In this document: positions 1 through 64,000 of the stretch, in pieces
Numbering within the stretch: the first letter of the stretch is position 1
Layout of the letters: every line of letters begins with the position of its first letter
Source of the DNA: Gordonia jinghuaiqii
GTDB lineage: Bacteria; Actinomycetota; Actinomycetes; Mycobacteriales; Mycobacteriaceae
DNA: 64,000 nucleotides
NCBI RefSeq assembly: GCF_014041935.1
Contig: NZ_CP059491.1
Span: forward strand, 744,001-808,000
Reading direction: 5' to 3'
Position numbers and translations under genes: made by a program
Notes under the pieces: generated by a model
The model's input: the letters and a program-made list of their open reading frames with translations, nothing else
The model's database searches: none
What the model was told of the DNA's origin: nothing

Positions 1-549
1 GAATTCGCATCGCTCTCGCACTTCGACGGCTCGCCGGCGGAACTCACCAACCTCATCTTCGACCCGTCGTCGACGGTTGCCGACGTGGCGTGGCTTCGCG
101 ACATCTGGTCGGGCTCGCTGGTGGTGAAGGGTGTCCAGCACGCTGAAGACGCGGCAATGGTCGTAGATGCAGGCGCTGACGCCGTCGTGCTGTCCAACCA
201 CGGGGGCCGACAGCTCGATCGTGCCGCCACTCCACTCGAACAGCTCTCGGACACCGTTCGCCGGGTTGGTGAGCGCGCAGAGGTTTATGTGGACGGCGGC
301 TTCAGGTCGGGTTCAGACGTCGCCGCGGCAGTCGCGCTGGGTGCTCGCGGAGTCTGGATCGGCAGGTCCTATCTGTATGGGTTGATGGCGGGCGGCGAAG
401 CTGGTGTCGACCGTTCCATCGAACTGATGAGGAAGGAGTTCGTGGCCACGATGCAACTGCTCGGGGTGAAGTCGGTGGATGAGCTCAACCCGGACCTGGT
501 CGTACTGAGAGACGTAGACGGCCGTCGGAGCGTCTCTGCCGAAGTCTGA
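1..549 (+). CDS. FMN-dependent alpha-hydroxy-acid dehydrogenase/oxidase, C-terminal part
   Basis: The frame is open from base 1, so the 5' part lies outside the window; 182 codons remain. The family (lactate dehydrogenase LldD, glycolate oxidase and similar) oxidises 2-hydroxy acids to 2-oxo acids with FMN in a TIM barrel. The fragment carries the active-site signature SNHGGRQLD, with the catalytic His at codon 67 (bases 199-201). It also has the FMN-phosphate segment VDGGFRSGSDV and the late-barrel segment GRSYLYGLMAGGE. The C-terminus is complete at the TGA at 547-549. The substrate cannot be read from this fragment; lactate is the commonest in the family, and a mycofactocin-linked enzyme is an alternative. 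Confidence 0.9.
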   Translation, partial: EFASLSHFDGSPAELTNLIFDPSSTVADVAWLRDIWSGSLVVKGVQHAEDAAMVVDAGADAVVLSNHGGRQLDRAATPLEQLSDTVRRVGERAEVYVDGGFRSGSDVAAAVALGARGVWIGRSYLYGLMAGGEAGVDRSIELMRKEFVATMQLLGVKSVDELNPDLVVLRDVDGRRSVSAEV

Positions 550-651
550 CCACGGTGCCGGCGCAGGGATGCGGCCGAACCGTCGATGGCGTTGCGATCC
601 GGTAGCGCCGTCAGGGATTCGGGCACGGCCGGCCGCACCTACCAGGTGCGA

Positions 652-1293
652 TCAACGGGGTTTTCGAGCCAGCACGTACTGGCCGTGACCGGTGATGCTC
701 TGCTCGATGTCGACGACCCCTGCGGCCCGCAGGCGGTCGACGATCTCGTGGGCGCCGAAGATGCGGAATCCGCTCATCCCCACGATCCGCCGGACGCCCG
801 GCAGGGATGTCACCTCGGTGGCCACCGAGGTGAACACGACGATCTCGCCGCCCGGCTTGGCCACCCGCACCAGTTCGTCGACGACGGGCAGGGGGTCGGG
901 GATGAGGTAGAGTGCCGCGAGGCAGGTGACGGCGTCGAAGGTGTTGTCGCCGAACGGGATCGCGTGCGCGTCACCTCGGATGAACGCGGCGCGGTCGACG
1001 TTGTTGCTGCGAACCGCCCGGGTGAGCATGGGTGCGGAGAAGTCCAGCCCGACGCATCGGCCGTCACCGGTCAGGCCGTCGGCGATGCGGCGCGTGTAAT
1101 TCCCTGGGCCGCAGGCGACATCGAGAACGGAACGTTCACCTGGTCGGGCGAGGTAGGCGCGCAGCGCGCGGTCGAAGTCCTCGGTGGCACGACCGCCGAG
1201 GCTGAACAGCCGGGTGAAGGTGGGCCGCCACAGATGCTCGTAGATCTCGGCGAAGTGCGCGTTATGCATCAGGCGCTGCGCGACCGACTCCAT
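652..1293 (-). CDS. class I SAM-dependent methyltransferase
   Basis: A 213-aa protein with a Rossmann-fold methyltransferase core. Motif I LDVACGPGNYT binds S-adenosylmethionine, GLDFSAPML is the acidic-loop region, and FDAVTCLAALYLIPD plus RVAKPGGEIVVF match the later motifs of the UbiE/Methyltransf_11 family. The reading frame stays open further upstream, but the ATG at 1293 is preceded by a strong GGAGGA ribosome-binding site and lies 13 nt after the stop of the CMD-family gene, so the two form an operon. The acceptor substrate is unknown; the family methylates small molecules, lipids or quinones. Confidence 0.85.
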   Translation of the reverse strand: MESVAQRLMHNAHFAEIYEHLWRPTFTRLFSLGGRATEDFDRALRAYLARPGERSVLDVACGPGNYTRRIADGLTGDGRCVGLDFSAPMLTRAVRSNNVDRAAFIRGDAHAIPFGDNTFDAVTCLAALYLIPDPLPVVDELVRVAKPGGEIVVFTSVATEVTSLPGVRRIVGMSGFRIFGAHEIVDRLRAAGVVDIEQSITGHGQYVLARKPR

Positions 1294-1306
1294 CGCTTCC
1301 TCCGGT

Positions 1307-1843
1307 CTAGGCGCGCGTATCGCGCTGGATGCGCAGCGTGGAAATGGTGGTGGCCAGGCTGTCGTACTGGCCGACGAGCAGGGTGAAACCGATGAGCTTG
1401 CGCTCGTCGAGGTGCCGGGCGATCCCGGCCCAGGCGATGTCGGAGATGTCCTTGTTCTCGACGAGCTCGTCGACGGCCCGCAGGATCGCGCGCTCCCGGT
1501 CACCCCACCCGGCGTCGGGGCCTTCCAGAATGCGTTCGAATTCCGCGTCGGCGATGCCGGCGCGCCGTCCGAGGCGGCGGTGGTGGTCGAGCTCGTAGTC
1601 GCAACCGCGCAGGTGTGCCACGCGGATGATGATCATCTCGGAGTCCTTGCGCGACAAGGTACCGAAGGGCATCAGGCGGGCACTGAAGTGCAGCCAGCCG
1701 CGGAAGAGTCCCTTCGCCCGGCCGAGGGTGGAGAAGATGTGGGCGTCGTCGACGCCCATCACCCGAGCCGCGCCGCGTGCGAAGACGAAGTTGAACGGTC
1801 CGAGCTCCCGTAGACCACCCGGTGTGACGCGAGGTGTGCTCAT
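1307..1843 (-). CDS. carboxymuconolactone decarboxylase (CMD/AhpD-like) family protein
   Basis: A 178-aa protein with the CMD/AhpD helical fold: the segment around residues 60-95 contains RVAHLRGCDYELDHH, where the Cys and the His pair occupy the usual redox/active-site area. Only one Cys is seen, so the two-Cys AhpD peroxidase-reductase chemistry is doubtful. The start is the ATG at 1843; TACCGT on the minus strand (1850-1855) ends 6 nt upstream, which suggests a leaderless mRNA. The gene is first in an operon with the downstream methyltransferase and is divergent from the MaoC gene 25 nt away. The biological substrate is unknown. Confidence 0.8.
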   Translation of the reverse strand: MSTPRVTPGGLRELGPFNFVFARGAARVMGVDDAHIFSTLGRAKGLFRGWLHFSARLMPFGTLSRKDSEMIIIRVAHLRGCDYELDHHRRLGRRAGIADAEFERILEGPDAGWGDRERAILRAVDELVENKDISDIAWAGIARHLDERKLIGFTLLVGQYDSLATTISTLRIQRDTRA

Positions 1844-1868
1844 GGGCCCACGGTAGACTACGCGGACT

Positions 1869-2333
1869 ATGACGGATACCACACGGACGTTCACGAGTGT
1901 CGACGAGTTGAAGGCCGCGATCGGGGAAGACCTCGGCTCCGGTGAGTGGCTGGAGATCACGCAGGAGCGGGTGAATGCGTTCGCCGACGCCACCGGCGAT
2001 CACCAGTGGATTCACGTCGACCCCGAACGCGCGAAGTCGGGTCCGTTCGGCACGACCATCGCCCACGGCTACCTGACCGTGTCGCTGCTGCCGATGCTCG
2101 CAGGCCGGATCTTCACCGTGGAGGGCCCCAAGCTCGTCCTCAACTACGGCATGAACAAGCTGCGCTTCCCCAACCCGGTCAAGGTGGGCGCACGCATCCG
2201 GTCCAACGCGGTGATCACCTCCATCGAGGAGACACCCAAGGGCGTCAGCATGGTCGTGACCAACACCGTCGAGATCGAGGGCGAGGCCAAGCCTGCCTGC
2301 GTCGCCGAGAACCTCCGCGTTCTCGTCTACTGA
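1869..2333 (+). CDS. MaoC-like (R)-specific enoyl-CoA hydratase
   Basis: A 154-aa single hot-dog protein. The hydratase-2 catalytic pair is visible as D44 and H49 in ATGDHQWIHV, followed by AKSGPFGTTIAHGYL, which is typical of MaoC dehydratases that hydrate trans-2-enoyl-CoA to (R)-3-hydroxyacyl-CoA. It closely resembles the mycobacterial Rv0130 (HtdZ) type from memory. The start ATG lies 9 nt after TAGACT (1854-1859), so the leader is very short. The gene is divergent from the CMD operon. It probably acts in fatty-acid degradation or polyketide/mycolate supply; the chain-length range cannot be read here. Confidence 0.9.
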   Translation: MTDTTRTFTSVDELKAAIGEDLGSGEWLEITQERVNAFADATGDHQWIHVDPERAKSGPFGTTIAHGYLTVSLLPMLAGRIFTVEGPKLVLNYGMNKLRFPNPVKVGARIRSNAVITSIEETPKGVSMVVTNTVEIEGEAKPACVAENLRVLVY

Positions 2334-2368
2334 CGGTCTCCGGCTTTCGCAGTCTCACTTCCCGGCGG

Positions 2369-3718
2369 TCAGCGAGGACACTCGCTGGCCGCCGGTTCGC
2401 CGTTCAAGCGGCGATTCAACCATTCGAGTGCCACCGGGAAACCGAGGAGAGCGCCGGTGACGTGCTCGCCGAAGATCTCGCGGTACGCGGCGTTCGCGCC
2501 GCGGGCGCACTGCTGGCGGTAGAGCGCGCGGGCGCCGGCCGCGGGGATCCACCACTCGTGGGTTCCCTGGTAGATCAGCAGGGGAATCGCGGACGTGCGG
2601 TCCGACATCCGGGTGATCTCGTAGATGCGCTCGGCGACCGGCGAGCGGAACGGGTCGGGATCCTTCGACATCAGCTGCATCGGCAGAAAGGTCCCGCCTG
2701 CCAACGCTTCCGGGATCACGCACACGTTCTTCAGCGGCGAGGTCGCCAGCCAGCGTGCCGGCCGGTTCGCCAGCGGTAGGATCTCGGTCCGCTCGCGGGC
2801 GATGCCGAACGTGGCCGCGTGGAACAGGCCCGTGGCCAGGTTGGCGTTCATGCTGCCGACCAGCATCCGGAAGTCTGCGGGCACGCCACCGAGTGCGGCG
2901 CCGACGACCCGGCCGGTCAGCTCCGGGGCGTACTCGCCGATGAGCTTCGACGCCCCGTGTGTGGCGATCGCGCCACCGGAGTAACCGGTCAGCGCAATTC
3001 GGCTGCGGCCCAACGTCGGTGACTTCAGCTGCACCGCGGCGCGGATGGCGTCGAGCACGACGTGCCCGGCCAGGACCGGCTCGGCGTAGGCCATGCGCGG
3101 CCCCTGATGGTCGGGGATCAGGACTGCGTGGCCGTCGGCGAGGGCGAACTGCGTGGTCGGCGGGATCAGATCGGTGATCCCCGTGGCTATCGAGAATCCG
3201 TGCGCCAGTGTGTAACCGGGAGTACAGGCGGCGCCGAGTGAGTCGATGGGCAGGTTGTTCACCAGCAGCGGCATCGGGGACCGGGAGGCCCGGCGCGGGA
3301 TCAGCAACGTGGCGGTGCCGTAGATCGCCGCATCCGTGGCGTCGGTGCTGCGGAACTTGATCAGTGTCGCCGAACGAAGTGGGACCGTCACCACCGGTCC
3401 GGCGGCGCCGGTGACGTCGCGGGTGGCGATCACCTCTCCGGGTGCGCGTGCCTCCAGGTCGGCCGGCCACCGGTCGAACATCGGGTCCCCGGTGGGGGAG
3501 GGCAGCATCGCCTCCCGCAGTTCCATTGTGCGGTGGTCGAATCCGGCTGCGCGTGCCCGCGGCGGGATGGTTCGCAGACGGGGGATCGGCGGCGGCGGAA
3601 CTGCGTGGTCGACGGCCTCGGCCACCGGCGGCGGCAGCGGCATCATGTTGGGCGGGTCGGCGGATGCGTGCCCGGCGGACACGACGCCGAGTGGCAGCGC
3701 GAGCAGGACGCAGATCAT
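2369..3718 (-). CDS. secreted lipase, LIP (secretory lipase) family
   Basis: A 449-aa protein beginning with a hydrophobic signal segment (MICVLLALPLGVV) and a likely cleavage after GHASA. The nucleophile elbow GYSGGA puts the catalytic Ser at residue 247. RMAYAEP, an IPLLIYQGTHEWW strand and EHVTGALLGFP (likely His region) match the secretory-lipase family and align along the length with the neighbour at 4091-5518. It is expected to hydrolyse acylglycerols outside the cell. The start is uncertain: an Arg-rich stretch that could be an n-region continues in frame upstream, but the first alternative initiator there is a TTG near 3896. Divergent from its paralogue. Confidence 0.85.
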   Translation of the reverse strand: MICVLLALPLGVVSAGHASADPPNMMPLPPPVAEAVDHAVPPPPIPRLRTIPPRARAAGFDHRTMELREAMLPSPTGDPMFDRWPADLEARAPGEVIATRDVTGAAGPVVTVPLRSATLIKFRSTDATDAAIYGTATLLIPRRASRSPMPLLVNNLPIDSLGAACTPGYTLAHGFSIATGITDLIPPTTQFALADGHAVLIPDHQGPRMAYAEPVLAGHVVLDAIRAAVQLKSPTLGRSRIALTGYSGGAIATHGASKLIGEYAPELTGRVVGAALGGVPADFRMLVGSMNANLATGLFHAATFGIARERTEILPLANRPARWLATSPLKNVCVIPEALAGGTFLPMQLMSKDPDPFRSPVAERIYEITRMSDRTSAIPLLIYQGTHEWWIPAAGARALYRQQCARGANAAYREIFGEHVTGALLGFPVALEWLNRRLNGEPAASECPR

Positions 3719-4090
3719 GACCGACGGCAGGCGGTGGACGGCGATTCCGCGTCGCCTGCGGTGCGAGGTTCTCGTCCTCGGATTCCTTCGCGCGCTGCGT
3801 ACGCGTCGTCGCGTGCGCTCTGTCGCGACAGTAGGACATATGACCAGGTCGGGCAGTGATGCCGCACTGATGGTGTTCCGCTCGAGACTCAACTGTGATT
3901 TATCGCCATCCGACTCATTCGTCTGCCGGTCGCGGCAACGAAAAAGGGGCCGCTGCGGCGAATCGCGGACGCACAGATGGGCGCGGCCGTTTAGCATTAG
4001 CCGGGGTTCGCGGTTGGCGTGAACTGCTGCGGTGGGCTGTCGGGGGACAGACGACCGGGAGTTCACCGATGGGATTAGGGGGGGTTGGCG
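3719..4090. promoter_or_regulatory. shared upstream region of the divergent lipase genes
   Basis: These 372 nt contain no gene I can support. Two inverted repeats with the same half-sites are present: CTGTC-GC-GACAG at 3820-3831 (a perfect 12-bp palindrome) and CTGTC-GGGG-GACAG at 4037-4050. TACTGT on the minus strand (3828-3833) overlaps the first and could be a -10 for the leftward lipase. TTTAGCAT near 3990-3997 could be a -10 for the rightward one. The matching half-sites suggest one regulator acting on both genes; this is inference. Confidence 0.4.
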
Positions 4091-5518
4091 ATGCCGACCA
4101 GGGGTGTAATGCGGCGATCGATGCTGCGCGCGGCGATGATCGCCGGCGTCGTCGTGGCGACGGTGATGAGCACGACGGGGATCGATCCGACCGGAAGCGT
4201 GGGTGTCGGGACGGCGCGCGCCGAGCCGCCCAATCTGGCAGAGGTGCCGTCGCAGCTCCCGAAAGACCTCGACGCTGTCATCCCGCCTCCGCCGATCAAG
4301 AAGCTCCAGCGCATCCCCGAACGTTCGCGGATCGCCGGCGCCACCCATGAGCTGCAGGAACTGCGCGAGGCGATCATGCCCTCGCCCAGTGGCGACCGGT
4401 TCTTCGACCACTGGCCCGCCGGGCTGGCCAAGCGCACGCCGGGAGAGGTGCTGACCACGCGCAGGGTCACCGGGACGGCCCAGCAGCTGGTTTTCGTCCC
4501 GTTGCGTTCGGCTCGTCAGGTCAAGTTCCGCACCGTCGACGCCACCGGTGGTCCGATGTTCGGTACCGCCACGCTGCTGCTCCCGCGCAAGGCGTGGACG
4601 GGCCCCGGAGCGCGCCCGATCCTCATCAACAACTCGCCGATCGTCGCACTGGGCACCAAGTGCACGACTGGCTTCACCTACGCACACGGCTTCACCAACA
4701 ACACCAACGAGACCGACCTGATCCCGCCGATGACCCAGCTGGCGCTCGATCGTGGTTATGCCGTGATCGTGCCCGATCACACCGGTCCCCGGATGGCTTA
4801 CGCCGAACCGTACGTCGGAGCTCACGTCATCCTGGACGCGGTGCGCGCCGCCGCCCGGCTCGACCCGACCGAACTCGCCCGAGGGCCCATCGCGATGGTC
4901 GGTTATTCCGGTGGCGCGATCGCCACCCACGGGGCGGCCAAACTCGCCGGCAGTTACGCACCGGACATCGCGGATCGCTTCGTCGGCGCGGCCGTCGGCG
5001 GCGTTCCGGCGAACTTCCGTGCCATCGCCGGGGCAATGAACGCCAACCTCGCGTCCGGGGTGTTCCATTCGGCGATCCTCGGGGTGGCACGGGAGCGGCC
5101 GGAAGTACTCGGGATGGCCAATCATCTCGCGGGCTGGCTCGCCACGTCGGAGTTGCGCAACATGTGCACCGACGACATGGGCAACGTCGGGATCTCACAC
5201 CTGCCGACGCAGGTGCTGTCGAACGATCCCGATCCGTTCCATTCCCCGGTCGCCGATCGGCTCTTCGAGGTCACCTCGATGCACGACCTCGCAGCAACCA
5301 TGCCGCTGCTCATCTACCAGGGACACTACGAGTGGTGGGTTCCGGCGTCGCAGGCGCGCGCACTCTTCCACCAGCAGTGCGAGCTCGGTGCGACGGCGAT
5401 CTACCGCGAGTACCCGACCGAGCATGTGTCGGGCGCGTTCGCCGGTTTCCCGGACACCGCGACCTGGTTGGACAACCGGCTGCGCGGTATCCCCGCTCGT
5501 GACGAGTGCCGGCGCTGA
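4091..5518 (+). CDS. secreted lipase, LIP (secretory lipase) family, paralogue
   Basis: A 475-aa protein with a signal peptide: Arg-containing start MPTRGVMRRSMLR, a hydrophobic core (AAMIAGVVVATVM) and a likely cut after GTARA. The nucleophile Ser is residue 273 in GYSGGA. EHVSGAFAGFP near the C-terminus holds the probable catalytic His. An in-frame TTG lies at 4085, but the ATG at 4091 has AGGGGGG six bases upstream and is preferred. It shares blocks such as HGF, DLIPP, RMAYAEP and NANLA with the divergent gene, so the pair arose by duplication. Probable role: extracellular triacylglycerol or ester hydrolysis feeding fatty-acid catabolism. Confidence 0.87.
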   Translation: MPTRGVMRRSMLRAAMIAGVVVATVMSTTGIDPTGSVGVGTARAEPPNLAEVPSQLPKDLDAVIPPPPIKKLQRIPERSRIAGATHELQELREAIMPSPSGDRFFDHWPAGLAKRTPGEVLTTRRVTGTAQQLVFVPLRSARQVKFRTVDATGGPMFGTATLLLPRKAWTGPGARPILINNSPIVALGTKCTTGFTYAHGFTNNTNETDLIPPMTQLALDRGYAVIVPDHTGPRMAYAEPYVGAHVILDAVRAAARLDPTELARGPIAMVGYSGGAIATHGAAKLAGSYAPDIADRFVGAAVGGVPANFRAIAGAMNANLASGVFHSAILGVARERPEVLGMANHLAGWLATSELRNMCTDDMGNVGISHLPTQVLSNDPDPFHSPVADRLFEVTSMHDLAATMPLLIYQGHYEWWVPASQARALFHQQCELGATAIYREYPTEHVSGAFAGFPDTATWLDNRLRGIPARDECRR

Positions 5519-5536
5519 CGCAGGAGGACCTGCAGC

Positions 5537-6967
5537 TCAACGATTTTCGGTGAGACTCATGTACGGCGAGACGCTGCTGCTGTGTTCGTCGATGCTCAAC
5601 GACGCGCCGACCGCGGGGAACGCGCGCTGCGCGCAGTTGGTCCGCTCGCACACCCGGCAGCCGGCGCCGATCGGGGTGACATGCGCCTGCGGTCCGATCT
5701 CGAGGCCGTCGGAGTAGATCACGCGGGCGGCATGGCGCAGTTCGCATCCCATGCCGATCGCGAAGGTCTTCCCGGGTTGCCCATAACGTGTGGCGCGGCG
5801 TTCGACGGTGCGTGCCACCCAGAAATAGTTCCGGCCGTCGGGCATCTCGGCGATCTGGGTGATGATCTTGCCCGGATAGGCGAAGGTCTCGTAGACGTTC
5901 CACAGCGGGCAGGTACCGCCGCTCGACGAGAAGTGGAAACCCGTGGCGGACTGGCGTTTCGACATGTTTCCGGCGCGGTCGACACGGACGAACGACCATG
6001 GGATGCCACGCAGGTTGGGGCGCTGCAGAGTCGAGAGCCGGTGGCAGATCGTCTCGTAGGACACCGCGTAGAACGCTGAGAGGCGTTCGATGTCGTAGCG
6101 GAAATCTTCTGCCGCACCGTGGAATTGGCTGTAGGGCAGCACGACGGCCGCGGCGAAGTAGTTGGCGAGACCGAGCAGTCCGAGTGCGCGGGCGTCGGAG
6201 TTGCTGAAGTTGGCCTCGTCGACGAGTTTGTCCAGCAGATCCTGGTATTCGAGGTAGCAGAGCTCGCTGGCGAGTTTGAAGGTCCGCTGTCCCGCCGACA
6301 GAGATGCCGAGAACTCGAGGCGCCGTTCCTCCCGGTTGAACCGGTGCAGGGTGTAATCCCCGAGGTCGACGCGGCGCACGATGCTGACACCGTGGACGTT
6401 CTCGATGCGGTTCATGATCTCGCGCCGGATGTCCGCGGAGTGCATGCGCATGCGGGTGGTCATCTCCTCGGCGGCTACGTCGAGTTCGTGGATGTAGTTG
6501 CGGCGCAGGTAGAAATAGTCGCGAACTTCCTCATGCGGGGCACTGATGGTGCCGCGCATGCTGCGATCGCCGCGTTCGTCGGTGGCTGCCGCGAGCTGAT
6601 CGGTGGCGATGCGATATCGCCGGTGCAGGTTCACCATCGCCTGCGCCATCTCCGGATGGGTGGAGACCATCGCGCTGATGCCCTGGGCGTCGAGGGTGCC
6701 CGGCGAGGCCTCGACGTCGTCGTCGAGCAGTACCTCACGCAGCTCGGCGACGAGGCGGATGTCGTCCTGGGAGTCGAAGAATCCGGCGTCGACCCCGAAG
6801 GCCTCGGTGATCTTGCGGAGCACAGATGTGGTCAGCGGGCGGGCGTCGTGCTCGATCTGGTTGAGATACGACGCCGAGATCGACAGGGTCTGGGCCAGCG
6901 CAACCTGTGAGAGTCCGCGTTCGGAGCGCAGCTGGCGCAACCGTGAGCCGACATAGGTCCTGCTCAT
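5537..6967 (-). CDS. ramB: RamB-type transcriptional regulator of acetate metabolism
   Basis: A 476-aa protein with an N-terminal XRE helix-turn-helix (about residues 8-62, RLRQLRSERGLSQVALAQ then SASYLNQIEHDARPLT). A central IrrE/ImmA-like domain follows, and a C-terminal domain has a Cys cluster (CRVCERTNC). This is the architecture of RamB of Corynebacterium and Rv0465c of M. tuberculosis, which repress aceA/icl and other acetate genes. The frame is open far upstream, but ATG 6967 has GGGAGGTGG immediately before it and begins the conserved domain. aceA lies 1.3 kb away, with RamB-like boxes in its upstream region. Convergent with the lipase gene (18 nt between stops) and divergent from the lipoprotein gene. 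Confidence 0.95.
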   Translation of the reverse strand: MSRTYVGSRLRQLRSERGLSQVALAQTLSISASYLNQIEHDARPLTTSVLRKITEAFGVDAGFFDSQDDIRLVAELREVLLDDDVEASPGTLDAQGISAMVSTHPEMAQAMVNLHRRYRIATDQLAAATDERGDRSMRGTISAPHEEVRDYFYLRRNYIHELDVAAEEMTTRMRMHSADIRREIMNRIENVHGVSIVRRVDLGDYTLHRFNREERRLEFSASLSAGQRTFKLASELCYLEYQDLLDKLVDEANFSNSDARALGLLGLANYFAAAVVLPYSQFHGAAEDFRYDIERLSAFYAVSYETICHRLSTLQRPNLRGIPWSFVRVDRAGNMSKRQSATGFHFSSSGGTCPLWNVYETFAYPGKIITQIAEMPDGRNYFWVARTVERRATRYGQPGKTFAIGMGCELRHAARVIYSDGLEIGPQAHVTPIGAGCRVCERTNCAQRAFPAVGASLSIDEHSSSVSPYMSLTENR

Positions 6968-7027
6968 CGTCCACCTCCCGGACAGGCGCCCCCGGGTCGA
7001 GGGCCTTCTACAGGGTACGGTGACCGC

Positions 7028-7807
7028 GTGCGCTCCCTCGCCGGCCGACGTCGTGTCCCCACGGGACTGTTCGCGCCGAGCGTCATCGCGGTGTGCGCGC
7101 TCACCGTGGTCGGCGGATGCTCCTCCGAGCCCGCCGCCGCACCTGCGCCGCGGGCCGCTGCGGATCTGCTTCTCTCGGCGTCGGTCCTCCCCGCCGGGTT
7201 CACCCTCGCCCCGCTGTCGGTCAGCGAGCTCACGGCGGGCAACCGGGCCGGGATCGAGGCCGCGAAATCCACCAGGGTCACGCCGGAGTATTGCCGGCCG
7301 ACCGCTGATGCCGCGCTGAACGGGCAGTTGTCGGCCGACAACTCTGCGGTTCTCGCCGCGCGTGACGGCGCTTCTGGCGGGCTCGTCGAACTGGTCACGA
7401 CCGCGCCTCGCGACATCGACGCCGACCGCCTCACGACAACCGGCCGCTGCGCGCGAACCACCACCGAGATCACCTCGGGCAACCTCGCGGGCAGTCGCGT
7501 GGTCACCGAGTACACCGAGCTGCCGGCACCGGAGATCGAGGGTGGGCTGATCGCGGGGGAGCAGATGTTGCTCACGCGGTCCGAGGTGACCACGACGCTG
7601 CCCGACGGGGGTGTCCGCCGCCAGATCGGTTTCGCCGGATACGCCGCACTCGACCGGCCGACGTCGGGCCGGGTCACCGTGCAGCTGACGGTGTCGGGAA
7701 CCGCGACACCGGCGACCACACCACCGACCGAGCCGGCCGAACCCGTCGACGCCGAGACCTTCACCAACCTCTTCGACGCGGCTGTCGAACGCGTCACCAC
7801 CCCCTGA
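7028..7807 (+). CDS. putative lipoprotein of unknown function
   Basis: A 259-aa protein with a lipoprotein signal: positively charged start (RSLAGRRR), hydrophobic stretch and lipobox VVGGC, so it is probably diacylglyceryl-modified at Cys31 and anchored outside the membrane. A Pro/Ala linker is followed by a domain with two Cys (EYCRP and GRCAR) that could form a disulphide. The GTG start at 7028 is supported by TACGGT (7016-7021) ending 6 nt before it, a leaderless pattern. It lies between divergent ramB and aceA. No catalytic motif is visible; it looks like one of the many actinobacterial sensor-type lipoproteins. Confidence 0.8.
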   Translation: MRSLAGRRRVPTGLFAPSVIAVCALTVVGGCSSEPAAAPAPRAAADLLLSASVLPAGFTLAPLSVSELTAGNRAGIEAAKSTRVTPEYCRPTADAALNGQLSADNSAVLAARDGASGGLVELVTTAPRDIDADRLTTTGRCARTTTEITSGNLAGSRVVTEYTELPAPEIEGGLIAGEQMLLTRSEVTTTLPDGGVRRQIGFAGYAALDRPTSGRVTVQLTVSGTATPATTPPTEPAEPVDAETFTNLFDAAVERVTTP

Positions 7808-7845
7808 TCGACGACGCGCACGGCCGCATGGCGGCGTAATGGAAG

Positions 7846-7861
7846 TGTGAAGGACGTCACA
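7846..7861. promoter_or_regulatory. Crp/GlxR-type binding site (TGTGA-N6-TCACA)
   Basis: TGTGAAGGACGTCACA is a perfect match to the consensus of cAMP receptor proteins of Actinobacteria (GlxR of Corynebacterium, Rv3676 of Mycobacterium). It lies about 420 nt upstream of aceA and just after the lipoprotein gene. Direct match seen; binding by a Crp homologue is inferred. Confidence 0.7.
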
Positions 7862-7998
7862 GAAGGGCCGGTATCGGCGCCCGCCCGCCTTCCGGGGCGT
7901 GGGGGTTTCCTCGTCTGTGTGGCGCCTACTCGCGAGTAGGAAATCCCAGTACGGACGTACTTTTTGGCTCGTGAGCCGGGGTCTTTCACAGATCAAGA

Positions 7999-8015
7999 TT
8001 TGCAAACTTTGCAAG
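7999..8015 (+). promoter_or_regulatory. RamB-like operator
   Basis: TTTGCAAACTTTGCAAG contains AAACTTTGCAAG, which matches the 13-bp RamB motif described in Corynebacterium (A-rich, then ACTTTGCAAA) at nearly every position. The ramB gene is 1 kb upstream, so regulation of aceA by this protein is a natural inference. Confidence 0.7.
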
Positions 8016-8117
8016 CCGTGGTCAAAAAATAACCCAGATTTACAGCTATCGAGGGTTGGACCTGCGACTTTGTTGTGTGGCACCCTTGCTTCAGGCACCA
8101 CCGACTCACGCACGAGG

Positions 8118-8129
8118 GTTCGCAAATTT
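8118..8129 (-). promoter_or_regulatory. second, weaker RamB-like box
   Basis: TTCGCAAATTTT on the plus strand differs at two positions from TTTGCAAAGTTT, the reverse complement of the RamB motif. It lies about 150 nt before the aceA start, facing the box at 7999. Weaker than the first box and could be coincidental. Confidence 0.4.
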
Positions 8130-8277
8130 TCGGCCGAGACTGACGCCGAGGATCAGCTCCCGCCTTTCGGGCAACGAGGTCGGATGTCTGTCAGCACTCC
8201 AGGCCCCGGCGCACGCCGGGCCGGTCGCCCGATCCGACCCGGTCGGGACGAGCAGGACAACGAAAGCGAAGTAGCCA

Positions 8278-9573
8278 ATGAGCAACGTCGGAAAGCCCCG
8301 TACCGCCGCGGAAATCCAGCAGGACTGGGACACCAACCCCCGTTGGAAGGGCATCACCCGCGACTACACCGCCGAGCAGGTCGCCCAGCTCCAGGGTTCG
8401 GTCGTCGAGGAGCACACCCTCGCCCGTCGTGGCGCCGAGATCCTCTGGGACGGCGTGACCAAGGGCGACGGCAGCTACATCAACGCGTTGGGCGCCCTCA
8501 CCGGTAACCAGGCCGTGCAGCAGGTCCGCGCCGGCCTGAAGGCCGTGTACCTCTCGGGCTGGCAGGTCGCCGGTGACGCGAACCTGTCGGGTCACACCTA
8601 CCCCGACCAGTCGCTCTACCCCGCCAACTCGGTCCCGAACGTCGTGCGTCGTATCAACAACGCGCTGCTGCGCGCCGACGAGATCGCCCGCGTCGAGGGT
8701 GACGACTCCGTCGACAACTGGGTCGTGCCGATCGTCGCCGACGGCGAAGCCGGCTTCGGTGGCGCCCTCAACGTCTACGAGCTGCAGAAGGCCATGATCG
8801 CCGCGGGTGCCGCAGGCACCCACTGGGAGGATCAGCTCGCCTCGGAGAAGAAGTGCGGCCACCTCGGTGGCAAGGTGCTCATCCCCACCCAGCAGCACAT
8901 CCGCACGCTGAACTCGGCTCGCCTGGCCGCCGACGTCGCCGGTGTCCCCACCGTGGTCATCGCGCGCACCGACGCCGAGGCCGCCACCCTGATCACCTCG
9001 GATGTCGACGAGCGCGACAAGCAGTTCGTGACCGGTGAGCGCACCGCCGAGGGCTACTACCACGTGAAGAACGGCATCGAGCCGTGCATCGAGCGTGCGA
9101 AGTCCTACGCGCCCTACGCCGACATGATCTGGATGGAGACCGGTACCCCCGATCTCGAGCTCGCCCGCAAGTTCGCCGAGGCCGTCAAGTCCGAGTTCCC
9201 CGACCAGCTGCTGTCCTACAACTGCAGCCCGTCGTTCAACTGGAGCAAGCACCTCGACGACAGCACCATCGCCAAGTTCCAGAACGAGCTCGGCGCCATG
9301 GGCTTCACCTTCCAGTTCATCACGCTGGCCGGATTCCACTCGCTCAACTACGGCATGTTCGATCTGGCCTACGGTTACGCCCGCGAGCAGATGAGCGCCT
9401 TCGTCGACCTGCAGAACCGCGAGTTCAAGGCCGCCGAGGAGCGTGGCTTCACCGCCGTCAAGCACCAGCGTGAGGTCGGCGCCGGCTACTTCGACAGCAT
9501 CGCCACCACCGTCGACCCGAACACCTCGACCGCAGCTCTGAAGGGCTCGACCGAGGAAGGCCAGTTCCACTAG
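8278..9573 (+). CDS. aceA: isocitrate lyase
   Basis: A 431-aa enzyme that cleaves isocitrate to succinate and glyoxylate, the first step of the glyoxylate bypass needed for growth on acetate and fatty acids. The catalytic loop KKCGHLGGK has the active-site Cys at residue 193. [12 protein letters not shown] and [14 protein letters not shown] are further family blocks. The length equals the short actinobacterial type (Icl1, about 428 aa). It starts at ATG 8278 after a weak ribosome-binding site. Neighbours ramB and fadB2 fit a fatty-acid/acetate locus. A strong hairpin follows the stop, so it is probably monocistronic. Confidence 0.98.
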
Positions 9574-9622
9574 GAACTCCTCGTCGCACCTTGTGTGAGG
9601 TGTGCTCGTGGCTGACAGACGA

Positions 9623-9667
9623 CCCGGGGTGAGCAGGTTTCAGACCCGCTCACCCCGGGCTCGTTTT
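9623..9667 (+). terminator. terminator after aceA
   Basis: A 12-bp perfect stem (CCCGGGGTGAGC at 9623-9634 with GCTCACCCCGGG at 9648-9659) and a 13-nt loop, followed by CTCGTTTTATC. A typical intrinsic terminator 50 nt after the aceA stop. Confidence 0.85.
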
Positions 9668-9819
9668 ATCCGCGGCCGAATCATCTCAACACCTGGGTGG
9701 AGCACACCGGCTCGCCCGCAACGGATCTCGACTCGAGATCGTTTGATCTCCAACCTCGCGAACCGCTTCGGCCCTTCCGGGTGGTCACCACGGTCCGAGC
9801 AGTTCTCCAAGGAGTCGAC

Positions 9820-10704
9820 ATGACAGGCCAGAAGATCTCCCGTGTCGGCGTCGTCGGCGCCGGCCAGATGGGCGCCGGTATCGCGGAGGTGTGTGCACGC
9901 GCGGACGTGGACGTGCTGGTCTATGAATCGACCCGCGAACTCGCGGCCGAGGGACGCACGCGTGTCCTGCGCTCGCTCGACCGCGGGGTGTCCAGCGGCA
10001 AGCTGACCGAGCGGGAGCGCGAGCAGGCGTCGTGCCGTCTCCGCTTCACCTCGGATCTGGGCGACTTCGCCGACCGCGAACTCGTATGTGAGGCCGTCGT
10101 GGAGGACGAGGTCGTCAAGACCGAGATCTTCACCGCGCTCGACAAGGTCGTCACCGACCCTGGCGCGGTATTGGCGTCGAACACCTCCTCCATCCCGATC
10201 ATGAAGCTGGGCATGGCAACTCAGAATGCCGCACGCGTGATCGGGATGCATTTCTTCAACCCGGTGCCGGTGCTCCCGCTGGTCGAACTCGTCACGACCC
10301 TGATGACCACACCGGAGATCACCGCGCGGGCGGAAGCCTTCGCCCACGACATCCTCGGCAAGCAGGTCGTCCGATCCGCCGACCGCTCGGGCTTTGTCGT
10401 GAACGCACTTCTGGTTCCGTACCTGCTCTCGTCGATCCGGATGGTGGAGAGTGGTTTCGCCACCGTCGAGGACATCGACAAGGCGATGGTCTTCGGATGC
10501 GCCCACCCGATGGGGCCGCTGAAACTGAGCGACCTCGTCGGCCTCGACACCGTCAAGGCGATCGCCGACAAGATGTACGAGGAGTTCAAGGAGCCGCTCT
10601 ACTCGCCCCCGCCACTGCTGCTGCGCATGGTCGAGGCGGGCCGGTTGGGCAAGAAGGCCGGCCGCGGCTTCTACCGGTACGAGCAGAACGGCTCGGGCCG
10701 GTAG
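9820..10704 (+). CDS. fadB2: 3-hydroxybutyryl-CoA dehydrogenase, FadB2 type
   Basis: A 294-aa NAD-binding 3-hydroxyacyl-CoA dehydrogenase. The N-terminal Rossmann motif GVVGAGQMGAGIA (about residues 9-21) binds NAD. SNTSSIPI and GMHFFNPVPVLPLVE carry the catalytic His/Asn area, and the C-terminal domain ends in GRLGKKAGRGFYRY. It interconverts 3-hydroxybutyryl-CoA and acetoacetyl-CoA in beta-oxidation. The ATG at 9820 has AAGGAG (9808-9813) at good spacing; the longer upstream reading frame has no support. Its place next to aceA matches Rv0467-Rv0468 of M. tuberculosis. Confidence 0.95.
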   Translation: MTGQKISRVGVVGAGQMGAGIAEVCARADVDVLVYESTRELAAEGRTRVLRSLDRGVSSGKLTEREREQASCRLRFTSDLGDFADRELVCEAVVEDEVVKTEIFTALDKVVTDPGAVLASNTSSIPIMKLGMATQNAARVIGMHFFNPVPVLPLVELVTTLMTTPEITARAEAFAHDILGKQVVRSADRSGFVVNALLVPYLLSSIRMVESGFATVEDIDKAMVFGCAHPMGPLKLSDLVGLDTVKAIADKMYEEFKEPLYSPPPLLLRMVEAGRLGKKAGRGFYRYEQNGSGR

Positions 10705-10797
10705 TTCGCGATCAGCGACCCTTGACGCCGCTCACCTGCGGCGATGTCTGGATTGCCGTTCGGAACCGGTCGATGGAAGTGACTTACGCCACCAGTG
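10705..10797. other. spacer after fadB2
   Basis: Only a weak 6-bp hairpin (10726-10743) is visible. The remainder of the gap up to 11040 is the hbhA promoter and leader described separately. Confidence 0.4.
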
Positions 10798-10838
10798 TTA
10801 GCAGAATGCTTGCATTTGCTAGCACGGCGTGGATACTT
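10798..10838 (+). promoter_or_regulatory. promoter/operator of the first hbhA-like gene
   Basis: Three related blocks, TTAGCA (10798-10803), TGCTTGCA (10807-10814) and TGCTAGCA (10817-10824), precede a -10-like GATACT (10832-10837); TTGCAT (10810-10815) sits at -35 with a 16-bp spacer. The same arrangement, shifted by one base, occurs at 18046-18086 before the XRE-hbhA operon. The palindromic GC blocks look like an operator, probably for the XRE protein at 18165. A leader of about 200 nt separates it from the start codon. Confidence 0.65.
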
Positions 10839-11040
10839 GAGGATGGAAACACCAATACCGATGGCGCCGCGGTTCCCCTTCTCTCGCGCGGTTGCGGACC
10901 CGAGCACCGATGGTCTGCGATACCGCACAATCAAGCGACAGGCGACGGAATCCCCCGACATGCGCCCGGCGATGATGCCGAGATGAGCGAGACCGCATGT
11001 GCTGCAGCGCGATTGGTGACCCAACCAAAAGGAGTCCACT

Positions 11041-11826
11041 GTGACCACCACCGAACGAAACTACGCCCCCCTCTACGCCGCGGTCGGCGCCGGTGACTAC
11101 GCCTTCACCCAGGTCACCGAGAAGCTCACCGAGCTGCGCGAACGTACCGAGGCTGCTGCCGAGACCGCTCAGTCGCGTCTCGAGGCCCGCTACAGCGAGA
11201 CCAAGACCCTGCTGAACGAGCTGCCCGAGACCGCCCAGTCGCGGATCGGCGAGGCCAAGACCCGTATCGAGTCGCTCTCCGAGGAGGTCCCCGGAGACCT
11301 CGAGGAGCTGCGCGGCAAGCTCACCGCCGACGAGCTCAAGCGTCTCGCCGACCCGTACGTGGAGAAGGCCTACGGCTTCTACACCTCGCTCGCCGAGCGC
11401 GGCGAGGCCACCCTGGACCGCCTGCGCACCAAGCCGGTCGTCCAGGAGAACCTGACCCGCGCCGAGAAGGTCTACAACGACGCGGTCGACCTCACCGAGG
11501 ACGCCCTCGGCGTCGTGTCCACCCAGACCCGCCTCGTCGGTGATCGTGCCGCCAAGCTGGCCGGTCGCGTGAGCGAAGAGGTCGAGGACGTCGCGGTCGC
11601 GATCGAAGAGGCCGGCGGTGTCGTGAAGGAGCAGGCCAACGACGCGGCCAAGGAACTCGACGGCGCCGCAGGCACTGTCGAGGCCAAGGGTCGCGCTGCC
11701 AAGGCTTCGCCGGCCAACAAGGTCGCCGAGGCCAAGACCACCCCGGTGCCCCCGGTCAAGAAGACCACCGCCAAGAAGGCGCCGGCCAAGAAGGCTCCGG
11801 CCAAGAAGCCGACCACCGCGAAGTAG
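11041..11826 (+). CDS. hbhA: heparin-binding haemagglutinin (HBHA)-like protein, copy 1
   Basis: A 261-aa protein. The region of residues 15-150 is strongly charged and predicted coiled coil (repeated E/R/K heptads, e.g. TEKLTELRERTEAA). The C-terminus is Lys/Ala/Pro-rich with [13 protein letters not shown] repeats, the heparin/glycan-binding tail of mycobacterial HBHA. There is no signal peptide, as in known HBHA, which is surface exposed by an unclear route. Start GTG 11041 follows AAAAGGAG. It is single-gene between its own promoter and a strong terminator. The second copy at 18693 has a much longer tail. The role as an adhesin or cell-surface/lipid-body protein is inferred from the family. 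Confidence 0.87.
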   Translation: MTTTERNYAPLYAAVGAGDYAFTQVTEKLTELRERTEAAAETAQSRLEARYSETKTLLNELPETAQSRIGEAKTRIESLSEEVPGDLEELRGKLTADELKRLADPYVEKAYGFYTSLAERGEATLDRLRTKPVVQENLTRAEKVYNDAVDLTEDALGVVSTQTRLVGDRAAKLAGRVSEEVEDVAVAIEEAGGVVKEQANDAAKELDGAAGTVEAKGRAAKASPANKVAEAKTTPVPPVKKTTAKKAPAKKAPAKKPTTAK

Positions 11827-11844
11827 TCTCTCGCACAGTCGAAC

Positions 11845-11880
11845 ACAACGCCCCCGCATCACGCGGGGGCGTTGTTTCGT
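11845..11880 (+). terminator. terminator after hbhA copy 1
   Basis: A perfect 13-bp stem (ACAACGCCCCCGC at 11845-11857, GCGGGGGCGTTGT at 11863-11875) with a 5-nt loop and a T-containing tail, 18 nt after the stop. Confidence 0.85.
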
Positions 11881-11898
11881 CTTCCTTCGCGCGGGATG

Positions 11899-11955
11899 GC
11901 TTCCTTCCCGCTTATTGGGTCCAATTAGCGGGAAGGAAGCGACCCGGCGGGAACG
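11899..11955 (+). repeat. 57-bp inverted repeat, left copy (contains a 42-bp palindrome)
   Basis: Bases 11899-11940 fold on themselves with 20-bp arms (19 of 20 pair) around a 2-nt centre; GACCCGGCGGGAACG (11941-11955) follows. The whole 57 bp is present in inverted orientation at 12970-13026 with 52 of 57 identities. The two copies bracket the broken DUF559-like gene. Confidence 0.85.
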
Positions 11956-11979
11956 TGGCGGGGTCAAAAGGTGGCAGGG

Positions 11980-12918
11980 TCAAGCAGCCAGCTCCAGTTT
12001 CACCAGCCAGGGCCGCAGGAGTTCGACGAGCCCACCGCTCTCGAGTAGAGGCCAGGTCCAGCGCACGACGACCGCACCCAGCGCGCGGAGCTCGTCCTCG
12101 CGCAACTTCTCCTGGATCACCGCATCCGCGACGGTCTGTCCGGGCGCTCTGAGACGTCCGTACTTGACCATCCCGTCGAACTCGCCGATGAGCAACTCGT
12201 CCCAATCGAAATCCGCTCGATAACTACCTGTGCGGCAGTGGAAATGATGCTGGAGTCGTGGTGTCGGCAGGCCGGCTTCGATCATCTGTGCACGGCTCCA
12301 CGATTCGCCGACGCTCTCCGACGCACCGTCGGCGAGCGCCAGTGCGCGTCGTGCGACCCGGATGCCCTTCCGGCGACGCGACGCCAGGATCCTGTCGATG
12401 ACGGCCCGATCGGAGCCCGCTCGCAGGGCCTGATCCATCGCGGTGAGTGCCTGCGCGAAGTCTCCGGTGGTTGCCACATCGACGGCCGTCCGTTCGAGAC
12501 TTGTCACGCTGATCCCGTCGACCTCGACGATCTCATCGTCGTCGACCGGCGCGGCGTGCACGTGCCGCTATGTCAGGACCGCCCCGCCGGAGTGCTTGCC
12601 GTTGGTGACGTGGACGCGATCGATCTCGGGGTTCAGCAAGGGGACGCCCAGCACGGTTGCCGCGGAGGCGTGACTCAACGGGAGAGCTCGTCCTGTCGAG
12701 TACTCAGAGGTCACGACGGCGATCGCCGTCAGCCGGTGGAGTTTCTGCGCTCCCTCGTGGCCGCCGAAGTCGGTGCAGTTCTCGACCGCGACTCCCGGCA
12801 CAAGCCTGATGAGGTCGCCGTTCTTGACCGCGGCGGCGAGTTGATTGTCGGAGAACGCGGCCGCGAGGGCGACGCCGCGACGGATGAGACCGAACCGGTC
12901 CACGGGATAACTGGTCAT
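11980..12918 (-). pseudogene. broken AbiEi-like/DUF559 protein gene, split by an in-frame TAG
   Basis: Two consecutive reading-frame pieces are in the same frame. Codons from ATG 12918 to 12571 give 116 aa resembling the N-terminal winged-helix half of AbiEi/DUF559 proteins (DRFGLIRRGVALAA, LPLSHASAATVLGVPL). A TAG at 12568-12570 stops it, and the frame then continues through RHVHAAPVDDDEIVEVDG to 11980. The downstream half has SLERTAVDVA and a vsr/DUF559-like nuclease-fold end (YRADFDWDELLIGEFDG, EKLREDELRALGAVVVRW). Removing the stop gives about 312 aa, the usual family length. So this looks like one gene with a recent nonsense change; a sequencing error or read-through cannot be excluded. 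It sits exactly between the 57-bp inverted repeats. Confidence 0.75.
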
Positions 12919-12969
12919 CTCTGTTCGACGCAACGGAGGGCAGATCGGCTCCATGCGCCATTCGCTTTT

Positions 12970-13026
12970 CGTTCCCGCCGGGTCGCTTCCCTCCCGCTGA
13001 TTGGCTCCAATAAGCGGGAGGGAAGC
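12970..13026 (-). repeat. 57-bp inverted repeat, right copy (contains a 42-bp palindrome)
   Basis: The reverse-complement partner of 11899-11955, 5 mismatches in 57. Internal arms GCTTCCCTCCCGC.../...GCGGGAGGGAAGC (12985-13026) fold with 19 of 20 pairs. The outer flank (13027-13039) continues the palindrome to about 68 bp in total (12972-13039). Confidence 0.85.
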
Positions 13027-13044
13027 CACCCGGCGGGAAGGAGG

Positions 13045-13584
13045 TCAGCCCGCGGGGGTCTCGGGAGACCGGATGGTCAGGACCGCGAGGGCGCCGTCGT
13101 CACTGCGGTAGGTGTGGGGGACGTCGGAGATCCACTGCAGCGAGTGCCCGGGCCCGGCGGTCCGTTCCTCGCCGACGCGACCGGCGACGAGGTGACCACT
13201 CACGACGTGCACGTGTTCGACGACGCCGGGGCCGTGTGCGGGGGATTCGCGAACACCGCCGGGGGTGACCTGCAGCCAGAACACCTCGACGGTGCCGGCG
13301 TCGGGCACGTGCTCGACGTGGAGCAGTCGCGCGGCGAGGTATGGGCTTGCGCCTTCGGCCCCGGACTCCTGGCCGAGAAGTGCCGTCAGCGGAACCCCGA
13401 GCGGGCCGGCCACGGCGTAGAGGGTATCCAGGGTGGGATTACGTTGTCCGGCTTCGAGTTCGGACAACGATCCCTTGCCGATGCCGGCCTCGCGGGCCAG
13501 TGCGGACAGGCTCATGCCGCGGCGGGTCCGCAACGTCGCGATCCGGGTGCCGACGGTGCGTCGTCGGTCGTCGCCGTGCGTCAT
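13045..13584 (-). CDS. XRE-cupin transcriptional regulator
   Basis: A 179-aa protein: helix-turn-helix at about residues 10-65 (TRIATLRTRRGMSLSALAREAG, then GSLSELEAGQRNPTLDTLY) and a C-terminal cupin barrel (residues 100-175; ESPAHGPGVVEHVHVVSGHL and ISDVPHTYRS supply the His-rich cupin motifs). Such proteins sense a small molecule and usually control the adjacent transporter or enzyme. It is divergent from the BenE-type transporter 75 nt away, with an inverted repeat between. Start ATG 13584 follows a GGAGTTGAGG ribosome-binding site. Confidence 0.88.
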   Translation of the reverse strand: MTHGDDRRRTVGTRIATLRTRRGMSLSALAREAGIGKGSLSELEAGQRNPTLDTLYAVAGPLGVPLTALLGQESGAEGASPYLAARLLHVEHVPDAGTVEVFWLQVTPGGVRESPAHGPGVVEHVHVVSGHLVAGRVGEERTAGPGHSLQWISDVPHTYRSDDGALAVLTIRSPETPAG

Positions 13585-13620
13585 CGCCTCAACTCCGCCA
13601 GTGGTGTCCGCTGGACTACT

Positions 13621-13652
13621 TCGTTCTGTTTACGGAACGATACCGCTATGCT
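13621..13652 (+). promoter_or_regulatory. operator-like inverted repeat and -10 of the BenE-type gene
   Basis: TCGTTC (13621-13626) and GAACGA (13635-13640) are inverted around 8 nt. TATGCT (13647-13652) ends 6 nt before the ATG at 13659, a leaderless -10. The repeat falls in the -35 to spacer zone, where the divergent XRE-cupin protein could repress. Confidence 0.5.
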
Positions 13653-13658
13653 CGCCAC

Positions 13659-14837
13659 ATGACCAGCAGCCCGACCTCCGTGAGCGAGCCGATCATCGCC
13701 GGTGTCGTGACGTCGCTGGTGGGGTTCACCTCGTCGTTCGTCGTGGTGGTGGCCGGTCTGCGGGCGGTCGGGGCGACGCCGGTCCAGGCCGCGTCCGGTC
13801 TGCTCGCGCTGACGGTGATGTTCGCGCTCGGGACGATCCTGCTGTCACTGCGCACACGCCGACCCGTCACTCTGGCGTGGTCGACGCCGGGCGCCGCACT
13901 ACTCGCGTCGACGGGCGCGTCGTACGACGCCGGCTGGTCGGCGGCGGTCGGCGCGTTTCTGGTCGTGGGCCTGCTCATCCTCGCCACCGGCCTGGTACCG
14001 GCGCTCGGTGAACTGATCGGACGCATACCGACGCCCATCGCCCAGGCGATGCTGGCCGGTGTGCTTCTCACTCTCTGCCTGGCACCGATGACTTCGCTGG
14101 CGGCACAACCCTGGTCGACGATCCCGATTCTCGCGGTATGGCTGATCGCGATGCGCTGGCTCACCCGGTGGGCGCTGCCGCTCGCGCTCGTGACGGCGTT
14201 CGTCGTGATCGGCGTCCACCTCGCGCTCGACGGCTACGACGGCTGGGCGGGGCAATCGTGGTGGCCGCAACTCGCTTGGACGACACCGACCTTCGACGCC
14301 GGAGCGCTTGTCGGTCTGGCGATCCCGCTGTACATCGTCACGATGGCGTCGCAGAACGTGCCGGGGGTGGCGGTGCTCAAGTCGTTCGGCTATGAAACGC
14401 CCTGGCGGCCTGCGATGTTCGTGACCGGCGCCGGGACCGTCATCGGTGCGCCGTTCGGCGGGCATGCGGTCAACCTCGCCGCACTGTCCGCCGCGCTCGC
14501 CGCGGGACCCGAAGCGGGGGCGGACAGGTCACGACGCTGGGTCGCGGGAGTGGCGACCGGGTCGACGAGCCTGCTACTCGCCGTGCTCTCCGGCGCGCTG
14601 GTCACCATCACGGCCATTGCGCCCGATGGGCTACTGGAAGCTGTTGCCGGCCTGGCCCTCCTGGCGACCTTCGTCGCCGCGCTGATGGGGGCCTTCGAGC
14701 AGATCGAGTTCCGTATCCCTGCTGCCCTCACGTTCGTGACCGCGGCCGCGGGGGTGACGTTCGGCGGTATCGGTGGTGCCTTCTGGGCGCTCGTCATCGG
14801 CCTGGTGTCGCACGAAATTCTGCGGCGGCGGGGGTGA
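13659..14837 (+). CDS. benE: BenE-family benzoate/H+ symporter-like membrane protein
   Basis: A 392-aa, very hydrophobic protein with about 11-12 predicted membrane segments. Family features include the N-terminal GVVTSLVGFTSSFVVVVAGL, TLAWSTPGAALLAS, IPLYIVTMASQNVPG and GAPFGGHAVNLAALSAAL (the BenE substrate-path motifs). BenE/YdcO proteins import benzoate or related aromatic acids with protons; the real substrate here is unknown because no aromatic-degradation genes are nearby. The start is fixed by TATGCT 6 nt before ATG 13659; longer frames upstream overlap the regulator gene. Probably controlled by the divergent XRE-cupin protein. Confidence 0.88.
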   Translation: MTSSPTSVSEPIIAGVVTSLVGFTSSFVVVVAGLRAVGATPVQAASGLLALTVMFALGTILLSLRTRRPVTLAWSTPGAALLASTGASYDAGWSAAVGAFLVVGLLILATGLVPALGELIGRIPTPIAQAMLAGVLLTLCLAPMTSLAAQPWSTIPILAVWLIAMRWLTRWALPLALVTAFVVIGVHLALDGYDGWAGQSWWPQLAWTTPTFDAGALVGLAIPLYIVTMASQNVPGVAVLKSFGYETPWRPAMFVTGAGTVIGAPFGGHAVNLAALSAALAAGPEAGADRSRRWVAGVATGSTSLLLAVLSGALVTITAIAPDGLLEAVAGLALLATFVAALMGAFEQIEFRIPAALTFVTAAAGVTFGGIGGAFWALVIGLVSHEILRRRG

Positions 14838-14928
14838 CCAGAGATCGCCGGCGGCGGTGCCGGGTGGCCGCCGTTGCCCGCGGTGTCCATGTGCTGACCC
14901 TCGACCGCGCGCACGGGTCGGTCCTTGC

Positions 14929-15756
14929 CTATCGGGTGTCTTTCTCGGGCACCAGCGTTGGCGCGGGGGCCGAGGCCGGCGGGAACAGCGGACCGCCGCC
15001 GAACGCGGCGCGATGCGAATCCGGAGGCGTGCCATCGTTGTTGACGACGCCGTAGGAGGCGCCGAGTTCGGCGGTGACCAGGGAGTGCCCGTTGAGGTCG
15101 GCGAGGGCGGGGTCGGTGGCGAGTCGAGAGATGACCCGGCCCACGAACTCCGGGTCCTCCGCTCGTGCCAGCGAGAATCCCGCGAACTCGTCGATCCCGA
15201 GGGACATCAGGAGTTCGGTGCGAATCAGGCCGAGCCACAACGAGACCGCGTTGACGCCGGTGCCCTGCAATTCGACGGCCATGTCGGCGGCCATCTTGTC
15301 CAGTGCGGTCTTGCTCATCCCGTACAACACCGAGTGCAGGTGGCCGCGCGAACCGAAGGACGAGATGTTCGCGATGAGTCCGCGTCCTGTCGTCGTCATG
15401 AGACGCGCCGCGAACACCGAGGACACATAATGTGCGCGCAGCCCGACGCCGATCAGGGTGTCCCAGTCGTCGACGGGACGTTTCCAGAACGGATCCGAGA
15501 AGCCGCCGAAACCGCGCGGCGCGGCCCAGGCGTTGTTGACGAGAAGGTCGAGTTGGCCGCTTCTGGTGGAGATCTCGCTGAAGATTCCGGCGACGGCGTC
15601 GTCGTCGGTGTGGTCACACGGCAAGGCGATGGCGCAGTCGGGCCCGGTGCCCTTCCGTGAGGTGACGTAGGTGGTCCATCCGTCGTCGACGAGCGCCCGG
15701 GCGATCCCGAACCCGACGCCACGACTGCCGCCGGTGACCAGCGCGACGCGAGTCAT
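14929..15756 (-). CDS. short-chain dehydrogenase/reductase
   Basis: A 275-aa SDR. VALVTGGSRGVGFGIAR at residues 4-20 is the TGxxxGxG cofactor motif, and LLVNNAW replaces the usual NNAG. The catalytic triad is plausible as S (NISSFGS), Y and K (YGMSK). A C-terminal Pro/Ala extension is present. Its ATG overlaps the stop of the upstream TetR gene (ATGA at 15753-15756), so the two are translationally coupled. The substrate is unknown; the TetR partner may respond to it. Confidence 0.88.
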   Translation of the reverse strand: MTRVALVTGGSRGVGFGIARALVDDGWTTYVTSRKGTGPDCAIALPCDHTDDDAVAGIFSEISTRSGQLDLLVNNAWAAPRGFGGFSDPFWKRPVDDWDTLIGVGLRAHYVSSVFAARLMTTTGRGLIANISSFGSRGHLHSVLYGMSKTALDKMAADMAVELQGTGVNAVSLWLGLIRTELLMSLGIDEFAGFSLARAEDPEFVGRVISRLATDPALADLNGHSLVTAELGASYGVVNNDGTPPDSHRAAFGGGPLFPPASAPAPTLVPEKDTR

Positions 15757-16634
15757 GATGCGTTCGGCGGTGCGGGTTCGGAGGCCGGGTGATCCGGTGC
15801 CGGGAAATCCGCCGCGGGGAATTCCGGCGCCCGTACGTCCGCCGGCGAACCGTCTTCCGGCGGGTCGAAAAGAGCTGGCGGAGAAGCGAGGAACGCCTCT
15901 CGAGAACCGTTGACCTTCCACACTCCGACCACTGCGCTCCACACCATCATCGTCAGATAGTCGACGACCTGGTCGGCGTCGAGTGTCCTGTTGGTCATCC
16001 ACCAGTCGACGACATGCTGTATCCCGCCGACGAGGGCGTGCGACCAGAGTTCGGCGCCGGTGGTGTCGGCGCCCCGCTCGTCCATCCGCATCGTGATGCT
16101 GCTCATCACCAGCTGCGAGACCAGGCGGACCGAATCCGCCGGTGCCGGCGACGATGTGGGCGAACTGGCAAGTGCGAATCGATAGATGTTCGGCTCGTCG
16201 TCGACGGCGTGGACGTACACCCCGATGATGGTGTGCGTCAGGGTGTACTCGTCGACGTCGTCGGAGATCGCGTCGGTCAGTCGCGGCCAGATCGTGGTCT
16301 CGAAGAACCGCACCGTGGTGGCGACGCCGAGATCGCTCTTGTCGGTGAAGTAGCGGTAGAGGACCGTCTTGGAGACCCCGATGTGGGCGGCGATCTCGTC
16401 CATTCCGACGTCGGCGCCGAGCTCGCGGACCGCGGCGATCACTCCGTCGGTCAACTCGGTGCGCCGGGCGAGCTTGTGTTTCTCCCAACGCTGCTTGCGT
16501 CCGTCGGGCTTGGCTCCGGTCTCGGCGACTGATTCGGTGACCGTGGTCAGCACCTGTTCGAGGCCACGCGTCACGTTGGCCGCGGCCGCCATTGCTGCGC
16601 GCGCGGCGGCTGCGGGATTCGGGCGGTTGGCCAT
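15753..16634 (-). CDS. TetR-family transcriptional regulator
   Basis: A 293-aa protein with an N-terminal extension and a TetR helix-turn-helix at about residues 60-105 (MDEIAAHIGVSKTVLYRYFTDK). A ligand-binding domain follows and ends in a Pro-rich tail (DFPAPDHPASEPAPP). The position upstream of a DUF445 membrane gene and near XRE-hbhA corresponds to Rv0472c. ATG 16634 gives a start with MANRP; a GTG directly before it is possible. First gene of a two-gene operon with the SDR; divergent from the DUF445 gene, about 40 nt between starts. Confidence 0.88.
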   Translation of the reverse strand: MANRPNPAAAARAAMAAAANVTRGLEQVLTTVTESVAETGAKPDGRKQRWEKHKLARRTELTDGVIAAVRELGADVGMDEIAAHIGVSKTVLYRYFTDKSDLGVATTVRFFETTIWPRLTDAISDDVDEYTLTHTIIGVYVHAVDDEPNIYRFALASSPTSSPAPADSVRLVSQLVMSSITMRMDERGADTTGAELWSHALVGGIQHVVDWWMTNRTLDADQVVDYLTMMVWSAVVGVWKVNGSREAFLASPPALFDPPEDGSPADVRAPEFPAADFPAPDHPASEPAPPNAS

Positions 16635-16675
16635 CACGCCGCCAGCGTAGTCGCTCGATGGGTGACACTGGTTCC

Positions 16676-18016
16676 ATGGCATCGACAGTCTTCTCACAAG
16701 TCGCCGGTCAGCGCGACGACCGCCCGGCGAAGCGTTCTTCGCCCGGTTTCGGCGCGGACAGCGCCGGGGACGCGGGCCGGCGCAAAGACCTCCGCAAGAT
16801 GAAGGTGGTCGCGACGGGGTTCCTGGTCTTCGCGGCGATCGTCTATCTGTTCACCCGTTACCTCGAGCACCGCGACGGCACCGACGTCGCCGGCTGGGTC
16901 GGGTATGTGCGGGCGGCATCGGAGGCGGGCATGGTCGGCGCGCTCGCCGACTGGTTCGCGGTGACCGCCCTGTTCCGGCACCCGCTCGGTATCCCGATCC
17001 CGCACACCGCGCTGATCCGCAAGAAGAAGGACGACATCGGCGACCAGCTCGGCGGTTTCATCGAAGAGAACTTCATGACTCCCGAGGTGGTGGTCTTCCG
17101 TGCCGAACAGCTCGATCTGCCGCGGCGACTGTCGACGTGGGTGGCCGATCCGCGCAATGCCCCGAGGGTGTCCGGTGAGGCGGCGCGTGCGATCCAGCTC
17201 GCATCGGAGATGCTGCGCGACGAGGACGTCGAACAACTGATCCAGGCCGCGTTGAAGTGGGCGGCCGAACCGCAGTGGGCGCCGCCGACCGGCCGCATCC
17301 TCGAACAGCTGATCGCCGAGGATCGTCTGGAGCCGGTCTTCCAGATGCTGTGCGACCGCGCCCACGAATGGGCGGTCGGCAGCCAGGACCTCGTCGAGAG
17401 GGTTCTCGATCGTGACGGACCGCAGTGGACACCGAAGTTCGTCAACAATCTGGTGGGCGACAAGATCTATCGCGAACTCGTCGAGTTCACCTACAAGGTG
17501 CGCGCCGATCCCGACCACGAATTGCGCCGTGCCATGCACGAATTCGTCGAGAAGTTCGCCAACGACCTACAGAACGATCCCGAGATGATCGCCAAGTTCG
17601 AGGCCATCAAACTCGAGCTGGTGGGGCGCGACGAGGTGACCGGCGCGGCGTCGACCGCCTGGAAGACCGGCAAGGCCGTCATCGAGCAGATGCTCTCCGA
17701 CCCGAACAGCACGCTGCGCAACACGCTGTCGGACTCGATCATCCAGTTGGCCGAGCGGATCCGCGACGATCGGCCGCTCCAGGAGAAGATGAACGGCTGG
17801 GTGGCGCGCGTCGCGCATCACGTCGCCGTGAACTACAGCCAGGAGATCATCTCCGTCATCACCGAGACCGTGCGCGGCTGGGATGCCGACGACACCAGCC
17901 GCAAGATCGAGCTCCAGGTGGGTCGAGATCTTCAGTTCATCCGGATCAACGGCACCGTCGTCGGCGCGCTCGCCGGCCTGGTCATCTACTCGACGTCGGT
18001 GCTGATCTTCTCCTGA
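16676..18016 (+). CDS. DUF445 membrane protein
   Basis: A 446-aa protein recognised as DUF445 by GALADWFAVTALFRHPLG and the following IPIPHTALIRKKKDDIG. One membrane helix lies near residues 43-62 (VVATGFLVFAAIVYLF) and one at the C-terminus (GTVVGALAGLVIYSTSVLI), with a long helical, charged middle. Function is unknown; the M. tuberculosis counterpart Rv0473 lies at the same place. An in-frame ATG at 16658 would add six residues and neither start has a clear ribosome-binding site. Confidence 0.85.
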   Translation: MASTVFSQVAGQRDDRPAKRSSPGFGADSAGDAGRRKDLRKMKVVATGFLVFAAIVYLFTRYLEHRDGTDVAGWVGYVRAASEAGMVGALADWFAVTALFRHPLGIPIPHTALIRKKKDDIGDQLGGFIEENFMTPEVVVFRAEQLDLPRRLSTWVADPRNAPRVSGEAARAIQLASEMLRDEDVEQLIQAALKWAAEPQWAPPTGRILEQLIAEDRLEPVFQMLCDRAHEWAVGSQDLVERVLDRDGPQWTPKFVNNLVGDKIYRELVEFTYKVRADPDHELRRAMHEFVEKFANDLQNDPEMIAKFEAIKLELVGRDEVTGAASTAWKTGKAVIEQMLSDPNSTLRNTLSDSIIQLAERIRDDRPLQEKMNGWVARVAHHVAVNYSQEIISVITETVRGWDADDTSRKIELQVGRDLQFIRINGTVVGALAGLVIYSTSVLIFS

Positions 18017-18045
18017 CATCGATTCGACCGACCTCAGCCACGGCA

Positions 18046-18087
18046 TTAGCTGTGTGCTTGCACGTGTTAGCAGTGGCGCCGATACTG
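18046..18087 (+). promoter_or_regulatory. promoter/operator of the XRE-hbhA operon
   Basis: TTAGCT (18046-18051), TGCTTGCA (18055-18062) and TGTTAGCA (18065-18072) precede GATACT (18081-18086). The layout and most bases match 10798-10837 before the first hbhA-like gene. TTGCAC (18058-18063) would be the -35 with 17 nt to the -10. Probable autoregulatory site for the XRE protein. Confidence 0.65.
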
Positions 18088-18164
18088 GGGACGGGTCGAG
18101 AATCGGACAACGCCGGACACCCGATTGCGGTACTCCGCGCGGACACCGGATGAAGGGAACGTTG

Positions 18165-18689
18165 ATGCAGCCCGATAACGACGAGGTGCCCCACGACGGT
18201 GACGCCTCGGCCGGTGAACCCGACCCCGCCGCGTCGGAAGCGGTCGAGTCCAAAGACGACTCGGAGTCCTCAGAGGACTCGGAGGGCGGCGCGGAGGGTA
18301 CGACTGCGATCGCGGTGGAGGCCGTCGAAGCGGTGGCGAATGCGGCGCAGGACATCGGTGCCTTCATCCGGTCGCAGCGGGTGGCGGGCAAGGTGTCGTT
18401 GCGTCAGCTCGCCGAACGGGCGGGTGTCAGTAATCCTTATCTGAGCCAGATCGAACGTGGACTACGAAAGCCGTCCGCGGATGTTCTCGCGCAGATCGCC
18501 AAGGGCCTGCGCGTGTCCGCGGAAGTTCTGTACGTGCGAGCGGGGATTCTCGAAGAACGGCCCGCGAGCCCGGTTCGTGATGCTCTTATCGCAGATGACT
18601 CCATCAACGAGCGTCAGAAGCAGATGTTGCTGGAGATCTATGAGTCATTTCGCAAAGAGAACACGATCGAGTCGACCGGCAAGGAGTAG
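18165..18689 (+). CDS. XRE-family regulator upstream of hbhA (Rv0474 type)
   Basis: A 174-aa protein. Residues 1-60 are acidic and Ser-rich (SKDDSESSEDSEGG), probably disordered. Residues 64-120 form a classic helix-turn-helix (VSLRQLAERAGVSNPYLSQI, RKPSADVLAQIAKGL). The C-terminus is helical. ATG 18165 has AAGGGA six bases before it; upstream in-frame starts lack a ribosome-binding site. It is 3 nt upstream of hbhA copy 2, so the genes form an operon, as Rv0474-Rv0475 do. It likely binds the TGCTTGCA/TTAGCA blocks before its own gene and before hbhA copy 1 (inference). Confidence 0.87.
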   Translation: MQPDNDEVPHDGDASAGEPDPAASEAVESKDDSESSEDSEGGAEGTTAIAVEAVEAVANAAQDIGAFIRSQRVAGKVSLRQLAERAGVSNPYLSQIERGLRKPSADVLAQIAKGLRVSAEVLYVRAGILEERPASPVRDALIADDSINERQKQMLLEIYESFRKENTIESTGKE

Positions 18690-18692
18690 CTG

Positions 18693-19982
18693 ATGAGCGA
18701 GAACCCGTTGACGACAGCCGTGGGTCAGGTGGCCGCCTTGCTGGCCGAGGCGCGTGAGCGTGGTGAGGCAGCGAGCGAGCAGGCCCAGTCGAGGCTTGCC
18801 GAGACTGTTGGGTCGACGCAGTCGAGGCTTGCCGAGACTGTTGGGTCGACACAGGCGAAGCTTGCCGGTTCTCGTGACGATGCGCAGGCCCGGATCGATG
18901 AGGCGCTGGTGACTGCGTCGGCGGTCTTCGAGGATGCGAAGACCCGGTTGTCGGCTCTGCCGGTCGAATTGCCCGCGGAGATCGAGGAACTCAGGGCCCG
19001 GTTCTCGCCGGAGGAGTTGCGGAGGGTTGCCGAGGCGTATCTCGCGGTTGCCGCCGGTTTGCTGACCGCGTTGTCTCAGCGGCGCGATGAGGCTGTGGAG
19101 AAGATCAAGGCGCAGCCGCTGGTCGGGCATAGCTTGCCGAAGCTCGAGAAGGTGTACAGCGATGCGGTGGGGCTCACCGAGGATGCGTTGGGAACGATCT
19201 CCGAGCAGACGCGCGCCGTCGGGGAACGGGCGTTGAAGCTGGCGAACCTCACCGACGGTGGCGACGAGGGGCCGACGAACACCTCCGAACCCGAGGCTGC
19301 GGGAAGTGTTGTCCCCGAGTCGCTGTCGCCGAAGGCGGCGGCGATGGTCGCGGAGGCCAGGGCGGTGGTGGACAGGGCGCAGGCGGACAAGCCTTCTCGA
19401 TCGCCGGTCACCGGCGGGCGGGCCGACGCCGGCAAGGCTGCCGCCAAAAAGGCTGCCGCGAAGAAGCCTGCCGCCAAGAAGGCTGCCGCAAAGAAGGCTC
19501 CGGCGAAGAAGGCTGCCGCGACCAAGCCGACGGCGGCCGAGCCTGCCGCGAAGAAAGCTCCGGCAAAGAAGGCTGCCGCGAAGAGAGCTCCGGCAAAGAA
19601 GGCTGCCGCGAAGAAAGCTCCGGCGAAGAAGGCTGCCACGAAGAAAGCTCCGGCGAAGAAGGCTGCCGCGAAGAAAGCTCCGGCGAAGAAGGCTGCCGCG
19701 AAGAAAGCTCCGGCAAAGAAGGCTGCCGCGAAGAAAGCCCCGGCAAAGAAAGCTCCAGCGACCAAGACCGCCGCGAAGAAGACTGCGGCGAAAAAGGTTA
19801 ACCCTGCCGAGGCCCCCGCCAAGAAGGCAACAGCCAAGAAGGCGCCTGTCAAGAAGACAGCAGCCAAGAAGGCAACAGCCGGCAACTCGACCGCCAGGAA
19901 AACCGCCGCCGAGAAGGCCCCGGCCAAGCAGTCGCCGGCAAAGAAGGCAGCGGCCAAGAAAGCGGCTCCCGACGCCGGCTGA
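18693..19982 (+). CDS. hbhA: heparin-binding haemagglutinin (HBHA)-like protein with extended Lys/Ala tail, copy 2
   Basis: A 429-aa protein: coiled-coil region about residues 1-190, an Ala/Glu linker, then about 180 residues of [14 protein letters not shown] repeats (from about residue 248 to the end). Known HBHA is near 200 aa, so the tail is unusually long. Within the coiled coil an 11-residue unit ([11 protein letters not shown]) is duplicated by a 33-bp tandem repeat at 18786-18851. The tail should give a very high positive charge for binding sulphated glycans, lipids or DNA; a histone-like role is an alternative. Translated just after the XRE gene (3-nt gap), ATG 18693. Confidence 0.87.
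18786..18851 (+). repeat. 33-bp tandem duplication in hbhA copy 2
   Basis: Two adjacent 33-bp units (18786-18818 and 18819-18851) differing at one base, encoding [11 protein letters not shown] twice. The unit keeps an 11-residue (three-turn) coiled-coil period. Confidence 0.9.
19551..19750 (+). repeat. 30-bp tandem repeats encoding the Lys/Ala/Pro tail
   Basis: More than six near-identical 30-bp units (AAGAAAGCTCCGGC... type) each encode a [10 protein letters not shown] decapeptide. Units differ by single silent or conservative changes, as expected for recent slippage expansion. Confidence 0.85.
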
Positions 19983-20063
19983 TCTGCCGTCGAACACCTG
20001 CAAGCGGTGCGCGCGTCGTAGGGTGCTGCGGTAAGCGGGGCACACGCGACTACAGTGTTCGGC

Positions 20064-20378
20064 GTGGGATTCTTCGATGTGATGGCAGCGGGCCAGAATC
20101 TGATCTTGTGGGCGCTGACGGTGGTCGCCGGCGTCGCGGCGGTGGTCGCACTGATCCATGCGGCCATACAGCGTCCGGACGCGTTCACCGCGGTCGACCG
20201 GCAGTCCAAGGTGATCTGGGTGGCGATCCTGGCCGCGGCGTCGCTGTTCATCTGGTTCTTCCAGGCGCCGTCGTTGCTGTACATCGTCGGCGTGGTCGCG
20301 ATGCTCGTGTACCTCGTCGACGTGCGCAAGCGGGTCGACGACATCCAGGGCAAATCCTGGTTCAGCAAAAGGGCCTGA
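20064..20378 (+). CDS. DUF2516 small membrane protein
   Basis: A 104-aa protein with three predicted membrane helices (around ILWALTVVAGVAAVVALIHA, KVIWVAILAAASLFIWFF and SLLYIVGVVAMLVYLVD) and a basic C-terminal end. Corresponds to Rv0476 by position after hbhA. TACAGT (20051-20056) ends 7 nt before GTG 20064, so a leaderless start is preferred over the GTG at 20055. Function unknown. Confidence 0.8.
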   Translation: MGFFDVMAAGQNLILWALTVVAGVAAVVALIHAAIQRPDAFTAVDRQSKVIWVAILAAASLFIWFFQAPSLLYIVGVVAMLVYLVDVRKRVDDIQGKSWFSKRA

Positions 20379-20384
20379 CGGGTC

Positions 20385-21251
20385 GTGGCGGAGTATCGGA
20401 TCAATGAGCTCGCGGACGCGTCGGGAGTCAGCGTTCGCAACATCCGGGTCTATCAGGACCGCGGACTGCTTCCGCCGCCCACCATCCGAGGACGGGCGGG
20501 CTGGTACTCCGATCAGCACCTCGTCCGGCTGAACCTGATCTCCCGCATGCTCGAACGCGGGTACACCTTCGCCACCATCAGTGAGCTCCTGCACGCCGCT
20601 CACCACGGCATGCGCGTCGAACAGGTCCTGCGCGGGACGCCGAAGGGCGGCCGATTCCGCAACTTCAAACGAGCCGCGACGATCACCATCACCGAGCTGC
20701 GCAAGACGCTCAACGCCAGTGACCGGTCGATCGCACTGAGCCAGAAGCTCGGGTTGCTGGCCAAGGACGGCGCGCACTACGCGATCCGCAACCCCGAGTT
20801 GCTCGAAGGTGCCGAGATCCTGGTCAAGAGCGGCGTCGACATCGACGTCCTGCTCGACCGGTGGGTGCGTGTCCAGGAAGATCTCGAGGACGTCGCCACC
20901 AGCTTCGTGTCGATCATCACCGACAAGTACTTCGACGAGAACCTGCCCGACCTGGGTGAGGCCGGCGTGAGTGCGATGGCCGACCTCATCCAGACCGTCC
21001 GCCCGATCGCGCACGAGATCGTCGAGACGACCTTCCGCAGGGCACTCGACGAGCAGATCTCCAAGGCGATCGGCCAGGCCGCCACCTATTTCGACGCCGA
21101 GATTCCCGCACACGTGGTGTCCGATCCCACCGCAACCGACACCGACGGACCCTCCGATGACGGCCCTGCCGACGATGGCCCTGCCGACGATGGCCCTGCC
21201 GACGACGGACATGCCGATGCGCCGACCATCGGGGACCTCGGCAACCGATGA
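20385..21251 (+). CDS. MerR-family transcriptional regulator
   Basis: A 288-aa protein with an N-terminal MerR winged helix (YRINELADASGVSVRNIRVY, then DRGLLPPPTIRGRAGWY). A long helical effector domain follows, and the C-terminal tail holds four DDGPA-type pentapeptide repeats. No Cys cluster for metal sensing is seen, so the effector is probably organic. GTG 20385 is 6 nt after the DUF2516 stop, suggesting co-transcription. Related MerR proteins often sit beside lipid genes; no specific target is evident. Confidence 0.88.
   Translation: MAEYRINELADASGVSVRNIRVYQDRGLLPPPTIRGRAGWYSDQHLVRLNLISRMLERGYTFATISELLHAAHHGMRVEQVLRGTPKGGRFRNFKRAATITITELRKTLNASDRSIALSQKLGLLAKDGAHYAIRNPELLEGAEILVKSGVDIDVLLDRWVRVQEDLEDVATSFVSIITDKYFDENLPDLGEAGVSAMADLIQTVRPIAHEIVETTFRRALDEQISKAIGQAATYFDAEIPAHVVSDPTATDTDGPSDDGPADDGPADDGPADDGHADAPTIGDLGNR
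21156..21215 (+). repeat. 15-bp tandem repeats in the merR gene
   Basis: Four 15-bp units (GACGATGGCCCTGCC type) encode the acidic DDGPA repeats at the C-terminus of the MerR protein. The copy number probably varies between strains. Confidence 0.85.
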
Positions 21252-21379
21252 CCAGGCACAGCCGGGTTATGCGACAACGGATATTGGTACATTGAACACC
21301 GAGACGGGGCACTGAGTTCGATCTCGGTGCGCTCGACGGGTCCCCGCAGCGGGCGGCCCATCCGAGGTGAGGAGTTCCG

Positions 21380-22465
21380 GTGAACAGGAAGTCGTTGGCA
21401 AGCGTGGGCGGGATCGCCGCTGCGGTCGGAGCCGGAGCGGTCGGAGTGGGCGTAGGGACCATCCTTGCGGGGATCGGCCGCGCGGCGCTGCGCGCCGAGC
21501 TCGCCGTGGACGACGGCCCCGACGAACTGTTGACGAAGCCCGATGCCGAGCCCGAGCGGCTCGACGTCCGCACTCCCGACGGCACCAGGCTCAATGTCGA
21601 GGTGTACGGGGACGCCGACGATGAGGGCGACCTCATCGTCATGGTGCACGGCTGGACCTGCAACACCGCGTACTGGTACCCGCAGATCAACCACCTCGCC
21701 GCCTCCGAGGGTGGCTCCCGTCGTGTGATCGCCTACGACCAGCGCGGCCACGGCCTCAGCGAACGTGGACGACGCCGCCCGACGATCGCGATGCTCGGCG
21801 AGGATCTCGACGCGGTCCTGGAGGCCACCGTGCCTGCCGGGCGACGCGCGATCCTGGTGGGGCACAGCATGGGCGGCATGACGATCATGTCGTGGGCGGC
21901 GCAGAATCCCGAGAAGGTCGGCTCGCTTGTGTCGGCGGTGGTCCTGGTGTCGACCGCGGCCAAGGCGGTCATGGACAATCACACCCTCATCCCGGTCGAT
22001 CTGCCGGTGTACGCCAAACCGTTCGCCCCCGCGGTCTCGAAGGTCATCACCTCGGTACCGGTGCCGATCCCGAAAACGCCCTACGGCGTGCGGTTTTCGC
22101 ATTACATCGCGCTCGGTCCGAACGCGCGCAAGGCGCACGTCGACTTCGTCGACGACATGATCGGCGCCTGCCCGCCGCGTTCGCGTGCAGGTTGGGGGTC
22201 GGCAATGGGCAAACTCGATGTCACCGCAGGCCTCGAGGCGCTGACGGTGCCGACCACCGTGGTCGTCGGCACAGAGGACCGTCTGACTCCGCGCGTCCAT
22301 GCCGAGCAGATCGCTGATGTGCTGCGACGCAACGGGAATCTGCGCGACCTCGTCGTCTACGAGGGTGTCGGCCACATGTCGAGCATCGAGGCGGCGGAAT
22401 CCTTCAATGCGCTCCTCGACGAGGTCGTGGCCGAGAGCTCGCGGGAGACGCAGTCGATCGGCTGA
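21380..22465 (+). CDS. alpha/beta hydrolase with N-terminal membrane anchor
   Basis: A 361-aa protein. Residues 8-30 (VGGIAAAVGAGAVGVGVGT) are a likely membrane helix or uncleaved signal. The alpha/beta-hydrolase core shows the oxyanion HGW motif (MVHGWTCNT), nucleophile Ser163 in GHSMGG, acid in VGTEDRLTP and His in GVGHMSS. Expected to cleave an ester or amide at the membrane. GTG 21380 follows GGTGAGGAG. The 128-nt gap before it has a possible -10 TACATT (21288-21293). Substrate unknown. Confidence 0.88.
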   Translation: MNRKSLASVGGIAAAVGAGAVGVGVGTILAGIGRAALRAELAVDDGPDELLTKPDAEPERLDVRTPDGTRLNVEVYGDADDEGDLIVMVHGWTCNTAYWYPQINHLAASEGGSRRVIAYDQRGHGLSERGRRRPTIAMLGEDLDAVLEATVPAGRRAILVGHSMGGMTIMSWAAQNPEKVGSLVSAVVLVSTAAKAVMDNHTLIPVDLPVYAKPFAPAVSKVITSVPVPIPKTPYGVRFSHYIALGPNARKAHVDFVDDMIGACPPRSRAGWGSAMGKLDVTAGLEALTVPTTVVVGTEDRLTPRVHAEQIADVLRRNGNLRDLVVYEGVGHMSSIEAAESFNALLDEVVAESSRETQSIG

Positions 22466-22491
22466 GGCGGGTGTCGAACCGTCGGCTCGGG

Positions 22492-23586
22492 TCAGAGGGA
22501 ACAGTTGACCAGGACCGGCTCGGGATGCAGGGTCACCCCGAAGGCGTCGACGACGCCGTCGCGTACCTCGCGCGCGAGGTCGAGCAGCTGTGCGGTGGTG
22601 GCCGATCCCCGATTGGTCAATGCCAGAGTGTGTTTGGTCGACAGGCGGACCGGCGCGTCGAGTCCGGGATAGCCCCGGCCGAACCCGGCACGCTCGATCA
22701 GCCACCCGGCTGACAGCTTGATCGACGTCGGGGTGTCATCGGAAGAGACCGGATAGGTCGGAACGGCCACGTCGTCTCCGACGCGCGCCGCGATGCGCTC
22801 GAGAACGGCCGGCGCGTCGTCACCCGCGATGATGGGGTTGGTGAAAAACGAACCGGCACTCCAGGTGTCGAAGTCGTCGGCGTCGAGGACCATGCCCTTG
22901 CCGCGCCGCAGCCCCAGAACGGCCTCCCGCGCGCCGGCGGCGTCGACCCGATCGCCCGGTTCCACGCCCACCCGGGTCGCGAGTTCGCGGTAGCGGATCG
23001 GCTGGCTGGTGCGGTCGTCGTTGAGCCAGAACGACACCGCGACCACCACGAAATCGTTGCGGTGCTTGAGATTACTGGTTCGATAGCCGAGTCCGAGTTC
23101 GCCGGGGGCCACCCAGCGCAGGTTGCCCGACCGGCGGTCGAGGACCTGAACCGACCGGAGGACGTCGGCGACCTCGACGCCGTAGGCCCCGACATTCTGT
23201 ACCGGTGTCGCACCGGCGGCGCCCGGAATTCCGGAGAGGCATTCGAGTCCGCCGTAACCGGCGTCGACGGTCGCGGCGACGAGCTCGTCCCAGCCCACGC
23301 CGGCGTCGGCGACCACATGGGTGCGGCCGGATTCGCGACCCGACCCGAACTCGACGCGGCCGCTCGCCAGGACGACCGCGGTGCCGTCGAACCCGTCGTC
23401 GGAGATCACGAGGTTGGACCCGCCACCGATGAGCAGGACCGGCTCGGACTGCTCGTCGAGTTCCATGATGGTCTCGACGATGCCGCGGGTGTCCTCGCAA
23501 CGGACGATCTCGCGGGCGGGCCCGCCCAGGCGCAGGGTGGTCAGCTCGGCGAGGGGCGCGCTCAGCGGCGCCTGCGTGTCGGTCAC
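22492..23586 (-). CDS. murB: UDP-N-acetylenolpyruvoylglucosamine reductase
   Basis: A 364-aa FAD enzyme that reduces UDP-GlcNAc-enolpyruvate to UDP-MurNAc with NADPH in peptidoglycan synthesis. Family motifs: TTLRLGGPA, LLIGGGSNLV (FAD binding), GIPGAAGATPVQNVGAYG (catalytic loop), LGYRTSNLKH, SFFTNPI (active-site Ser) and SAGWLIERAGF, then LSTKHTLALTN. GTG 23586 is leaderless by position: TAACGT on the minus strand (23594-23599) ends 7 nt upstream. It is divergent from the DUF2505 gene, with overlapping promoters. Confidence 0.97.
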   Translation of the reverse strand: MTDTQAPLSAPLAELTTLRLGGPAREIVRCEDTRGIVETIMELDEQSEPVLLIGGGSNLVISDDGFDGTAVVLASGRVEFGSGRESGRTHVVADAGVGWDELVAATVDAGYGGLECLSGIPGAAGATPVQNVGAYGVEVADVLRSVQVLDRRSGNLRWVAPGELGLGYRTSNLKHRNDFVVVAVSFWLNDDRTSQPIRYRELATRVGVEPGDRVDAAGAREAVLGLRRGKGMVLDADDFDTWSAGSFFTNPIIAGDDAPAVLERIAARVGDDVAVPTYPVSSDDTPTSIKLSAGWLIERAGFGRGYPGLDAPVRLSTKHTLALTNRGSATTAQLLDLAREVRDGVVDAFGVTLHPEPVLVNCSL

Positions 23587-23624
23587 GTAGTAGACGTTAA
23601 CCGGCGGCCGGTAGCGTGCACGTC

Positions 23625-24131
23625 ATGGCGAGCAAGCTGCAGCACTCGGTGTCCTATCCCTTCTCCACCGCGCGACTGTGGGCGATCTACACCAACGAGC
23701 AGTACTGGCATGACCTGGTGGAGCGGATGAACGCCGGTCACGGGCACGTCGAGAAGGTGACCATCGACGGCGACACGGTGACCGTCCAGATGCAGCAGGG
23801 CATCCCCTCGGACAAGCTGCCCTCGGCTGTCACCAAGATCATGCCCGGTGACCTCGGGATTCCGCGGAAGAACACATATCGCCTGGTCGGCGACAAGATC
23901 GAGGGCGAGATCCACGCCACCGTCGACGGCGCCCCGGTGCCGGTGAACGTGAACGGCACGGTGATCACCGCGGGTGATCCGGCGACCACCCAGTACGACG
24001 CCGAGGTGTCGGTGAACCTGCCGATGTTCGGCGGCAAGATCGAGAAGGCGGTGGTCAGCGAGCTGTCCGGTCTGCTCGACGCCGAGCGCGGACACACCGT
24101 CGATTGGGAGGCCGAAAATCCGCTGACGTAG
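23625..24131 (+). CDS. DUF2505 protein, copy 1
   Basis: A 168-aa protein of the DUF2505/START-like fold (SVSYPFSTARLWAIYTNEQYW; YDAEVSVNLPMFGGKIE; C-terminal helix LSGLLDAERGHT). Related folds bind hydrophobic ligands; the function is not established. TAGCGT (23612-23617) ends 7 nt before ATG 23625, so leaderless. A second family member follows 9 nt downstream. Confidence 0.82.
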   Translation: MASKLQHSVSYPFSTARLWAIYTNEQYWHDLVERMNAGHGHVEKVTIDGDTVTVQMQQGIPSDKLPSAVTKIMPGDLGIPRKNTYRLVGDKIEGEIHATVDGAPVPVNVNGTVITAGDPATTQYDAEVSVNLPMFGGKIEKAVVSELSGLLDAERGHTVDWEAENPLT

Positions 24132-24140
24132 CCTGTCAGC

Positions 24141-24653
24141 ATGGCACGACGGCTCAGCTACTCCGCTCGCTACTCGCATCCGGCGGAGAAGCTCTACCAG
24201 GCGCACAGCATCAAGCAGTACTGGGACGACATGATGGCGGGTTTCCAGATGATCTCGCCGCATTGCGAGGTGGCCTCCTTCACCTCCGACGAGACCGGGG
24301 TCCGGGTGGTTCTGAAGCAGACCATCGGCCGCGACCAGCTGCCACCGCTCGCGCAGTCGGTGATGATGAAAGACATGGTCATCACGCGTGAGGAGACCTT
24401 GGGTCCGTTCGACGCGGACAACACCAAGGGCACCTACAACGCGTCGATCCCCGCGGGTCCGGGCAGCCTCAACGGGTGGCAGGAACTGTTCCCCACCGAC
24501 AACGGCGGCTGCACCATCCGCAAGACCAGCGAGGCCAAGGTCTTCGTCCCGTTCGTCAACGGCAAGCTCGAGCAGATGATCCTGATCAACCTGGTCGATC
24601 TGTTCCGCGCCGAGGCCGAGTACGCCAAGGACTGGATCGACAAGAACTTGTGA
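24141..24653 (+). CDS. DUF2505 protein, copy 2
   Basis: A 170-aa paralogue of the preceding gene (RLSYSARYSHPAEKLYQAHS; YNASIPAGPGSLNGW; KVFVPFVNGKLEQMI). TAGCCT (24129-24134) ends 6 nt before ATG 24141, so it may also have its own leaderless promoter despite the 9-nt gap. Its TGA overlaps the GTG of the methyltransferase gene (GTGA at 24650-24653), coupling the two. Function unknown. Confidence 0.82.
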   Translation: MARRLSYSARYSHPAEKLYQAHSIKQYWDDMMAGFQMISPHCEVASFTSDETGVRVVLKQTIGRDQLPPLAQSVMMKDMVITREETLGPFDADNTKGTYNASIPAGPGSLNGWQELFPTDNGGCTIRKTSEAKVFVPFVNGKLEQMILINLVDLFRAEAEYAKDWIDKNL

Positions 24654-25432
24654 GTCGCGCGGTTCGGTCGGCTCGGCCGATCGGCAGGGTGACGCGCGGC
24701 ACCACGAACATCAACCGCCTCCGGCGGGTGGACCGGTGGATGGCGCACGAGCCCGCCGTGGTGCGCGCGCTCGACGGCCCTCGCCCCCTGGTCGTCGATC
24801 TCGGTTACGGCGCCCGTCCCGACACGACCGTCGAGATGGCGGGCTGGCTGCGCAGAGTGAACCCCGACCTGGAGATGGTGGGTCTGGAAATCGATCCTGA
24901 CCGCGTCGTCGAACCGCGTGCAGGTGTGCGGTTCGCGCTCGGTGGATTCGAACTCGGCGGGCTCGCGCCCCGCGTGGTCCGGGCGTTCAATGTGCTGCGA
25001 CAGTACGACGAGCACGAGGTCGACGCGGCGTGGGCGCGGATGCGCGCTGCGCTCGCACCCGGAGGGGTGATCGTCGAGGGCACCTGCGACGAGATCGGCC
25101 GGCGGTGCGCGTGGGTCCTGCTCGACGCCGACGGCCCCGTCAGCCTGACACTGAGCTGGTCGCCGGAACATGCCGGGCGCCCCTCGGACCTGGCCGAGCG
25201 GCTGCCCAAGGCCCTCATCCACCGCAATGTGACCGGCGAGCGAATTCATGACCTGTTGAGCGTGGCCGACCAGTGCTGGGATTCAGCCGCACCGCTGGCC
25301 CCCTACGGCCCGCGTGCCCGGTGGCGCCATGCGCAGGGGCTGCTGCGGCAGCGGGGCGTCGACTGTGCGGTGTCGCGCCGGCGGATGGCGGACAACGTCC
25401 TGACCGTCCCGTGGGACGTCGTCGCGCCGTAG
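24650..25432 (+). CDS. class I SAM-dependent methyltransferase-like protein
   Basis: A 260-aa protein starting at a GTG that overlaps the previous stop. VVDLGYGARPDTTVEMAGWL (about residue 45) is a motif-I variant in which the usual GxGxG is relaxed. VGLEIDPDRV is motif II and MRAALAPGGVIVEGTCDE a late motif. The Arg-rich N-terminus (RSARPIGRVTRGTTNINRL) is unusual. The acceptor is unknown. Sits in an operon with the DUF2505 genes. Confidence 0.8.
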   Translation: MSRAVRSARPIGRVTRGTTNINRLRRVDRWMAHEPAVVRALDGPRPLVVDLGYGARPDTTVEMAGWLRRVNPDLEMVGLEIDPDRVVEPRAGVRFALGGFELGGLAPRVVRAFNVLRQYDEHEVDAAWARMRAALAPGGVIVEGTCDEIGRRCAWVLLDADGPVSLTLSWSPEHAGRPSDLAERLPKALIHRNVTGERIHDLLSVADQCWDSAAPLAPYGPRARWRHAQGLLRQRGVDCAVSRRRMADNVLTVPWDVVAP

Positions 25433-25517
25433 GGAGCCTGCGGCCCAGTGTCTGTTCGGCCGTGCCGGTTCGACCCGGTGCCGGTTCGCCTCTCGTGCGG
25501 GGCATTATTGTTGCGCT

Positions 25518-26393
25518 ATGCGTGTGGCAATGGCCCAGATCAGTTCCACCGACGACCCGGCTGTCAATCTGGCGACGCTGCGTACGGCAACCGAGGAGGC
25601 CGCGTCGCGAGGTGCCGAGCTGGTGGTGTTCCCGGAGGCCACGATGTGCCGATTCGGGGTGCCGCTGAAGCCCGTCGCCGAGGACCTCGACGGGCCGTGG
25701 GCGCGTGGTGTCTCGGAGGTGGCGGCGTCGGCGGAGGTCACCGTCGTGGCCGGGATGTTCACCCCGTCGGATGACGGCCGCGTGCGGAACACCGTCGTCA
25801 TCGCGCATCCGGACGGGACACGGCAGGGCTACCACAAGATCCACCTCTACGACGCCTTCGGATTCACGGAGTCCAAGAACGTCGCGGCGGGCTCGGAACT
25901 GGTCACCTTCGAGGTCGGCGGCGCCACCGTCGGTGTCGCCACCTGCTACGACATCCGATTCCCGGCGTTGTTCACCAATCTCGCCCGAATGGGCGCCGAC
26001 GTCGTCGTCGTACCGACGTCATGGGGGGCGGGCCCCGGTAAGCTCCGGCAGTGGGAGCTGCTCTCGGCTGCACGCGCGCTGGATTCGACGACGTTCGTCG
26101 TGGCTGTCGACCAGGCGCTTCCCACTGACGACGAGGTCGCATCATCCGGCGCGCCAACAGGCATCGGACACAGCCAAATCACAGACCCATTCGGTACGTT
26201 GGTCGCCGTCTACCCGGAGAGCATCCGGGTAGACGTTCACGACCTCGACCTAGAACTGGTCGAAAAGGCCCGTACGCAGCTGGCAGTCCTCGCCAACGAG
26301 CGACACCTGCCGGCCGGCGCAGCGGTGGACACCGACGTGCCCCCAACCGGCGCGCGGCCCCGCGAGTCCGAAGACCGAGGACGGAATCCATGA
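25518..26393 (+). CDS. carbon-nitrogen hydrolase (nitrilase superfamily)
   Basis: A 291-aa enzyme with the Glu-Lys-Cys triad visible: E40 in VVFPEATM, K107 in YHKIHLYDAFG and C143 in ATCYDIRFPALF. The superfamily hydrolyses amides or nitriles; closest in type is Rv0480c (omega-amidase/Nit-like). TATTGT (25506-25511) ends 6 nt before ATG 25518, indicating a leaderless mRNA. Its stop overlaps the ATG of the DUF2993 gene (ATGA at 26390-26393). Exact substrate unknown; deaminated glutathione or omega-amides are the family precedents. Confidence 0.92.
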   Translation: MRVAMAQISSTDDPAVNLATLRTATEEAASRGAELVVFPEATMCRFGVPLKPVAEDLDGPWARGVSEVAASAEVTVVAGMFTPSDDGRVRNTVVIAHPDGTRQGYHKIHLYDAFGFTESKNVAAGSELVTFEVGGATVGVATCYDIRFPALFTNLARMGADVVVVPTSWGAGPGKLRQWELLSAARALDSTTFVVAVDQALPTDDEVASSGAPTGIGHSQITDPFGTLVAVYPESIRVDVHDLDLELVEKARTQLAVLANERHLPAGAAVDTDVPPTGARPRESEDRGRNP

Positions 26394-27682
26394 GCGACAA
26401 CGACACCCCCCGCCCCGATTCTCCTTCCGGGGACACACCTGCCGGGAACACGCCTTCTGGCGAGACCGAGCGCAGGGAAAAACCCGCGGGCGACACCGAG
26501 CGCATCGACCCTCCAGCCGGGGAGACTCCGAGGGACGACGCCGCCGCAGACACCCCGAGTGCCGCAGCAGCCCCCAATGCTGCAGACGCCCCGAACGCTC
26601 CAGACACGCAGGGCGGCGCAGGCGGTAGGCCGGGAGAAGAGTGGCGGCCGGTCCCGGGTGCGGAGCCGTCGGCCACCGAACAGTTCCCGACGACGCCGAT
26701 CGCTCCGGGCGCACAGGCGTATTCGAAGGTTCCCCCGTCGGAGGCGGACACCACCGACCTGGGCGGCCACGGACTGGGGGCGCCCGGCACGTCTCAGTTC
26801 CGACCCGGCGAGGAGCCGTTCGCATCCGGGCCCATCGAGTCCGGGCCGATCGACGCCCCGGCGGGCGGTCCGGTCATCACCTCGCCGCGCAAGAAGCGGA
26901 GTACGGCGAAGATCGTGGCCTTCAGTCTCGTCGGCGTGCTGTTGCTCGTGGTCATCGGCGCGGTGGGCAGCGAGCTGTACCTGCGGAACAAGGTGACGGG
27001 CTGTCTCGAGGAGTCGTTCAGCGGTCTGACGGGAGTCCCCACCTCGGTCGAGGTGAGCCGCAAGCCGATCCTGCTGCAGGGGACCGGGGACATCCCCTTC
27101 GTCCAGGTCGACACCGACGACAGTGCCGCGGGCGTGCGCCTGCACATGCGTGCCGACGGGATCTCGAGCACCGACAACACCACCGACATCCGCACGCTGA
27201 CAGGCAACGGCTTCATCCCGTTCGAGCGGATCATCGAGCTGAGCAAGGAACAGGCGGCCGCATCGGGACAGTCCTCCGGCGGCAGCGAGGGCGGTGGCGT
27301 CGGGGGCGGCGGCAGTGTCGCAGTCGATCAGATCACCGGCAATGCCGCCGACGGCACCTTCGAGGTGCAGGCCTCGTTCCCGGTGATGTTCTTCTCGGTG
27401 CCTGTCTCGGCGACCGTCAAACCGATAAACACTCCCGACGGCCGGGTGGAGTTCAAGGTCGAGAAGGCCAGTGCGCTGGTCTTCGGTATCCCGCCGGACT
27501 TCGCACAGCAGATCGTCGACCAGGTGACGACGTCGGCGCTCGGACCGTTCTTCGACGAGGTGCAGGTCGACGGACTCAAGGTCACCGACACCGGCCTCGA
27601 GTTCGCGATCAGCGGTTCGGACGTCCAGCTGACCAACGAGATGACCGGCTCGTCGTCGAACGAGGGCGGCTGCTCCATCTGA
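26390..27682 (+). CDS. DUF2993 (LmeA-like) membrane-anchored protein
   Basis: A 430-aa protein. Residues 1-165 are Pro/Ala/Gly/Asp-rich and disordered with repeats of the GDTPAGNTPSGET kind. KKRSTAKIVAFSLVGVLLLV (about 168-187) is a membrane helix. The outer domain (200-430) matches DUF2993, the lipid-binding fold of mycobacterial LmeA, including a Gly/Ser spacer (SSGGSEGGGVGGGGS). Rv0479c corresponds by position. It probably binds or moves envelope lipids in the periplasm (inference from LmeA). Translationally coupled to the nitrilase gene and followed by a strong terminator. Confidence 0.83.
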   Translation: MSDNDTPRPDSPSGDTPAGNTPSGETERREKPAGDTERIDPPAGETPRDDAAADTPSAAAAPNAADAPNAPDTQGGAGGRPGEEWRPVPGAEPSATEQFPTTPIAPGAQAYSKVPPSEADTTDLGGHGLGAPGTSQFRPGEEPFASGPIESGPIDAPAGGPVITSPRKKRSTAKIVAFSLVGVLLLVVIGAVGSELYLRNKVTGCLEESFSGLTGVPTSVEVSRKPILLQGTGDIPFVQVDTDDSAAGVRLHMRADGISSTDNTTDIRTLTGNGFIPFERIIELSKEQAAASGQSSGGSEGGGVGGGGSVAVDQITGNAADGTFEVQASFPVMFFSVPVSATVKPINTPDGRVEFKVEKASALVFGIPPDFAQQIVDQVTTSALGPFFDEVQVDGLKVTDTGLEFAISGSDVQLTNEMTGSSSNEGGCSI

Positions 27683-27730
27683 CCAGCCGACTGGGCCCAT
27701 GTGGTCGGGTAGCCGGTCCACGTTCTCCGA

Positions 27731-27780
27731 TTCAGCGGTGGGTATCGCGCGGCGATACCCACCGCTGAAGCGTTTTCCGG
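27731..27780 (+). terminator. terminator after the DUF2993 gene
   Basis: A perfect 18-bp stem (TTCAGCGGTGGGTATCGC at 27731-27748, its complement at 27752-27769) with a 3-nt loop, followed by GCGTTTTCC. About 50 nt after the stop. Confidence 0.85.
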
Positions 27781-27812
27781 GCACCGTCGAATACCCTTGG
27801 CGATGCGCAACG

Positions 27813-28060
27813 TTGCATTCTCGATGCAATAGCGCTTGTTTGGAGTTCTATTTTCCGGGTGCGGTTCAATCGAATATGTAGCCGTTATCTGCGCATTCAC
27901 GACAATCATTAGTGTTCAATTAATGATTGTTTGGAAAATAACGTCGCATTCGGGCGGACATTTTCGAAAAGAATGGGTAACGTCGGATACGAGCCGACGC
28001 CCCGGGTGAGAGCGGACGGTGTTACACGAACAATCTCACCACTGACGAAGGGACAAACCC
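27813..28060 (+). promoter_or_regulatory. AT-rich upstream region of the 36-aa gene
   Basis: This stretch is clearly more AT-rich than the rest of the window. It holds TTGCAT-N5-ATGCAA (27813-27829), a 10-bp inverted repeat ACAATCATTA/TAATGATTGT with a 9-nt spacer (27902-27930), a possible promoter GGACAT-16 nt-TAACGT (27956-27983) and a leader hairpin CGTCGG/CCGACG (27981-27999). No other gene is seen in it. Confidence 0.5.
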
Positions 28061-28171
28061 ATGGCAGACATCATCGAAGGCGGCATCACCGGAGCCATCG
28101 AAGAGATCCTCGGCGACCTGGTCACCGGCTCGCTCGGCGGAGGGTCCGAGGAGACCCCCCCGACCACGTAG
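28061..28171 (+). CDS. 36-aa small protein, probable amphipathic peptide
   Basis: ATG at 28061, stop TAG at 28169-28171. A GAAGGGA ribosome-binding site lies 8-14 nt upstream and a strong terminator begins 16 nt after the stop, so a complete small transcription unit is present. The product begins MADIIEGGITGAIEEILGDL and ends in an acidic, Pro/Thr-rich tail. Hydrophobic residues (I4, I5, I9, I13, I16, L17, L20, V21, L25) fall on one face of a helix, with Asp/Glu on the other. No signal peptide. This resembles the layout of short signal-less channel peptides (PorA/PorH of Corynebacterium) or other membrane-active peptides, but I recognise no family. Confidence 0.6.
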   Translation: MADIIEGGITGAIEEILGDLVTGSLGGGSEETPPTT

Positions 28172-28187
28172 TCAACGGATTCCTCGA

Positions 28188-28226
28188 GCCGCCCCGCAAC
28201 CTCTGTTGCGGGGCGGCTTGCTTTGC
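28188..28226 (+). terminator. terminator between the 36-aa gene and purU
   Basis: A perfect 13-bp stem (28188-28200 with 28205-28217), a 4-nt loop CTCT and tail TTGCTTTG. Lies between two convergent genes and can serve both. Confidence 0.85.
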
Positions 28227-28227
28227 C

Positions 28228-29124
28228 TCAGTTGAAGATCACGGTCTTTCGTCCGTGCACGAGGACGCGGTCTTCGAGATGCCAGCGCAGGCCGCGGGAG
28301 AGGACGAGAGTCTCGATGTCGCGGCCCTGTCGGACCATGTCGGCGACGGAATCGCTGTGGTCGACGCGAATCACGTCCTGCTCGATGATCGGCCCGGCGT
28401 CGAGGTCGGCGGTGACGTAATGGCAGGTGGCGCCGATCAGCTTCACGCCCCGCGCGAAAGCCTGATGATACGGCCGGGCGCCGATGAAACTCGGCAGAAA
28501 GCTGTGGTGGATGTTGATCGCGCGGCCGGCCCAGGCGTCGCACAACTGCGGTGGCAGGATCTGCATGAACCGGGCCAACACCACGGCGTCGGGTCGATAA
28601 CCCTCCACGATCCGCCCGAGCTCGGCAAAGGCCTCGGCCTTGCGCTCGGAGGCGAAAGGAACGTGGTGGAAAGGGACACCGAAACGCGTCGACAGATCTT
28701 CGAGTTCGCGGTGGTTGCCGATGACCGCCCGGATGGTCGCGGGTAGCTCGCCGCGGTGTGCGCGTCCGAGAAGGTCGATGAGGCAGTGGGTTTCCTTGCT
28801 CACCAGCAACACCGCGGATTTGGTCTCCCGCGAATCGGTCAGCCGCCACTCGGTCTCGTCGCCGAGCTCCGCGGCGACCTCGGCGGCGAATCTCGCCCGG
28901 AGTTCGGTCGCGCTCAGCGACACCGAATCCGTGCGGATCGCCTGGCGGGTGAAGAACCACCCGGTCTCCTCGTCGGAGTGATATGCCGCCTCGGTGATCC
29001 AGCCGCCGATGTCGGTGAGGAAGGTCGATATCCGGGCGACGATGCCCGTCTGGTCTGGGCAGCCGAGCGTCAACACATAGCGGTGCTCGGTCTGGTCTGT
29101 CGAGGTCGTCTGTCCGGTGGCCAC
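28228..29124 (-). CDS. purU: formyltetrahydrofolate deformylase
   Basis: A 298-aa enzyme that hydrolyses 10-formyl-THF to formate and THF. The N-terminal ACT domain (about residues 14-95, [18 protein letters not shown]) is followed by a formyltransferase-like domain with [17 protein letters not shown] and [19 protein letters not shown], which carry the Asn/His/Asp catalytic residues. GTG 29124 has CACACT 7 nt upstream on the minus strand, a possible leaderless -10. Only 27 nt separate it from the divergent deoC start. It balances one-carbon units for purine synthesis. Confidence 0.96.
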
Positions 29125-29151
29125 GACTGTCAGTGTGCCAAGCTCGTCGGT

Positions 29152-29829
29152 GTGACGAACAAGGACCTACGGCGTAGCGACGTCGCTGCGCTCATCGACC
29201 ACACCCTCCTCAAGCCCGAGGCCACCCGGGCCGACGCCGAGGCCACCGTCGCCGAAGCCGCCCGGCTCGGCGTGTTCGCGGTCTGTCTGTCGCCGTCGAT
29301 GCTGCCGATCGACACCGGAGAACAGCGGACATGCGTCGTCGCGGGTTTCCCCTCCGGTAAACACCATTCGCTGGTCAAGGCCGCCGAGGCGCGTCTTGCC
29401 GTGGACTCCGGGGCGCACGAGATCGACATGGTCATCGACGTCGGCGCCGCCGTGGACGGTCGCTACGACGAGGTGTTCGCCGACGTACTCACCGTCCGCG
29501 AGGCGATCGGGGACTCGACGCTGCTGAAGGTCATCATCGAATCGGCCGCGCTGCTGCAGCTCGCCGGTCCCGACACGGTCACGCAGGTGTGCCGGCGAGC
29601 CGAGCAGGCGGGCGCGTCGATGGTGAAGACGTCGACCGGCTTTCATCCCGCGGGCGGCGCGAGTGTGGAGGCCGTGGCGCTGATGCGCGCCGCGGTCGGT
29701 GCCCGCGTGGGGGTCAAGGCGAGCGGGGGCATCCGGACCGCCGGGTTCGCGGCCGAACTGATCGCCGCCGGCGCCACCCGTCTCGGGCTCTCGGCATCGG
29801 CCACCGTCCTCGACGGGTTTCCCGAGTAG
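29152..29829 (+). CDS. deoC: deoxyribose-phosphate aldolase
   Basis: A 225-aa TIM-barrel aldolase that splits 2-deoxyribose-5-phosphate into glyceraldehyde-3-phosphate and acetaldehyde in nucleoside salvage. [13 protein letters not shown] is the N-terminal family signature, [10 protein letters not shown] holds a catalytic Asp area, [14 protein letters not shown] contains the Schiff-base Lys and [10 protein letters not shown] the second active Lys. The start GTG 29152 gives MTNKDLRR; the longer frame upstream would run through purU. No clear -10 fits the 27-nt divergent gap, so its promoter must lie inside purU. Confidence 0.96.
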
Positions 29830-29857
29830 CTCGCCGGAGGGGCCGACGCTGCACGCC

Positions 29858-30844
29858 TCATGCCAGAGCGGCGACCTTCGCCTCGAGTTCGGCCGACACC
29901 AGGCTGGCGTTGGCCGCCGCGCCCGCGGACACTCCCTCGCCCATCGCCACCGTCACCATCGCGTGCACGGTGGTGCTGTTGCCGACGGCCCACACGCCGG
30001 GTAGTTCGGTCTCGCCCATCGGTCCGGTCTCGATCGATCCGCCCATCGGGCCGTCGGTGAGCGTGCCACCCAGCTGCAGGTAGAGGTCGCCGCGCACGGC
30101 GAATCGGGGCGACACGACCACCGCATCGGCGTCGTGCACCGTGCCGTCGGTCAGGAGCACACCGTCGAGGGAGGGGGTGGTCTCGCCGCGGGTGCGGACT
30201 CGCTCGACCGGCTGGTCGACGACGTCGATGCCGACCGCGTCGAAATGCGCGCGATCCTCGTCCGACAGGGCGTCGGGGTCATGTGCGATGACCGTGACCT
30301 GGTCACTGAGCTGCCTGAACATGAGTGCCTGATGCGCCGACATCGGCCTGGTCGCGATCACCGCGATCCGTGTGCCGCGAACCTCGTAGCCGTGGCAGTA
30401 GGGGCAGTGCAGCACGTCGCCACCCCACAGTTCGGCGACGCCGGGGATCTCGGGGAGCTCGTCGACGAGACCCGTCGCGAGAATCAGCCGCCGCGCACTC
30501 ACCGTCTCGCCTCCGGCGAGACCCAGCGTGAAACGATCGGCCTCCTCGTCGGGGTCACGGCGCGCGTCGACGACGGTGCCGGAGCGGATCTCGGCACCGT
30601 AACCGGTTGCCTCCGCGCGGCCTCGGGCCAGCAGCTCGGCCGGTGCGATGCCCTCCTGGCCCAACACGTTGTGCGCACCCGCGGCCGGGCCGTTGCGCGG
30701 TTGCCCCGCGTCGATGACGACGACCTTGCGCAGTGATCGGGCGAGCACGGTTGCGGCGCTGAGGCCGGCGGCCCCGCCGCCGACGATCGCTACGTCGTAA
30801 TCGGTTGTGGTGGTGGAGGTTTCGCGTGAGTCAAGTGCGGTCAT
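29858..30844 (-). CDS. thioredoxin-reductase-like FAD oxidoreductase
   Basis: A 328-aa protein: FAD motif VAIVGGGAAGLSAATVLA at residues 19-36, a dithiol CPYCHG (about residue 149) equivalent to the CxxC of thioredoxin reductase, RIAVIATRPMSAHQAL as a relaxed NADPH-binding segment, and the C-terminal PGVWAVGNSTT (FAD GD-type motif with N instead of D). The second dinucleotide motif lacks a full GxGxxA, so NADPH use is uncertain, as in ferredoxin- or flavin-linked relatives. Its ATG overlaps the stop of the upstream methyltransferase gene (ATGA at 30841-30844). Confidence 0.88.
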   Translation of the reverse strand: MTALDSRETSTTTTDYDVAIVGGGAAGLSAATVLARSLRKVVVIDAGQPRNGPAAGAHNVLGQEGIAPAELLARGRAEATGYGAEIRSGTVVDARRDPDEEADRFTLGLAGGETVSARRLILATGLVDELPEIPGVAELWGGDVLHCPYCHGYEVRGTRIAVIATRPMSAHQALMFRQLSDQVTVIAHDPDALSDEDRAHFDAVGIDVVDQPVERVRTRGETTPSLDGVLLTDGTVHDADAVVVSPRFAVRGDLYLQLGGTLTDGPMGGSIETGPMGETELPGVWAVGNSTTVHAMVTVAMGEGVSAGAAANASLVSAELEAKVAALA

Positions 30845-31740
30845 GATGCCTCGTTCCGGGAATCGGTGGTGGCGGGGCGCGTCTCGGCGGGCCGAGGTCG
30901 GGCAATCCAGATCAGACGCCCGGCGCGCAGGGTCAGGTCGTCGCGCCGGTGCAACGCCGCGGGTCTGGCGGGGTCGACCAGTTCGTCGATGAGGGTCAGG
31001 TCGGCAGGTTCGAGGTCATCGGCCAAGCGGTGCCGATACTGGCCGAACCAATGCCGTGCGTACTGCGCGACCGCCTGGCTCGGGCCGTCGCGCTCGACGT
31101 GGATGGTCTCGTGGCGGAGCACGTCATAACCGGCATCGTCGAGCGCGTCCGTCCAGTCTACGAGGGCCTCCCAGCCGGCCGTCGCCGAGGCGGAATGACA
31201 ACGGTCCTCGAGGGCGCGGAGAGCGTCGTCCTCCACGCCGCTCAGGAATTGCGGTACGCCCGCCATCTCGACGATCGCGACGACGCCGTCCGGACCGACC
31301 GCCGCCGCGATCTCCCGCAGCAGACTCATCGGATCCGCGACGTGATGCAGCGACATGGCCGCCCACGCCACATCGGGTGAGGCGACCTGGGGCAACCCGT
31401 CGTCGAGGTCGGCGACGACGGTGGCCAGGCGCGAGGAGAAACCCGCGGTGCGGGCCCGCTGCTCGATGAGTGCGGTCATCTCGGGCGAGCTGTCGACGGC
31501 GGTGAGCCGGGCGTGCGGGAACCTTCGGGCGAGCACCTCGGTGCCGGTGCCGGTCCCCGCGCCGAGATCGACGATGTGGGCCGGGGTGCGCCCGAGTGCG
31601 GACTCGATGAGTGTGGCCGCGTCGTCGATATGACTGCCGAGGAGTTCGGCGTCGAGGTCGAGCACGGACGCGAGGTGTGCATGATCCCCGTGCGCGTGGG
31701 TGCCGTGCTGATGGGTTGTGTGCCGGTGAGCCTGGGTCAT
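30841..31740 (-). CDS. SAM-dependent methyltransferase with His-rich N-terminus
   Basis: A 299-aa protein. The first 23 residues hold ten His (MTQAHRHTTHQHGTHAHGDH), a likely metal-binding segment. The core has motif I VDLGAGTGTGTEVLA, acidic loop TAVDSSPEM and AAVGPDGVVAIVEMAG. TACTGT on the minus strand (31748-31753) ends 7 nt before the ATG, so a leaderless mRNA. It forms an operon with the CPYC oxidoreductase and is divergent from an XRE-cupin gene 48 nt away. The trio suggests a response to a metal, metalloid or thiol compound; this is inference only. Confidence 0.85.
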   Translation of the reverse strand: MTQAHRHTTHQHGTHAHGDHAHLASVLDLDAELLGSHIDDAATLIESALGRTPAHIVDLGAGTGTGTEVLARRFPHARLTAVDSSPEMTALIEQRARTAGFSSRLATVVADLDDGLPQVASPDVAWAAMSLHHVADPMSLLREIAAAVGPDGVVAIVEMAGVPQFLSGVEDDALRALEDRCHSASATAGWEALVDWTDALDDAGYDVLRHETIHVERDGPSQAVAQYARHWFGQYRHRLADDLEPADLTLIDELVDPARPAALHRRDDLTLRAGRLIWIARPRPAETRPATTDSRNEAS

Positions 31741-31765
31741 GGACCCGACAGTAGTGCGATGATGC

Positions 31766-31798
31766 GGTATTGGCATACCCTCTTGCCTATGACGCAAG
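31766..31798. promoter_or_regulatory. divergent promoter with inverted repeats before the XRE-cupin gene
   Basis: GGTAT-TGGC-ATACC (31766-31779) overlaps the -10 TACCCT (31776-31781) of the XRE-cupin gene, whose ATG is 7 nt later. CTTGC/GCAAG (31782-31798) spans the start codon. Likely autoregulatory operator, also close to the divergent methyltransferase promoter. Confidence 0.45.
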
Positions 31799-32397
31799 AA
31801 CTGGATGTGGTTGTACGCCAGCGCATTCGTGGACTCCGGGTGGCTAAGGGCTGGACGCTCGACGCTCTCGCCGCCCGGTGCTACCTGTCACCGTCGACTC
31901 TGAGCCGGATCGAGACCGGTCACCGGCGCGTCGCGCTGGATCAGCTCGTGCCGATCGCACGCGCCCTGGGGACCACCCTGGACCAGCTGGTGGAACCGGC
32001 CGACGACACCGATGTGGTCATCCGGCCGCAGCCGCACACCGTCGAGGGCATGACCATGTGGTTGCTGTCCAGGGAGAACACCCCGCAGGGGGTGACCGTC
32101 GCGAAGATGCGTTTCGAGCGGGAGGAGCCGGTCGGGGAGCTGCGTGTCCACCCGGGCTGGGAGTGGTTCACCGTGCTGTCGGGGACGGTGAGACTCTGGC
32201 TGGGCGACCGTACGATCGTCGTGCCCGAAGGTGATGCCGCGGAGTTCTCCACGATGATCCCGCATGCGATCTGCGCGTACGAGGGACCGGCGGAGGTGCT
32301 GTCGATCATGGATCACGCCGGTGAGCGCGCGCACGTGCCCACCGGGGCCGCGAGACCGGGCAGCGCGGATGGTCCTTCCGCACACGACGACGTCTGA
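31789..32397 (+). CDS. XRE-cupin transcriptional regulator
   Basis: A 202-aa protein with a helix-turn-helix (residues 9-63, [20 protein letters not shown], then [14 protein letters not shown]) and a C-terminal cupin ([35 protein letters not shown]). Start ATG 31789 is leaderless (TACCCT 31776-31781). The likely target is the divergent methyltransferase/oxidoreductase operon. Effector unknown. Confidence 0.88.
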
Positions 32398-32444
32398 TGC
32401 GCACACCGGGAAGAGGTGCCCCGCCGGTCGGTAGGGTTGATGCG

Positions 32445-33719
32445 GTGATGAACCCTCAGACCTCGGTGAACCGACGCTCCGTGCTCGCCGCGGCCGGAGT
32501 CGGCGTGCTCGGGGTCGCGGTCGCGGCCTGTGCGGGATCCGGCACCGGACCGGGCGAGGACAAGCCCGCCGACCCGACCGTCCGCCTCACCTTCACTCCC
32601 GCTCTCGACGCCGAGGCGCCGAGCCCGATCGCCGAGATCTCGGTCCGGGCCGACGACGGATTCCTCAATCCCGACGTGAAGCTGACGAACCCGCGCGGTG
32701 TGGTGGTCGAGGGCGCACTCTCACCGGACCGCACCACCTACACCATCGGCGAACCCCTGGGCTACGGCACCGACTACACCTGGAGCGGCACCGCGGTGGG
32801 CACCGACGGCAAGGTCGTCCCCGTGGCCGGGACCTTCACCACCCTGGAACCGTCGAGCCAGCTCAACGTCGTGGTCAACATCGGCGACGGCCAGGAGGTC
32901 GGCATCGCGGCGCCGCTCATCCTGAAGTTCAACGGGACCGTCGAGGACAAAGCGGCGGTCGAACGCGCGCTGACCGTCACCACGACCCCGCCGACCGAGG
33001 GTTCCTGGGCGTGGCTGGGGGAGGACAACGGATCGCGGGTCCACTGGCGTCCGCGCGAGTACTTCGCGCCCGGCACCAAGGTCAACATGGTGGCCAAGCT
33101 CTATGGGCTCGATCACGGCGGGGGAGCCTACGGCGCCGCCGACGTGACCAGTGATTTCTCCATCGGCCGCGCACAGGTGGTGAAGGCCGTGGAGTCCTCG
33201 CACCGCATCGTGGTGCTCCGCGACGGTGCGGAGCTCATGTCGTTGCCGTGCAGCTACGGCGGCGGTGACCTCGACCGCAACGTCACCCGCTCCGGAATCC
33301 ACGTGGTGACCGAGAAGTACGAAGAGTTCTTCATGAGCAACCCGGCGGCGGGCTACTTCAACATCCGGGAGCGCTGGGCCGTGCGCATCTCCAACAACGG
33401 TGAGTTCATCCACGCCAACCCCGCGACCGTGAACGTCCAGGGCGCCGCGAACGTCACCAACGGCTGCATCAACCTGTCCGAGGCCGACGCCGAACGCTAC
33501 TTCCGGGAGGCGATCTACGGCGACCCCGTCGAGGTCACCGGGACACGAATCCCGTTGTCGGAGGCCGACGGCGACATCTACGACTGGATCTTCGACTGGG
33601 AGACCTGGCAGGGGATGTCGGCGATCAAGGGTGAGGTACGCGAGTCGTCGGTGCCGGCGACACCCCGCGGCGCCCCGACGTCCAACGCACCGACGTCCAA
33701 CGCACCCGCGCCACGCTGA
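32445..33719 (+). CDS. L,D-transpeptidase lipoprotein (LprQ/Rv0483 type)
   Basis: A 424-aa envelope enzyme that makes 3-3 cross-links in peptidoglycan. The N-terminus has a twin-arginine ([10 protein letters not shown]) and a lipobox (AVAACAG), suggesting a Tat-exported lipoprotein. Two Ig-like domains (about residues 45-250) precede a YkuD domain (250-400). The catalytic Cys is in VTNGCINLS; most family members have SHGC, so Asn replaces the usual His beside Gly-Cys. GTG 32445 fits TAGGGT (32432-32437) with 7 nt between; ATG 32448 is the alternative. Position relative to murB and the SDR matches Rv0482-Rv0484c. Confidence 0.92.
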
Positions 33720-33748
33720 CCCTTCGAGACTCTCGCCGGCTCCCGGGG

Positions 33749-34513
33749 TCAGCCGGTCTTGATGTTGCGGCGGGCCGATGCCTGGTCGCGCGGCTTGAGG
33801 ACGATCTGGTCGAGGTTGACGTGCGGGGGGCGTGACGCCACGAATCCGATGACCTCGGCGACGTCGTCGGCGGTCAGCGGGGTGAGCCCCTCATACACGG
33901 CGTCGGCGCGTTCCCGGTCGCCCTCGAAGCGCACGAGCGAGAAGTCCGTCTCGACCATGCCGGGTGCGATCTCGGTGAGCCGGACCGGCTTGCCGAGCAG
34001 CTCGTAGCGCAAGGTGCGGTGGGTGATCGCCTGCGCGTGCTTGGCTGAGGTGTAGCCGGCGCCGTTGTCGTAGACCTCGAGCGCGGCGACTGAGGTGATC
34101 GCGACGATCAGCCCGTCACCCGAGGCGATGAGCGCCGGGATGAGCGCTTTGGTGAGCCGGAGACTGCCCAGCACGTTCGTCTCCCACATCCAGCGCCAGT
34201 CGTCGAGGTCGGCGGTGGCGACCGGGTCGAGACCCTTGGCGCCGCCGGCGTTGTTCACCAGCACTGCGACGGTGTCGAGGCCCTCGACGAAAGCGGCGAC
34301 CGACGCCTCGTCGGTGACGTCGAGTTGCCTGCCCGTACCGCCGATCTCGGCGGCCAGCGCCTCCACCCGATCGACGCGGCGTGCGCCGACCACCACGTGA
34401 TAGCCCTGCCGGGCGAGCTGACGCGCGGTTGCCGCACCGATGCCGGAGCTGGCGCCGGTCACCACGGCGATGGGTCGGGATTCGGTCGGCTGCGAAGCGG
34501 TGTCTGGGCTCAT
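33749..34513 (-). CDS. short-chain dehydrogenase/reductase (Rv0484c type)
   Basis: A 254-aa SDR: VVTGASSGIGAATARQLA (cofactor motif), VLVNNAGG, catalytic Ser in AITSVAALEVYDNGAGY and YTSAKHA (Tyr and Lys). Probably NADP-dependent, with GARRVDR after the second strand. TAGAGT on the minus strand (34520-34525) ends 6 nt before the ATG, a leaderless pattern. Convergent with the L,D-transpeptidase gene and divergent from the ROK gene. Substrate unknown. Confidence 0.9.
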   Translation of the reverse strand: MSPDTASQPTESRPIAVVTGASSGIGAATARQLARQGYHVVVGARRVDRVEALAAEIGGTGRQLDVTDEASVAAFVEGLDTVAVLVNNAGGAKGLDPVATADLDDWRWMWETNVLGSLRLTKALIPALIASGDGLIVAITSVAALEVYDNGAGYTSAKHAQAITHRTLRYELLGKPVRLTEIAPGMVETDFSLVRFEGDRERADAVYEGLTPLTADDVAEVIGFVASRPPHVNLDQIVLKPRDQASARRNIKTG

Positions 34514-34588
34514 GGGCTCACTCTACGACTCGTCATCGGCGACTCCACGTCGCCTCGGTGGCCGCACCTGCACTGCTACATTCGTCCC

Positions 34589-35716
34589 ATGCGAGGGGGA
34601 GTGATCCCGGCGGCGCTGCAACTGACGTCCACTCCGGCGGCCGCGGTGTTGCACGCGATCCGGGTCGGCGGGCCGGTGACACGGGATCAACTCGCTTCGG
34701 CGACGGGGCTGTCCCCGGCCACCATCAACCGTCAGGTCCACGCACTCGCCGCGCAGGGGCTGGTCGCCGAGAGGCCCGATCTGGTCGGCCCCAAATCGAT
34801 TGGCAGGCCGAAGAACCCGCTCACGATCGATCATGACTCGCTGTGTGTGGCCGGGATGCACATCGGTGCCCGGCGAACTGTTCTGGCCATCGCCGACCTC
34901 GGCGGGCGGACCCTGCACAGCCATGCGGTCCTCACCCCGACCGGCGACCAGCAGGAGGCGCTCGCACACCTCTGCGGGCTCCTCGCCGAGCTCGTCGCGC
35001 GCTTCGGCGGACGCCGCCTGCTGTGGGGCGGCGTCGCCACGGGCGGGGCCGTCGATGCCGAGACCGGTGTGGTGAATCACCGTGTCCTGGGCTGGCATCA
35101 ACTCCCGGTGGGCGCAACGCTTGCGGCCCGCCTCGGCACTCCGGTATCGGTCTGTGAGCACGTCGAGGCGATGGCCGCCGCCGAGTTGCTGCTCACCCAC
35201 CCCCGGGACGACACCGGATCGGGGCTGTTCTTCTACGCTCGCGAAACCGCCGGTATGGCAATGACTCTCGAGGGCCGGGTGCATGTCCCCGAACGCGGAG
35301 CGGGCACCATCGCGCACCTGCCGGTATCCGCGCCGGTCCTCGCTCCCGGCCTCGCGCGGGTCCGCTTGCAGAACGTGATCGGCGACGATGCCGCGGAGGC
35401 GGCCGCCCGGCGCCTGGGCATCGACCCGGCGGACTCGCGCATCGTCGACGAGCGTGCCCGTGTGCTGGGCGAGGCCGTCGCGCTGATCCGCGACGTGATC
35501 AACCCCGACACCATCGTCGTGGCCGGCGATGCCTTCGCCGCGCATCCGCGGGGTCTCGCGCCGGTACAGGCCGCCTTCGACGAGGCGACCACCCTGACCT
35601 GGCCGTTGGAGATCGCGCCGTCGAGATTCGGTGTGCGCGTGCAGGAGAGTGCGGCGATCGTGGTGGCGCTCAGCGTCATCTATGCGGACCCGGTCGCGGC
35701 GGTCGCGACCCTGTAG
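34589..35716 (+). CDS. ROK-family transcriptional regulator (Rv0485 type)
   Basis: A 375-aa protein with an N-terminal winged helix (VTRDQLASATGLSPATINRQ; residues 29-75) and a C-terminal ROK sugar-kinase-like fold (GMHIGARRTVLAIADLGGRTL; GGVATGGAVDAETG). The usual ROK zinc Cys cluster (CxCGxxGC) is not seen, and neither is a catalytic kinase Asp motif, so this is a regulator rather than a kinase. TACATT (34577-34582) ends 6 nt before ATG 34589, a leaderless start. Rv0485 regulates envelope genes in M. tuberculosis; targets here are unknown. Confidence 0.9.
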   Translation: MRGGVIPAALQLTSTPAAAVLHAIRVGGPVTRDQLASATGLSPATINRQVHALAAQGLVAERPDLVGPKSIGRPKNPLTIDHDSLCVAGMHIGARRTVLAIADLGGRTLHSHAVLTPTGDQQEALAHLCGLLAELVARFGGRRLLWGGVATGGAVDAETGVVNHRVLGWHQLPVGATLAARLGTPVSVCEHVEAMAAAELLLTHPRDDTGSGLFFYARETAGMAMTLEGRVHVPERGAGTIAHLPVSAPVLAPGLARVRLQNVIGDDAAEAAARRLGIDPADSRIVDERARVLGEAVALIRDVINPDTIVVAGDAFAAHPRGLAPVQAAFDEATTLTWPLEIAPSRFGVRVQESAAIVVALSVIYADPVAAVATL

Positions 35717-35774
35717 CGGCGTCGGCGCACACCTGAGGCTGCCACCGGCGCAAGTATCCCCTACGGTGATACCC

Positions 35775-36581
35775 ATGACGCCACGCGATGTGTCCGCGCG
35801 ACTCGAGGTCAGGGTCGACGACCCGACCGAACTGGAAATGCAGATCGCGGTGGCAAAGCTGCCCGGCCTGCGGGTGGAGGAAGAACTCAAGATCGAGTTC
35901 GACGGGCGGTCGTTGACCCCGGAGGAGATCATCGCGCCCCACGGTTCCCGGATTCATCGACTCCGACTCGACCGCGGTCTGCTGACGATCGACTACTGGG
36001 CGTCGGTCCTGACGCCTGCCGATCCGTTGCCGGTGGACGTCACCGACCGTTCGATATATCTGCGGCCCAGTCGATACGCCGAATGTGACAAGTTCTTCGG
36101 CTTCGCCGCCGGGCAGTTCGACTTCTCGCTGTCCGACGGCGAGATCCTCAATCAGGTGGCGGAGTTCGTCTCGAATCGGCTCAGCTACATCCCCGGCACC
36201 AGCGACCCCATCGACGGTGCGGCCGACACGCTGCTGGCCGGCGCCGGTGTGTGCCGGGACTACGCGCACCTCGTCGTCGCGCTGCTGCGTGCACTCAACA
36301 TCCCGGCCCGTCTCGTCGCGGTGTACGCGCCGGGCTGTTCGCCGATGGACTTCCATGCCGTCGCCGAGGCGATCGTCGACGGTGAGTGGGTGGCCGTGGA
36401 CGCGACCGGGCTGGCTCCGCGACAGAGCCTCGTGCGGATCTCGACCGGCCGCGACGCCGCCGACACCGCGTTCCTCGACAACCATCGCGGCTCGATCTCG
36501 CTGAACTCCTACGAGGTCACCGCCACGGTGCGCGGCAACCTGCCCTACGACGACGGCAGTATGCGCGTCAAGCTCGGCTAG
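35775..36581 (+). CDS. transglutaminase-like domain protein
   Basis: A 268-aa protein. A beta-rich N-terminal domain (residues 1-115) precedes a transglutaminase/protease-like core with Cys (GAGVCRDYAHL), His (SPMDFHAVAEAI) and Asp (WVAVDATG) in the catalytic order. Such proteins cleave or cross-link peptides, often encoded near peptidoglycan or proteasome genes. TACGGT (35762-35767) ends 7 nt before ATG 35775. Its 3' end overlaps the convergent otsB by 14 bp. Substrate unknown. Confidence 0.88.
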   Translation: MTPRDVSARLEVRVDDPTELEMQIAVAKLPGLRVEEELKIEFDGRSLTPEEIIAPHGSRIHRLRLDRGLLTIDYWASVLTPADPLPVDVTDRSIYLRPSRYAECDKFFGFAAGQFDFSLSDGEILNQVAEFVSNRLSYIPGTSDPIDGAADTLLAGAGVCRDYAHLVVALLRALNIPARLVAVYAPGCSPMDFHAVAEAIVDGEWVAVDATGLAPRQSLVRISTGRDAADTAFLDNHRGSISLNSYEVTATVRGNLPYDDGSMRVKLG

Positions 36582-37350
36582 CGGCCCGCTCGGCGACCAC
36601 GAACTCGAGAACCGACGCGACGTCGTCGGTGTCCTCGATGCGGAACTGTGCGGCGCTGGTACCGGCTCCGACCTTGATGCCGACGTCGCCGGTCTCCGGG
36701 TGCAGATGTGCGAAGGCCTTCTCGTCGGTGACGTCGTCGCCGAGGTAGATCACGGCGTCGCAGTCGAGACGCTCGCGCAGGGTGTCGAGCGCATGTCCCT
36801 TGCTGGTCTCGATCACGGCGAGTTCGATGACGGACTTGCCCTCGGTGATGTGCACACCCGGCTTCGACGCCGGGCCGGTGCGCACGCGTTCGAGTGCGGT
36901 GTCGCCATCGGCGGGGGAGGCGTTGCGTACGTGCAGCACCGTGCTCGCCGGCTTGACCTCGACCGTCGTCCCTGGGAAATCGGCTGCGATGGAGTCCAAT
37001 TCATCGATCAGTTGCGTCAGCAGTGCGCGTGCGGAGTCGGTGACCTCGACGGCGAAGCCCGACTCGAACTCGCTGCCGTGACTCCCGACCAGGGTCACCG
37101 GTGCGACGAGCCCGGACAGGCCGGCCAGGACCGCGCGCTCGCGGCCGGAGACGACGGCCACGGCGGTGTCGGGTAACTCCGCCGCCGCGACGAGAGCGGC
37201 GACGGAGGCCGGGTTGGGGACGGCGTCCTCGGGGCGCGACACGATCGGCGAGACACACCCGTCGTAGTCCGACGCGACCAGCAGGCGGGGGACACGCGCC
37301 ACCGAGGTGAGCGCAGCTCGCAGGCCGTCGGGAATCCCGGTGTCGCTCAT
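36568..37350 (-). CDS. otsB: trehalose-6-phosphate phosphatase
   Basis: A 260-aa HAD phosphatase that converts trehalose-6-phosphate to trehalose. Motif I is SDYDGCVSP with the nucleophile Asp and the acid/base Asp two residues later; GRERAVLAG (motif II region), a GSHGSEFES cap segment and [10 protein letters not shown] (motif IV, metal) follow. The ATG overlaps the otsA stop (ATGA at 37347-37350), so it is co-translated with otsA. The longer reading frame upstream runs inside otsA and is not used. Trehalose serves as osmoprotectant and for mycolate carriers. Confidence 0.95.
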
Positions 37351-38948
37351 CCGTTCTCGTCGGCGAGTTCGGCGTCGACGTCCGTCGAACCAGGATCTGC
37401 GTCCGCTCCCGTTTCCGAATTCACCAGGTGCACTCCGCGATTGGCCCATTGCTCGGTCTCGGAGTCGGCGCTGAGTGTGCCGAGGAAGCTCTGCGCCCAC
37501 TTGGTGACGTCGTGGGTGAGGACCTGCCGGCGCAAGGCACGCATGCGTCGTCTGCCCTCGTGCTCACTCTGGGTCACGGCCGCCTCGATGGCATCCTTCA
37601 CGCCTTCGAGATCATACGGATTTGCCTGGTACGCCGAGCGCAATTCGGCTGCGGCGCCGGTGAATTCGCTGAGAACCAGTGCTCCGCCGAGGTCGCTGCG
37701 GCAGGCCACGTACTCCTTGGCGACAAGGTTCATGCCGTCGCGCAGGGGGGTCACCAGCATGACGTCGGCGGCGACGAAGAACGCGACCAGCTCATCGCGC
37801 GGGACCGGCCGGTGCAGATACTGCACCACCGGCCGGCTCACCGTGGCGGAGTAGGTGCCGTTGATGTTGCCGACCAGTTGCTCGATGCCGGCCCGCATCT
37901 GGATGTAACTCTCGACCCGTTCGCGGCTCGGGGTCGCGAGCTGGATCATCACGGTGTTCGCGGGATCGAGTCGTTCCTCGGCGAGCATCTCCGAGATGGC
38001 CTGGAGCCGGACGTCGATGCCCTTGGTGTAGTCGAGGCGGTCGATGCCGAGCAGGATCGTCTTCGGATTGCCCAGCTCCTTGCGGATCTCGGCGGCGCGC
38101 TCGCGGATCTTGCGTGTCTTGGCCAGGGCGGCGAGTTCACCGGAGTCGATGGAGATGGGGAACGCGCCCACCCGCACCGTGCGGAAACCGGCCTGCACCA
38201 CGCCGAATCGGGAGCGCACGCCCACCGAGCCCTTGCTCGTCGCCTGACCCGCGAGCCGGCGTGCGAGGAAGAGGAAGTTCTGCGCACCGCCGGGCAGGTG
38301 GAAACCGATGAGATCGGCGCCGAGCAGGCCCTCGACGATCTCGGTGCGCCACGGCAGCTGCATGAACAGCTCGACCGGCGGGAACGGGATGTGCAGGAAG
38401 AAGCCGATCTTCAGATCGGGCCGCAGCATCCGCAGCATCTTGGGGACGAGTTGGAGCTGGTAGTCCTGCACCCACACGACCGCACCCTCGCCGGCCGCCT
38501 TGGACGCGGCCTCGGCGAAGCGACGGTTCACCTCGACGTAGGTGTTCCACCACTCGCGGTGGTACTCGGGCTTGACGATGACGTCGTGGTACAGCGGCCA
38601 CAGCGTGGCGTTGGAGAAGCCTTCGTAGTACTCGGCGATCTCCTGCGTCGACAAGGGCACCGGGTGGATGTCGATGTCCTCGACGTCCGGGTTGTCGTCG
38701 GAGTCGGGGATGCCGGACCAGCCGACCCACGCGCCGGTGTTGGCACGCAGGATCGGTTCGAGCGCGGTCACGAGCCCACCCGGGCTGCGCTTCCAGTTGA
38801 CCGTGCCGTCGGGAAGGACTTCCTTGTCGACGGGCAGACGGTTCGCGACGACGACGAACTCGGCGCCGTCATGAGCGGGCCGGTGTACCTCGCCCGCGGA
38901 GTCTGAGGGGGTTGCGTCGGCCACGGTCTCTACCGGTCGCCGGGTCAC
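37347..38948 (-). CDS. otsA: alpha,alpha-trehalose-phosphate synthase
   Basis: A 533-aa glycosyltransferase (GT20) that joins UDP- or ADP-glucose to glucose-6-phosphate. [26 protein letters not shown] (glucose-6-P loop), [39 protein letters not shown] (nucleotide-sugar binding) and [18 protein letters not shown] are all present. A 40-residue acidic C-terminal tail is extra. Start GTG 38948 lies 4 nt after the stop of a 53-aa gene, so the unit is small gene-otsA-otsB. Confidence 0.97.
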
Positions 38949-38952
38949 CGGG

Positions 38953-39114
38953 TCAGGCGTTCTCGCCCGGTGCGATCCCCAGCATGGCGAACAGCATCCG
39001 GCACTCGTCGGCGTCGGTCGCGTAGGCGGCGACGACGCGGCGGGCCGAAGCGGCTGTCTCGTCGGCTACCGGTTCGAGTTCTTCGTCGGGGATGTCGGTG
39101 GTCTTCGCGGGCAT
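38953..39114 (-). CDS. 53-aa conserved small protein upstream of otsA
   Basis: [13 protein letters not shown] start, then an acidic N-terminus and a helical segment [20 protein letters not shown] ending in [11 protein letters not shown] 39114 has a GAGGGGAC ribosome-binding site. Four nucleotides separate it from otsA. A similarly short gene stands next to otsA in mycobacteria as I recall (Rv3489), which supports it as real. No known domain; it may modulate trehalose synthesis. Confidence 0.7.
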
Positions 39115-39238
39115 GGGTTGTCCCCTCGTCGTACGGCTGCGATGTGGTGCGATCCGATCCGCGGTGCGCTGACTCGGCTGTGCGGATCGGGTGGTCATGC
39201 GGTGCGGGCGGCCGTGTCCACGGCGCACCCGACTTCGT

Positions 39239-39244
39239 ATTCTA
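39239..39244 (-). promoter_or_regulatory. -10 of the small gene-otsA-otsB operon
   Basis: TAGAAT on the minus strand, about 125 nt before the ATG of the 53-aa gene, is the best -10 in the 161-nt gap after thrE. A leader of about 118 nt would result. No clear -35 is seen. Confidence 0.4.
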
Positions 39245-39275
39245 CCCGGACATCGACTTGCCTGGGCCCGGGCAC

Positions 39276-40730
39276 TCAGCGACGCGGCGGCTGCCAACGC
39301 CTGCCCTCGCGCCCCTCACGCTGGATGAGGAGTCGCCGCAGGCGCCAATCGGGTTTCGGCGGTAGTTGCGGGCGGCGCAGCGAGCGCGCGATGAACTCAC
39401 CGAGCGTGACACCGGCTGCGAGTGCGCACCCGATGGCCAGTGCGCTGGCTATCCAGGTGAAGCCGTCGAGCGTCTGGTCGCCGAGGATGCCGTACAGACC
39501 GCGGTAGACCGCGAGGCCGGGCAGCAGCGGCGTGATGCCCGCGACCGCGACGACCAGCGGCGGGGTGAGTGCGCGTCGTGCGAGCAGACCACCGACGAGT
39601 CCCACGAAGGCGGCGGCGAGACCGTTGGCGATGACGTCGCCGACGTCGGTGAAGGTGGCCGACGCCGCGACCGCCGTACCGATGAGGCCGCCGAGGAACG
39701 CGACCCACAGGGCGCGGGTCTCGGCATAGCTGGCCAGGGCGTATGCGCAGGCCGCGACCGCGCCGGCGATCACCCGGATGGGAAGCTCGACCACCTCGAA
39801 GCTGGTCGTCGTGGTGATCGTCGGCAAGAAGATGCCGCCGGCCTCGAGGATGCGGATGGCCATGCCGACGCCGGCGATGATCCCGCCGGTCATGAGCAGG
39901 AGCTCGAAGAATCGGGCGACGCCGGTGATCGGTGCGCCGGTGATGGCGTCCTGCACCGAGCCGACCAGCGACAACCCCGACAACAGGACGACGATGCCTG
40001 CGGCGATGACCTGCGACGGCGCGATCGACACACCGAGCTGCTCGGCTGCGCCGAACACCAGGGCGGCCGGGACGACGGCGATGAACCCGCCGGCGACCTG
40101 CTGGAAGAAGACCGGGGTGCCGATCCGGTTGAGGCCGCGGTTGACCGTGACGATGACGGCGGTGGTGAGGAAGGCGAGAGCGGCGACGAGGTACTGGCCG
40201 CCGAGCAGCACCGAGATGCCCGACGCCATGATCCCCCAGGCAACGGTCGCCACCCAGTGGGGATAGGGGTGCGGCGCGGTGATGATCTCGTCGACCATCT
40301 GATGCGCGGTGGACGGGCTGATGAACGAGTCGCGGATACTCCGGATCACCCGGTCGACCTCGGCGAGCCGGGTGAAGTCCATCGAGCGGTAGTACACCTG
40401 CTCCATCGTGGTGATCGGCGGCAGCGTCGCGCCGCGCCGTGCGCTCACCACGATGGTGTTGTAGGTGACGTCCACATCGACGTCCTCGAGGCCGTACACC
40501 CCGGCGACGAACTTGATCTGCGTCTGGGTGTCGATCGCGCCGGTACCCGAGTCCAGAAGCACCGCACCGATCTTGGTGGCGAGGTCGAGGACCTCGGTGA
40601 TCGCCGCGACGTCGAACCGCTCGATCGGTTTGCGCGGCGACACCATGATGCTGCCGGGTTCGATCGTGTCGATCGTCGCCTGCCGGGTGCCGGTGAGTCG
40701 ACGAAGAACAGGGCCGAGGCGTTCGCGCAC
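39276..40730 (-). CDS. thrE: threonine/serine exporter ThrE
   Basis: A 484-aa membrane protein. The N-terminal cytoplasmic/hydrolase-like domain (GAVLLDSGTGAIDTQTQI, YNTIVVSARRG) and about ten membrane segments (from ATVAWGIMASGISVLLGG onward) match ThrE of Corynebacterium, in which the DUF1212 and DUF3815 halves are fused. ThrE exports threonine and serine using the proton gradient. Rv3737 is the mycobacterial counterpart. GTG 40730 follows GAGGAGG. Divergent from the RidA gene. Confidence 0.92.
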   Translation of the reverse strand: MRERLGPVLRRLTGTRQATIDTIEPGSIMVSPRKPIERFDVAAITEVLDLATKIGAVLLDSGTGAIDTQTQIKFVAGVYGLEDVDVDVTYNTIVVSARRGATLPPITTMEQVYYRSMDFTRLAEVDRVIRSIRDSFISPSTAHQMVDEIITAPHPYPHWVATVAWGIMASGISVLLGGQYLVAALAFLTTAVIVTVNRGLNRIGTPVFFQQVAGGFIAVVPAALVFGAAEQLGVSIAPSQVIAAGIVVLLSGLSLVGSVQDAITGAPITGVARFFELLLMTGGIIAGVGMAIRILEAGGIFLPTITTTTSFEVVELPIRVIAGAVAACAYALASYAETRALWVAFLGGLIGTAVAASATFTDVGDVIANGLAAAFVGLVGGLLARRALTPPLVVAVAGITPLLPGLAVYRGLYGILGDQTLDGFTWIASALAIGCALAAGVTLGEFIARSLRRPQLPPKPDWRLRRLLIQREGREGRRWQPPRR

Positions 40731-40787
40731 GCAGACCTCCTCTGTCAGTGGTGAGGTGTCCCCTCGGGATGGAGGCGGGAGGACGAA

Positions 40788-40804
40788 TCAATCCTGACAG
40801 GGGG
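40788..40804 (+). repeat. 17-bp copy of the tRNA-Thr 3' end (att-like)
   Basis: TCAATCCTGACAGGGGG is identical and in the same orientation to 41414-41430, the T-loop/T-stem/acceptor end of the tRNA-Thr gene 626 bp downstream. The pair brackets only the RidA gene. Looks like an attachment-site or recombination footprint. Confidence 0.6.
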
Positions 40805-40883
40805 TCGTGACACCTCGTACGAGGGTGCCGTCCGGTCGTCCGGCGATGACGAGTGGACGCCGCGGTTGGGGCACGATGGACCG

Positions 40884-41312
40884 ATGAACCCCGATGAACA
40901 CGTCAGTTCCCCCGCCCGGCCGACCGGATCGCCGGTGCAGATCAACGGCCCCCGCGACGGTCACACCCGTAGCGCGACGGTGGCTCCGGGAAGCCTGATC
41001 TTCACTGCCGGCGCCGCCCCCGTGGACGAGTTCGGCGCCACGGTTGCGCCCGGCAACGTCAGCGAGCAGGCGCGGCAGTGCATGGTGAACCTCGAAACCG
41101 CACTGTCGGAGGCCGGCGCTTCGCTGGCCGACGTCGCCAAGGTCACGGTGTTCGTCGCCGAACATCTGCAGGCCGATCTGGTGGTCGCCTGGGATGTGGT
41201 GACCGAGTTCTTCGGCGACCACCGGCCCGCCGGGAGTCTGCTGGGGGTCTCGGTGCTGGCCTACGACGACCAGCTCGTGGAGATCGAGGCGGTGGCGGCG
41301 GTTCCCGCCTGA
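40884..41312 (+). CDS. RidA/YjgF-family protein
   Basis: A 142-aa protein of the Rid superfamily (INGPRDGHTRSATVAPGSLI; ARQCMVNLETALSEAGASL; VTVFVAEHL; C-terminal QLVEIEAVAAV). True RidA deaminates reactive 2-aminoacrylate and needs an Arg in a CxVxxxR region. I do not see that Arg, so this may be another Rid subgroup. CACGAT (40872-40877) ends 6 nt before ATG 40884, a weaker leaderless pattern; a start six codons earlier is possible. Confidence 0.85.
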   Translation: MNPDEHVSSPARPTGSPVQINGPRDGHTRSATVAPGSLIFTAGAAPVDEFGATVAPGNVSEQARQCMVNLETALSEAGASLADVAKVTVFVAEHLQADLVVAWDVVTEFFGDHRPAGSLLGVSVLAYDDQLVEIEAVAAVPA

Positions 41313-41343
41313 CCCGGCGGCCGGTAGCCGAGTGCGCGGTCGA

Positions 41344-41349
41344 TATACT
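41344..41349 (+). promoter_or_regulatory. -10 of the tRNA-Thr gene
   Basis: TATACT lies 11 nt before the mature tRNA 5' end. It is the best -10 in the 48-nt gap after the RidA gene. Confidence 0.55.
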
Positions 41350-41360
41350 CGCGCACGCAC

Positions 41361-41435
41361 GCCTCCTTAGCTCAGTGGTAGAGCACTCGCCTTGTAAGCG
41401 AGCGGTCGTCAGTTCAATCCTGACAGGGGGCTCCA
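41361..41435 (+). tRNA. tRNA-Thr (anticodon TGT)
   Basis: A complete cloverleaf: acceptor GCCTCCT pairs with AGGGGGC (41425-41431), D-arm AGCTCAGTGGTAGAGC, anticodon stem CTCGC/GCGAG around CTTGTAA (anticodon TGT reads ACA), and T-arm GTCAG/CTGAC around TTCAATC. Discriminator T and an encoded CCA (41433-41435) follow. The 3' end is repeated at 40788. Confidence 0.95.
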
Positions 41436-41438
41436 CCT

Positions 41439-41470
41439 CGACGGCCGGGTCGCTCGCGACCCGGCCGTCG
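41439..41470. terminator. hairpin after tRNA-Thr
   Basis: A perfect 14-bp stem (41439-41452 with 41457-41470) and loop CTCG, between the tRNA and the convergent membrane-protein gene. There is no T-run, so it is a terminator by position only. Confidence 0.7.
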
Positions 41471-41473
41471 GCG

Positions 41474-41827
41474 TCACCAGATGACCGCGAGACCCGCGGC
41501 CAGCAGCGACAACGCACCCACCGCCCAGAACAGGGGGCGGGGGACGGGTTCGCCGGTGCGCTTCTGACGCGCACTGCCGATTCCCAGCATCGCGCCGATG
41601 GCCACGAGGATGACCAGCTTGATCCCGATCTTCGGGTAGTTGAGGTCGATCCCGGCCGGCCACGGCGCGGCGAGGGCGAGTCCGGTCAGGAACGACAGCA
41701 GGATGCCGTAGTCCATCACGCGGGTGAAGCGGAACTCGCGTGCGACCAGTTGGGTCACCCAGGCGCCGAAGGTCACGGCGAAGCCGACGATGTGCAGCAG
41801 GATTACGACGTTGCGTAGTACTTCCAT
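41474..41827 (-). CDS. small four-helix membrane protein
   Basis: A 117-aa protein with four predicted membrane helices (VVILLHIVGFAVTFGAWV; DYGILLSFLTGLALAA; GIKLVILVAIGAMLGIG; FWAVGALSLLAAGLAVIW). It lacks a recognised family motif. TAAGCT on the minus strand (41835-41840) ends 7 nt before the ATG, a leaderless pattern that supports this start over longer frames. Function unknown. Confidence 0.8.
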   Translation of the reverse strand: MEVLRNVVILLHIVGFAVTFGAWVTQLVAREFRFTRVMDYGILLSFLTGLALAAPWPAGIDLNYPKIGIKLVILVAIGAMLGIGSARQKRTGEPVPRPLFWAVGALSLLAAGLAVIW

Positions 41828-41900
41828 GGCGCAGAGCTTACCCATGTGACGCGCCCGAAGGAGCCGACCGACACCGCGCCGGCGGTGGGAGGATGGGCGG

Positions 41901-43523
41901 GTGGACCAGAACGAACCCGACGCCCCGATCCTCGAACCCGGTACCCCGACCGTCGAAGTCGGGGGCCCCCTCGCCCGTACGGCCGTCGGCACCTTTCGCG
42001 GCACCGCGGGCGAACGTGCCGATGTCTGGCGCGGCATCCGGTACGCGCAGGCTCCGGTCGGTGATCTGCGCTGGCGCCGGGCGGTCCCCGTGCCCGCGGC
42101 CGACGATGTCCGGGGCGGCGACGGGATCGTCGACGCCCTGACGTTCGGTCCGGTGTGCCCGCAGGAACTCAACCCCGCGATCAAGCTCGGTCCCGATGCC
42201 GTGATGGACGAGGACTGCCTGTTCCTCAACGTGTGGACACCGCCCGGGGCATCCGAACACGCCAGAGACGCCGTCGGTCTGCCGGTCATGGTGTGGTTGC
42301 ACGGCGGCGCGTACGTGCTCGGGTCCGGGTGCCAGCCGTTCTACGACGGCGAGAACCTCGCCGCGACCGGCGATGTGGTCGTCGTGACGCTCAACTACCG
42401 GCTCGGTGTGCTCGGTTTCGCCGATCTCTCCTCGATCGATCCCCGCTTCGAGTCGAACGTGGGACTCAGCGATGTGCTCGCCGCCCTGCGCTGGGTGCGC
42501 GATCACATCGCCGCATTCGGCGGCGCGCCCGAGCGGGTCACGGTGTTCGGGGAGTCGGCGGGTGCCGGGCTGGTGACCGCGCTGCTGACGATGCCGGTCG
42601 CGGAGGGGCTCTTCGGCCGCGCGATCGCGCAGAGCTCGCCGGTGACCTCGATGTACGGCGCCGACCGCGCCGCCCGGGTGGCCGAGCGACTCCTCGCGGC
42701 CGCGGGCATCCACCGGGCCGATGCCGTGCGTGGTCTCGAATCCCTCGATGCCGCAACATGTGCCACGTTGACGTCGACTCTGTTCGCCGAAATCCCCACC
42801 GAGACACCGGGAACCATAGCTTTCGCGCCGGTCGTCGACGGAGATCTGCTACCCGAGTACCCCCTCGACGTCTACCGCGAAGGCCGTGCGCTGCCGGTGC
42901 CGTTGATCATCGGGACCAACCGCGACGAGGCGAACCTCTTCAAGTACATGAAGTCCCCGCTGATGCCGATCACCACCTCCGACATCGAGCGCATGTTCGC
43001 CGGTATGGCCAAGGAGTATCCCGAGGTGAAGATTCCGGAACGCGCGCAGGTGCTCTCGGCGTACTCGGGTCTGCGTCCCAAGGTCACCGGACTCGGGGTG
43101 GCGCGCGATGTCGCCTTCCGGATGCCGACCCTGTGGCTCGCGCAGGCGCAGGCACGGCATGCGCCGGTCTACGTCTACCGATACGACTGGACCACGCGGA
43201 TGTTCCGTCTTCTGGGACTCGGCGCCGCGCACGCCACCGAGGTGCCCTACGTGTGGGGCAATCTCGGGTCGGGGTCCCGCGACATCACGTTCCTGCTCGG
43301 CGGACGCAAACACGGAGAAGTGGTGTCGGAGCGGATGATGCGTCGGTGGACCGCCTTCGCGCACGGCCAGGGGCCCGACGCCGGTTCGCTCGGTGACCGG
43401 TGGCCCACGTATGACACCGGCAACCGCCCGGTGCTCCTCATCGATGCCGAGGATCGCGTGGTGGAGAACCTCGACGGTGATCTGTGGGAGGCGTGGGGCG
43501 AGGAGGTTCTGGGTTTCCGGTGA
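41901..43523 (+). CDS. type B carboxylesterase
   Basis: A 540-aa esterase of the carboxylesterase B/acetylcholinesterase fold. WRGIRYAQAPVGDLRWR and EDCLFLNVWTP are N-terminal signatures, HGGAYVLGSG is the oxyanion hole, GESAGAG carries nucleophile Ser219, and a Glu/His pair is expected in the C-terminal half (TEVPYVWGNLG follows AHA). No signal peptide, so probably cytoplasmic. GTG 41901 follows GGGAGGATGGG. It hydrolyses carboxylic esters; substrate not readable. Confidence 0.92.
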   Translation: MDQNEPDAPILEPGTPTVEVGGPLARTAVGTFRGTAGERADVWRGIRYAQAPVGDLRWRRAVPVPAADDVRGGDGIVDALTFGPVCPQELNPAIKLGPDAVMDEDCLFLNVWTPPGASEHARDAVGLPVMVWLHGGAYVLGSGCQPFYDGENLAATGDVVVVTLNYRLGVLGFADLSSIDPRFESNVGLSDVLAALRWVRDHIAAFGGAPERVTVFGESAGAGLVTALLTMPVAEGLFGRAIAQSSPVTSMYGADRAARVAERLLAAAGIHRADAVRGLESLDAATCATLTSTLFAEIPTETPGTIAFAPVVDGDLLPEYPLDVYREGRALPVPLIIGTNRDEANLFKYMKSPLMPITTSDIERMFAGMAKEYPEVKIPERAQVLSAYSGLRPKVTGLGVARDVAFRMPTLWLAQAQARHAPVYVYRYDWTTRMFRLLGLGAAHATEVPYVWGNLGSGSRDITFLLGGRKHGEVVSERMMRRWTAFAHGQGPDAGSLGDRWPTYDTGNRPVLLIDAEDRVVENLDGDLWEAWGEEVLGFR

Positions 43524-43564
43524 CGCGACCGGCGAAACGCATGACGTCATCCACAATTGGCGCG

Positions 43565-44779
43565 GTGACCCCACGACCCGCCATCACCGACGCCGAGCGC
43601 CGGTCCCGGCTCATGCGCCGCACACACCTCGACGCAGGCTTCCGTGCGGCCTCGGCCGTCGAGGTCGCCTCGACACTGGTCGGATTGCACTCCACCACCC
43701 CCTCGACCGTCTACCTGTCCGCATGGGCACGCGTCGGTTCGGGGACGGGGTTCGAGCGCACGGATCTCGACGCCGCTCTCTACGACGATCGGTCCCTCGT
43801 CAAACACCTCGCGATGCGTCGGACGCTGTTCGCGTTCCCCCGGGACATCCTCGCCGAGGCGGTCGGGGCGCTGGGCCCCCGGATCTCGGCGTCGGAACGC
43901 ACCAACATGCTCCGCGATCTGCGGCGCAGCCCCGACTTCGACGACCCGGAGGGCTGGATCGAGACCGCCCGCGCCGCCGTCCTCGCCGAACTCGCCAACG
44001 GCGACTCCCTGACGTCCACCGAACTGCGGCAGCGGCTGCCGGCACTCGACGGATACTTCACCCACGGCGAAGGCACGGCGTGGGCCGGTCGCGCCCCGAT
44101 CGGACCGCGCGTGCTGAACATGCTCGACGCCGCGGGTGAGATCGTCCGCGGACCCAACCGGCTCGCCTGGCACCTGTCCCGGCCCGCGTGGACGTCGATG
44201 CCGCGATGGCTCGGTGAGTCGTTGCCCCCGATGACCGTCGCCGACGGGCACCGGGCCCTGATCGGGCGTTGGCTGCGCACCTACGGCCCGGGAACCGAGA
44301 CCGACCTGGTGTGGTGGCTCGGCTCCACCAAGACCGCGGTACGAGCAGCCCTTGCCGGCCTCGAGGCGGTCGCGGTGGACCTCGACGGCGGTGGCGTCGG
44401 CTATGTGCTGCCCGACGACCTTCCCGGCGACGCCGACGACACCGCGCCGCGCGAGGCGCAGGCGGCGCTGCTGCCCGAACTCGACCCGGTCACGATGGGC
44501 TACAAACAACGCGACTTCTATCTGGGCGGTCACGGCCCGCAGGTGTTCGACACCACGGGAAACGGAGGTCAGACCGCGTGGTGGGACGGCCGGATCGTCG
44601 GCGGGTGGTACCGCCGTGCCGACGGGTCGGTCACCGTGCACCCGCTCGAAAGCCTGCCCCGCGACGCCCGCCGGGCGCTCGACGCCCGGGCCGAGGAGCT
44701 CGCCGGCTGGCTCGGCGACGAGCCGCTGAAGACCGGGTACCCGGCTCCGTATGCGCGGGGGACTCTCCACGGGCGATGA
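43565..44779 (+). CDS. winged-helix DNA-binding domain protein (HTH_42/AlkZ-like)
   Basis: A 404-aa protein of the HTH_42 family (related to the DNA glycosylases AlkZ/YcaQ). AERRSRLMRRTHL, LVGLHSTTPSTVYLSAWAR and RTLFAFPRD are the family start blocks; LLPELDPVTMGYKQRDFYL and VGGWYRRADGSV come near the end. AlkZ unhooks interstrand cross-links using a QxQ or QxD motif that I do not find, so a glycosylase role is uncertain. GTG 43565 has CACAAT (43552-43557) 7 nt before it; ATG 43541 is the alternative. Overlap with the previous gene is avoided either way. Confidence 0.82.
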   Translation: MTPRPAITDAERRSRLMRRTHLDAGFRAASAVEVASTLVGLHSTTPSTVYLSAWARVGSGTGFERTDLDAALYDDRSLVKHLAMRRTLFAFPRDILAEAVGALGPRISASERTNMLRDLRRSPDFDDPEGWIETARAAVLAELANGDSLTSTELRQRLPALDGYFTHGEGTAWAGRAPIGPRVLNMLDAAGEIVRGPNRLAWHLSRPAWTSMPRWLGESLPPMTVADGHRALIGRWLRTYGPGTETDLVWWLGSTKTAVRAALAGLEAVAVDLDGGGVGYVLPDDLPGDADDTAPREAQAALLPELDPVTMGYKQRDFYLGGHGPQVFDTTGNGGQTAWWDGRIVGGWYRRADGSVTVHPLESLPRDARRALDARAEELAGWLGDEPLKTGYPAPYARGTLHGR

Positions 44780-44861
44780 CTTCGGGGCCCGGGCGCGGTC
44801 TGACTCTTCAGGGAACTGCCATGCCCGCGCCAGCCATGTCACCGCCAGGAGAGGGCCCGTC

Positions 44862-45548
44862 ATGAGCCAACCGAAACCACCCGTCGTCGATTCGCAGACC
44901 TGGGCGGCCGCCCTGGCCGAACTGCGCACCAGAGAGAAGGCGGCGACCCGGGAGCTCGACGCCGTCGCCGCGCAGCGCCGTCGGTTGCCGATGGTCGAGC
45001 TGGAGGGCCATGTACTCACCGGACCCGACGGCCCCATCCGCTTCGTCGACATCTTCGACGGCCACCGGCAGCTGATCGTCTACAACCACATGTGGACCGA
45101 CGGTGCGCAGTTCCAATGTCCCGGCTGCACCGGATTCACCACCCAGTTCAGCCGGCTGGACTACCTCGGCGACTACGACGCCCGCTTCGTCGTCGTCACG
45201 CCCGGCCCCATCGAGGAGGCGCTGGCCTACCGGCGCCGCGTCGGCAACCGCATGGACTGGTACTCCTCGGCGGGGACGACGTTCTCCGCGGACGTCGACG
45301 CCGCACCGGGCGAGGGCTTCGCGGTCAACGTCTTCCTTCGCGACGGCGATACGGCCTACCGGACCTGGCACACGACCGGCCGCGGCGTCGAACAGCTCGG
45401 GTTCACCTTCGGGTTGCTCGACGCACTGCCCTACGGGCGTCAGGAGGAGTGGCAGGACTCGCCCGAGGGCTGGCCACAACGCCCGACCTACTCCGGCTGG
45501 CGCGACTCGGAGACGATCGCCGCTGCCTACGGAGATCCGGCATGGTGA
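44862..45548 (+). CDS. DUF899 thioredoxin-like protein
   Basis: A 228-aa protein of the DUF899 family (TREKAATRELDAVAAQRRRL; LIVYNHMWTDGAQFQCPGCT; NVFLRDGDTAYRTWHTTGRG). CPGC resembles a thioredoxin dithiol, though the family reaction is not established. ATG 44862 follows AGGAGAGGG. The 82-nt gap after the winged-helix gene has no clear promoter, so they may be co-transcribed. Confidence 0.87.
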   Translation: MSQPKPPVVDSQTWAAALAELRTREKAATRELDAVAAQRRRLPMVELEGHVLTGPDGPIRFVDIFDGHRQLIVYNHMWTDGAQFQCPGCTGFTTQFSRLDYLGDYDARFVVVTPGPIEEALAYRRRVGNRMDWYSSAGTTFSADVDAAPGEGFAVNVFLRDGDTAYRTWHTTGRGVEQLGFTFGLLDALPYGRQEEWQDSPEGWPQRPTYSGWRDSETIAAAYGDPAW

Positions 45549-45638
45549 CCGCAGCTGGAATCCCCGCAGGTCAGACTTCACAGGAATCCCCCAGCCAGAT
45601 GCCAGACACATACCAGGTCGCCCTGGGAACATGGTGGG

Positions 45639-46361
45639 GTGAGTGAACCGGCGAATCAGAACGGCACACGCGGGGCGAAGGTCCTGGTGGTCGACGACGA
45701 GGAGAACATCCGTCAGCTGCTGTCGGTGTCGTTGAAGTTCCAGGGCTACGAGGTCGAGACCGCCGCCGACGGCCCCGCGGCCATCGACCGGTGTCGCAGC
45801 TTCAAACCCGATGTCCTGGTCCTCGACGTGATGATGCCGGGCATGGACGGTTTCGGATTGCTCCGCCGGTTGCGTGCCGACGGGGTCGAGGCGCCCGCGC
45901 TGTTCCTCACCGCGCGCGACTCGGTGGAGGACAAGGTCAACGGCCTCACCATCGGCGGTGACGACTACGTCACCAAACCGTTCAGTCTCGAAGAGGTGGT
46001 CGCCCGAATACAGGCATTGTTGCGGCGCAGTGGTTTCGGTGAGAAGGAACGGACGTCGTCACGGATCACCTTCGCCGACATCGAACTCGACGACGAGACC
46101 CATGAGGTGTTCAAGGCCGGCAAGCTGGTGCCTCTTTCGCCCACCGAGTTCACCCTCCTGCGCTACTTCATGGTCAACGCCGGCACGGTCCTGTCCAAAC
46201 CCCGCATCCTCGACCATGTCTGGAACTACGACTTCGGCGGCGACGTGAACGTCGTCGAATCGTATGTGTCCTACCTGCGGCGAAAGATCGACACCGGCGA
46301 AAAACGCCTGATCCACACTCTGCGGGGGGTCGGCTACGTGATGCGTGAGCCGCGTGACTGA
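45639..46361 (+). CDS. phoP: response regulator PhoP
   Basis: A 240-aa OmpR-family regulator. The receiver has the acidic pair VVDDEEN, phospho-acceptor D63 in VLDVMMPGMDG and K113 in DYVTKPFS. The winged-helix output domain (about 145-240) has SPTEFTLLRYF, GGDVNVVESYVSYLRRKI and LIHTLRGVGYVMREPR. Almost every block agrees with M. tuberculosis PhoP as I recall it, which controls lipid, pH and virulence genes. GTG 45639 is used; the ribosome-binding site is weak. phoR overlaps its 3' end. Confidence 0.95.
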   Translation: MSEPANQNGTRGAKVLVVDDEENIRQLLSVSLKFQGYEVETAADGPAAIDRCRSFKPDVLVLDVMMPGMDGFGLLRRLRADGVEAPALFLTARDSVEDKVNGLTIGGDDYVTKPFSLEEVVARIQALLRRSGFGEKERTSSRITFADIELDDETHEVFKAGKLVPLSPTEFTLLRYFMVNAGTVLSKPRILDHVWNYDFGGDVNVVESYVSYLRRKIDTGEKRLIHTLRGVGYVMREPRD

Positions 46362-47838
46362 CCACGACGACACCGCGGTGGACCGTCCCCGGCCGAACGC
46401 TCGTACACGTGGTGTCCCGCTACGGATCTCGCTGGTCCTGCTGACAGTGTTGCTGGTGGTCCTCGGTTTGCTCGCCTCCGGGGTGGCCGTCACCTCGTCG
46501 ATGCGGCAGGACCTGATCTCCCGTACCGACGAGGGCCTGATCGACGCGGCACGCACCTGGGCCGAGCCGCGCGGGCTCGCCGACGAGTCGCGTCCGGGGC
46601 CGCCCGGACCACGCCGCCCGCCGTCGCCCTACTACGTGGAGTCGGTGCTCGACGGGCCCGGCGGGGTGTCCACGTACTACGTCTACAACCAGTTCGACGA
46701 TACGCCCGACCTCGACGGACTCACCGGGGACGACGTCGGCCCGGTGACGGTGTCATCCGTCGAGTCCGGCGGGCCGTCATGGCGGGTCATCAAGCGCAGC
46801 AACAGTTCCGGCCAAACGGTGGTGGCCACGCCGATGTCCGACATCGACGACACGGTCAGCCGGCTGATCCGGCTGCAGCTCGCGATCGGCGCGATCGTGG
46901 TGCTGCTCATCGGTGTGCTCAGTTATCTGCTGGTGCGCAACAGCCTGCGCCCGCTGCGCAGGGTCGAGGAGACGGCGCACGCCATCGCCGACGGCAATCT
47001 CACGAGACGCGTTCCGCCTGCCCCGCCGAACACCGAGGTGGGGAGTCTGTCGAACTCGCTGAACCGGATGCTCGGCCAGATCCAGCAGGCATTCGCCTCC
47101 ACCGCTGCCTCCGAACAACAGGCGCGGGCCTCCGAGGAGAGGATGCGACGCTTGGTCGCCGACGCCGGCCACGAACTGCGCACTCCGTTGACCTCGATCA
47201 AGGGTTTCGCCGAATTGTATTCGCAGGGAGGGGTTTCCGACGTCGCCGATGCCATGCGCCGCATCAACGAGGAGGCCAACCGGATGAATCTGCTGGTCGA
47301 GGACCTGTTGATGCTCGCGCGTCTCGACGCCCAGCGTCCCCTCGGCACCGCACCGGTCGACATGCTCGGTCTTGCCGCCGACGCCGTCAGCGATGCACGC
47401 GTGACCGCACCCGGCCGCGACATCCGGCTCGAGGTGGTCGCCGGTGAGCGTCCGCCGGTCGTCTCCGGTGACGCGCCACGTCTGGTGCAGGTCCTGCGCA
47501 ACCTCATCGGGAATGCGGTGAACCATACGCCCGACGACGCGTCGATCACCGTCGGCGTGGCCGTCGAGGACGGCCCCGGCGACCGGGGCGAGGTGGTGCT
47601 GACCGTCGCCGACACCGGTCCCGGGCTGACTCCCGAGGATGCCGAGCACGTCTTCGAACGGTTCTACCGCGGTGAGAAGTCACGTCATCGGGGCGCCGGT
47701 GGCGGCAACGGACTCGGCTTGTCGATCGTGGCGGCACTGGTGGCTGCCCACGGCGGGCGCGTCGGCGTCGACACGAGTCCCGGTGCGGGCGCCACCTTCT
47801 GGGTCCGTCTGCCGCTGGCGGACCCCGGCGCGGGTTGA
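46345..47838 (+). CDS. phoR: sensor histidine kinase PhoR
   Basis: A 497-aa membrane kinase: TM1 about residues 27-50, an extracytoplasmic loop of about 120 residues rich in Pro and Tyr, TM2 about 178-198, HAMP, a HisKA domain with phospho-acceptor H276 in AGHELRTPLTS, and an ATPase domain with NLIGNAVNHTPDD, DTGPGL and GNGLGLSIV. It phosphorylates PhoP. GTG 46345 gives a 17-nt overlap with phoP; GTG 46354 (8-nt overlap) is equally possible. Confidence 0.95.
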   Translation: MSRVTDHDDTAVDRPRPNARTRGVPLRISLVLLTVLLVVLGLLASGVAVTSSMRQDLISRTDEGLIDAARTWAEPRGLADESRPGPPGPRRPPSPYYVESVLDGPGGVSTYYVYNQFDDTPDLDGLTGDDVGPVTVSSVESGGPSWRVIKRSNSSGQTVVATPMSDIDDTVSRLIRLQLAIGAIVVLLIGVLSYLLVRNSLRPLRRVEETAHAIADGNLTRRVPPAPPNTEVGSLSNSLNRMLGQIQQAFASTAASEQQARASEERMRRLVADAGHELRTPLTSIKGFAELYSQGGVSDVADAMRRINEEANRMNLLVEDLLMLARLDAQRPLGTAPVDMLGLAADAVSDARVTAPGRDIRLEVVAGERPPVVSGDAPRLVQVLRNLIGNAVNHTPDDASITVGVAVEDGPGDRGEVVLTVADTGPGLTPEDAEHVFERFYRGEKSRHRGAGGGNGLGLSIVAALVAAHGGRVGVDTSPGAGATFWVRLPLADPGAG

Positions 47839-47901
47839 GCGCTATCTCCGCTCATCGAGCCGTCGACACCACCGGTGACCTGGCGCACCCGCCACCAGGT
47901 G

Positions 47902-48744
47902 TCAGTCGATGAGCCGCCGCAACTTCGCGAACTCGGTGACATCCGCGCGGAAACGGTCCAGACCGACGAGTGTGTACATGCCGTCGATCTGGCGCGTGAC
48001 CCAGAGTTGGTGGATGCGGCGAAGGTCGGCCTGGCGTGATTTCCAGCCGATCCCGTCGATGACCGCGAGTACGAGCTGGGTGGGGAGTCGGACCTCGGCC
48101 ATTTCCTCGATCTCACGCACCGCGTCGGTGAGCTTGGACCCGGTCGAATCGAAACCTTTTGCCGCGACGACGATGTCGGCGGTTCCCGGATCGCCGACGA
48201 TCAGGTCGGCGGGTGCGGTGCGGCCGTTGCGGCCGACGAAGCGTGAGCGCGTGACGTAGTCGAGTCCGATGTCGCGCGCGATGTCCTCGATCTCGTCCTC
48301 GATGCGGCGGCCCGACGCCCCCGCCCGCGTCGCGGTGGCCCGGGTCCCGGCGCGCGCCACCAGGATGTCGGCGAAGGTGAAGGTTCGGCTCAGCTGGGTG
48401 CGCAGCATCCGGACGAGGTCGAATTCGGTGTCGAGCCAGGTCACCAGCTCGACGGGCTGAGTGCGCGCCAGGCTCTGCCAGCCGCTGGTGTCGAATCTGT
48501 CGCGAAGTGCGTTCTTCAGCTTCTCCTGGGACAGTCCGACCGCGAGGCCGAGGACCGGGACGTCGGCGGGGTTGTCGCGGACCCAGGCGGCCAGGCCGGT
48601 GATGTCGGTGTCGAGGAGTCCGCCGAGGCGGGCGGTGGCCTCGACGATGCGTTCTGCCTCCGGCGTCGACGCTGTCGGGTCGACGTGAGAGGACAACCGT
48701 CCCAACGACTTCAGGTAATCGTCGAAGTCAACTGCGGTGCTCAT
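47902..48744 (-). CDS. probable type II restriction endonuclease (DpnII-like)
   Basis: A 280-aa protein recognised by VAAKGFDSTGSKLTDAVREI, EVRLPTQLVLAVIDGIGWKS and RRIHQLWVTRQIDGMYTL, typical of DpnII-type endonucleases. A PD-(D/E)xK nuclease core can be sketched as D180 (PADLIV) and K196, but position 194, where Glu or Asp is usual, is Ala. Start ATG 48744. The adenine methyltransferase lies 23 nt upstream on the same strand, the normal layout of a restriction-modification pair. Recognition site unknown; GATC is only a family precedent. Confidence 0.7.
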   Translation of the reverse strand: MSTAVDFDDYLKSLGRLSSHVDPTASTPEAERIVEATARLGGLLDTDITGLAAWVRDNPADVPVLGLAVGLSQEKLKNALRDRFDTSGWQSLARTQPVELVTWLDTEFDLVRMLRTQLSRTFTFADILVARAGTRATATRAGASGRRIEDEIEDIARDIGLDYVTRSRFVGRNGRTAPADLIVGDPGTADIVVAAKGFDSTGSKLTDAVREIEEMAEVRLPTQLVLAVIDGIGWKSRQADLRRIHQLWVTRQIDGMYTLVGLDRFRADVTEFAKLRRLID

Positions 48745-48767
48745 GTGTCTGTCGTGTCCCGCCCGTG

Positions 48768-49868
48768 TCAGTCCCGGCCGATGAACAGGAACTCGCTGAC
48801 GTCGCGGCGGGTGGCGGCGGCGTGCGTGCCGAAGCTGTACTTGTGGTCGATCGCGATCACCTCGACCGACGGCTTCACCTTGCCGAGCAGATCGACGATG
48901 CGGTCCTTGCCGGGCAACGCATTCGACGAGTACGACAGCACGATGGCCCCCGCATCCTCGAAGTGCTCGAACGTCCGCAGCAATGCGTCCTCGATGGTCC
49001 GCTTGTAGGCGAACGGGGTGAACCGTTTGGGCAGTTTCTTGGTCTTGGTGTTCTCCATGATGGTCATCCCGCGCCAGTAGGCGGACAGCCCCTCGAGGAA
49101 GTGGTAGCGCTTGATGTAGTCGTTGTCGTCCGTGGGTGGTGCGTACGGAGGATCGAGGTAGACGAGGTCGGGAGGCGCCGCCCACGGGATCTCGAGATCG
49201 AAGATGTCGCCCTGCGTGCTGCGGCTGTTGCGGGTATTGCTGAAGACCGTCGAGTTGTAGTCCGCGGCGGCCCGTAGCCGGAAGTGGTCGCGCAACGACA
49301 TGGTCAGATCCCGGCGGCCGTCGGCGTAGCGGGTGGAGTCGGTGAACGTGAACACCCCGCGCGGCTGTTTGCGCGCCGCGGACAGCACCAGCGCCGAGAT
49401 CGCGAGGTCGCGGCGGTAGCCGCGCAGCGCGTCGATGTGCGACCACGCCGAATCGAGGAATTCGCGGTCCTCGGCGGTGAAGTACAGGCCGTCGAAGGTG
49501 CGCGCGATGTAGTCGCGGTCGTCGGCGGGCGGGCCGCAGATCTCTTCGATGAGGTCGGGTTCGAGCCGGACACTGGAATTGGCCACCGACGCACGGGTGA
49601 TGATGTGCGGGAAGTTCAGGAAGTCGTTGCTGAGGACCTCGAAGCCCTGGGCCTTCAGCAGGTACGACACGACCCCCGAGCCGGAGAACGCATCGACCGC
49701 GGTGGACCCGCCGATGTCGGCGAAGGTGCGTTCGAGGTGGGGGAGGAGGCGGTACTTGGACCCCATGTACCGCAGCCGCGGAAAGCGCTGTGCGCGGGCG
49801 AGGACGTCGCTGGATCCGACAGCGGGTCGAACGCTGCGTCCCGGTCGGGATGATTCTGGCCCACTCAC
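48768..49868 (-). CDS. DNA adenine N6-methyltransferase (D12 class)
   Basis: A 366-aa protein of the Dam/DpnM type. YMGSKYRLLPHL at residue 34 starts the catalytic domain, VDAFSGSGVV (58-67) is motif I for SAM binding, and DPPY (239-242) in LVYLDPPYAPPTDD is the catalytic motif IV. It methylates adenine to protect host DNA from the adjacent endonuclease. The frame stays open upstream. GTG 49868 is chosen (GACTCT ends 7 nt before it); ATG 49952 is an alternative. Divergent from the HIT gene. Confidence 0.88.
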   Translation of the reverse strand: MSGPESSRPGRSVRPAVGSSDVLARAQRFPRLRYMGSKYRLLPHLERTFADIGGSTAVDAFSGSGVVSYLLKAQGFEVLSNDFLNFPHIITRASVANSSVRLEPDLIEEICGPPADDRDYIARTFDGLYFTAEDREFLDSAWSHIDALRGYRRDLAISALVLSAARKQPRGVFTFTDSTRYADGRRDLTMSLRDHFRLRAAADYNSTVFSNTRNSRSTQGDIFDLEIPWAAPPDLVYLDPPYAPPTDDNDYIKRYHFLEGLSAYWRGMTIMENTKTKKLPKRFTPFAYKRTIEDALLRTFEHFEDAGAIVLSYSSNALPGKDRIVDLLGKVKPSVEVIAIDHKYSFGTHAAATRRDVSEFLFIGRD

Positions 49869-49989
49869 ACCGAAAAGAGTCTCATGGACCCCCGACAGCT
49901 CTCGGGACAACACGGCCGGCTCCTGCGCCGACACCGCGCGGGTGTGCGGCATCACTCTGTGGAAGGGGTCAACATCTAGACTCGGGCGC

Positions 49990-50415
49990 ATGGCATCGGT
50001 CTTCAGCATGATCATCAACGGCGACATCCCCGGTCGGTTCGTCTGGAAGGACGGGTCGGCCGTCGCCTTCCTGACCATCGAGCCGGTCACCCCCGGCCAC
50101 GTGCTGGTGGTGCCGCGCGCTGAGGTCGACCACTGGGAGCAGATGGACAGCGCGGCGTTCGGGCACCTGACGTCGGTGGCACAGAACATCGGCCGCGCGG
50201 TCAAGGACGCCTTCGACGCGCCGCGCATGGGCCTGCTCATCGCCGGACTCGAGGTGCCTCATGTGCACCTGCACGTCTTCCCGGCACTGTCGATGGAGAC
50301 CTTCGACCTCGCCAACGCGAACAAGAACGCCGGTCCCGAGGAGCTCGACGCCGCGGCCGAGAAGATCCGCGGCAGCCTGCGGTCGCTGGGCTACGGCGAG
50401 TACGTCGCGGACTGA
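49990..50415 (+). CDS. HIT-family protein
   Basis: A 141-aa histidine-triad nucleotide-binding protein (HVHLHVF is the triad; ATMIINGDIP-like start as MASVFSMIINGDIP). HIT proteins hydrolyse nucleoside phosphoramidates or adenylates. Rv0759c stands next to phoPR in M. tuberculosis; here a restriction-modification pair intervenes. TAGACT (49977-49982) ends 7 nt before ATG 49990, a clear leaderless start. Confidence 0.93.
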   Translation: MASVFSMIINGDIPGRFVWKDGSAVAFLTIEPVTPGHVLVVPRAEVDHWEQMDSAAFGHLTSVAQNIGRAVKDAFDAPRMGLLIAGLEVPHVHLHVFPALSMETFDLANANKNAGPEELDAAAEKIRGSLRSLGYGEYVAD

Positions 50416-50427
50416 CCTCTCGTCACC

Positions 50428-52530
50428 TCACACCGTCCGGTGGATGAGCAGCGGCAGAACGGCGTTCGCGCCCGCTTCGCGTAGTGCCGCGGCGGCGAGC
50501 GTGATCGGCCAGCCGGAACCGTTGGCGTCGACGACCAGCATGACGTTTCGGCCGGCGACCTCGGGCGGGTCACCGAGGTGGTCACGCCAGTAGGCCGCCT
50601 CGACCGCACCCGGCGCGTCGGTCGGCGGATCGCCCAGATGGACCGGGAAGACCCCGCCCTCGCGTTTTCCGACGGCGCGCAGATGCTCGGCGAGCGTTTC
50701 GGCCAGGGTGGTGCCGGTCAGGCGCAGCGACACGATGAGGTCGGCGCGTACACCCGTCTCGCGCACCCAGGCCGACAGCGTGGCCACCGCGGCGTCGCCG
50801 AGCTCGGCCAGCGCGCGCTCGTCACCGTTGCGGGCCGAGGCCAGCACCTCCACCCATTCGGGGGCGTCGGCGTGGGCGAGGACCCGACCGGGTGCGGCGA
50901 GTAGGTCAGCCGGGATCCTGCCGCGACGGCCGAAGTCACCGCCCGGCCACATCTTGCGGGGCTCCAGGGTCTGCGCCGTGCGTCGAAGTGTCGACGTCAC
51001 GGTGCGCACGATCTCGTCGTCGACGGTGTCGGTGAGCCCTTCGCTCAGCGTGCCTCGGCAGACCGAGCAGCGTCCGCAGTCCTGGGCTTCGGGGTCGTCG
51101 AGCGACTCGGTGAGCAGCCGCATCAGGCATGTGCGTCCCGCGATGTAGGCACGCATGATGTCGGCCTCGCGGCGACGGACGGCCAGGACGCCGTCGTAGT
51201 GTTCCGCGTCGTAGGTCCAGGGGGTGCCGGTGGCGACCCAGCCGTCGGGGGTGCGATCGGTGACACCGTCGACGGCGAGCTGCTTGAGCATCAGCTCGAT
51301 CCGGCTGCGGCGGAACCGTGTTGCGGCTTCGAGTTGGATGACCGATTGGGGTTCGCCTGCCGCGTCGAGGGCGGCCAGCAGATCTCGCATCTTGTCCGGG
51401 TCGGGGATGGTGGCGGTGGCGAAGTGGTCCCAGATGCGGTCGTCGGTCCGCGAGGCCAGCAGCATCACGACGGCGTCGTCGAGCGCGCGGCCGGCACGAC
51501 CGACCTGCTGGTAGTAGGAGACCGGTGACGGCGGCGACCCCACATGCACGACGAAGCCGAGGTCGGGTTTGTCGTAGCCCATGCCCAGCGCCGACGTCGC
51601 GACCAGCGCCTTGACCTCGTTGCGCAGCAACGCATCCTCGAGCTCGTGTCGGCGGTCGGCGTCGAGCGCTCCGGTGTAGGACGCGACCGGGATCGTGTCG
51701 CCGTGCACCGCGCGGATGGCCTCGACGAGACGGTCGGCGTCGGCGACGGTCAGCACGTAGACGATGCCCGATCCCGGGAGCCGGGGCAGTGACTGGGCCA
51801 CCCAGCCGTACCGCTGCACCGGCGACAGGCCGTCGAGAACGTTGAGGTGCAATGACTTTCGAGCGAGTGGCCCGCGGAGGACGAGGGTGGGTCCGCCGTT
51901 CGAGCCGGCATCGAGCTGTGCGGCGACGTCGTCGGTGACCCGGGCGTTGGCGGTCGCGGTGGTGGCCAGGACCGGCGTGGTGGGGTTGACCGTGCGCAGC
52001 ACATCGGCGACGCGGCGGTAGTCGGGCCGGAAATCATGACCCCAGTCGGAGACGGCGTGTGCCTCGTCGATGACCAGCAGGCCGAGGTTGCCCGCGAGGG
52101 CGTCGAGCACTCGGCGACCGAAACCGGGGTTGGCCAGCCGCTCCGGCGACACGAGCAGGACGTCGAGCTCGCCGGACCGCAACTGCGCCTCGATGGTCGA
52201 CCACTCGTCGACGTTCGACGAGTTGAGGGTGGCCGCGGCGAGTCCGCCGCGCGCCGCGGCCGCGACCTGGTCTCTCATCAGCGACAGCAACGGCGACACG
52301 ATCAGCGTCGGGCCGCCGCCGGCGGCACGGATGATGGCCGTCGCCGACCAGTAGACCGCCGACTTGCCCCACCCCGTCGCCTGCACCACGAGCACGCGTG
52401 CCCCGGCGTCGCCGGCCAGGGCGGTCACCGCCCGGAGCTGATCCTCACGCAGCTCGGCACCCTCACCGGCCAGGCTGGTGATGACGCGGTTGGCGGCGGT
52501 CAGCTGGTCCGGGGCGAGGGTCGAGGCCAT
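50428..52530 (-). CDS. recQ: RecQ-like ATP-dependent DNA helicase with C-terminal phosphoribosyltransferase-like domain
   Basis: A 700-aa SF2 helicase: Walker A ATGWGKS (51-57), DEAH box (155-158), motif III TATAN, and motif [14 protein letters not shown] (338-349). A zinc site is formed by C468, C485, C488 and C491. After about residue 540 the protein departs from RecQ: the end ([20 protein letters not shown]) resembles the PRPP loop of a phosphoribosyltransferase in which the usual acidic pair is incomplete. TAGATT on the minus strand (52538-52543) ends 7 nt before the ATG. Convergent with the HIT gene and divergent from purD. Confidence 0.9.
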
Positions 52531-52713
52531 GCGCCCCAATCTAGTGGCCGCCGCCGACACGGCCGCCGGGGTGACCCTGGACGACCTGACCCAGCCGACG
52601 AACCGGGGCACTGCTCACCGGGGTGCCGGTGGGGCATACCCGCTGCTGATCGCGTCCGGTCCGGCCCGGACCGTCTGCGGAAAGGCGTGCGCCGACGGTT
52701 TAGAGTCATGGGC

Positions 52714-53967
52714 GTGCGCGTACTGGTGATCGGCTCGGGCGGCCGCGAACATGCCCTTCTCATCGGCCTCAAGAACGATCCGACGGTCACCGACCTACAT
52801 GTCGCCCCCGGCAACGCGGGGACCTCGACGATTGCCACCAACCACGCCGTCGACGTCGTGTCCGGCGAGGCCGTGGTGGCGCTGGCGCGCAGGCTCGAGG
52901 CCGATCTCGTCGTCATCGGCCCCGAGGTTCCGCTGGTCCTCGGTGTCGCCGACGCGCTGCGCGAGGCGGGTGTCGCGACCTTCGGTCCGAGTGCGGCGGC
53001 CGCGCAGATCGAGGGGTCGAAGGCGTTCGCCAAGGATGTGATGGCAGCCGCGGGTGTGAAGACCGCGCATGCCGAGATGGTCGACAGCCCCGCCCGCCTC
53101 GATGCCGCACTCGACCGCTTCGGCCCCACCTGGGTGGTCAAGGACGACGGCCTCGCCGCAGGCAAGGGCGTCGTCGTCACCACCGATCGCGACGCCGCAC
53201 GCGTCCACGCCGCCGAATGCCTGGAGAGCGGGCATCCGGTGCTGCTGGAGAGCTTCCTCGAGGGCCCCGAGGTGTCGCTGTTCTGTCTCGTCGACGGTGA
53301 GACGGTCGTGCCGCTGCTGCCCGCGCAGGACCACAAGCGGGTGGGTGACAACGACGCCGGCCCCAACACCGGTGGCATGGGTGCCTACACCCCGCTGCCG
53401 TGGTTGCCCGCCGAGATGACCGCGAGGATCGTCGACGAGGTCTGCAAACCTGTTGCCGCCGAGATGGTTCGACGAGGAACCCCGTTCTCCGGGCTGCTGT
53501 ACGCAGGTCTGGCGATCGGCGCGGACGGCCCGGCCGTCGTCGAATTCAACTGCCGCTTCGGTGATCCCGAGACGCAGGCGGTGCTCGCGTTGCTCAAATC
53601 TCCTCTCGGGCAGGCGCTCTACGCCACCGCCACCGGCACTCTCGCCGACCTGCCGCCTCTCGAATGGCGCGACGGTGCGGCAGTTGTTGTCGTCGTCGCC
53701 GCCGAGTACTACCCGGCCAAGCCGCGCACCGGCGACGTCATCACCGGCGCCGACGCCGACGGCGTGCTGCATGCCGGAACCGCCCGCAACGCCGACGGAG
53801 CCGTGGTTTCCGCGGGTGGCCGGGTGCTCTCCGTCGTCGGTACCGGAGCCGACCTCGCCGAGGCGCGGGCGCAGGCGTACGCGCGCATCGAGAAGATCAA
53901 GCTCCCCGGCTCGCACTTCCGCACCGACATCGGCCGCAACGCCCTCGAGGGCCGGATCACCATCTGA
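52714..53967 (+). CDS. purD: phosphoribosylamine-glycine ligase
   Basis: A 417-aa ATP-grasp enzyme of purine synthesis that joins glycine to phosphoribosylamine. GSGGREHAL (N-terminal), FVVK-type lysine in [15 protein letters not shown] (ATP-grasp), [27 protein letters not shown] and [11 protein letters not shown] are family blocks. GTG 52714 is chosen because TAGAGT (52701-52706) ends 7 nt before it; the ATG at 52708 would lie inside the promoter and is rejected. A strong hairpin follows the stop. Confidence 0.97.
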
Positions 53968-53989
53968 GGCCGGCCCGGAAGCGCTCACG

Positions 53990-54034
53990 TATTCCGTTCC
54001 CGCTCACCAGAGTTCGGTGAGCGGGAACGGAATG
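53990..54034 (+). terminator. terminator after purD (18-bp palindrome)
   Basis: ATTCCGTTCCCGCTCACC (53991-54008) pairs perfectly with 54016-54033 around a 7-nt loop. It contains the TTCCCGCT core that also occurs in the palindromes at 11899 and 12985. There is no T-run. Lies between two convergent genes. Confidence 0.75.
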
Positions 54035-54076
54035 GGTGAGCGGGAAGATCCGCGAGTGGAACTCTCGGACGGCGTA

Positions 54077-55021
54077 TCAGACCGCGAGGTTGCGGCCCAG
54101 GAACTCGATCTGCTCGGGCAGCACGCTGCGCCAGTAGCGGTTGGTGTGACCGCCCGCGGCGGTCCCGAAGGCGGCGGGCGGGCGAAGGCCCGCGGCCCAC
54201 TGGCGGGTGTAGGTGTAGAACTGGTCGCTCGAACCGATGTTGATCAGCAGCGGGATCTTCGCGAACGAGGGCTGCGCCCCGAACAGCGAGTTGGCCTGAT
54301 AGTCGGCGAGGTCGTCGAAGGCGCGCGGCGGGAAGTTCCGCGGATCGGCCCACATCGCGGGTGAGCTCACCGCGACCGCGGCCACGCGCGGGGCGCCGAG
54401 CATCGATGCCAGGCGAAGCGCACCGTATCCGCCCATCGACCAGCCGAACAGGCCGATGCGGTCGGTGGACAGATTCAGATCGGCGTTGCCGGCCAGCATC
54501 GGCAGGAACTCGTCCAGAATCATCGCGCCGCCGTCGGTGCCGTCGGCGCGGCGGTGATAGTAGTTGCGGCCGACGTCGGCTGCCGCGAGCGCGAACGGCG
54601 CATTCCCGGCGTCCACGTACTCCTGCATCACCGTCTGCATCTCGAGCTTCGGCGCGAAGATCGTCTTCTCGTTGGTGTTCAGGGCGTGCAGCACGACGAC
54701 GACCGGCAACTTGCCGGTCACCCCGGTGGGGCGGGCGACGGCCCAGCGCGTGTCCCGCCCACCCATCCGGGCGGACTTGAAGCTGCCGGTGACCAGTGGC
54801 GGACCGCCGGTGACCGGCGGCGGCGACGCCTCGACGGGGAGCTCGTCGTCGGCGGCGCGACCTTCGAGGTTCCGTGGTGCCACCGACGTCGGCGGCACCG
54901 AGTCCGAGCAGGCCGCGACGGTCAGCGCGGCTGCACCCAGGCCTGCCGCGAGCACAGCGCGACGGCCGACCCGCGGTAGATCGCGGTCGGTTGCATCGGA
55001 GGGAAAACGCATACTGCTCAT
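54077..55021 (-). CDS. Tat-exported lipoprotein esterase (Rv0774c type)
   Basis: A 314-aa alpha/beta hydrolase. The N-terminus has RVGRRAVLAAGLG (twin-arginine) and lipobox LTVAAC, so it is probably a Tat-dependent lipoprotein. PVVVVLHALNTNE holds the oxyanion region, GWSMGG the nucleophile Ser195, and NIGSSDQF and AGGHTNRYW the Asp and His. The fold resembles esterase D/antigen-85-like hydrolases. TACCCT (55031-55036, minus strand) ends 9 nt before the ATG. Located between purD and purB, as Rv0774c is. Confidence 0.88.
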   Translation of the reverse strand: MSSMRFPSDATDRDLPRVGRRAVLAAGLGAAALTVAACSDSVPPTSVAPRNLEGRAADDELPVEASPPPVTGGPPLVTGSFKSARMGGRDTRWAVARPTGVTGKLPVVVVLHALNTNEKTIFAPKLEMQTVMQEYVDAGNAPFALAAADVGRNYYHRRADGTDGGAMILDEFLPMLAGNADLNLSTDRIGLFGWSMGGYGALRLASMLGAPRVAAVAVSSPAMWADPRNFPPRAFDDLADYQANSLFGAQPSFAKIPLLINIGSSDQFYTYTRQWAAGLRPPAAFGTAAGGHTNRYWRSVLPEQIEFLGRNLAV

Positions 55022-55285
55022 CGACTCAACAGGGTAGTGGCCGACCCCCTCCCCGCCGCAACGTCAGATCTGCAGACGCGCCGCGTCCTGAGAGATCTGT
55101 CTCACTCTTGATCCCACCGGGAGGTTCGTCCAGACGACAGTCCTGCTGACCCGGCCGTGATGACGGTGCACGTCGACCGGGGGCGCGGCCGCGCCGAGCT
55201 CGTGTCCGATCCGACCGACGTCGTCCCCCGCGAGACGCCCGCCCCAGGTCACGCGTGCTTATACGGGAATCCGACTGGGCGTGTA
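55022..55285. other. intergenic region between esterase and TetR genes
   Basis: No gene can be supported in these 264 nt. Only short inverted repeats such as GAGAGATCTGTCTC-like bases near 55093-55110 are seen. The part nearest the TetR gene holds the operator-like palindrome listed next. Confidence 0.4.
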
Positions 55286-55304
55286 TTGCTTTGGTCAAAA
55301 GCAA
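55286..55304. promoter_or_regulatory. palindromic operator before the TetR gene
   Basis: TTGCTTT/AAAGCAA arms of 7 bp around GGTCA. It ends 28 nt before the TetR start codon and overlaps the expected -35, as autoregulatory TetR operators do. Confidence 0.55.
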
Positions 55305-55331
55305 CCCGGTGGTACGGATCACTTTGGCAGC

Positions 55332-55937
55332 ATGAACAGAATGATGACGTCGGCGGCGACACCGAAGGGTGCGCGACGGCGGTCTCTGTTGATAGAGGCT
55401 GCCGGCGAGCTGCTGCTCGAAGGCGGCTTCGACGCCGTACGTCATCGCGCGGTGGCCGAGCGCGCGCAGCTCCCGCTGGCCTCGACGACCTACTATTTCG
55501 GCTCGCTCGACGACCTGATGGCCGAGGCCGCCGCCAGCCTGTGCGGGCACGACGAAGCCGAGGTCGGCGCGCGCTGCAACGCGCTCCCGCGTCGGCGACG
55601 CGGCCGGAGCGCGACCGCGAGCGCGCTCGCCGAAGTCTTCGTCGGACCCGACACGACGATCCAGCAACTGTCGGCGCGCTACGAGATGATCGCGCTCTCG
55701 GCGCGCTACCCGCAGCTGCGCGAGGTGGTGGGAGCGCGCTGGCAGTCACTCGCACTGCGCCACCTCGACGTCCTGGACAGGTCCCACCGGATCGCCGACC
55801 CGGTCCACATCGCTCAGCTGATCTGTATCGAAGACGGTGCCATCGTCGGTGCCCTCGGGAAGAACGCGGTGCACCCGGTGGACGCCGTGCGCGAGGCCCT
55901 CCTCGAGGTCGTCGACGTGCTGGCCCCCAAGGAGTGA
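55332..55937 (+). CDS. TetR-family transcriptional regulator
   Basis: A 201-aa protein with a TetR helix-turn-helix (RRRSLLIEAAGELLLEGGFD; HRAVAERAQLPLASTTYYFG) and a C-terminal ligand domain. ATG 55332 is preceded by CACTTT (55320-55325) 6 nt away. A palindrome lies just upstream. The target is not obvious: possibly its own gene and the divergent esterase. Rv0775 corresponds by position. Confidence 0.87.
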   Translation: MNRMMTSAATPKGARRRSLLIEAAGELLLEGGFDAVRHRAVAERAQLPLASTTYYFGSLDDLMAEAAASLCGHDEAEVGARCNALPRRRRGRSATASALAEVFVGPDTTIQQLSARYEMIALSARYPQLREVVGARWQSLALRHLDVLDRSHRIADPVHIAQLICIEDGAIVGALGKNAVHPVDAVREALLEVVDVLAPKE

Positions 55938-56017
55938 CTGCGCCGAACCTCCCGCGCCGATGACGGGTCGATGACACGATGGGACGTCAGGTCAAGGGTT
56001 CGGGGGAAGGGGATCGG

Positions 56018-56461
56018 ATGTCGGTGGGGCAATCGCACGGCGGGGAACGTCCACGCAGGTCTGGTCGGTCGATGGTGATTTCCGGACTCGCGGCGATGGT
56101 CATGGCCGTGCTGATGGGCGCTGCGACCCTCGCCTCGCCGTCGGCTCATGCGGCGCCCGCCGGTCGGGTCGACGCGTCGGTGCCGCTGTCCTCGGCCGTG
56201 TACGGCACCGGCTGCACCTATCCGCTCACGGTTGCGGTGAACTCCTCCGGCTGGGTGGAGTTCTACGAGGTGAAGGCAGGTCTTCCGCCGCGCTTCGTCG
56301 GCCGTGACCTGCCGTCGGGCGCCTTGGCGTCGACGACGTGGGTGCCGCGCCGGATCGGCGACAAATACCTGTATGCGGTGCAGAACGGGAAGGTCTCCGC
56401 GCCCACCCTGGTGCGCGTCCGGCAGGGATACGGTTCCAACGGGGCCTGCCTGGCGTTCTGA
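56018..56461 (+). CDS. small secreted protein of unknown function
   Basis: A 147-aa protein with a signal peptide: basic segment HGGERPRRSGRS, hydrophobic MVISGLAAMVMAVLMGAATL and cleavage after SAHA. The mature part (about 100 aa) has two Cys (GTGCTYPL and NGACLAF), likely a disulphide, and a beta-rich pattern reminiscent of Ig-like envelope domains. ATG 56018 follows GGGGGAAGGGG. No recognised family; no catalytic motif. Upstream of purB with no clear link. Confidence 0.78.
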   Translation: MSVGQSHGGERPRRSGRSMVISGLAAMVMAVLMGAATLASPSAHAAPAGRVDASVPLSSAVYGTGCTYPLTVAVNSSGWVEFYEVKAGLPPRFVGRDLPSGALASTTWVPRRIGDKYLYAVQNGKVSAPTLVRVRQGYGSNGACLAF

Positions 56462-56535
56462 CCCGCGCCGGGTCTCCGCCGCCGGGCATCGGACGAGGTT
56501 TCGGTATCCGATCGGCGTCGACCTACACTGAGCGG

Positions 56536-57963
56536 GTGTCGAAGCCCGCCATTGCCAACGTCCTGGCCAGCCGCTATGCCTCCGCCGACCTCGCCGAGTT
56601 GTGGTCGGCGAGCACCAAGATCGAACTCGAACGGCGGCTGTGGATCGCAGTCCTCAAAGCCCAGCGCGATCTCGGAATCGACGTCCCTGAGGATGCGATC
56701 GCCGACTACGAGCGGGTCGTCGACCAGGTCGACCTCGCCTCCATCGCCGAGCGTGAGCGCGTCACCCGCCACGACGTGAAGGCCCGCATCGAGGAGTTCA
56801 ACGCGCTCGCCGGGCACGAGCAGATCCACAAGGGCATGACCAGCCGCGACCTGACCGAGAACGTGGAGCAGTTGCAGGTCCTGCGTTCGCTGGAGCATGT
56901 GCACGCCCACGGCGTCGCGGTGCTGGCGCGGATCGTCTCCCGTGCCGCCGACTATTCGTCGATCGTCATGGCCGGCCGCAGCCACAACGTCGCCGCGCAG
57001 GCCACCACCTTAGGCAAGCGTTTCGCCTCGGCCGCCGACGAGCTGATGATCGCGCTGACCCGGCTGCGCGAGCTCATCGACCGCTACCCGCTCCGTGGCA
57101 TCAAGGGGCCGATGGGTACCTCGCAGGACATGCTCGACCTCCTCGGCGGAGATGCGGTCAAGCTCGCCGACCTCGAGTCACGTGTCGCCGACCATCTCGG
57201 TTTCGCCCGTTCGTTCACCTCGGTCGGCCAGATCTACCCGCGATCGCTGGACCACGACGTCGTGTCCGCCCTCGTCCAGCTCGCCGCCGCGCCGTCGTCG
57301 TTGGCGCACACCATCCGCCTGATGGCCGGCCACGAACTGGTGACCGAGGGTTTCCAGCCCGGCCAGGTCGGCAGCTCGGCGATGCCGCACAAGATGAACA
57401 CCCGAAGCTGTGAACGTGTGAACGGTCTCGCGGTGGTGCTTCGTGGCTACGGTTCCATGGTCGCCGAACTCGCCGGCGCACAGTGGAACGAGGGCGACGT
57501 GTTCTGCTCGGTCGTCCGACGCGTCGCGCTGCCGGACGCATTCTTCGCGATCGACGGCCTGATGGAGACCTTCCTGACCGTCCTCGCCGAATTCGGTGCC
57601 TACCCGGCGGTCATCGCCAACGAACTCGACCGCTACCTGCCGTTCCTGGCCACGACGAAGGTGCTGATGGCGGCGGTCCGTGCGGGTGTCGGTCGCGAGA
57701 CCGCCCACGAGGCGATCAAGGAGAACGCCGTCGCCGTGGCCCTGGCCATGCGCGAGGAGGGCCGCGAACCCGACCTGCTCGACCGCCTCGCCGCCGACGA
57801 CCGTATCCCGCTCGACCGGGCACAGCTCGACGAGCTCCTCGCCGACAAGTCGGTGTTCGTCGGCGCCGCCGAGCAGCAGGTCGCCGATGTGATCGCGGCC
57901 GCGGAGAAGATCATCGGCCAGTATCCGGAGGCAGCGGCCTACACGCCGGCACCGATCCTGTAG
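56536..57963 (+). CDS. purB: adenylosuccinate lyase
   Basis: A 475-aa enzyme acting twice in purine synthesis (SAICAR to AICAR; adenylosuccinate to AMP). HKGMTSRDLTENVEQ, GRSHNVAAQATTLGKR and the fumarase-family signature SSAMPHKMN are present; the last carries the catalytic Ser loop. GTG 56536 is leaderless, with TACACT (56524-56529) ending 6 nt before it. Followed by a repeat, then a convergent gene. Confidence 0.97.
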   Translation: MSKPAIANVLASRYASADLAELWSASTKIELERRLWIAVLKAQRDLGIDVPEDAIADYERVVDQVDLASIAERERVTRHDVKARIEEFNALAGHEQIHKGMTSRDLTENVEQLQVLRSLEHVHAHGVAVLARIVSRAADYSSIVMAGRSHNVAAQATTLGKRFASAADELMIALTRLRELIDRYPLRGIKGPMGTSQDMLDLLGGDAVKLADLESRVADHLGFARSFTSVGQIYPRSLDHDVVSALVQLAAAPSSLAHTIRLMAGHELVTEGFQPGQVGSSAMPHKMNTRSCERVNGLAVVLRGYGSMVAELAGAQWNEGDVFCSVVRRVALPDAFFAIDGLMETFLTVLAEFGAYPAVIANELDRYLPFLATTKVLMAAVRAGVGRETAHEAIKENAVAVALAMREEGREPDLLDRLAADDRIPLDRAQLDELLADKSVFVGAAEQQVADVIAAAEKIIGQYPEAAAYTPAPIL

Positions 57964-58081
57964 CGGCTGGTTTCGATACGGCTCGTCGCAGGCTCCTCGC
58001 CTACTCAACCAGCGTGGGGGCGGGTGCATCTCCGCTGGCCGAGTAGCGTCGGCCGAGTAGCGAGGACGCCGCGTATCGAGG
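57964..58081. repeat. intergenic palindromic repeat after purB
   Basis: GGTTTCGATACGG...CTACTCAACCAGC (57969-58012) faces GCTGGCCGAGTAGC...CGTATCGAGG (58034-58081) as an imperfect inverted repeat; GCCGAGTAGCG occurs twice inside. Sequences of this GTTTCGATAC/CTACTCAACCAGC type recur between genes of Gordonia and relatives, as I recall. Could act as a bidirectional terminator. Confidence 0.65.
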
Positions 58082-58369
58082 TCACTCAGGTGTCGTGGCG
58101 TCCGCGTGCCCCAGGTTCCAGTCGGGTAGCGCGACGTCGCGGACCAGCCTCTTGAGTTCGGGGGCGCCGGGGAAACCGCCGTCGCGCTTGCGTTCCCAGA
58201 TCTGGGTGCCGTCGACGTCGATGTGGAAGACCCCGCCGGTGCCGGGGACCAGTGTCACCGAGCCGATCTCGGTGCCGAAGGTGTTCAGCAGCTCCGACGC
58301 CATCCACGACGCCCGCAGCAACCAGTTGCACTGCGTGCAGTAGGTGATGGTGATGTGGGGTGCGGTCAT
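58082..58369 (-). CDS. Rdx/SelT-SelW-SelH-family thioredoxin-like protein
   Basis: A 95-aa protein with the N-terminal dithiol CTQC (residues 11-14, [12 protein letters not shown]) and the family end [13 protein letters not shown]. Selenoproteins W, T and H share this fold; the bacterial Cys forms are presumed redox proteins. GACATT ends 8 nt before the ATG on the minus strand. Convergent with purB and divergent from purC. Partner unknown. Confidence 0.87.
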
Positions 58370-58430
58370 CGGTCAAGAATGTCAGAGCCTGCCGTCCCCC
58401 GTCGCCCGCCGAACCTCTAGGGTCGAGTCC

Positions 58431-59330
58431 ATGCGTCCTGAACTGCAGTCCTACCGACATCTGGCGTCGGGGAAGGTCCGCGAGATCTACGAGATCGACG
58501 CCGACACCCTCCTGTTGGTGGCGACGGATCGGATCTCCGCCTACGACCACATCCTGACCCCCGCGATCCCCGACAAGGGACGCATCCTGACGGCGATGAG
58601 CTTCTTCTGGTTCGACGAGCTCGGCGTTCCCAACCACCTCGCCGGCGGCCCCACCGACGCACGTATCCCGGCCGAGGTGGTCGGCCGGTCGATGGTCGTG
58701 CGGCGCCTGCCGATGGTTCAGGTCGAATGCGTCGCCCGCGGTTATCTGACCGGGTCGGGGCTGCTGGACTATCAGGCGACCGGCGCGGTGTGCGGCGTCG
58801 AACTCCCGGCGGGACTGTCCGAGGCGAGCAAGCTGCCCGAGCCCATCTTCACCCCGGCCACCAAGGCCGAGCAGGGTGAGCACGACGAGAACATCAGCTT
58901 CGAGCGGGTGGTGGAGACCGAGGGCGCCGAGCTCGCCGAGGCGTTGCGTTCGGCGACTCTCGACATCTACGCACGCGGCGCGGCGGTGGCGGCAGAACGC
59001 GGGATCATCCTCGCCGACACCAAGTTCGAGTTCGGCCGCGGAGTCGATGGAGAGCTGGTGCTCGCCGACGAGGTGCTGACCCCGGACTCGTCGCGGTACT
59101 GGGACGCCGCCGCCTACGAACCTGGCAAGGTACAGCCCAGTTTCGACAAGCAGATCGTCCGGAACTGGCTCACCGGTCCCGAATCCGGGTGGGACCGGGC
59201 GTCGGATGTCGCCCCGCCGTCACTGCCCGACGACGTCGTCACGCGTACCCGACAGCGCTACATCGACGCGTACGAATGGATTTCGCAGAAGTCCTTTGCC
59301 GACTGGCCCGATGCGGAGGTTCGACCGTGA
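58431..59330 (+). CDS. purC: phosphoribosylaminoimidazole-succinocarboxamide synthase
   Basis: A 299-aa SAICAR synthetase (CAIR plus aspartate plus ATP). [58 protein letters not shown] and [10 protein letters not shown] are family motifs. TAGGGT (58418-58423) ends 7 nt before ATG 58431, so leaderless. Its stop overlaps the ptrB start (GTGA at 59327-59330), coupling the two genes as in Rv0780-Rv0781. Confidence 0.97.
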
Positions 59331-61486
59331 ACGACGAGCAGATGCCCGTGACCCCCCAGACCGTGACCCCGCCGGTGGCCAAAAAGGTGCCCACCGAACG
59401 CACCCATCACGGCGACACCTTCGTCGACGACTATGAATGGTTGCGCGACAAGAACGATCCCGACGTGATCGCCTACCTCGAGGCGCAGAACGCCTTCACC
59501 GAGTCGCACACCGAACAGCTGGCCGACCTGCGCAAGCAGATCTTCGACGAGATCAAGAGCCGCACCAAGGAAACCGACATGTCGGTGCCCAACCGGCGCG
59601 GCAAGTACTGGTACTACGGGCGCACCCACGAGGGCAAGCAGTACGCGACGTCCTGCCGGTGCCCCATCCGCTCCGACGACGACTGGACCCCACCGGAGGT
59701 CGGCGACGATGCGTTACCGGGGGAGGAGATCCTGCTCGACGCCAATGTGGAGGCGGAGGGGCACGACTTCTTCAGCCTGGGCGCACTGACCGTCAGCGAC
59801 GACGGAAACTGGCTCGCCTACAGCACCGACCTCGTCGGCGACGAGCGATACACGTTGCGCATCAAGGACCTTCGCACGGGCGACGTCCTCGCCGAGGAGG
59901 TCGCCGACACCTCGGGCAGCGCGGTGTGGTCGTCCGACGCCCGACATGTCTTCTACTCGACGGTCGACGCCGCGTGGCGTCCGGACACCGTGTGGCGCCA
60001 CGACATCGGCGCCGGGACCGACGACGTCAAGGTCTTCCACGAGCCCGACGAACGGTTCTGGGTCGGCATGGGGACCACCCGCAGCGACAAGTACCTCGTG
60101 ATCGGTGTCGGATCGAAGATCACCTCGGAGAGCTACCTGCTCGCCGCCGACGATCCGACCGGTGAATTCCGGAGTGTCGCACCACGGGTCGACGGTGTGG
60201 AGTACAGCGTCGAACATGCGGTCATCGGTGGCGAGGACTACCTCGTCATCGTGCACAACGAGGTCCGCGACGGGGTGAAGGCGGAGAACTTCGCCATCGA
60301 TCTCGCCCCGGTCGACGACCCGACCGCCCGCACGGAGCTCATCGCGCACGACCCGCAACGTCGTGTCGAGGACCTCGATGCCTTCGCCGACTACCTGGTG
60401 CTGTCATATCGGCGAGATGCCTTGCCGCGCCTGGCCATCGCCGACCTCCGTCAGATCGACGGCCTCCCGGTCGAGTCGGACTTCCGCGAGGTTGCCTTCA
60501 CCCAGGAGCTCAGCTCGGCGGGCCTCGCGGCCAACCCGGAGTGGAGTGCGCCGAAGCTGCGGATCGGTTACGGCAGCTTCATCGAACCGGCCGAGTTGTT
60601 CGAACTCGACGTCGCCACCGGTGAACGCACGCTGCTCAAGCGTCAGCCCGTGCTCGGCGGCTACGACCCGGCCGATTACGTCCAGTCCCGCGAATGGGCG
60701 ACCGCCGACGACGGCACCCGGATCCCGCTGTCGGTGGTGCGGCGCAAGGAGACCGACGCCGCCAAGCCTGCTCCGCTCCTGCTGTACGGGTACGGCTCCT
60801 ACGAGGCCAGCATCGACCCGTACTTCTCGGTGGCGCGGCTGTCGATGCTCGACCGCGGCATGGTCTTCGTCCTCGCCCACATCCGTGGCGGTGGCGAGAT
60901 GGGCCGGTACTGGTACGAGAACGGTAAAGAACTCAGCAAGAAGAACACCTTCACCGACTTCGTCGCCGCCGGCCGGTATCTCGTCGAATCAGGGTGGACC
61001 ACACCGCAGCAGATGGTCGCCGAAGGTGGTTCGGCGGGCGGCCTCCTGGTGGGTGCGGTCGCCAACCTCGCGCCGGAGCTGTTCAACGGCATCCTGGCGT
61101 CGGTGCCGTTCGTGGATGCGCTGAACTCGATCCTCGATCCGTCGCTGCCGCTCACGGTGATCGAGTGGGACGAGTGGGGCGATCCGCTCCACGACCCGAA
61201 GGTCTACGAGTACATGAAGACCTACACGCCCTATGAGAACGTCGAGGCGAAACCGTACCCGCCGATCCTGGCGCTCACCTCGCTCAACGACACCCGCGTG
61301 CTGTACACCGAGGCCGCCAAATGGGTTGCCCGGCTGCAGGAGAAGTCGACGTCGGACAATCCGATCCTGCTGAAGACGGAGATGACGGCAGGCCACGGCG
61401 GAGTCAGCGGCCGGTACAAGCAGTGGGAAGAGGTCGCCTTCGAGATCGCGTGGATCCTGCAGCAGTCGGGCGCGCTCGAGAGCTGA
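59327..61486 (+). CDS. ptrB: oligopeptidase B (prolyl-oligopeptidase family S9A)
   Basis: A 719-aa serine peptidase with a beta-propeller (residues 70-420) and an alpha/beta hydrolase domain. Nucleophile S569 in EGGSAGG, an Asp near LNDTRV and H690 in AGHGG form the triad; [20 protein letters not shown] is the N-terminal signature. It cleaves after basic residues in short peptides. GTG 59327 overlaps the purC stop. M. tuberculosis has this gene split as ptrBa/ptrBb; here it is intact. A terminator follows. Confidence 0.95.
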
Positions 61487-61498
61487 GTACACCGAAAA

Positions 61499-61535
61499 AG
61501 CCCCACCGACTCGAGGGTCGGTGGGGCTTGTTCGT
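61499..61535. terminator. bidirectional terminator between ptrB and the DHA2 exporter
   Basis: An 11-bp stem (AGCCCCACCGA at 61499-61509 with TCGGTGGGGCT at 61518-61528), an 8-nt loop, with AAAAA on the left and TTGTTC on the right. It sits between convergent stops. Confidence 0.8.
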
Positions 61536-61543
61536 CGAACCGG

Positions 61544-63091
61544 TCAGTGCATCATGATCGGACCGCGGTCCGCGTCCTCTTCGGTGAGCGCCGGGGCGAT
61601 CCTCTTGCGCGGCAGGAAGAACGCCGGAATGAGCGTGAGCACGATCAGGACCACCGAGATGGTGAAGGTGCTGGAGAACACGTCCGCGGCGGTCTCGAAG
61701 AACGACTCCGGCAGGGGATCCGGGACACCCTCGGGCAGCGGGCCGTCGGAGGTGTTGGCCATGATCGCGAGGCCGGCCTGCGGGTGGCTGGCCAGGCTGC
61801 TGGCCAGGATCACCGAGATCACGGCGGTGCCGATCGAGGTGGCCGACTGCTGGATCACGTTGAGCAGCGTCGAACCGTCGGGCACCTGTTTGTTGTTCAG
61901 GGTGGCCAGCGCCGACGACATGATCGGCATCATCGTCATGCCCATGCCGAGGCCCTGGACGAACAGCGAGCCGCAGATGAGCCAGTAGGAGGTGTCGGCG
62001 CCGAGGAACATGAACGTGCCCAGCCCGAGCACGATCAGGACGATGCCGGCCAGTACGAACTTGCCCGGTCCCATCTTGTCGGTGAGACGCCCGGCGATCG
62101 GCATGGTCAGCATGGCGCCGAGGCCCTGCGGTGCCAGCAGCAGGCCTGCCATCAGGGTCGACTCGCCCCGCACGCCGATGAAGTACTGCGGGAACAGCAG
62201 TGCCGCGCCGAAGAAGGCGATCATGAACAGCACCATGGTCATCACCGAGATGCTCAGGGTGCGGTTCTTGAACAGGCGCAGATCGAGCAGCGGGTTCTTC
62301 TTACGCAGTGCGTGGAAGACGAACGCCACGATGAGGATCGCGCCGATGATCGCGGGGATCAGCACCGTGCCCGACATGAAGGTACGGTGCTCGGCGCTCG
62401 AGGAGATGCCGAACAGGAACAGCGCCAGACCCGGGGACAGCAGGAGCAGACCCACGACGTCGATCGAGGAACGGGTGGGCACCGCGTCGTCGCGCAGGAC
62501 GATCCAGGAGAAGATCAGTGCGCCGATACCGATGGGGACGTTGATCAGGAAGATCCAGTGCCAGCTCAGCTGCTCGATGAGGACGCCGCCGAGGATGGGA
62601 CCCGAGATCGGACCGAGGAGCATCGGGATGCCGAGAACCGCCATGACCGAACCCACGCGCTCGGGGCCCGCGGCCTTGGTCAGCATCATCATGCCGATCG
62701 GCATCAGCATTCCGCCGCCGAGACCCTGGATCACGCGGAACGCGACCAACATGCCGATGTTCGGGGCCAGCGCACACAGCACGGAACCGAGGGTGAACAG
62801 GACCAGCGAGACCAGATACACCTTTTTGGTGCCGAAACGCGAGGCCGCCCAGCTGGACAGCGGGATCACCGCGGCGAGCGCGAGCGTGTAACCCGTCGCG
62901 GTCCATGCGGCGCCGGCGGCGTCGGTGTTGAACTCCTGCTGGAAGGTGTTCTGTGCGACGGCGACGACGGTGACGTCGAGGATCGACATGATCGCGCCGA
63001 GCACGACCACACCGGCGATCATCAGGACACGTTTGTCCAGCTTGGTGTCTGGTGGGCCCTCGTGCAGGTGGCCCCCGGTGGAGGATGTCAT
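61544..63091 (-). CDS. DHA2-family MFS multidrug exporter (EmrB type)
   Basis: A 515-aa transporter with 14 predicted membrane helices. LDVTVVAVAQNTFQQEF is the DHA2 N-terminal motif (D1), RVIQGLGGGMLMPIGM carries the antiporter motif C-type Gly/Pro pattern, and SWHWIFLINVPIG and GRLTDKMGPGKF are loop motifs. It likely expels lipophilic drugs with protons. ATG 63091 has an AGGAAGC ribosome-binding site. A MarR gene lies upstream on the same strand, the normal layout of a regulated exporter. Rv0783c (emrB) corresponds. Confidence 0.92.
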   Translation of the reverse strand: MTSSTGGHLHEGPPDTKLDKRVLMIAGVVVLGAIMSILDVTVVAVAQNTFQQEFNTDAAGAAWTATGYTLALAAVIPLSSWAASRFGTKKVYLVSLVLFTLGSVLCALAPNIGMLVAFRVIQGLGGGMLMPIGMMMLTKAAGPERVGSVMAVLGIPMLLGPISGPILGGVLIEQLSWHWIFLINVPIGIGALIFSWIVLRDDAVPTRSSIDVVGLLLLSPGLALFLFGISSSAEHRTFMSGTVLIPAIIGAILIVAFVFHALRKKNPLLDLRLFKNRTLSISVMTMVLFMIAFFGAALLFPQYFIGVRGESTLMAGLLLAPQGLGAMLTMPIAGRLTDKMGPGKFVLAGIVLIVLGLGTFMFLGADTSYWLICGSLFVQGLGMGMTMMPIMSSALATLNNKQVPDGSTLLNVIQQSATSIGTAVISVILASSLASHPQAGLAIMANTSDGPLPEGVPDPLPESFFETAADVFSSTFTISVVLIVLTLIPAFFLPRKRIAPALTEEDADRGPIMMH

Positions 63092-63149
63092 GGGAGTGCT
63101 TCCTATCGGTCGGACGTAGAACTGTGCGGCTGCGGGCGATTCGGTGTGG

Positions 63150-63659
63150 TCATGGCGCCCGGTGGCCGGATTCTGCGGGTGCTCGGAAGTAGTCGACCTC
63201 GTCGTCGACGATGGGGCTCAACGCCGCCCGGAGGTTGTCTCTGAGTTCGGCGGGGAGGGCGCTGACGAACCGGCGAACGGGTTCCTGGGCCACGGCGAAG
63301 TGGCTTTCCAGGAAGCTCTGGCCCTCGGCGGTGAGGGAGATCCGTTTGACCCGACGATCGGCCGGGTCCTCGCGTCGATCGACCAGGCCGCTGCTGACCA
63401 GTTTGTCGACGGTGCGCCCCGCGGCCGCGAACGACAGTTGAACCCGGTCGGCGAGCGCGTTGACGGGCATGGGGCCGGAATGGCAGCCCAGCGCGCAGAG
63501 TGTGCGGAACTGCGAGAAGGTGAGATCGGTGGCCGCCAGGCTCTCCATGGTCTCGGGCCGGCTGACGTCGGTCAGCTTGTCCAGGAACGCGATGAGAGCC
63601 GACGATGCGGCACTCACCGGATCGTCGGCGCCGAAAGCGCAGGTGGAATTCCGAGACAC
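63150..63659 (-). CDS. MarR-family transcriptional regulator
   Basis: A 169-aa winged-helix protein (LTFSQFRTLCALGCHSGPM; VNALADRVQLSFAAAGRTVD; LVDRREDPADRRVKRISLT is the wing with the conserved DxR). GTG 63659 has TAGCAT on the minus strand (63666-63671) ending 6 nt before it. TGCAA half-sites lie just upstream. It probably represses the DHA2 exporter downstream and itself; an antibiotic-like effector is the family precedent. 58 nt separate it from the exporter. Confidence 0.9.
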   Translation of the reverse strand: MSRNSTCAFGADDPVSAASSALIAFLDKLTDVSRPETMESLAATDLTFSQFRTLCALGCHSGPMPVNALADRVQLSFAAAGRTVDKLVSSGLVDRREDPADRRVKRISLTAEGQSFLESHFAVAQEPVRRFVSALPAELRDNLRAALSPIVDDEVDYFRAPAESGHRAP

Positions 63660-63678
63660 CCGAAAATGCTAACGCGGA

Positions 63679-63700
63679 TGCAACTATTGCAATAATGCAA
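63679..63700. promoter_or_regulatory. MarR operator-like triple repeat
   Basis: TGCAA-CTA-TTGCA-ATAA-TGCAA: three alternating half-sites that overlap the spacer/-35 zone of the marR promoter. Typical MarR sites are such inverted repeats. A further inverted repeat ATGTG-N6-CACAT (63704-63719) follows and lies upstream of the peroxidase gene. Confidence 0.55.
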
Positions 63701-63786
63701 GTGATGTGACATCGCACATATCCAACGGCTCGGGTGATCCCCGTCTCAGTGATCCGTTTCCGGCGACGGCGGCTAGCCTTGCGTTC

Positions 63787-64000
63787 ATGGGCAACATCAA
63801 GAACATCCCGGTCACCTCCCTCGACGGCTCCGACGTCTCGTTGAGCGATTTCAGCGGTCCGCTGCTGGTCGTCAACGTCGCCAGCAAATGCGGTCTGACC
63901 CCGCAGTACGCCGGACTCGAGGAGCTCGCGAAGACCTACGGCGACAAGGGGCTCACGGTCGTGGGCGTCCCGTGCAACCAGTTCATGGGTCAGGAGCCCG
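63787..64000 (+). CDS. glutathione peroxidase (BtuE-like), 5' part
   Basis: The gene runs off the window end; 71 codons are visible. VVNVASKCGLTPQYAGLEEL is the peroxidase motif with the peroxidatic Cys (in place of selenocysteine), followed by VVGVPCNQFMGQEP, the second conserved block. It reduces hydroperoxides, in bacteria usually with thioredoxin. TAGCCT (63774-63779) ends 7 nt before ATG 63787, a leaderless start. Confidence 0.92.
   Translation, partial: MGNIKNIPVTSLDGSDVSLSDFSGPLLVVNVASKCGLTPQYAGLEELAKTYGDKGLTVVGVPCNQFMGQEP

Follow-up and report, generated by a model that had tools for sequence, protein, structure and literature searches.

A Broken Nuclease-Type Gene between Palindromic Repeats in Gordonia jinghuaiqii: Probable Remains of a Small Mobile Element

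Introduction

In the chromosome of Gordonia jinghuaiqii a broken gene is enclosed by two inverted copies of one palindromic repeat. Is this a mobile element with its own ends, or a gene that two repeats flank by chance? A sequence-only reading of the locus had suggested a small mobile or miniature element with a passenger gene, and had named two independent members of a REP family as the alternative. The window, that is, the whole stretch of DNA that was analysed, comprises 64,000 nucleotides (positions 744,001 to 808,000 of contig NZ_CP059491.1). Positions are those of the window unless the genome is named, and the genomes and loci compared carry our own G and L numbers.

The palindromic unit in the window

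The 57-bp unit at 11899-11955 agrees with the inverted sequence of 12970-13026 in 52 of 57 positions, as had been claimed and as direct comparison confirmed. The two copies differ at unit positions 7, 21, 22, 28 and 36. The differences at position 7 (T and C) and position 36 (A and G) are indeed the pair which the sequence-only reading had taken for a compensatory substitution in a maintained hairpin. The repeat arms reach beyond the 57-mer, to 11883-11955 and 12970-13042, with 65 of 73 positions identical. Each copy contains a palindrome of its own, but this is longer than the 42 bp stated earlier and measures about 72 bp. The left palindromic unit (11884-11955, 72 bp, no strand assigned) has its dyad at 11919.5 with 29 of 36 positions paired and is located 3' of the stop codon of the gene. 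The right unit (12970-13041, 72 bp, likewise without strand) has its dyad at 13005.5 with 32 of 36 positions paired and is located 5' of the start codon. The sequence TCCCGC occurs twice in an arm, 19 bp apart, and the left unit matches a dispersed repeat family, including this spacing of the words. Between the neighbouring gene and the left palindrome lies an ordinary terminator-like GC hairpin (11848-11876), and several other elements also have such hairpins beside them.

The genome-wide search that had been proposed for the unit yielded five further copies in the genome, a single contig of 5,184,113 bases, near genome positions 723990, 1051466, 1991698, 4737635 and 4761534. Their best E-values range from 8e-19 to 1.5e-28 while the next matches begin at E = 0.35, and chance is therefore excluded for the repeat. 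An exact pattern scan of the genome contigs with a 21-base core gave no match. Among the seven copies in this genome, 5 of the 36 pairs are present as two Watson-Crick types. This agrees with compensatory change; however, template-switch correction of imperfect palindromes could yield the same paired changes. Six Rfam matches in the region (five microRNA families and one sRNA) all fell below the gathering scores and were read as chance matches to a long hairpin.

The bracketed gene and its protein

The gene between the palindromes is located at 11980-12954 on the minus strand and consists of 324 codons and a stop, with the start codon placed according to the homologs. It encodes an AbiEi winged-helix part joined to a Vsr/EDxHD-like nuclease and is broken by a single in-frame TAG at 12568-12570; the two open reading frame pieces, 11980-12561 and 12568-13029, share one frame. 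Comparison with the protein of locus L089 gives 70% identity with one TAG inside. The gene occupies nearly all of the 1014 bases between the window palindromes, and no second gene and no DDE transposase are found there, in accord with the earlier description of a broken gene as the sole gene between the repeats. The gene is also in pieces at the window locus of genome G005 (L081:2153-2962), and the homologs L119 and L127 have an in-frame stop within the matched stretch.

In intact homologs, the AbiEi-type winged-helix part is fused to a Vsr/EDxHD homing-endonuclease-like domain. The AbiEi fold covers residues 1-196 (PDB code 6y8q), and the PADLOC AbiEi model matches all 55 aligned proteins. 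The catalytic domain is closest to I-Bth0305I (PDB code 3r3p), with the EDxHD fold and the conserved acidic residues present; the Foldseek match for the nuclease is weak (E = 0.37). The nuclease-type residues are invariant in alignments of 24 and of 55 sequences. Rather than the passive passenger that had been supposed, the gene appears to encode the enzyme cognate to the repeats, because it is intact in most aligned relatives and purifying selection was found in 19 of 20 pairs tested. Homologs at E ≤ 1e-10 are present in 188 of 296 sampled genomes and in 84 of 114 genera of the class. The named entries among the 120 matches listed are mostly hypothetical protein, AbiEi-family antitoxin, AbiEi transcriptional regulator and DUF559 protein.

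Bracketing at homologous loci and architecture of the ends

The best 80 of 528 homolog loci were compared, from Gordonia, Williamsia, Jongsikchunia, Rhodococcoides, Antrihabitans and Nakamurella. The 300-bp flanks on the two sides of the gene were matched to each other with a score of at least 20, and L120 was dropped for its short flank. The flanks match at 61 of the remaining 79 loci, as against 0.8% of 6162 cross-locus pairs, the highest-scoring of which are largely orthologous loci; the other 18 of the 79 fail the test. In the 250 bp next to the gene, the 80 loci have 42 palindromes with a span of at least 40 on the upstream side and 51 on the downstream side, while the same scan gave 9 occurrences in 22 bins from 250 to 3000 bp. 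Under this palindrome criterion, stricter than that of the flanks, 32 of 80 loci have palindromes on both sides and 60 of 80 on at least one; in 48 of 80, none was detected on one or both sides. The upstream palindrome has a median position 55 bp before the matched start, good to one base. The bracketing of the gene by matching repeats is no accident, and these loci support the earlier proposal of a small single-gene element with matching ends.

The ends have a common plan. In even-dyad flanking palindromes (n = 109) the pairing is 0.56-0.94 up to 34 bp from the dyad, 0.41 at 35 bp and 0.23-0.36 from 36 bp on; in odd-dyad ones (n = 20) it drops slightly earlier, to 0.25 at 34 bp. Each arm contains a word and its direct repeat at a distance of exactly 19 bp: the identity is 0.64 at shift 19 and 0.23-0.33 for every other shift between 10 and 32. 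Of 173 repeats detected in arms, 157 have the shift of 19, as against none of 37 detected in shuffled arms. The words vary between loci, while both ends of one locus share theirs, with an arm identity of 0.86 (46 loci) versus 0.38 across loci. The more alike two proteins are, the more alike their ends tend to be (Spearman 0.235; 0 of 300 permutations; same-locus groups excluded). The presence of four words, in direct and inverted order, may point to a dimer of dimers.

States at orthologous sites

The window locus (locus A) has on one side a gene which we take to be HBHA-like and on the other an XRE/cupin gene. Of 30 genomes fetched for this locus, 8 contain the gene, and it is not in the fetched stretch of the other 22. 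The sequence-only reading had regarded a unit at many unrelated sites, with no genome free of the block, as evidence against a mobile element. The unit does occur at five unrelated sites, a modest number, but genomes without the block exist. In G021, exactly one palindrome is left at the window site and the rest of the block is gone. The left half of this solo palindrome has 0 differences in 33 to the left copies of G055 and G015, and 7 and 4 to their right copies; the right half has 2 and 1 differences to the right copies and 4 and 4 to the left. Compared with G038, the right half agrees (2 versus 7) and the left half is uninformative (6 and 6). The solo thus looks chimeric, and is what recombination between the two ends would be expected to leave. 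Seven of the 22 spacers without the gene were read: one has the solo (G021), one a different nested palindrome (G027) and five have no unit. In the spacer after the HBHA-like gene (L180, L182), the nested palindrome of G027 has another word and G001 has the outer hairpin alone, as would follow from gain or loss of the inner part.

In G015 the block at the window locus is inverted, and its protein is 94% identical to that of G038. When this flip is compared half by half with G055, one of two inner halves favours it and the other ties; against G038 the outer halves misfit. A swap of the inner palindrome halves in the flip gave a mixed result and is not claimed.

A second locus (locus B) adjoins what is presumably a fadB-like gene. 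Here 11 of 30 genomes contain the gene, in flipped orientation in 3 of the 11. Among the 19 genomes without it, G055 and G038 have a solo, and by reading of a six-genome alignment G015, G021 and G056 have a decayed one. At a third site G047 has a solo and G031 the full element. Both orientations occur in 7 of 17 groups of orthologous loci. Orthologous places therefore show full, flipped, one-palindrome and empty states.

When locus labels are placed on the protein tree (103 rows, after removal of L090 and L237 as duplicates), 18 changes are required. The minimum is 16 and shuffled labels give 50.5; therefore the gene is mostly inherited in place, vertically within the genus, and movement between loci is rare. 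The elements of locus B do not form a single clade (AU p 0.00025, 43 rows). A move of the G008 element between loci A and B was suggested by a quick tree (SH-aLRT 92) and by the end word, but a careful tree does not resolve its place, and the move is not claimed. Target duplications, which had been proposed as a check, were not found in 46 loci: the mean longest shared word at the ends is 3.72, versus 3.91 in mismatched controls.

Solo palindromes within and across genomes

Solo palindromes are present in more than one family. The window itself has one of a second family, with the word CGCTCAC, at 53981-54042 (no strand assigned). It is cognate to the element at genome positions 4823311-4824430, to whose right palindrome it is 87% and 84% identical over 62 bases on the two strands. 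Another element of this genome, at genome positions 1777965-1779102, has at least six solos of its own. Fourteen solos of three families in this genome, placed with a simple codon-usage gene caller, lie 8 times between tandem, 5 times between convergent and once between divergent genes. The sequence comparisons show that the ends are cognate to the gene, and that their solo copies are dispersed as a REP-like or MITE-like family.

Judged by their sequences, solo palindromes of the same genome tend to be alike. The mean likeness is 42.9 within and 31.2 between genomes (0 of 2000 permutations), for 35 window-family solos in 13 genomes; orthologous pairs, element-flanking units and four poorly palindromic solos of G005 were left out. 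The most distinct example is the solo of L047, which is closer to the other solos of its own genome (52-56) than to its orthologs in four species (31-39); for its flanks the order is reversed (15-18 and 99-147, respectively). The solo of L056 is less clear (40-52 versus 31-45). In a larger solo set, the within-genome median is 56 for the present genome, which is favoured because the solos were found with a query from it. The median is 43 in G008, 27.5-29 in G034, G056 and G015, and 12.5 in G005; single pairs in G020 and G047 score 49 and 46, and non-orthologous pairs between species have a median of 28. Concerted change is seen in some genomes and is not general. The solo near genome position 723990 is absent from G034, G025 and G003, where the spacer is not alignable, and no clean single-step insertion was found. 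At L369:2709-4119, two palindromes of the CGCTCAC family lie 1.35 kb apart around two open reading frames unlike the nuclease proteins; they could be paired by chance or be an element whose gene has been lost.

Elements beyond the genus

Outside the genus, the best homologs were examined for ends, giving 18 loci with full flanks; L326, L336, L338, L340, L346, L348, L349 and L350 were incomplete and left out. Matching flanks were found at 17 of the 18 loci (10 genera). At the same score 15 of 270 cross-genus control pairs match, which we read as a shared end motif. The best inverted match is 56-106 bp long at 14 of the 18 loci and 18-43 bp at the other four. The sequence TGATCACGTTCA is present on both ends at 11 of 18 loci with at most 3 mismatches, 6 of them exact, as a raw count with no chance control.

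The ends are multi-copy in 6 of 8 genomes searched. With the end of G117 as query, 41, 57, 31 and 33 matches were obtained in G117, G099, G133 and G148, and with that of G312, 59 in G312 and 22 in G214, the two strands of a palindrome being counted separately. G160 and G256 gave no match with the end of G312, a foreign query that says little about their own ends. Selected close pairs in G312 are miniature elements of 82 bp in 8 of 8 cases; of nine in G117, one is 82 bp long, seven are 164-206 bp and one was misdelimited by the scan. No target duplication was seen in these miniature pairs of G312 and G117, in a scan without control. Dispersed miniature palindromic elements with TGATCACGTT ends are found at L404-L411 (G312) and L394-L402 (G117).

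Interpretation and alternative explanations

The cognate gene, the fixed architecture of the ends, their dispersal, the flips, the chimeric-looking solo and some concerted change are together best explained by a mobile system. We consider it probable that the segment 11884-13041 represents a small mobile element, now decayed, with relatives throughout the class, and that it is part of a REP/RAYT-like system in which an unrelated nuclease recognises and recombines its own ends. A wider proposal is more doubtful and is made tentatively: that this is a class-wide, unrecognised actinobacterial mobile element, whose sole enzyme is a winged-helix protein with a Vsr/EDxHD-like nuclease. This enzyme would recognise paired words in the palindromic or inverted-repeat ends of the element and would move or convert these ends with no target duplication, and the element would flip its gene in place and give rise to families of miniature palindromes.

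The two near-identical palindromic ends would serve as the recognition sites of the protein. A dimer or tetramer of it may bind a palindrome through its four words, and may nick or cut the DNA there. Repair from another copy could then convert one site to another, or could insert, flip or delete the gene. Against this, ordinary recombination between repeats may suffice for flips, solos and deletions, and binding sites could change in concert by co-evolution, with no copying. Palindrome recognition is supported by precedents in two other proteins. In Streptococcus agalactiae, AbiEi binds two inverted repeats and thereby represses its own promoter (PMC3985639), and proteins of the I-Bth0305I family dimerise on a nearly 60-bp target (PMC3943268).

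Among the rivals, a regulator with operators deserves most weight. The AbiEi-type protein would act as repressor of a small regulon and of its own gene, with the solos as further binding sites. The S. agalactiae protein, with its two inverted repeats, is a precedent for this, one palindrome is located just 5' of the gene (at the median of 55 bp given above), and the solos of one genome are alike as sites of one regulator would be. However, a second, similar palindrome is present 3' of the gene, the mostly tandem or convergent setting of the 14 solos is not promoter-like, and the nuclease-type residues are invariant in both alignments. The flips, the G021 solo and the multi-copy miniature ends are also not expected of operators, and we regard this explanation as unlikely. 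Another possibility is an AbiE-type toxin-antitoxin or defence gene with regulatory palindromes around it. The PADLOC matches and the fold of residues 1-196 speak for it, but the gene fills nearly all the space between the window palindromes and carries a nuclease domain foreign to AbiEi; this explanation is very unlikely.

The catalytic domain also raises the question of a homing endonuclease proper, for which the solos would be vacant targets and which would spread solely by copying itself into them. Its nearest relative, I-Bth0305I with its long target, and the full and solo states at shared loci are consistent with cutting and copying into an insert-free allele, and the elements of locus B are not one clade. 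But here the insert doubles the site and does not disrupt it, and homing into existing sites would not suffice to make new solos and miniature families. At locus A, G021 looks like a loss and not like a vacant site, because related species have the gene and the remaining palindrome appears chimeric. Homing alone therefore appears improbable. A further rival has two members of an inert REP family flanking the gene by chance, with ordinary recombination between them behind the flips and losses. A block between repeats can be inverted or lost in this way, and the unit does occur at five unrelated sites. Plain recombination accounts for flips and solos, but not for the bracketing of this gene family: the matching flanks at 61 of 79 loci, and at nearly all full-flank loci outside the genus against few control pairs, the cognate words and the fixed architecture make chance flanking extremely unlikely. 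The REP-like alternative of the sequence-only reading is nevertheless also true in its other part, because one unit is both the element end and a dispersed repeat.

Relation to known systems

REP/RAYT systems (REPtrons, TIRtrons), described in PMC3733652, PMC3116915 and PMC3686654, share with the favoured mobile system dispersed palindromes, mostly between tandem or convergent genes, repeats on both sides of a cognate gene, more than one family in a genome and mostly vertical inheritance of the gene. Their enzyme is a tyrosine (HUH) transposase, while here it is the winged-helix protein with the Vsr/EDxHD-like nuclease, and the 72-bp units with words 19 bp apart are unlike theirs. The main text of PMC3733652 nowhere uses the word Actinobacteria. 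Insertion sequences and MITEs with a DDE transposase have inverted-repeat ends, and so does the present element, with palindromic ends in the genus and inverted repeats at most loci examined in other genera, but it has no DDE transposase and no target duplication in 46 loci. The system belongs neither to the RAYT nor to the DDE family, since it lacks a feature that defines each of them, the HUH transposase and the DDE transposase respectively. The short dispersed copies in G117 and G312, with the inverted ends of the element, resemble MITEs and their autonomous partners as generally known.

The EDxHD homing endonucleases such as I-Bth0305I differ in that the present nuclease is fused to AbiEi and located between two proposed sites, not in an intron. 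The AbiEi antitoxin of AbiE (PDB code 6y8q) differs in that here no toxin partner is found inside the element, a nuclease domain is added and repeats are present on both sides. The mobile GC clusters and double-hairpin elements of fungal mitochondria are palindromes thought to be moved by endonucleases, in an organelle setting; we know of no cognate bracketed gene of this type among them. A search of open-licence papers gave no recognisable description of this gene family with flanking palindromes; the parts of the system are known domains.

If the favoured explanation is correct, a common gene now filed as antitoxin or hypothetical protein is the enzyme of a mobile system, which would explain a set of palindromic and MITE-like repeats in actinobacteria, and an unrelated enzyme joins the REP/RAYT type of partnership. 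The co-change of nuclease and DNA site could then also be tested, because each element has its own word and its own solos.

One variant of the arm was also observed: at L112, the palindrome on the 3' side of the gene has apparently three nested words per arm instead of two.
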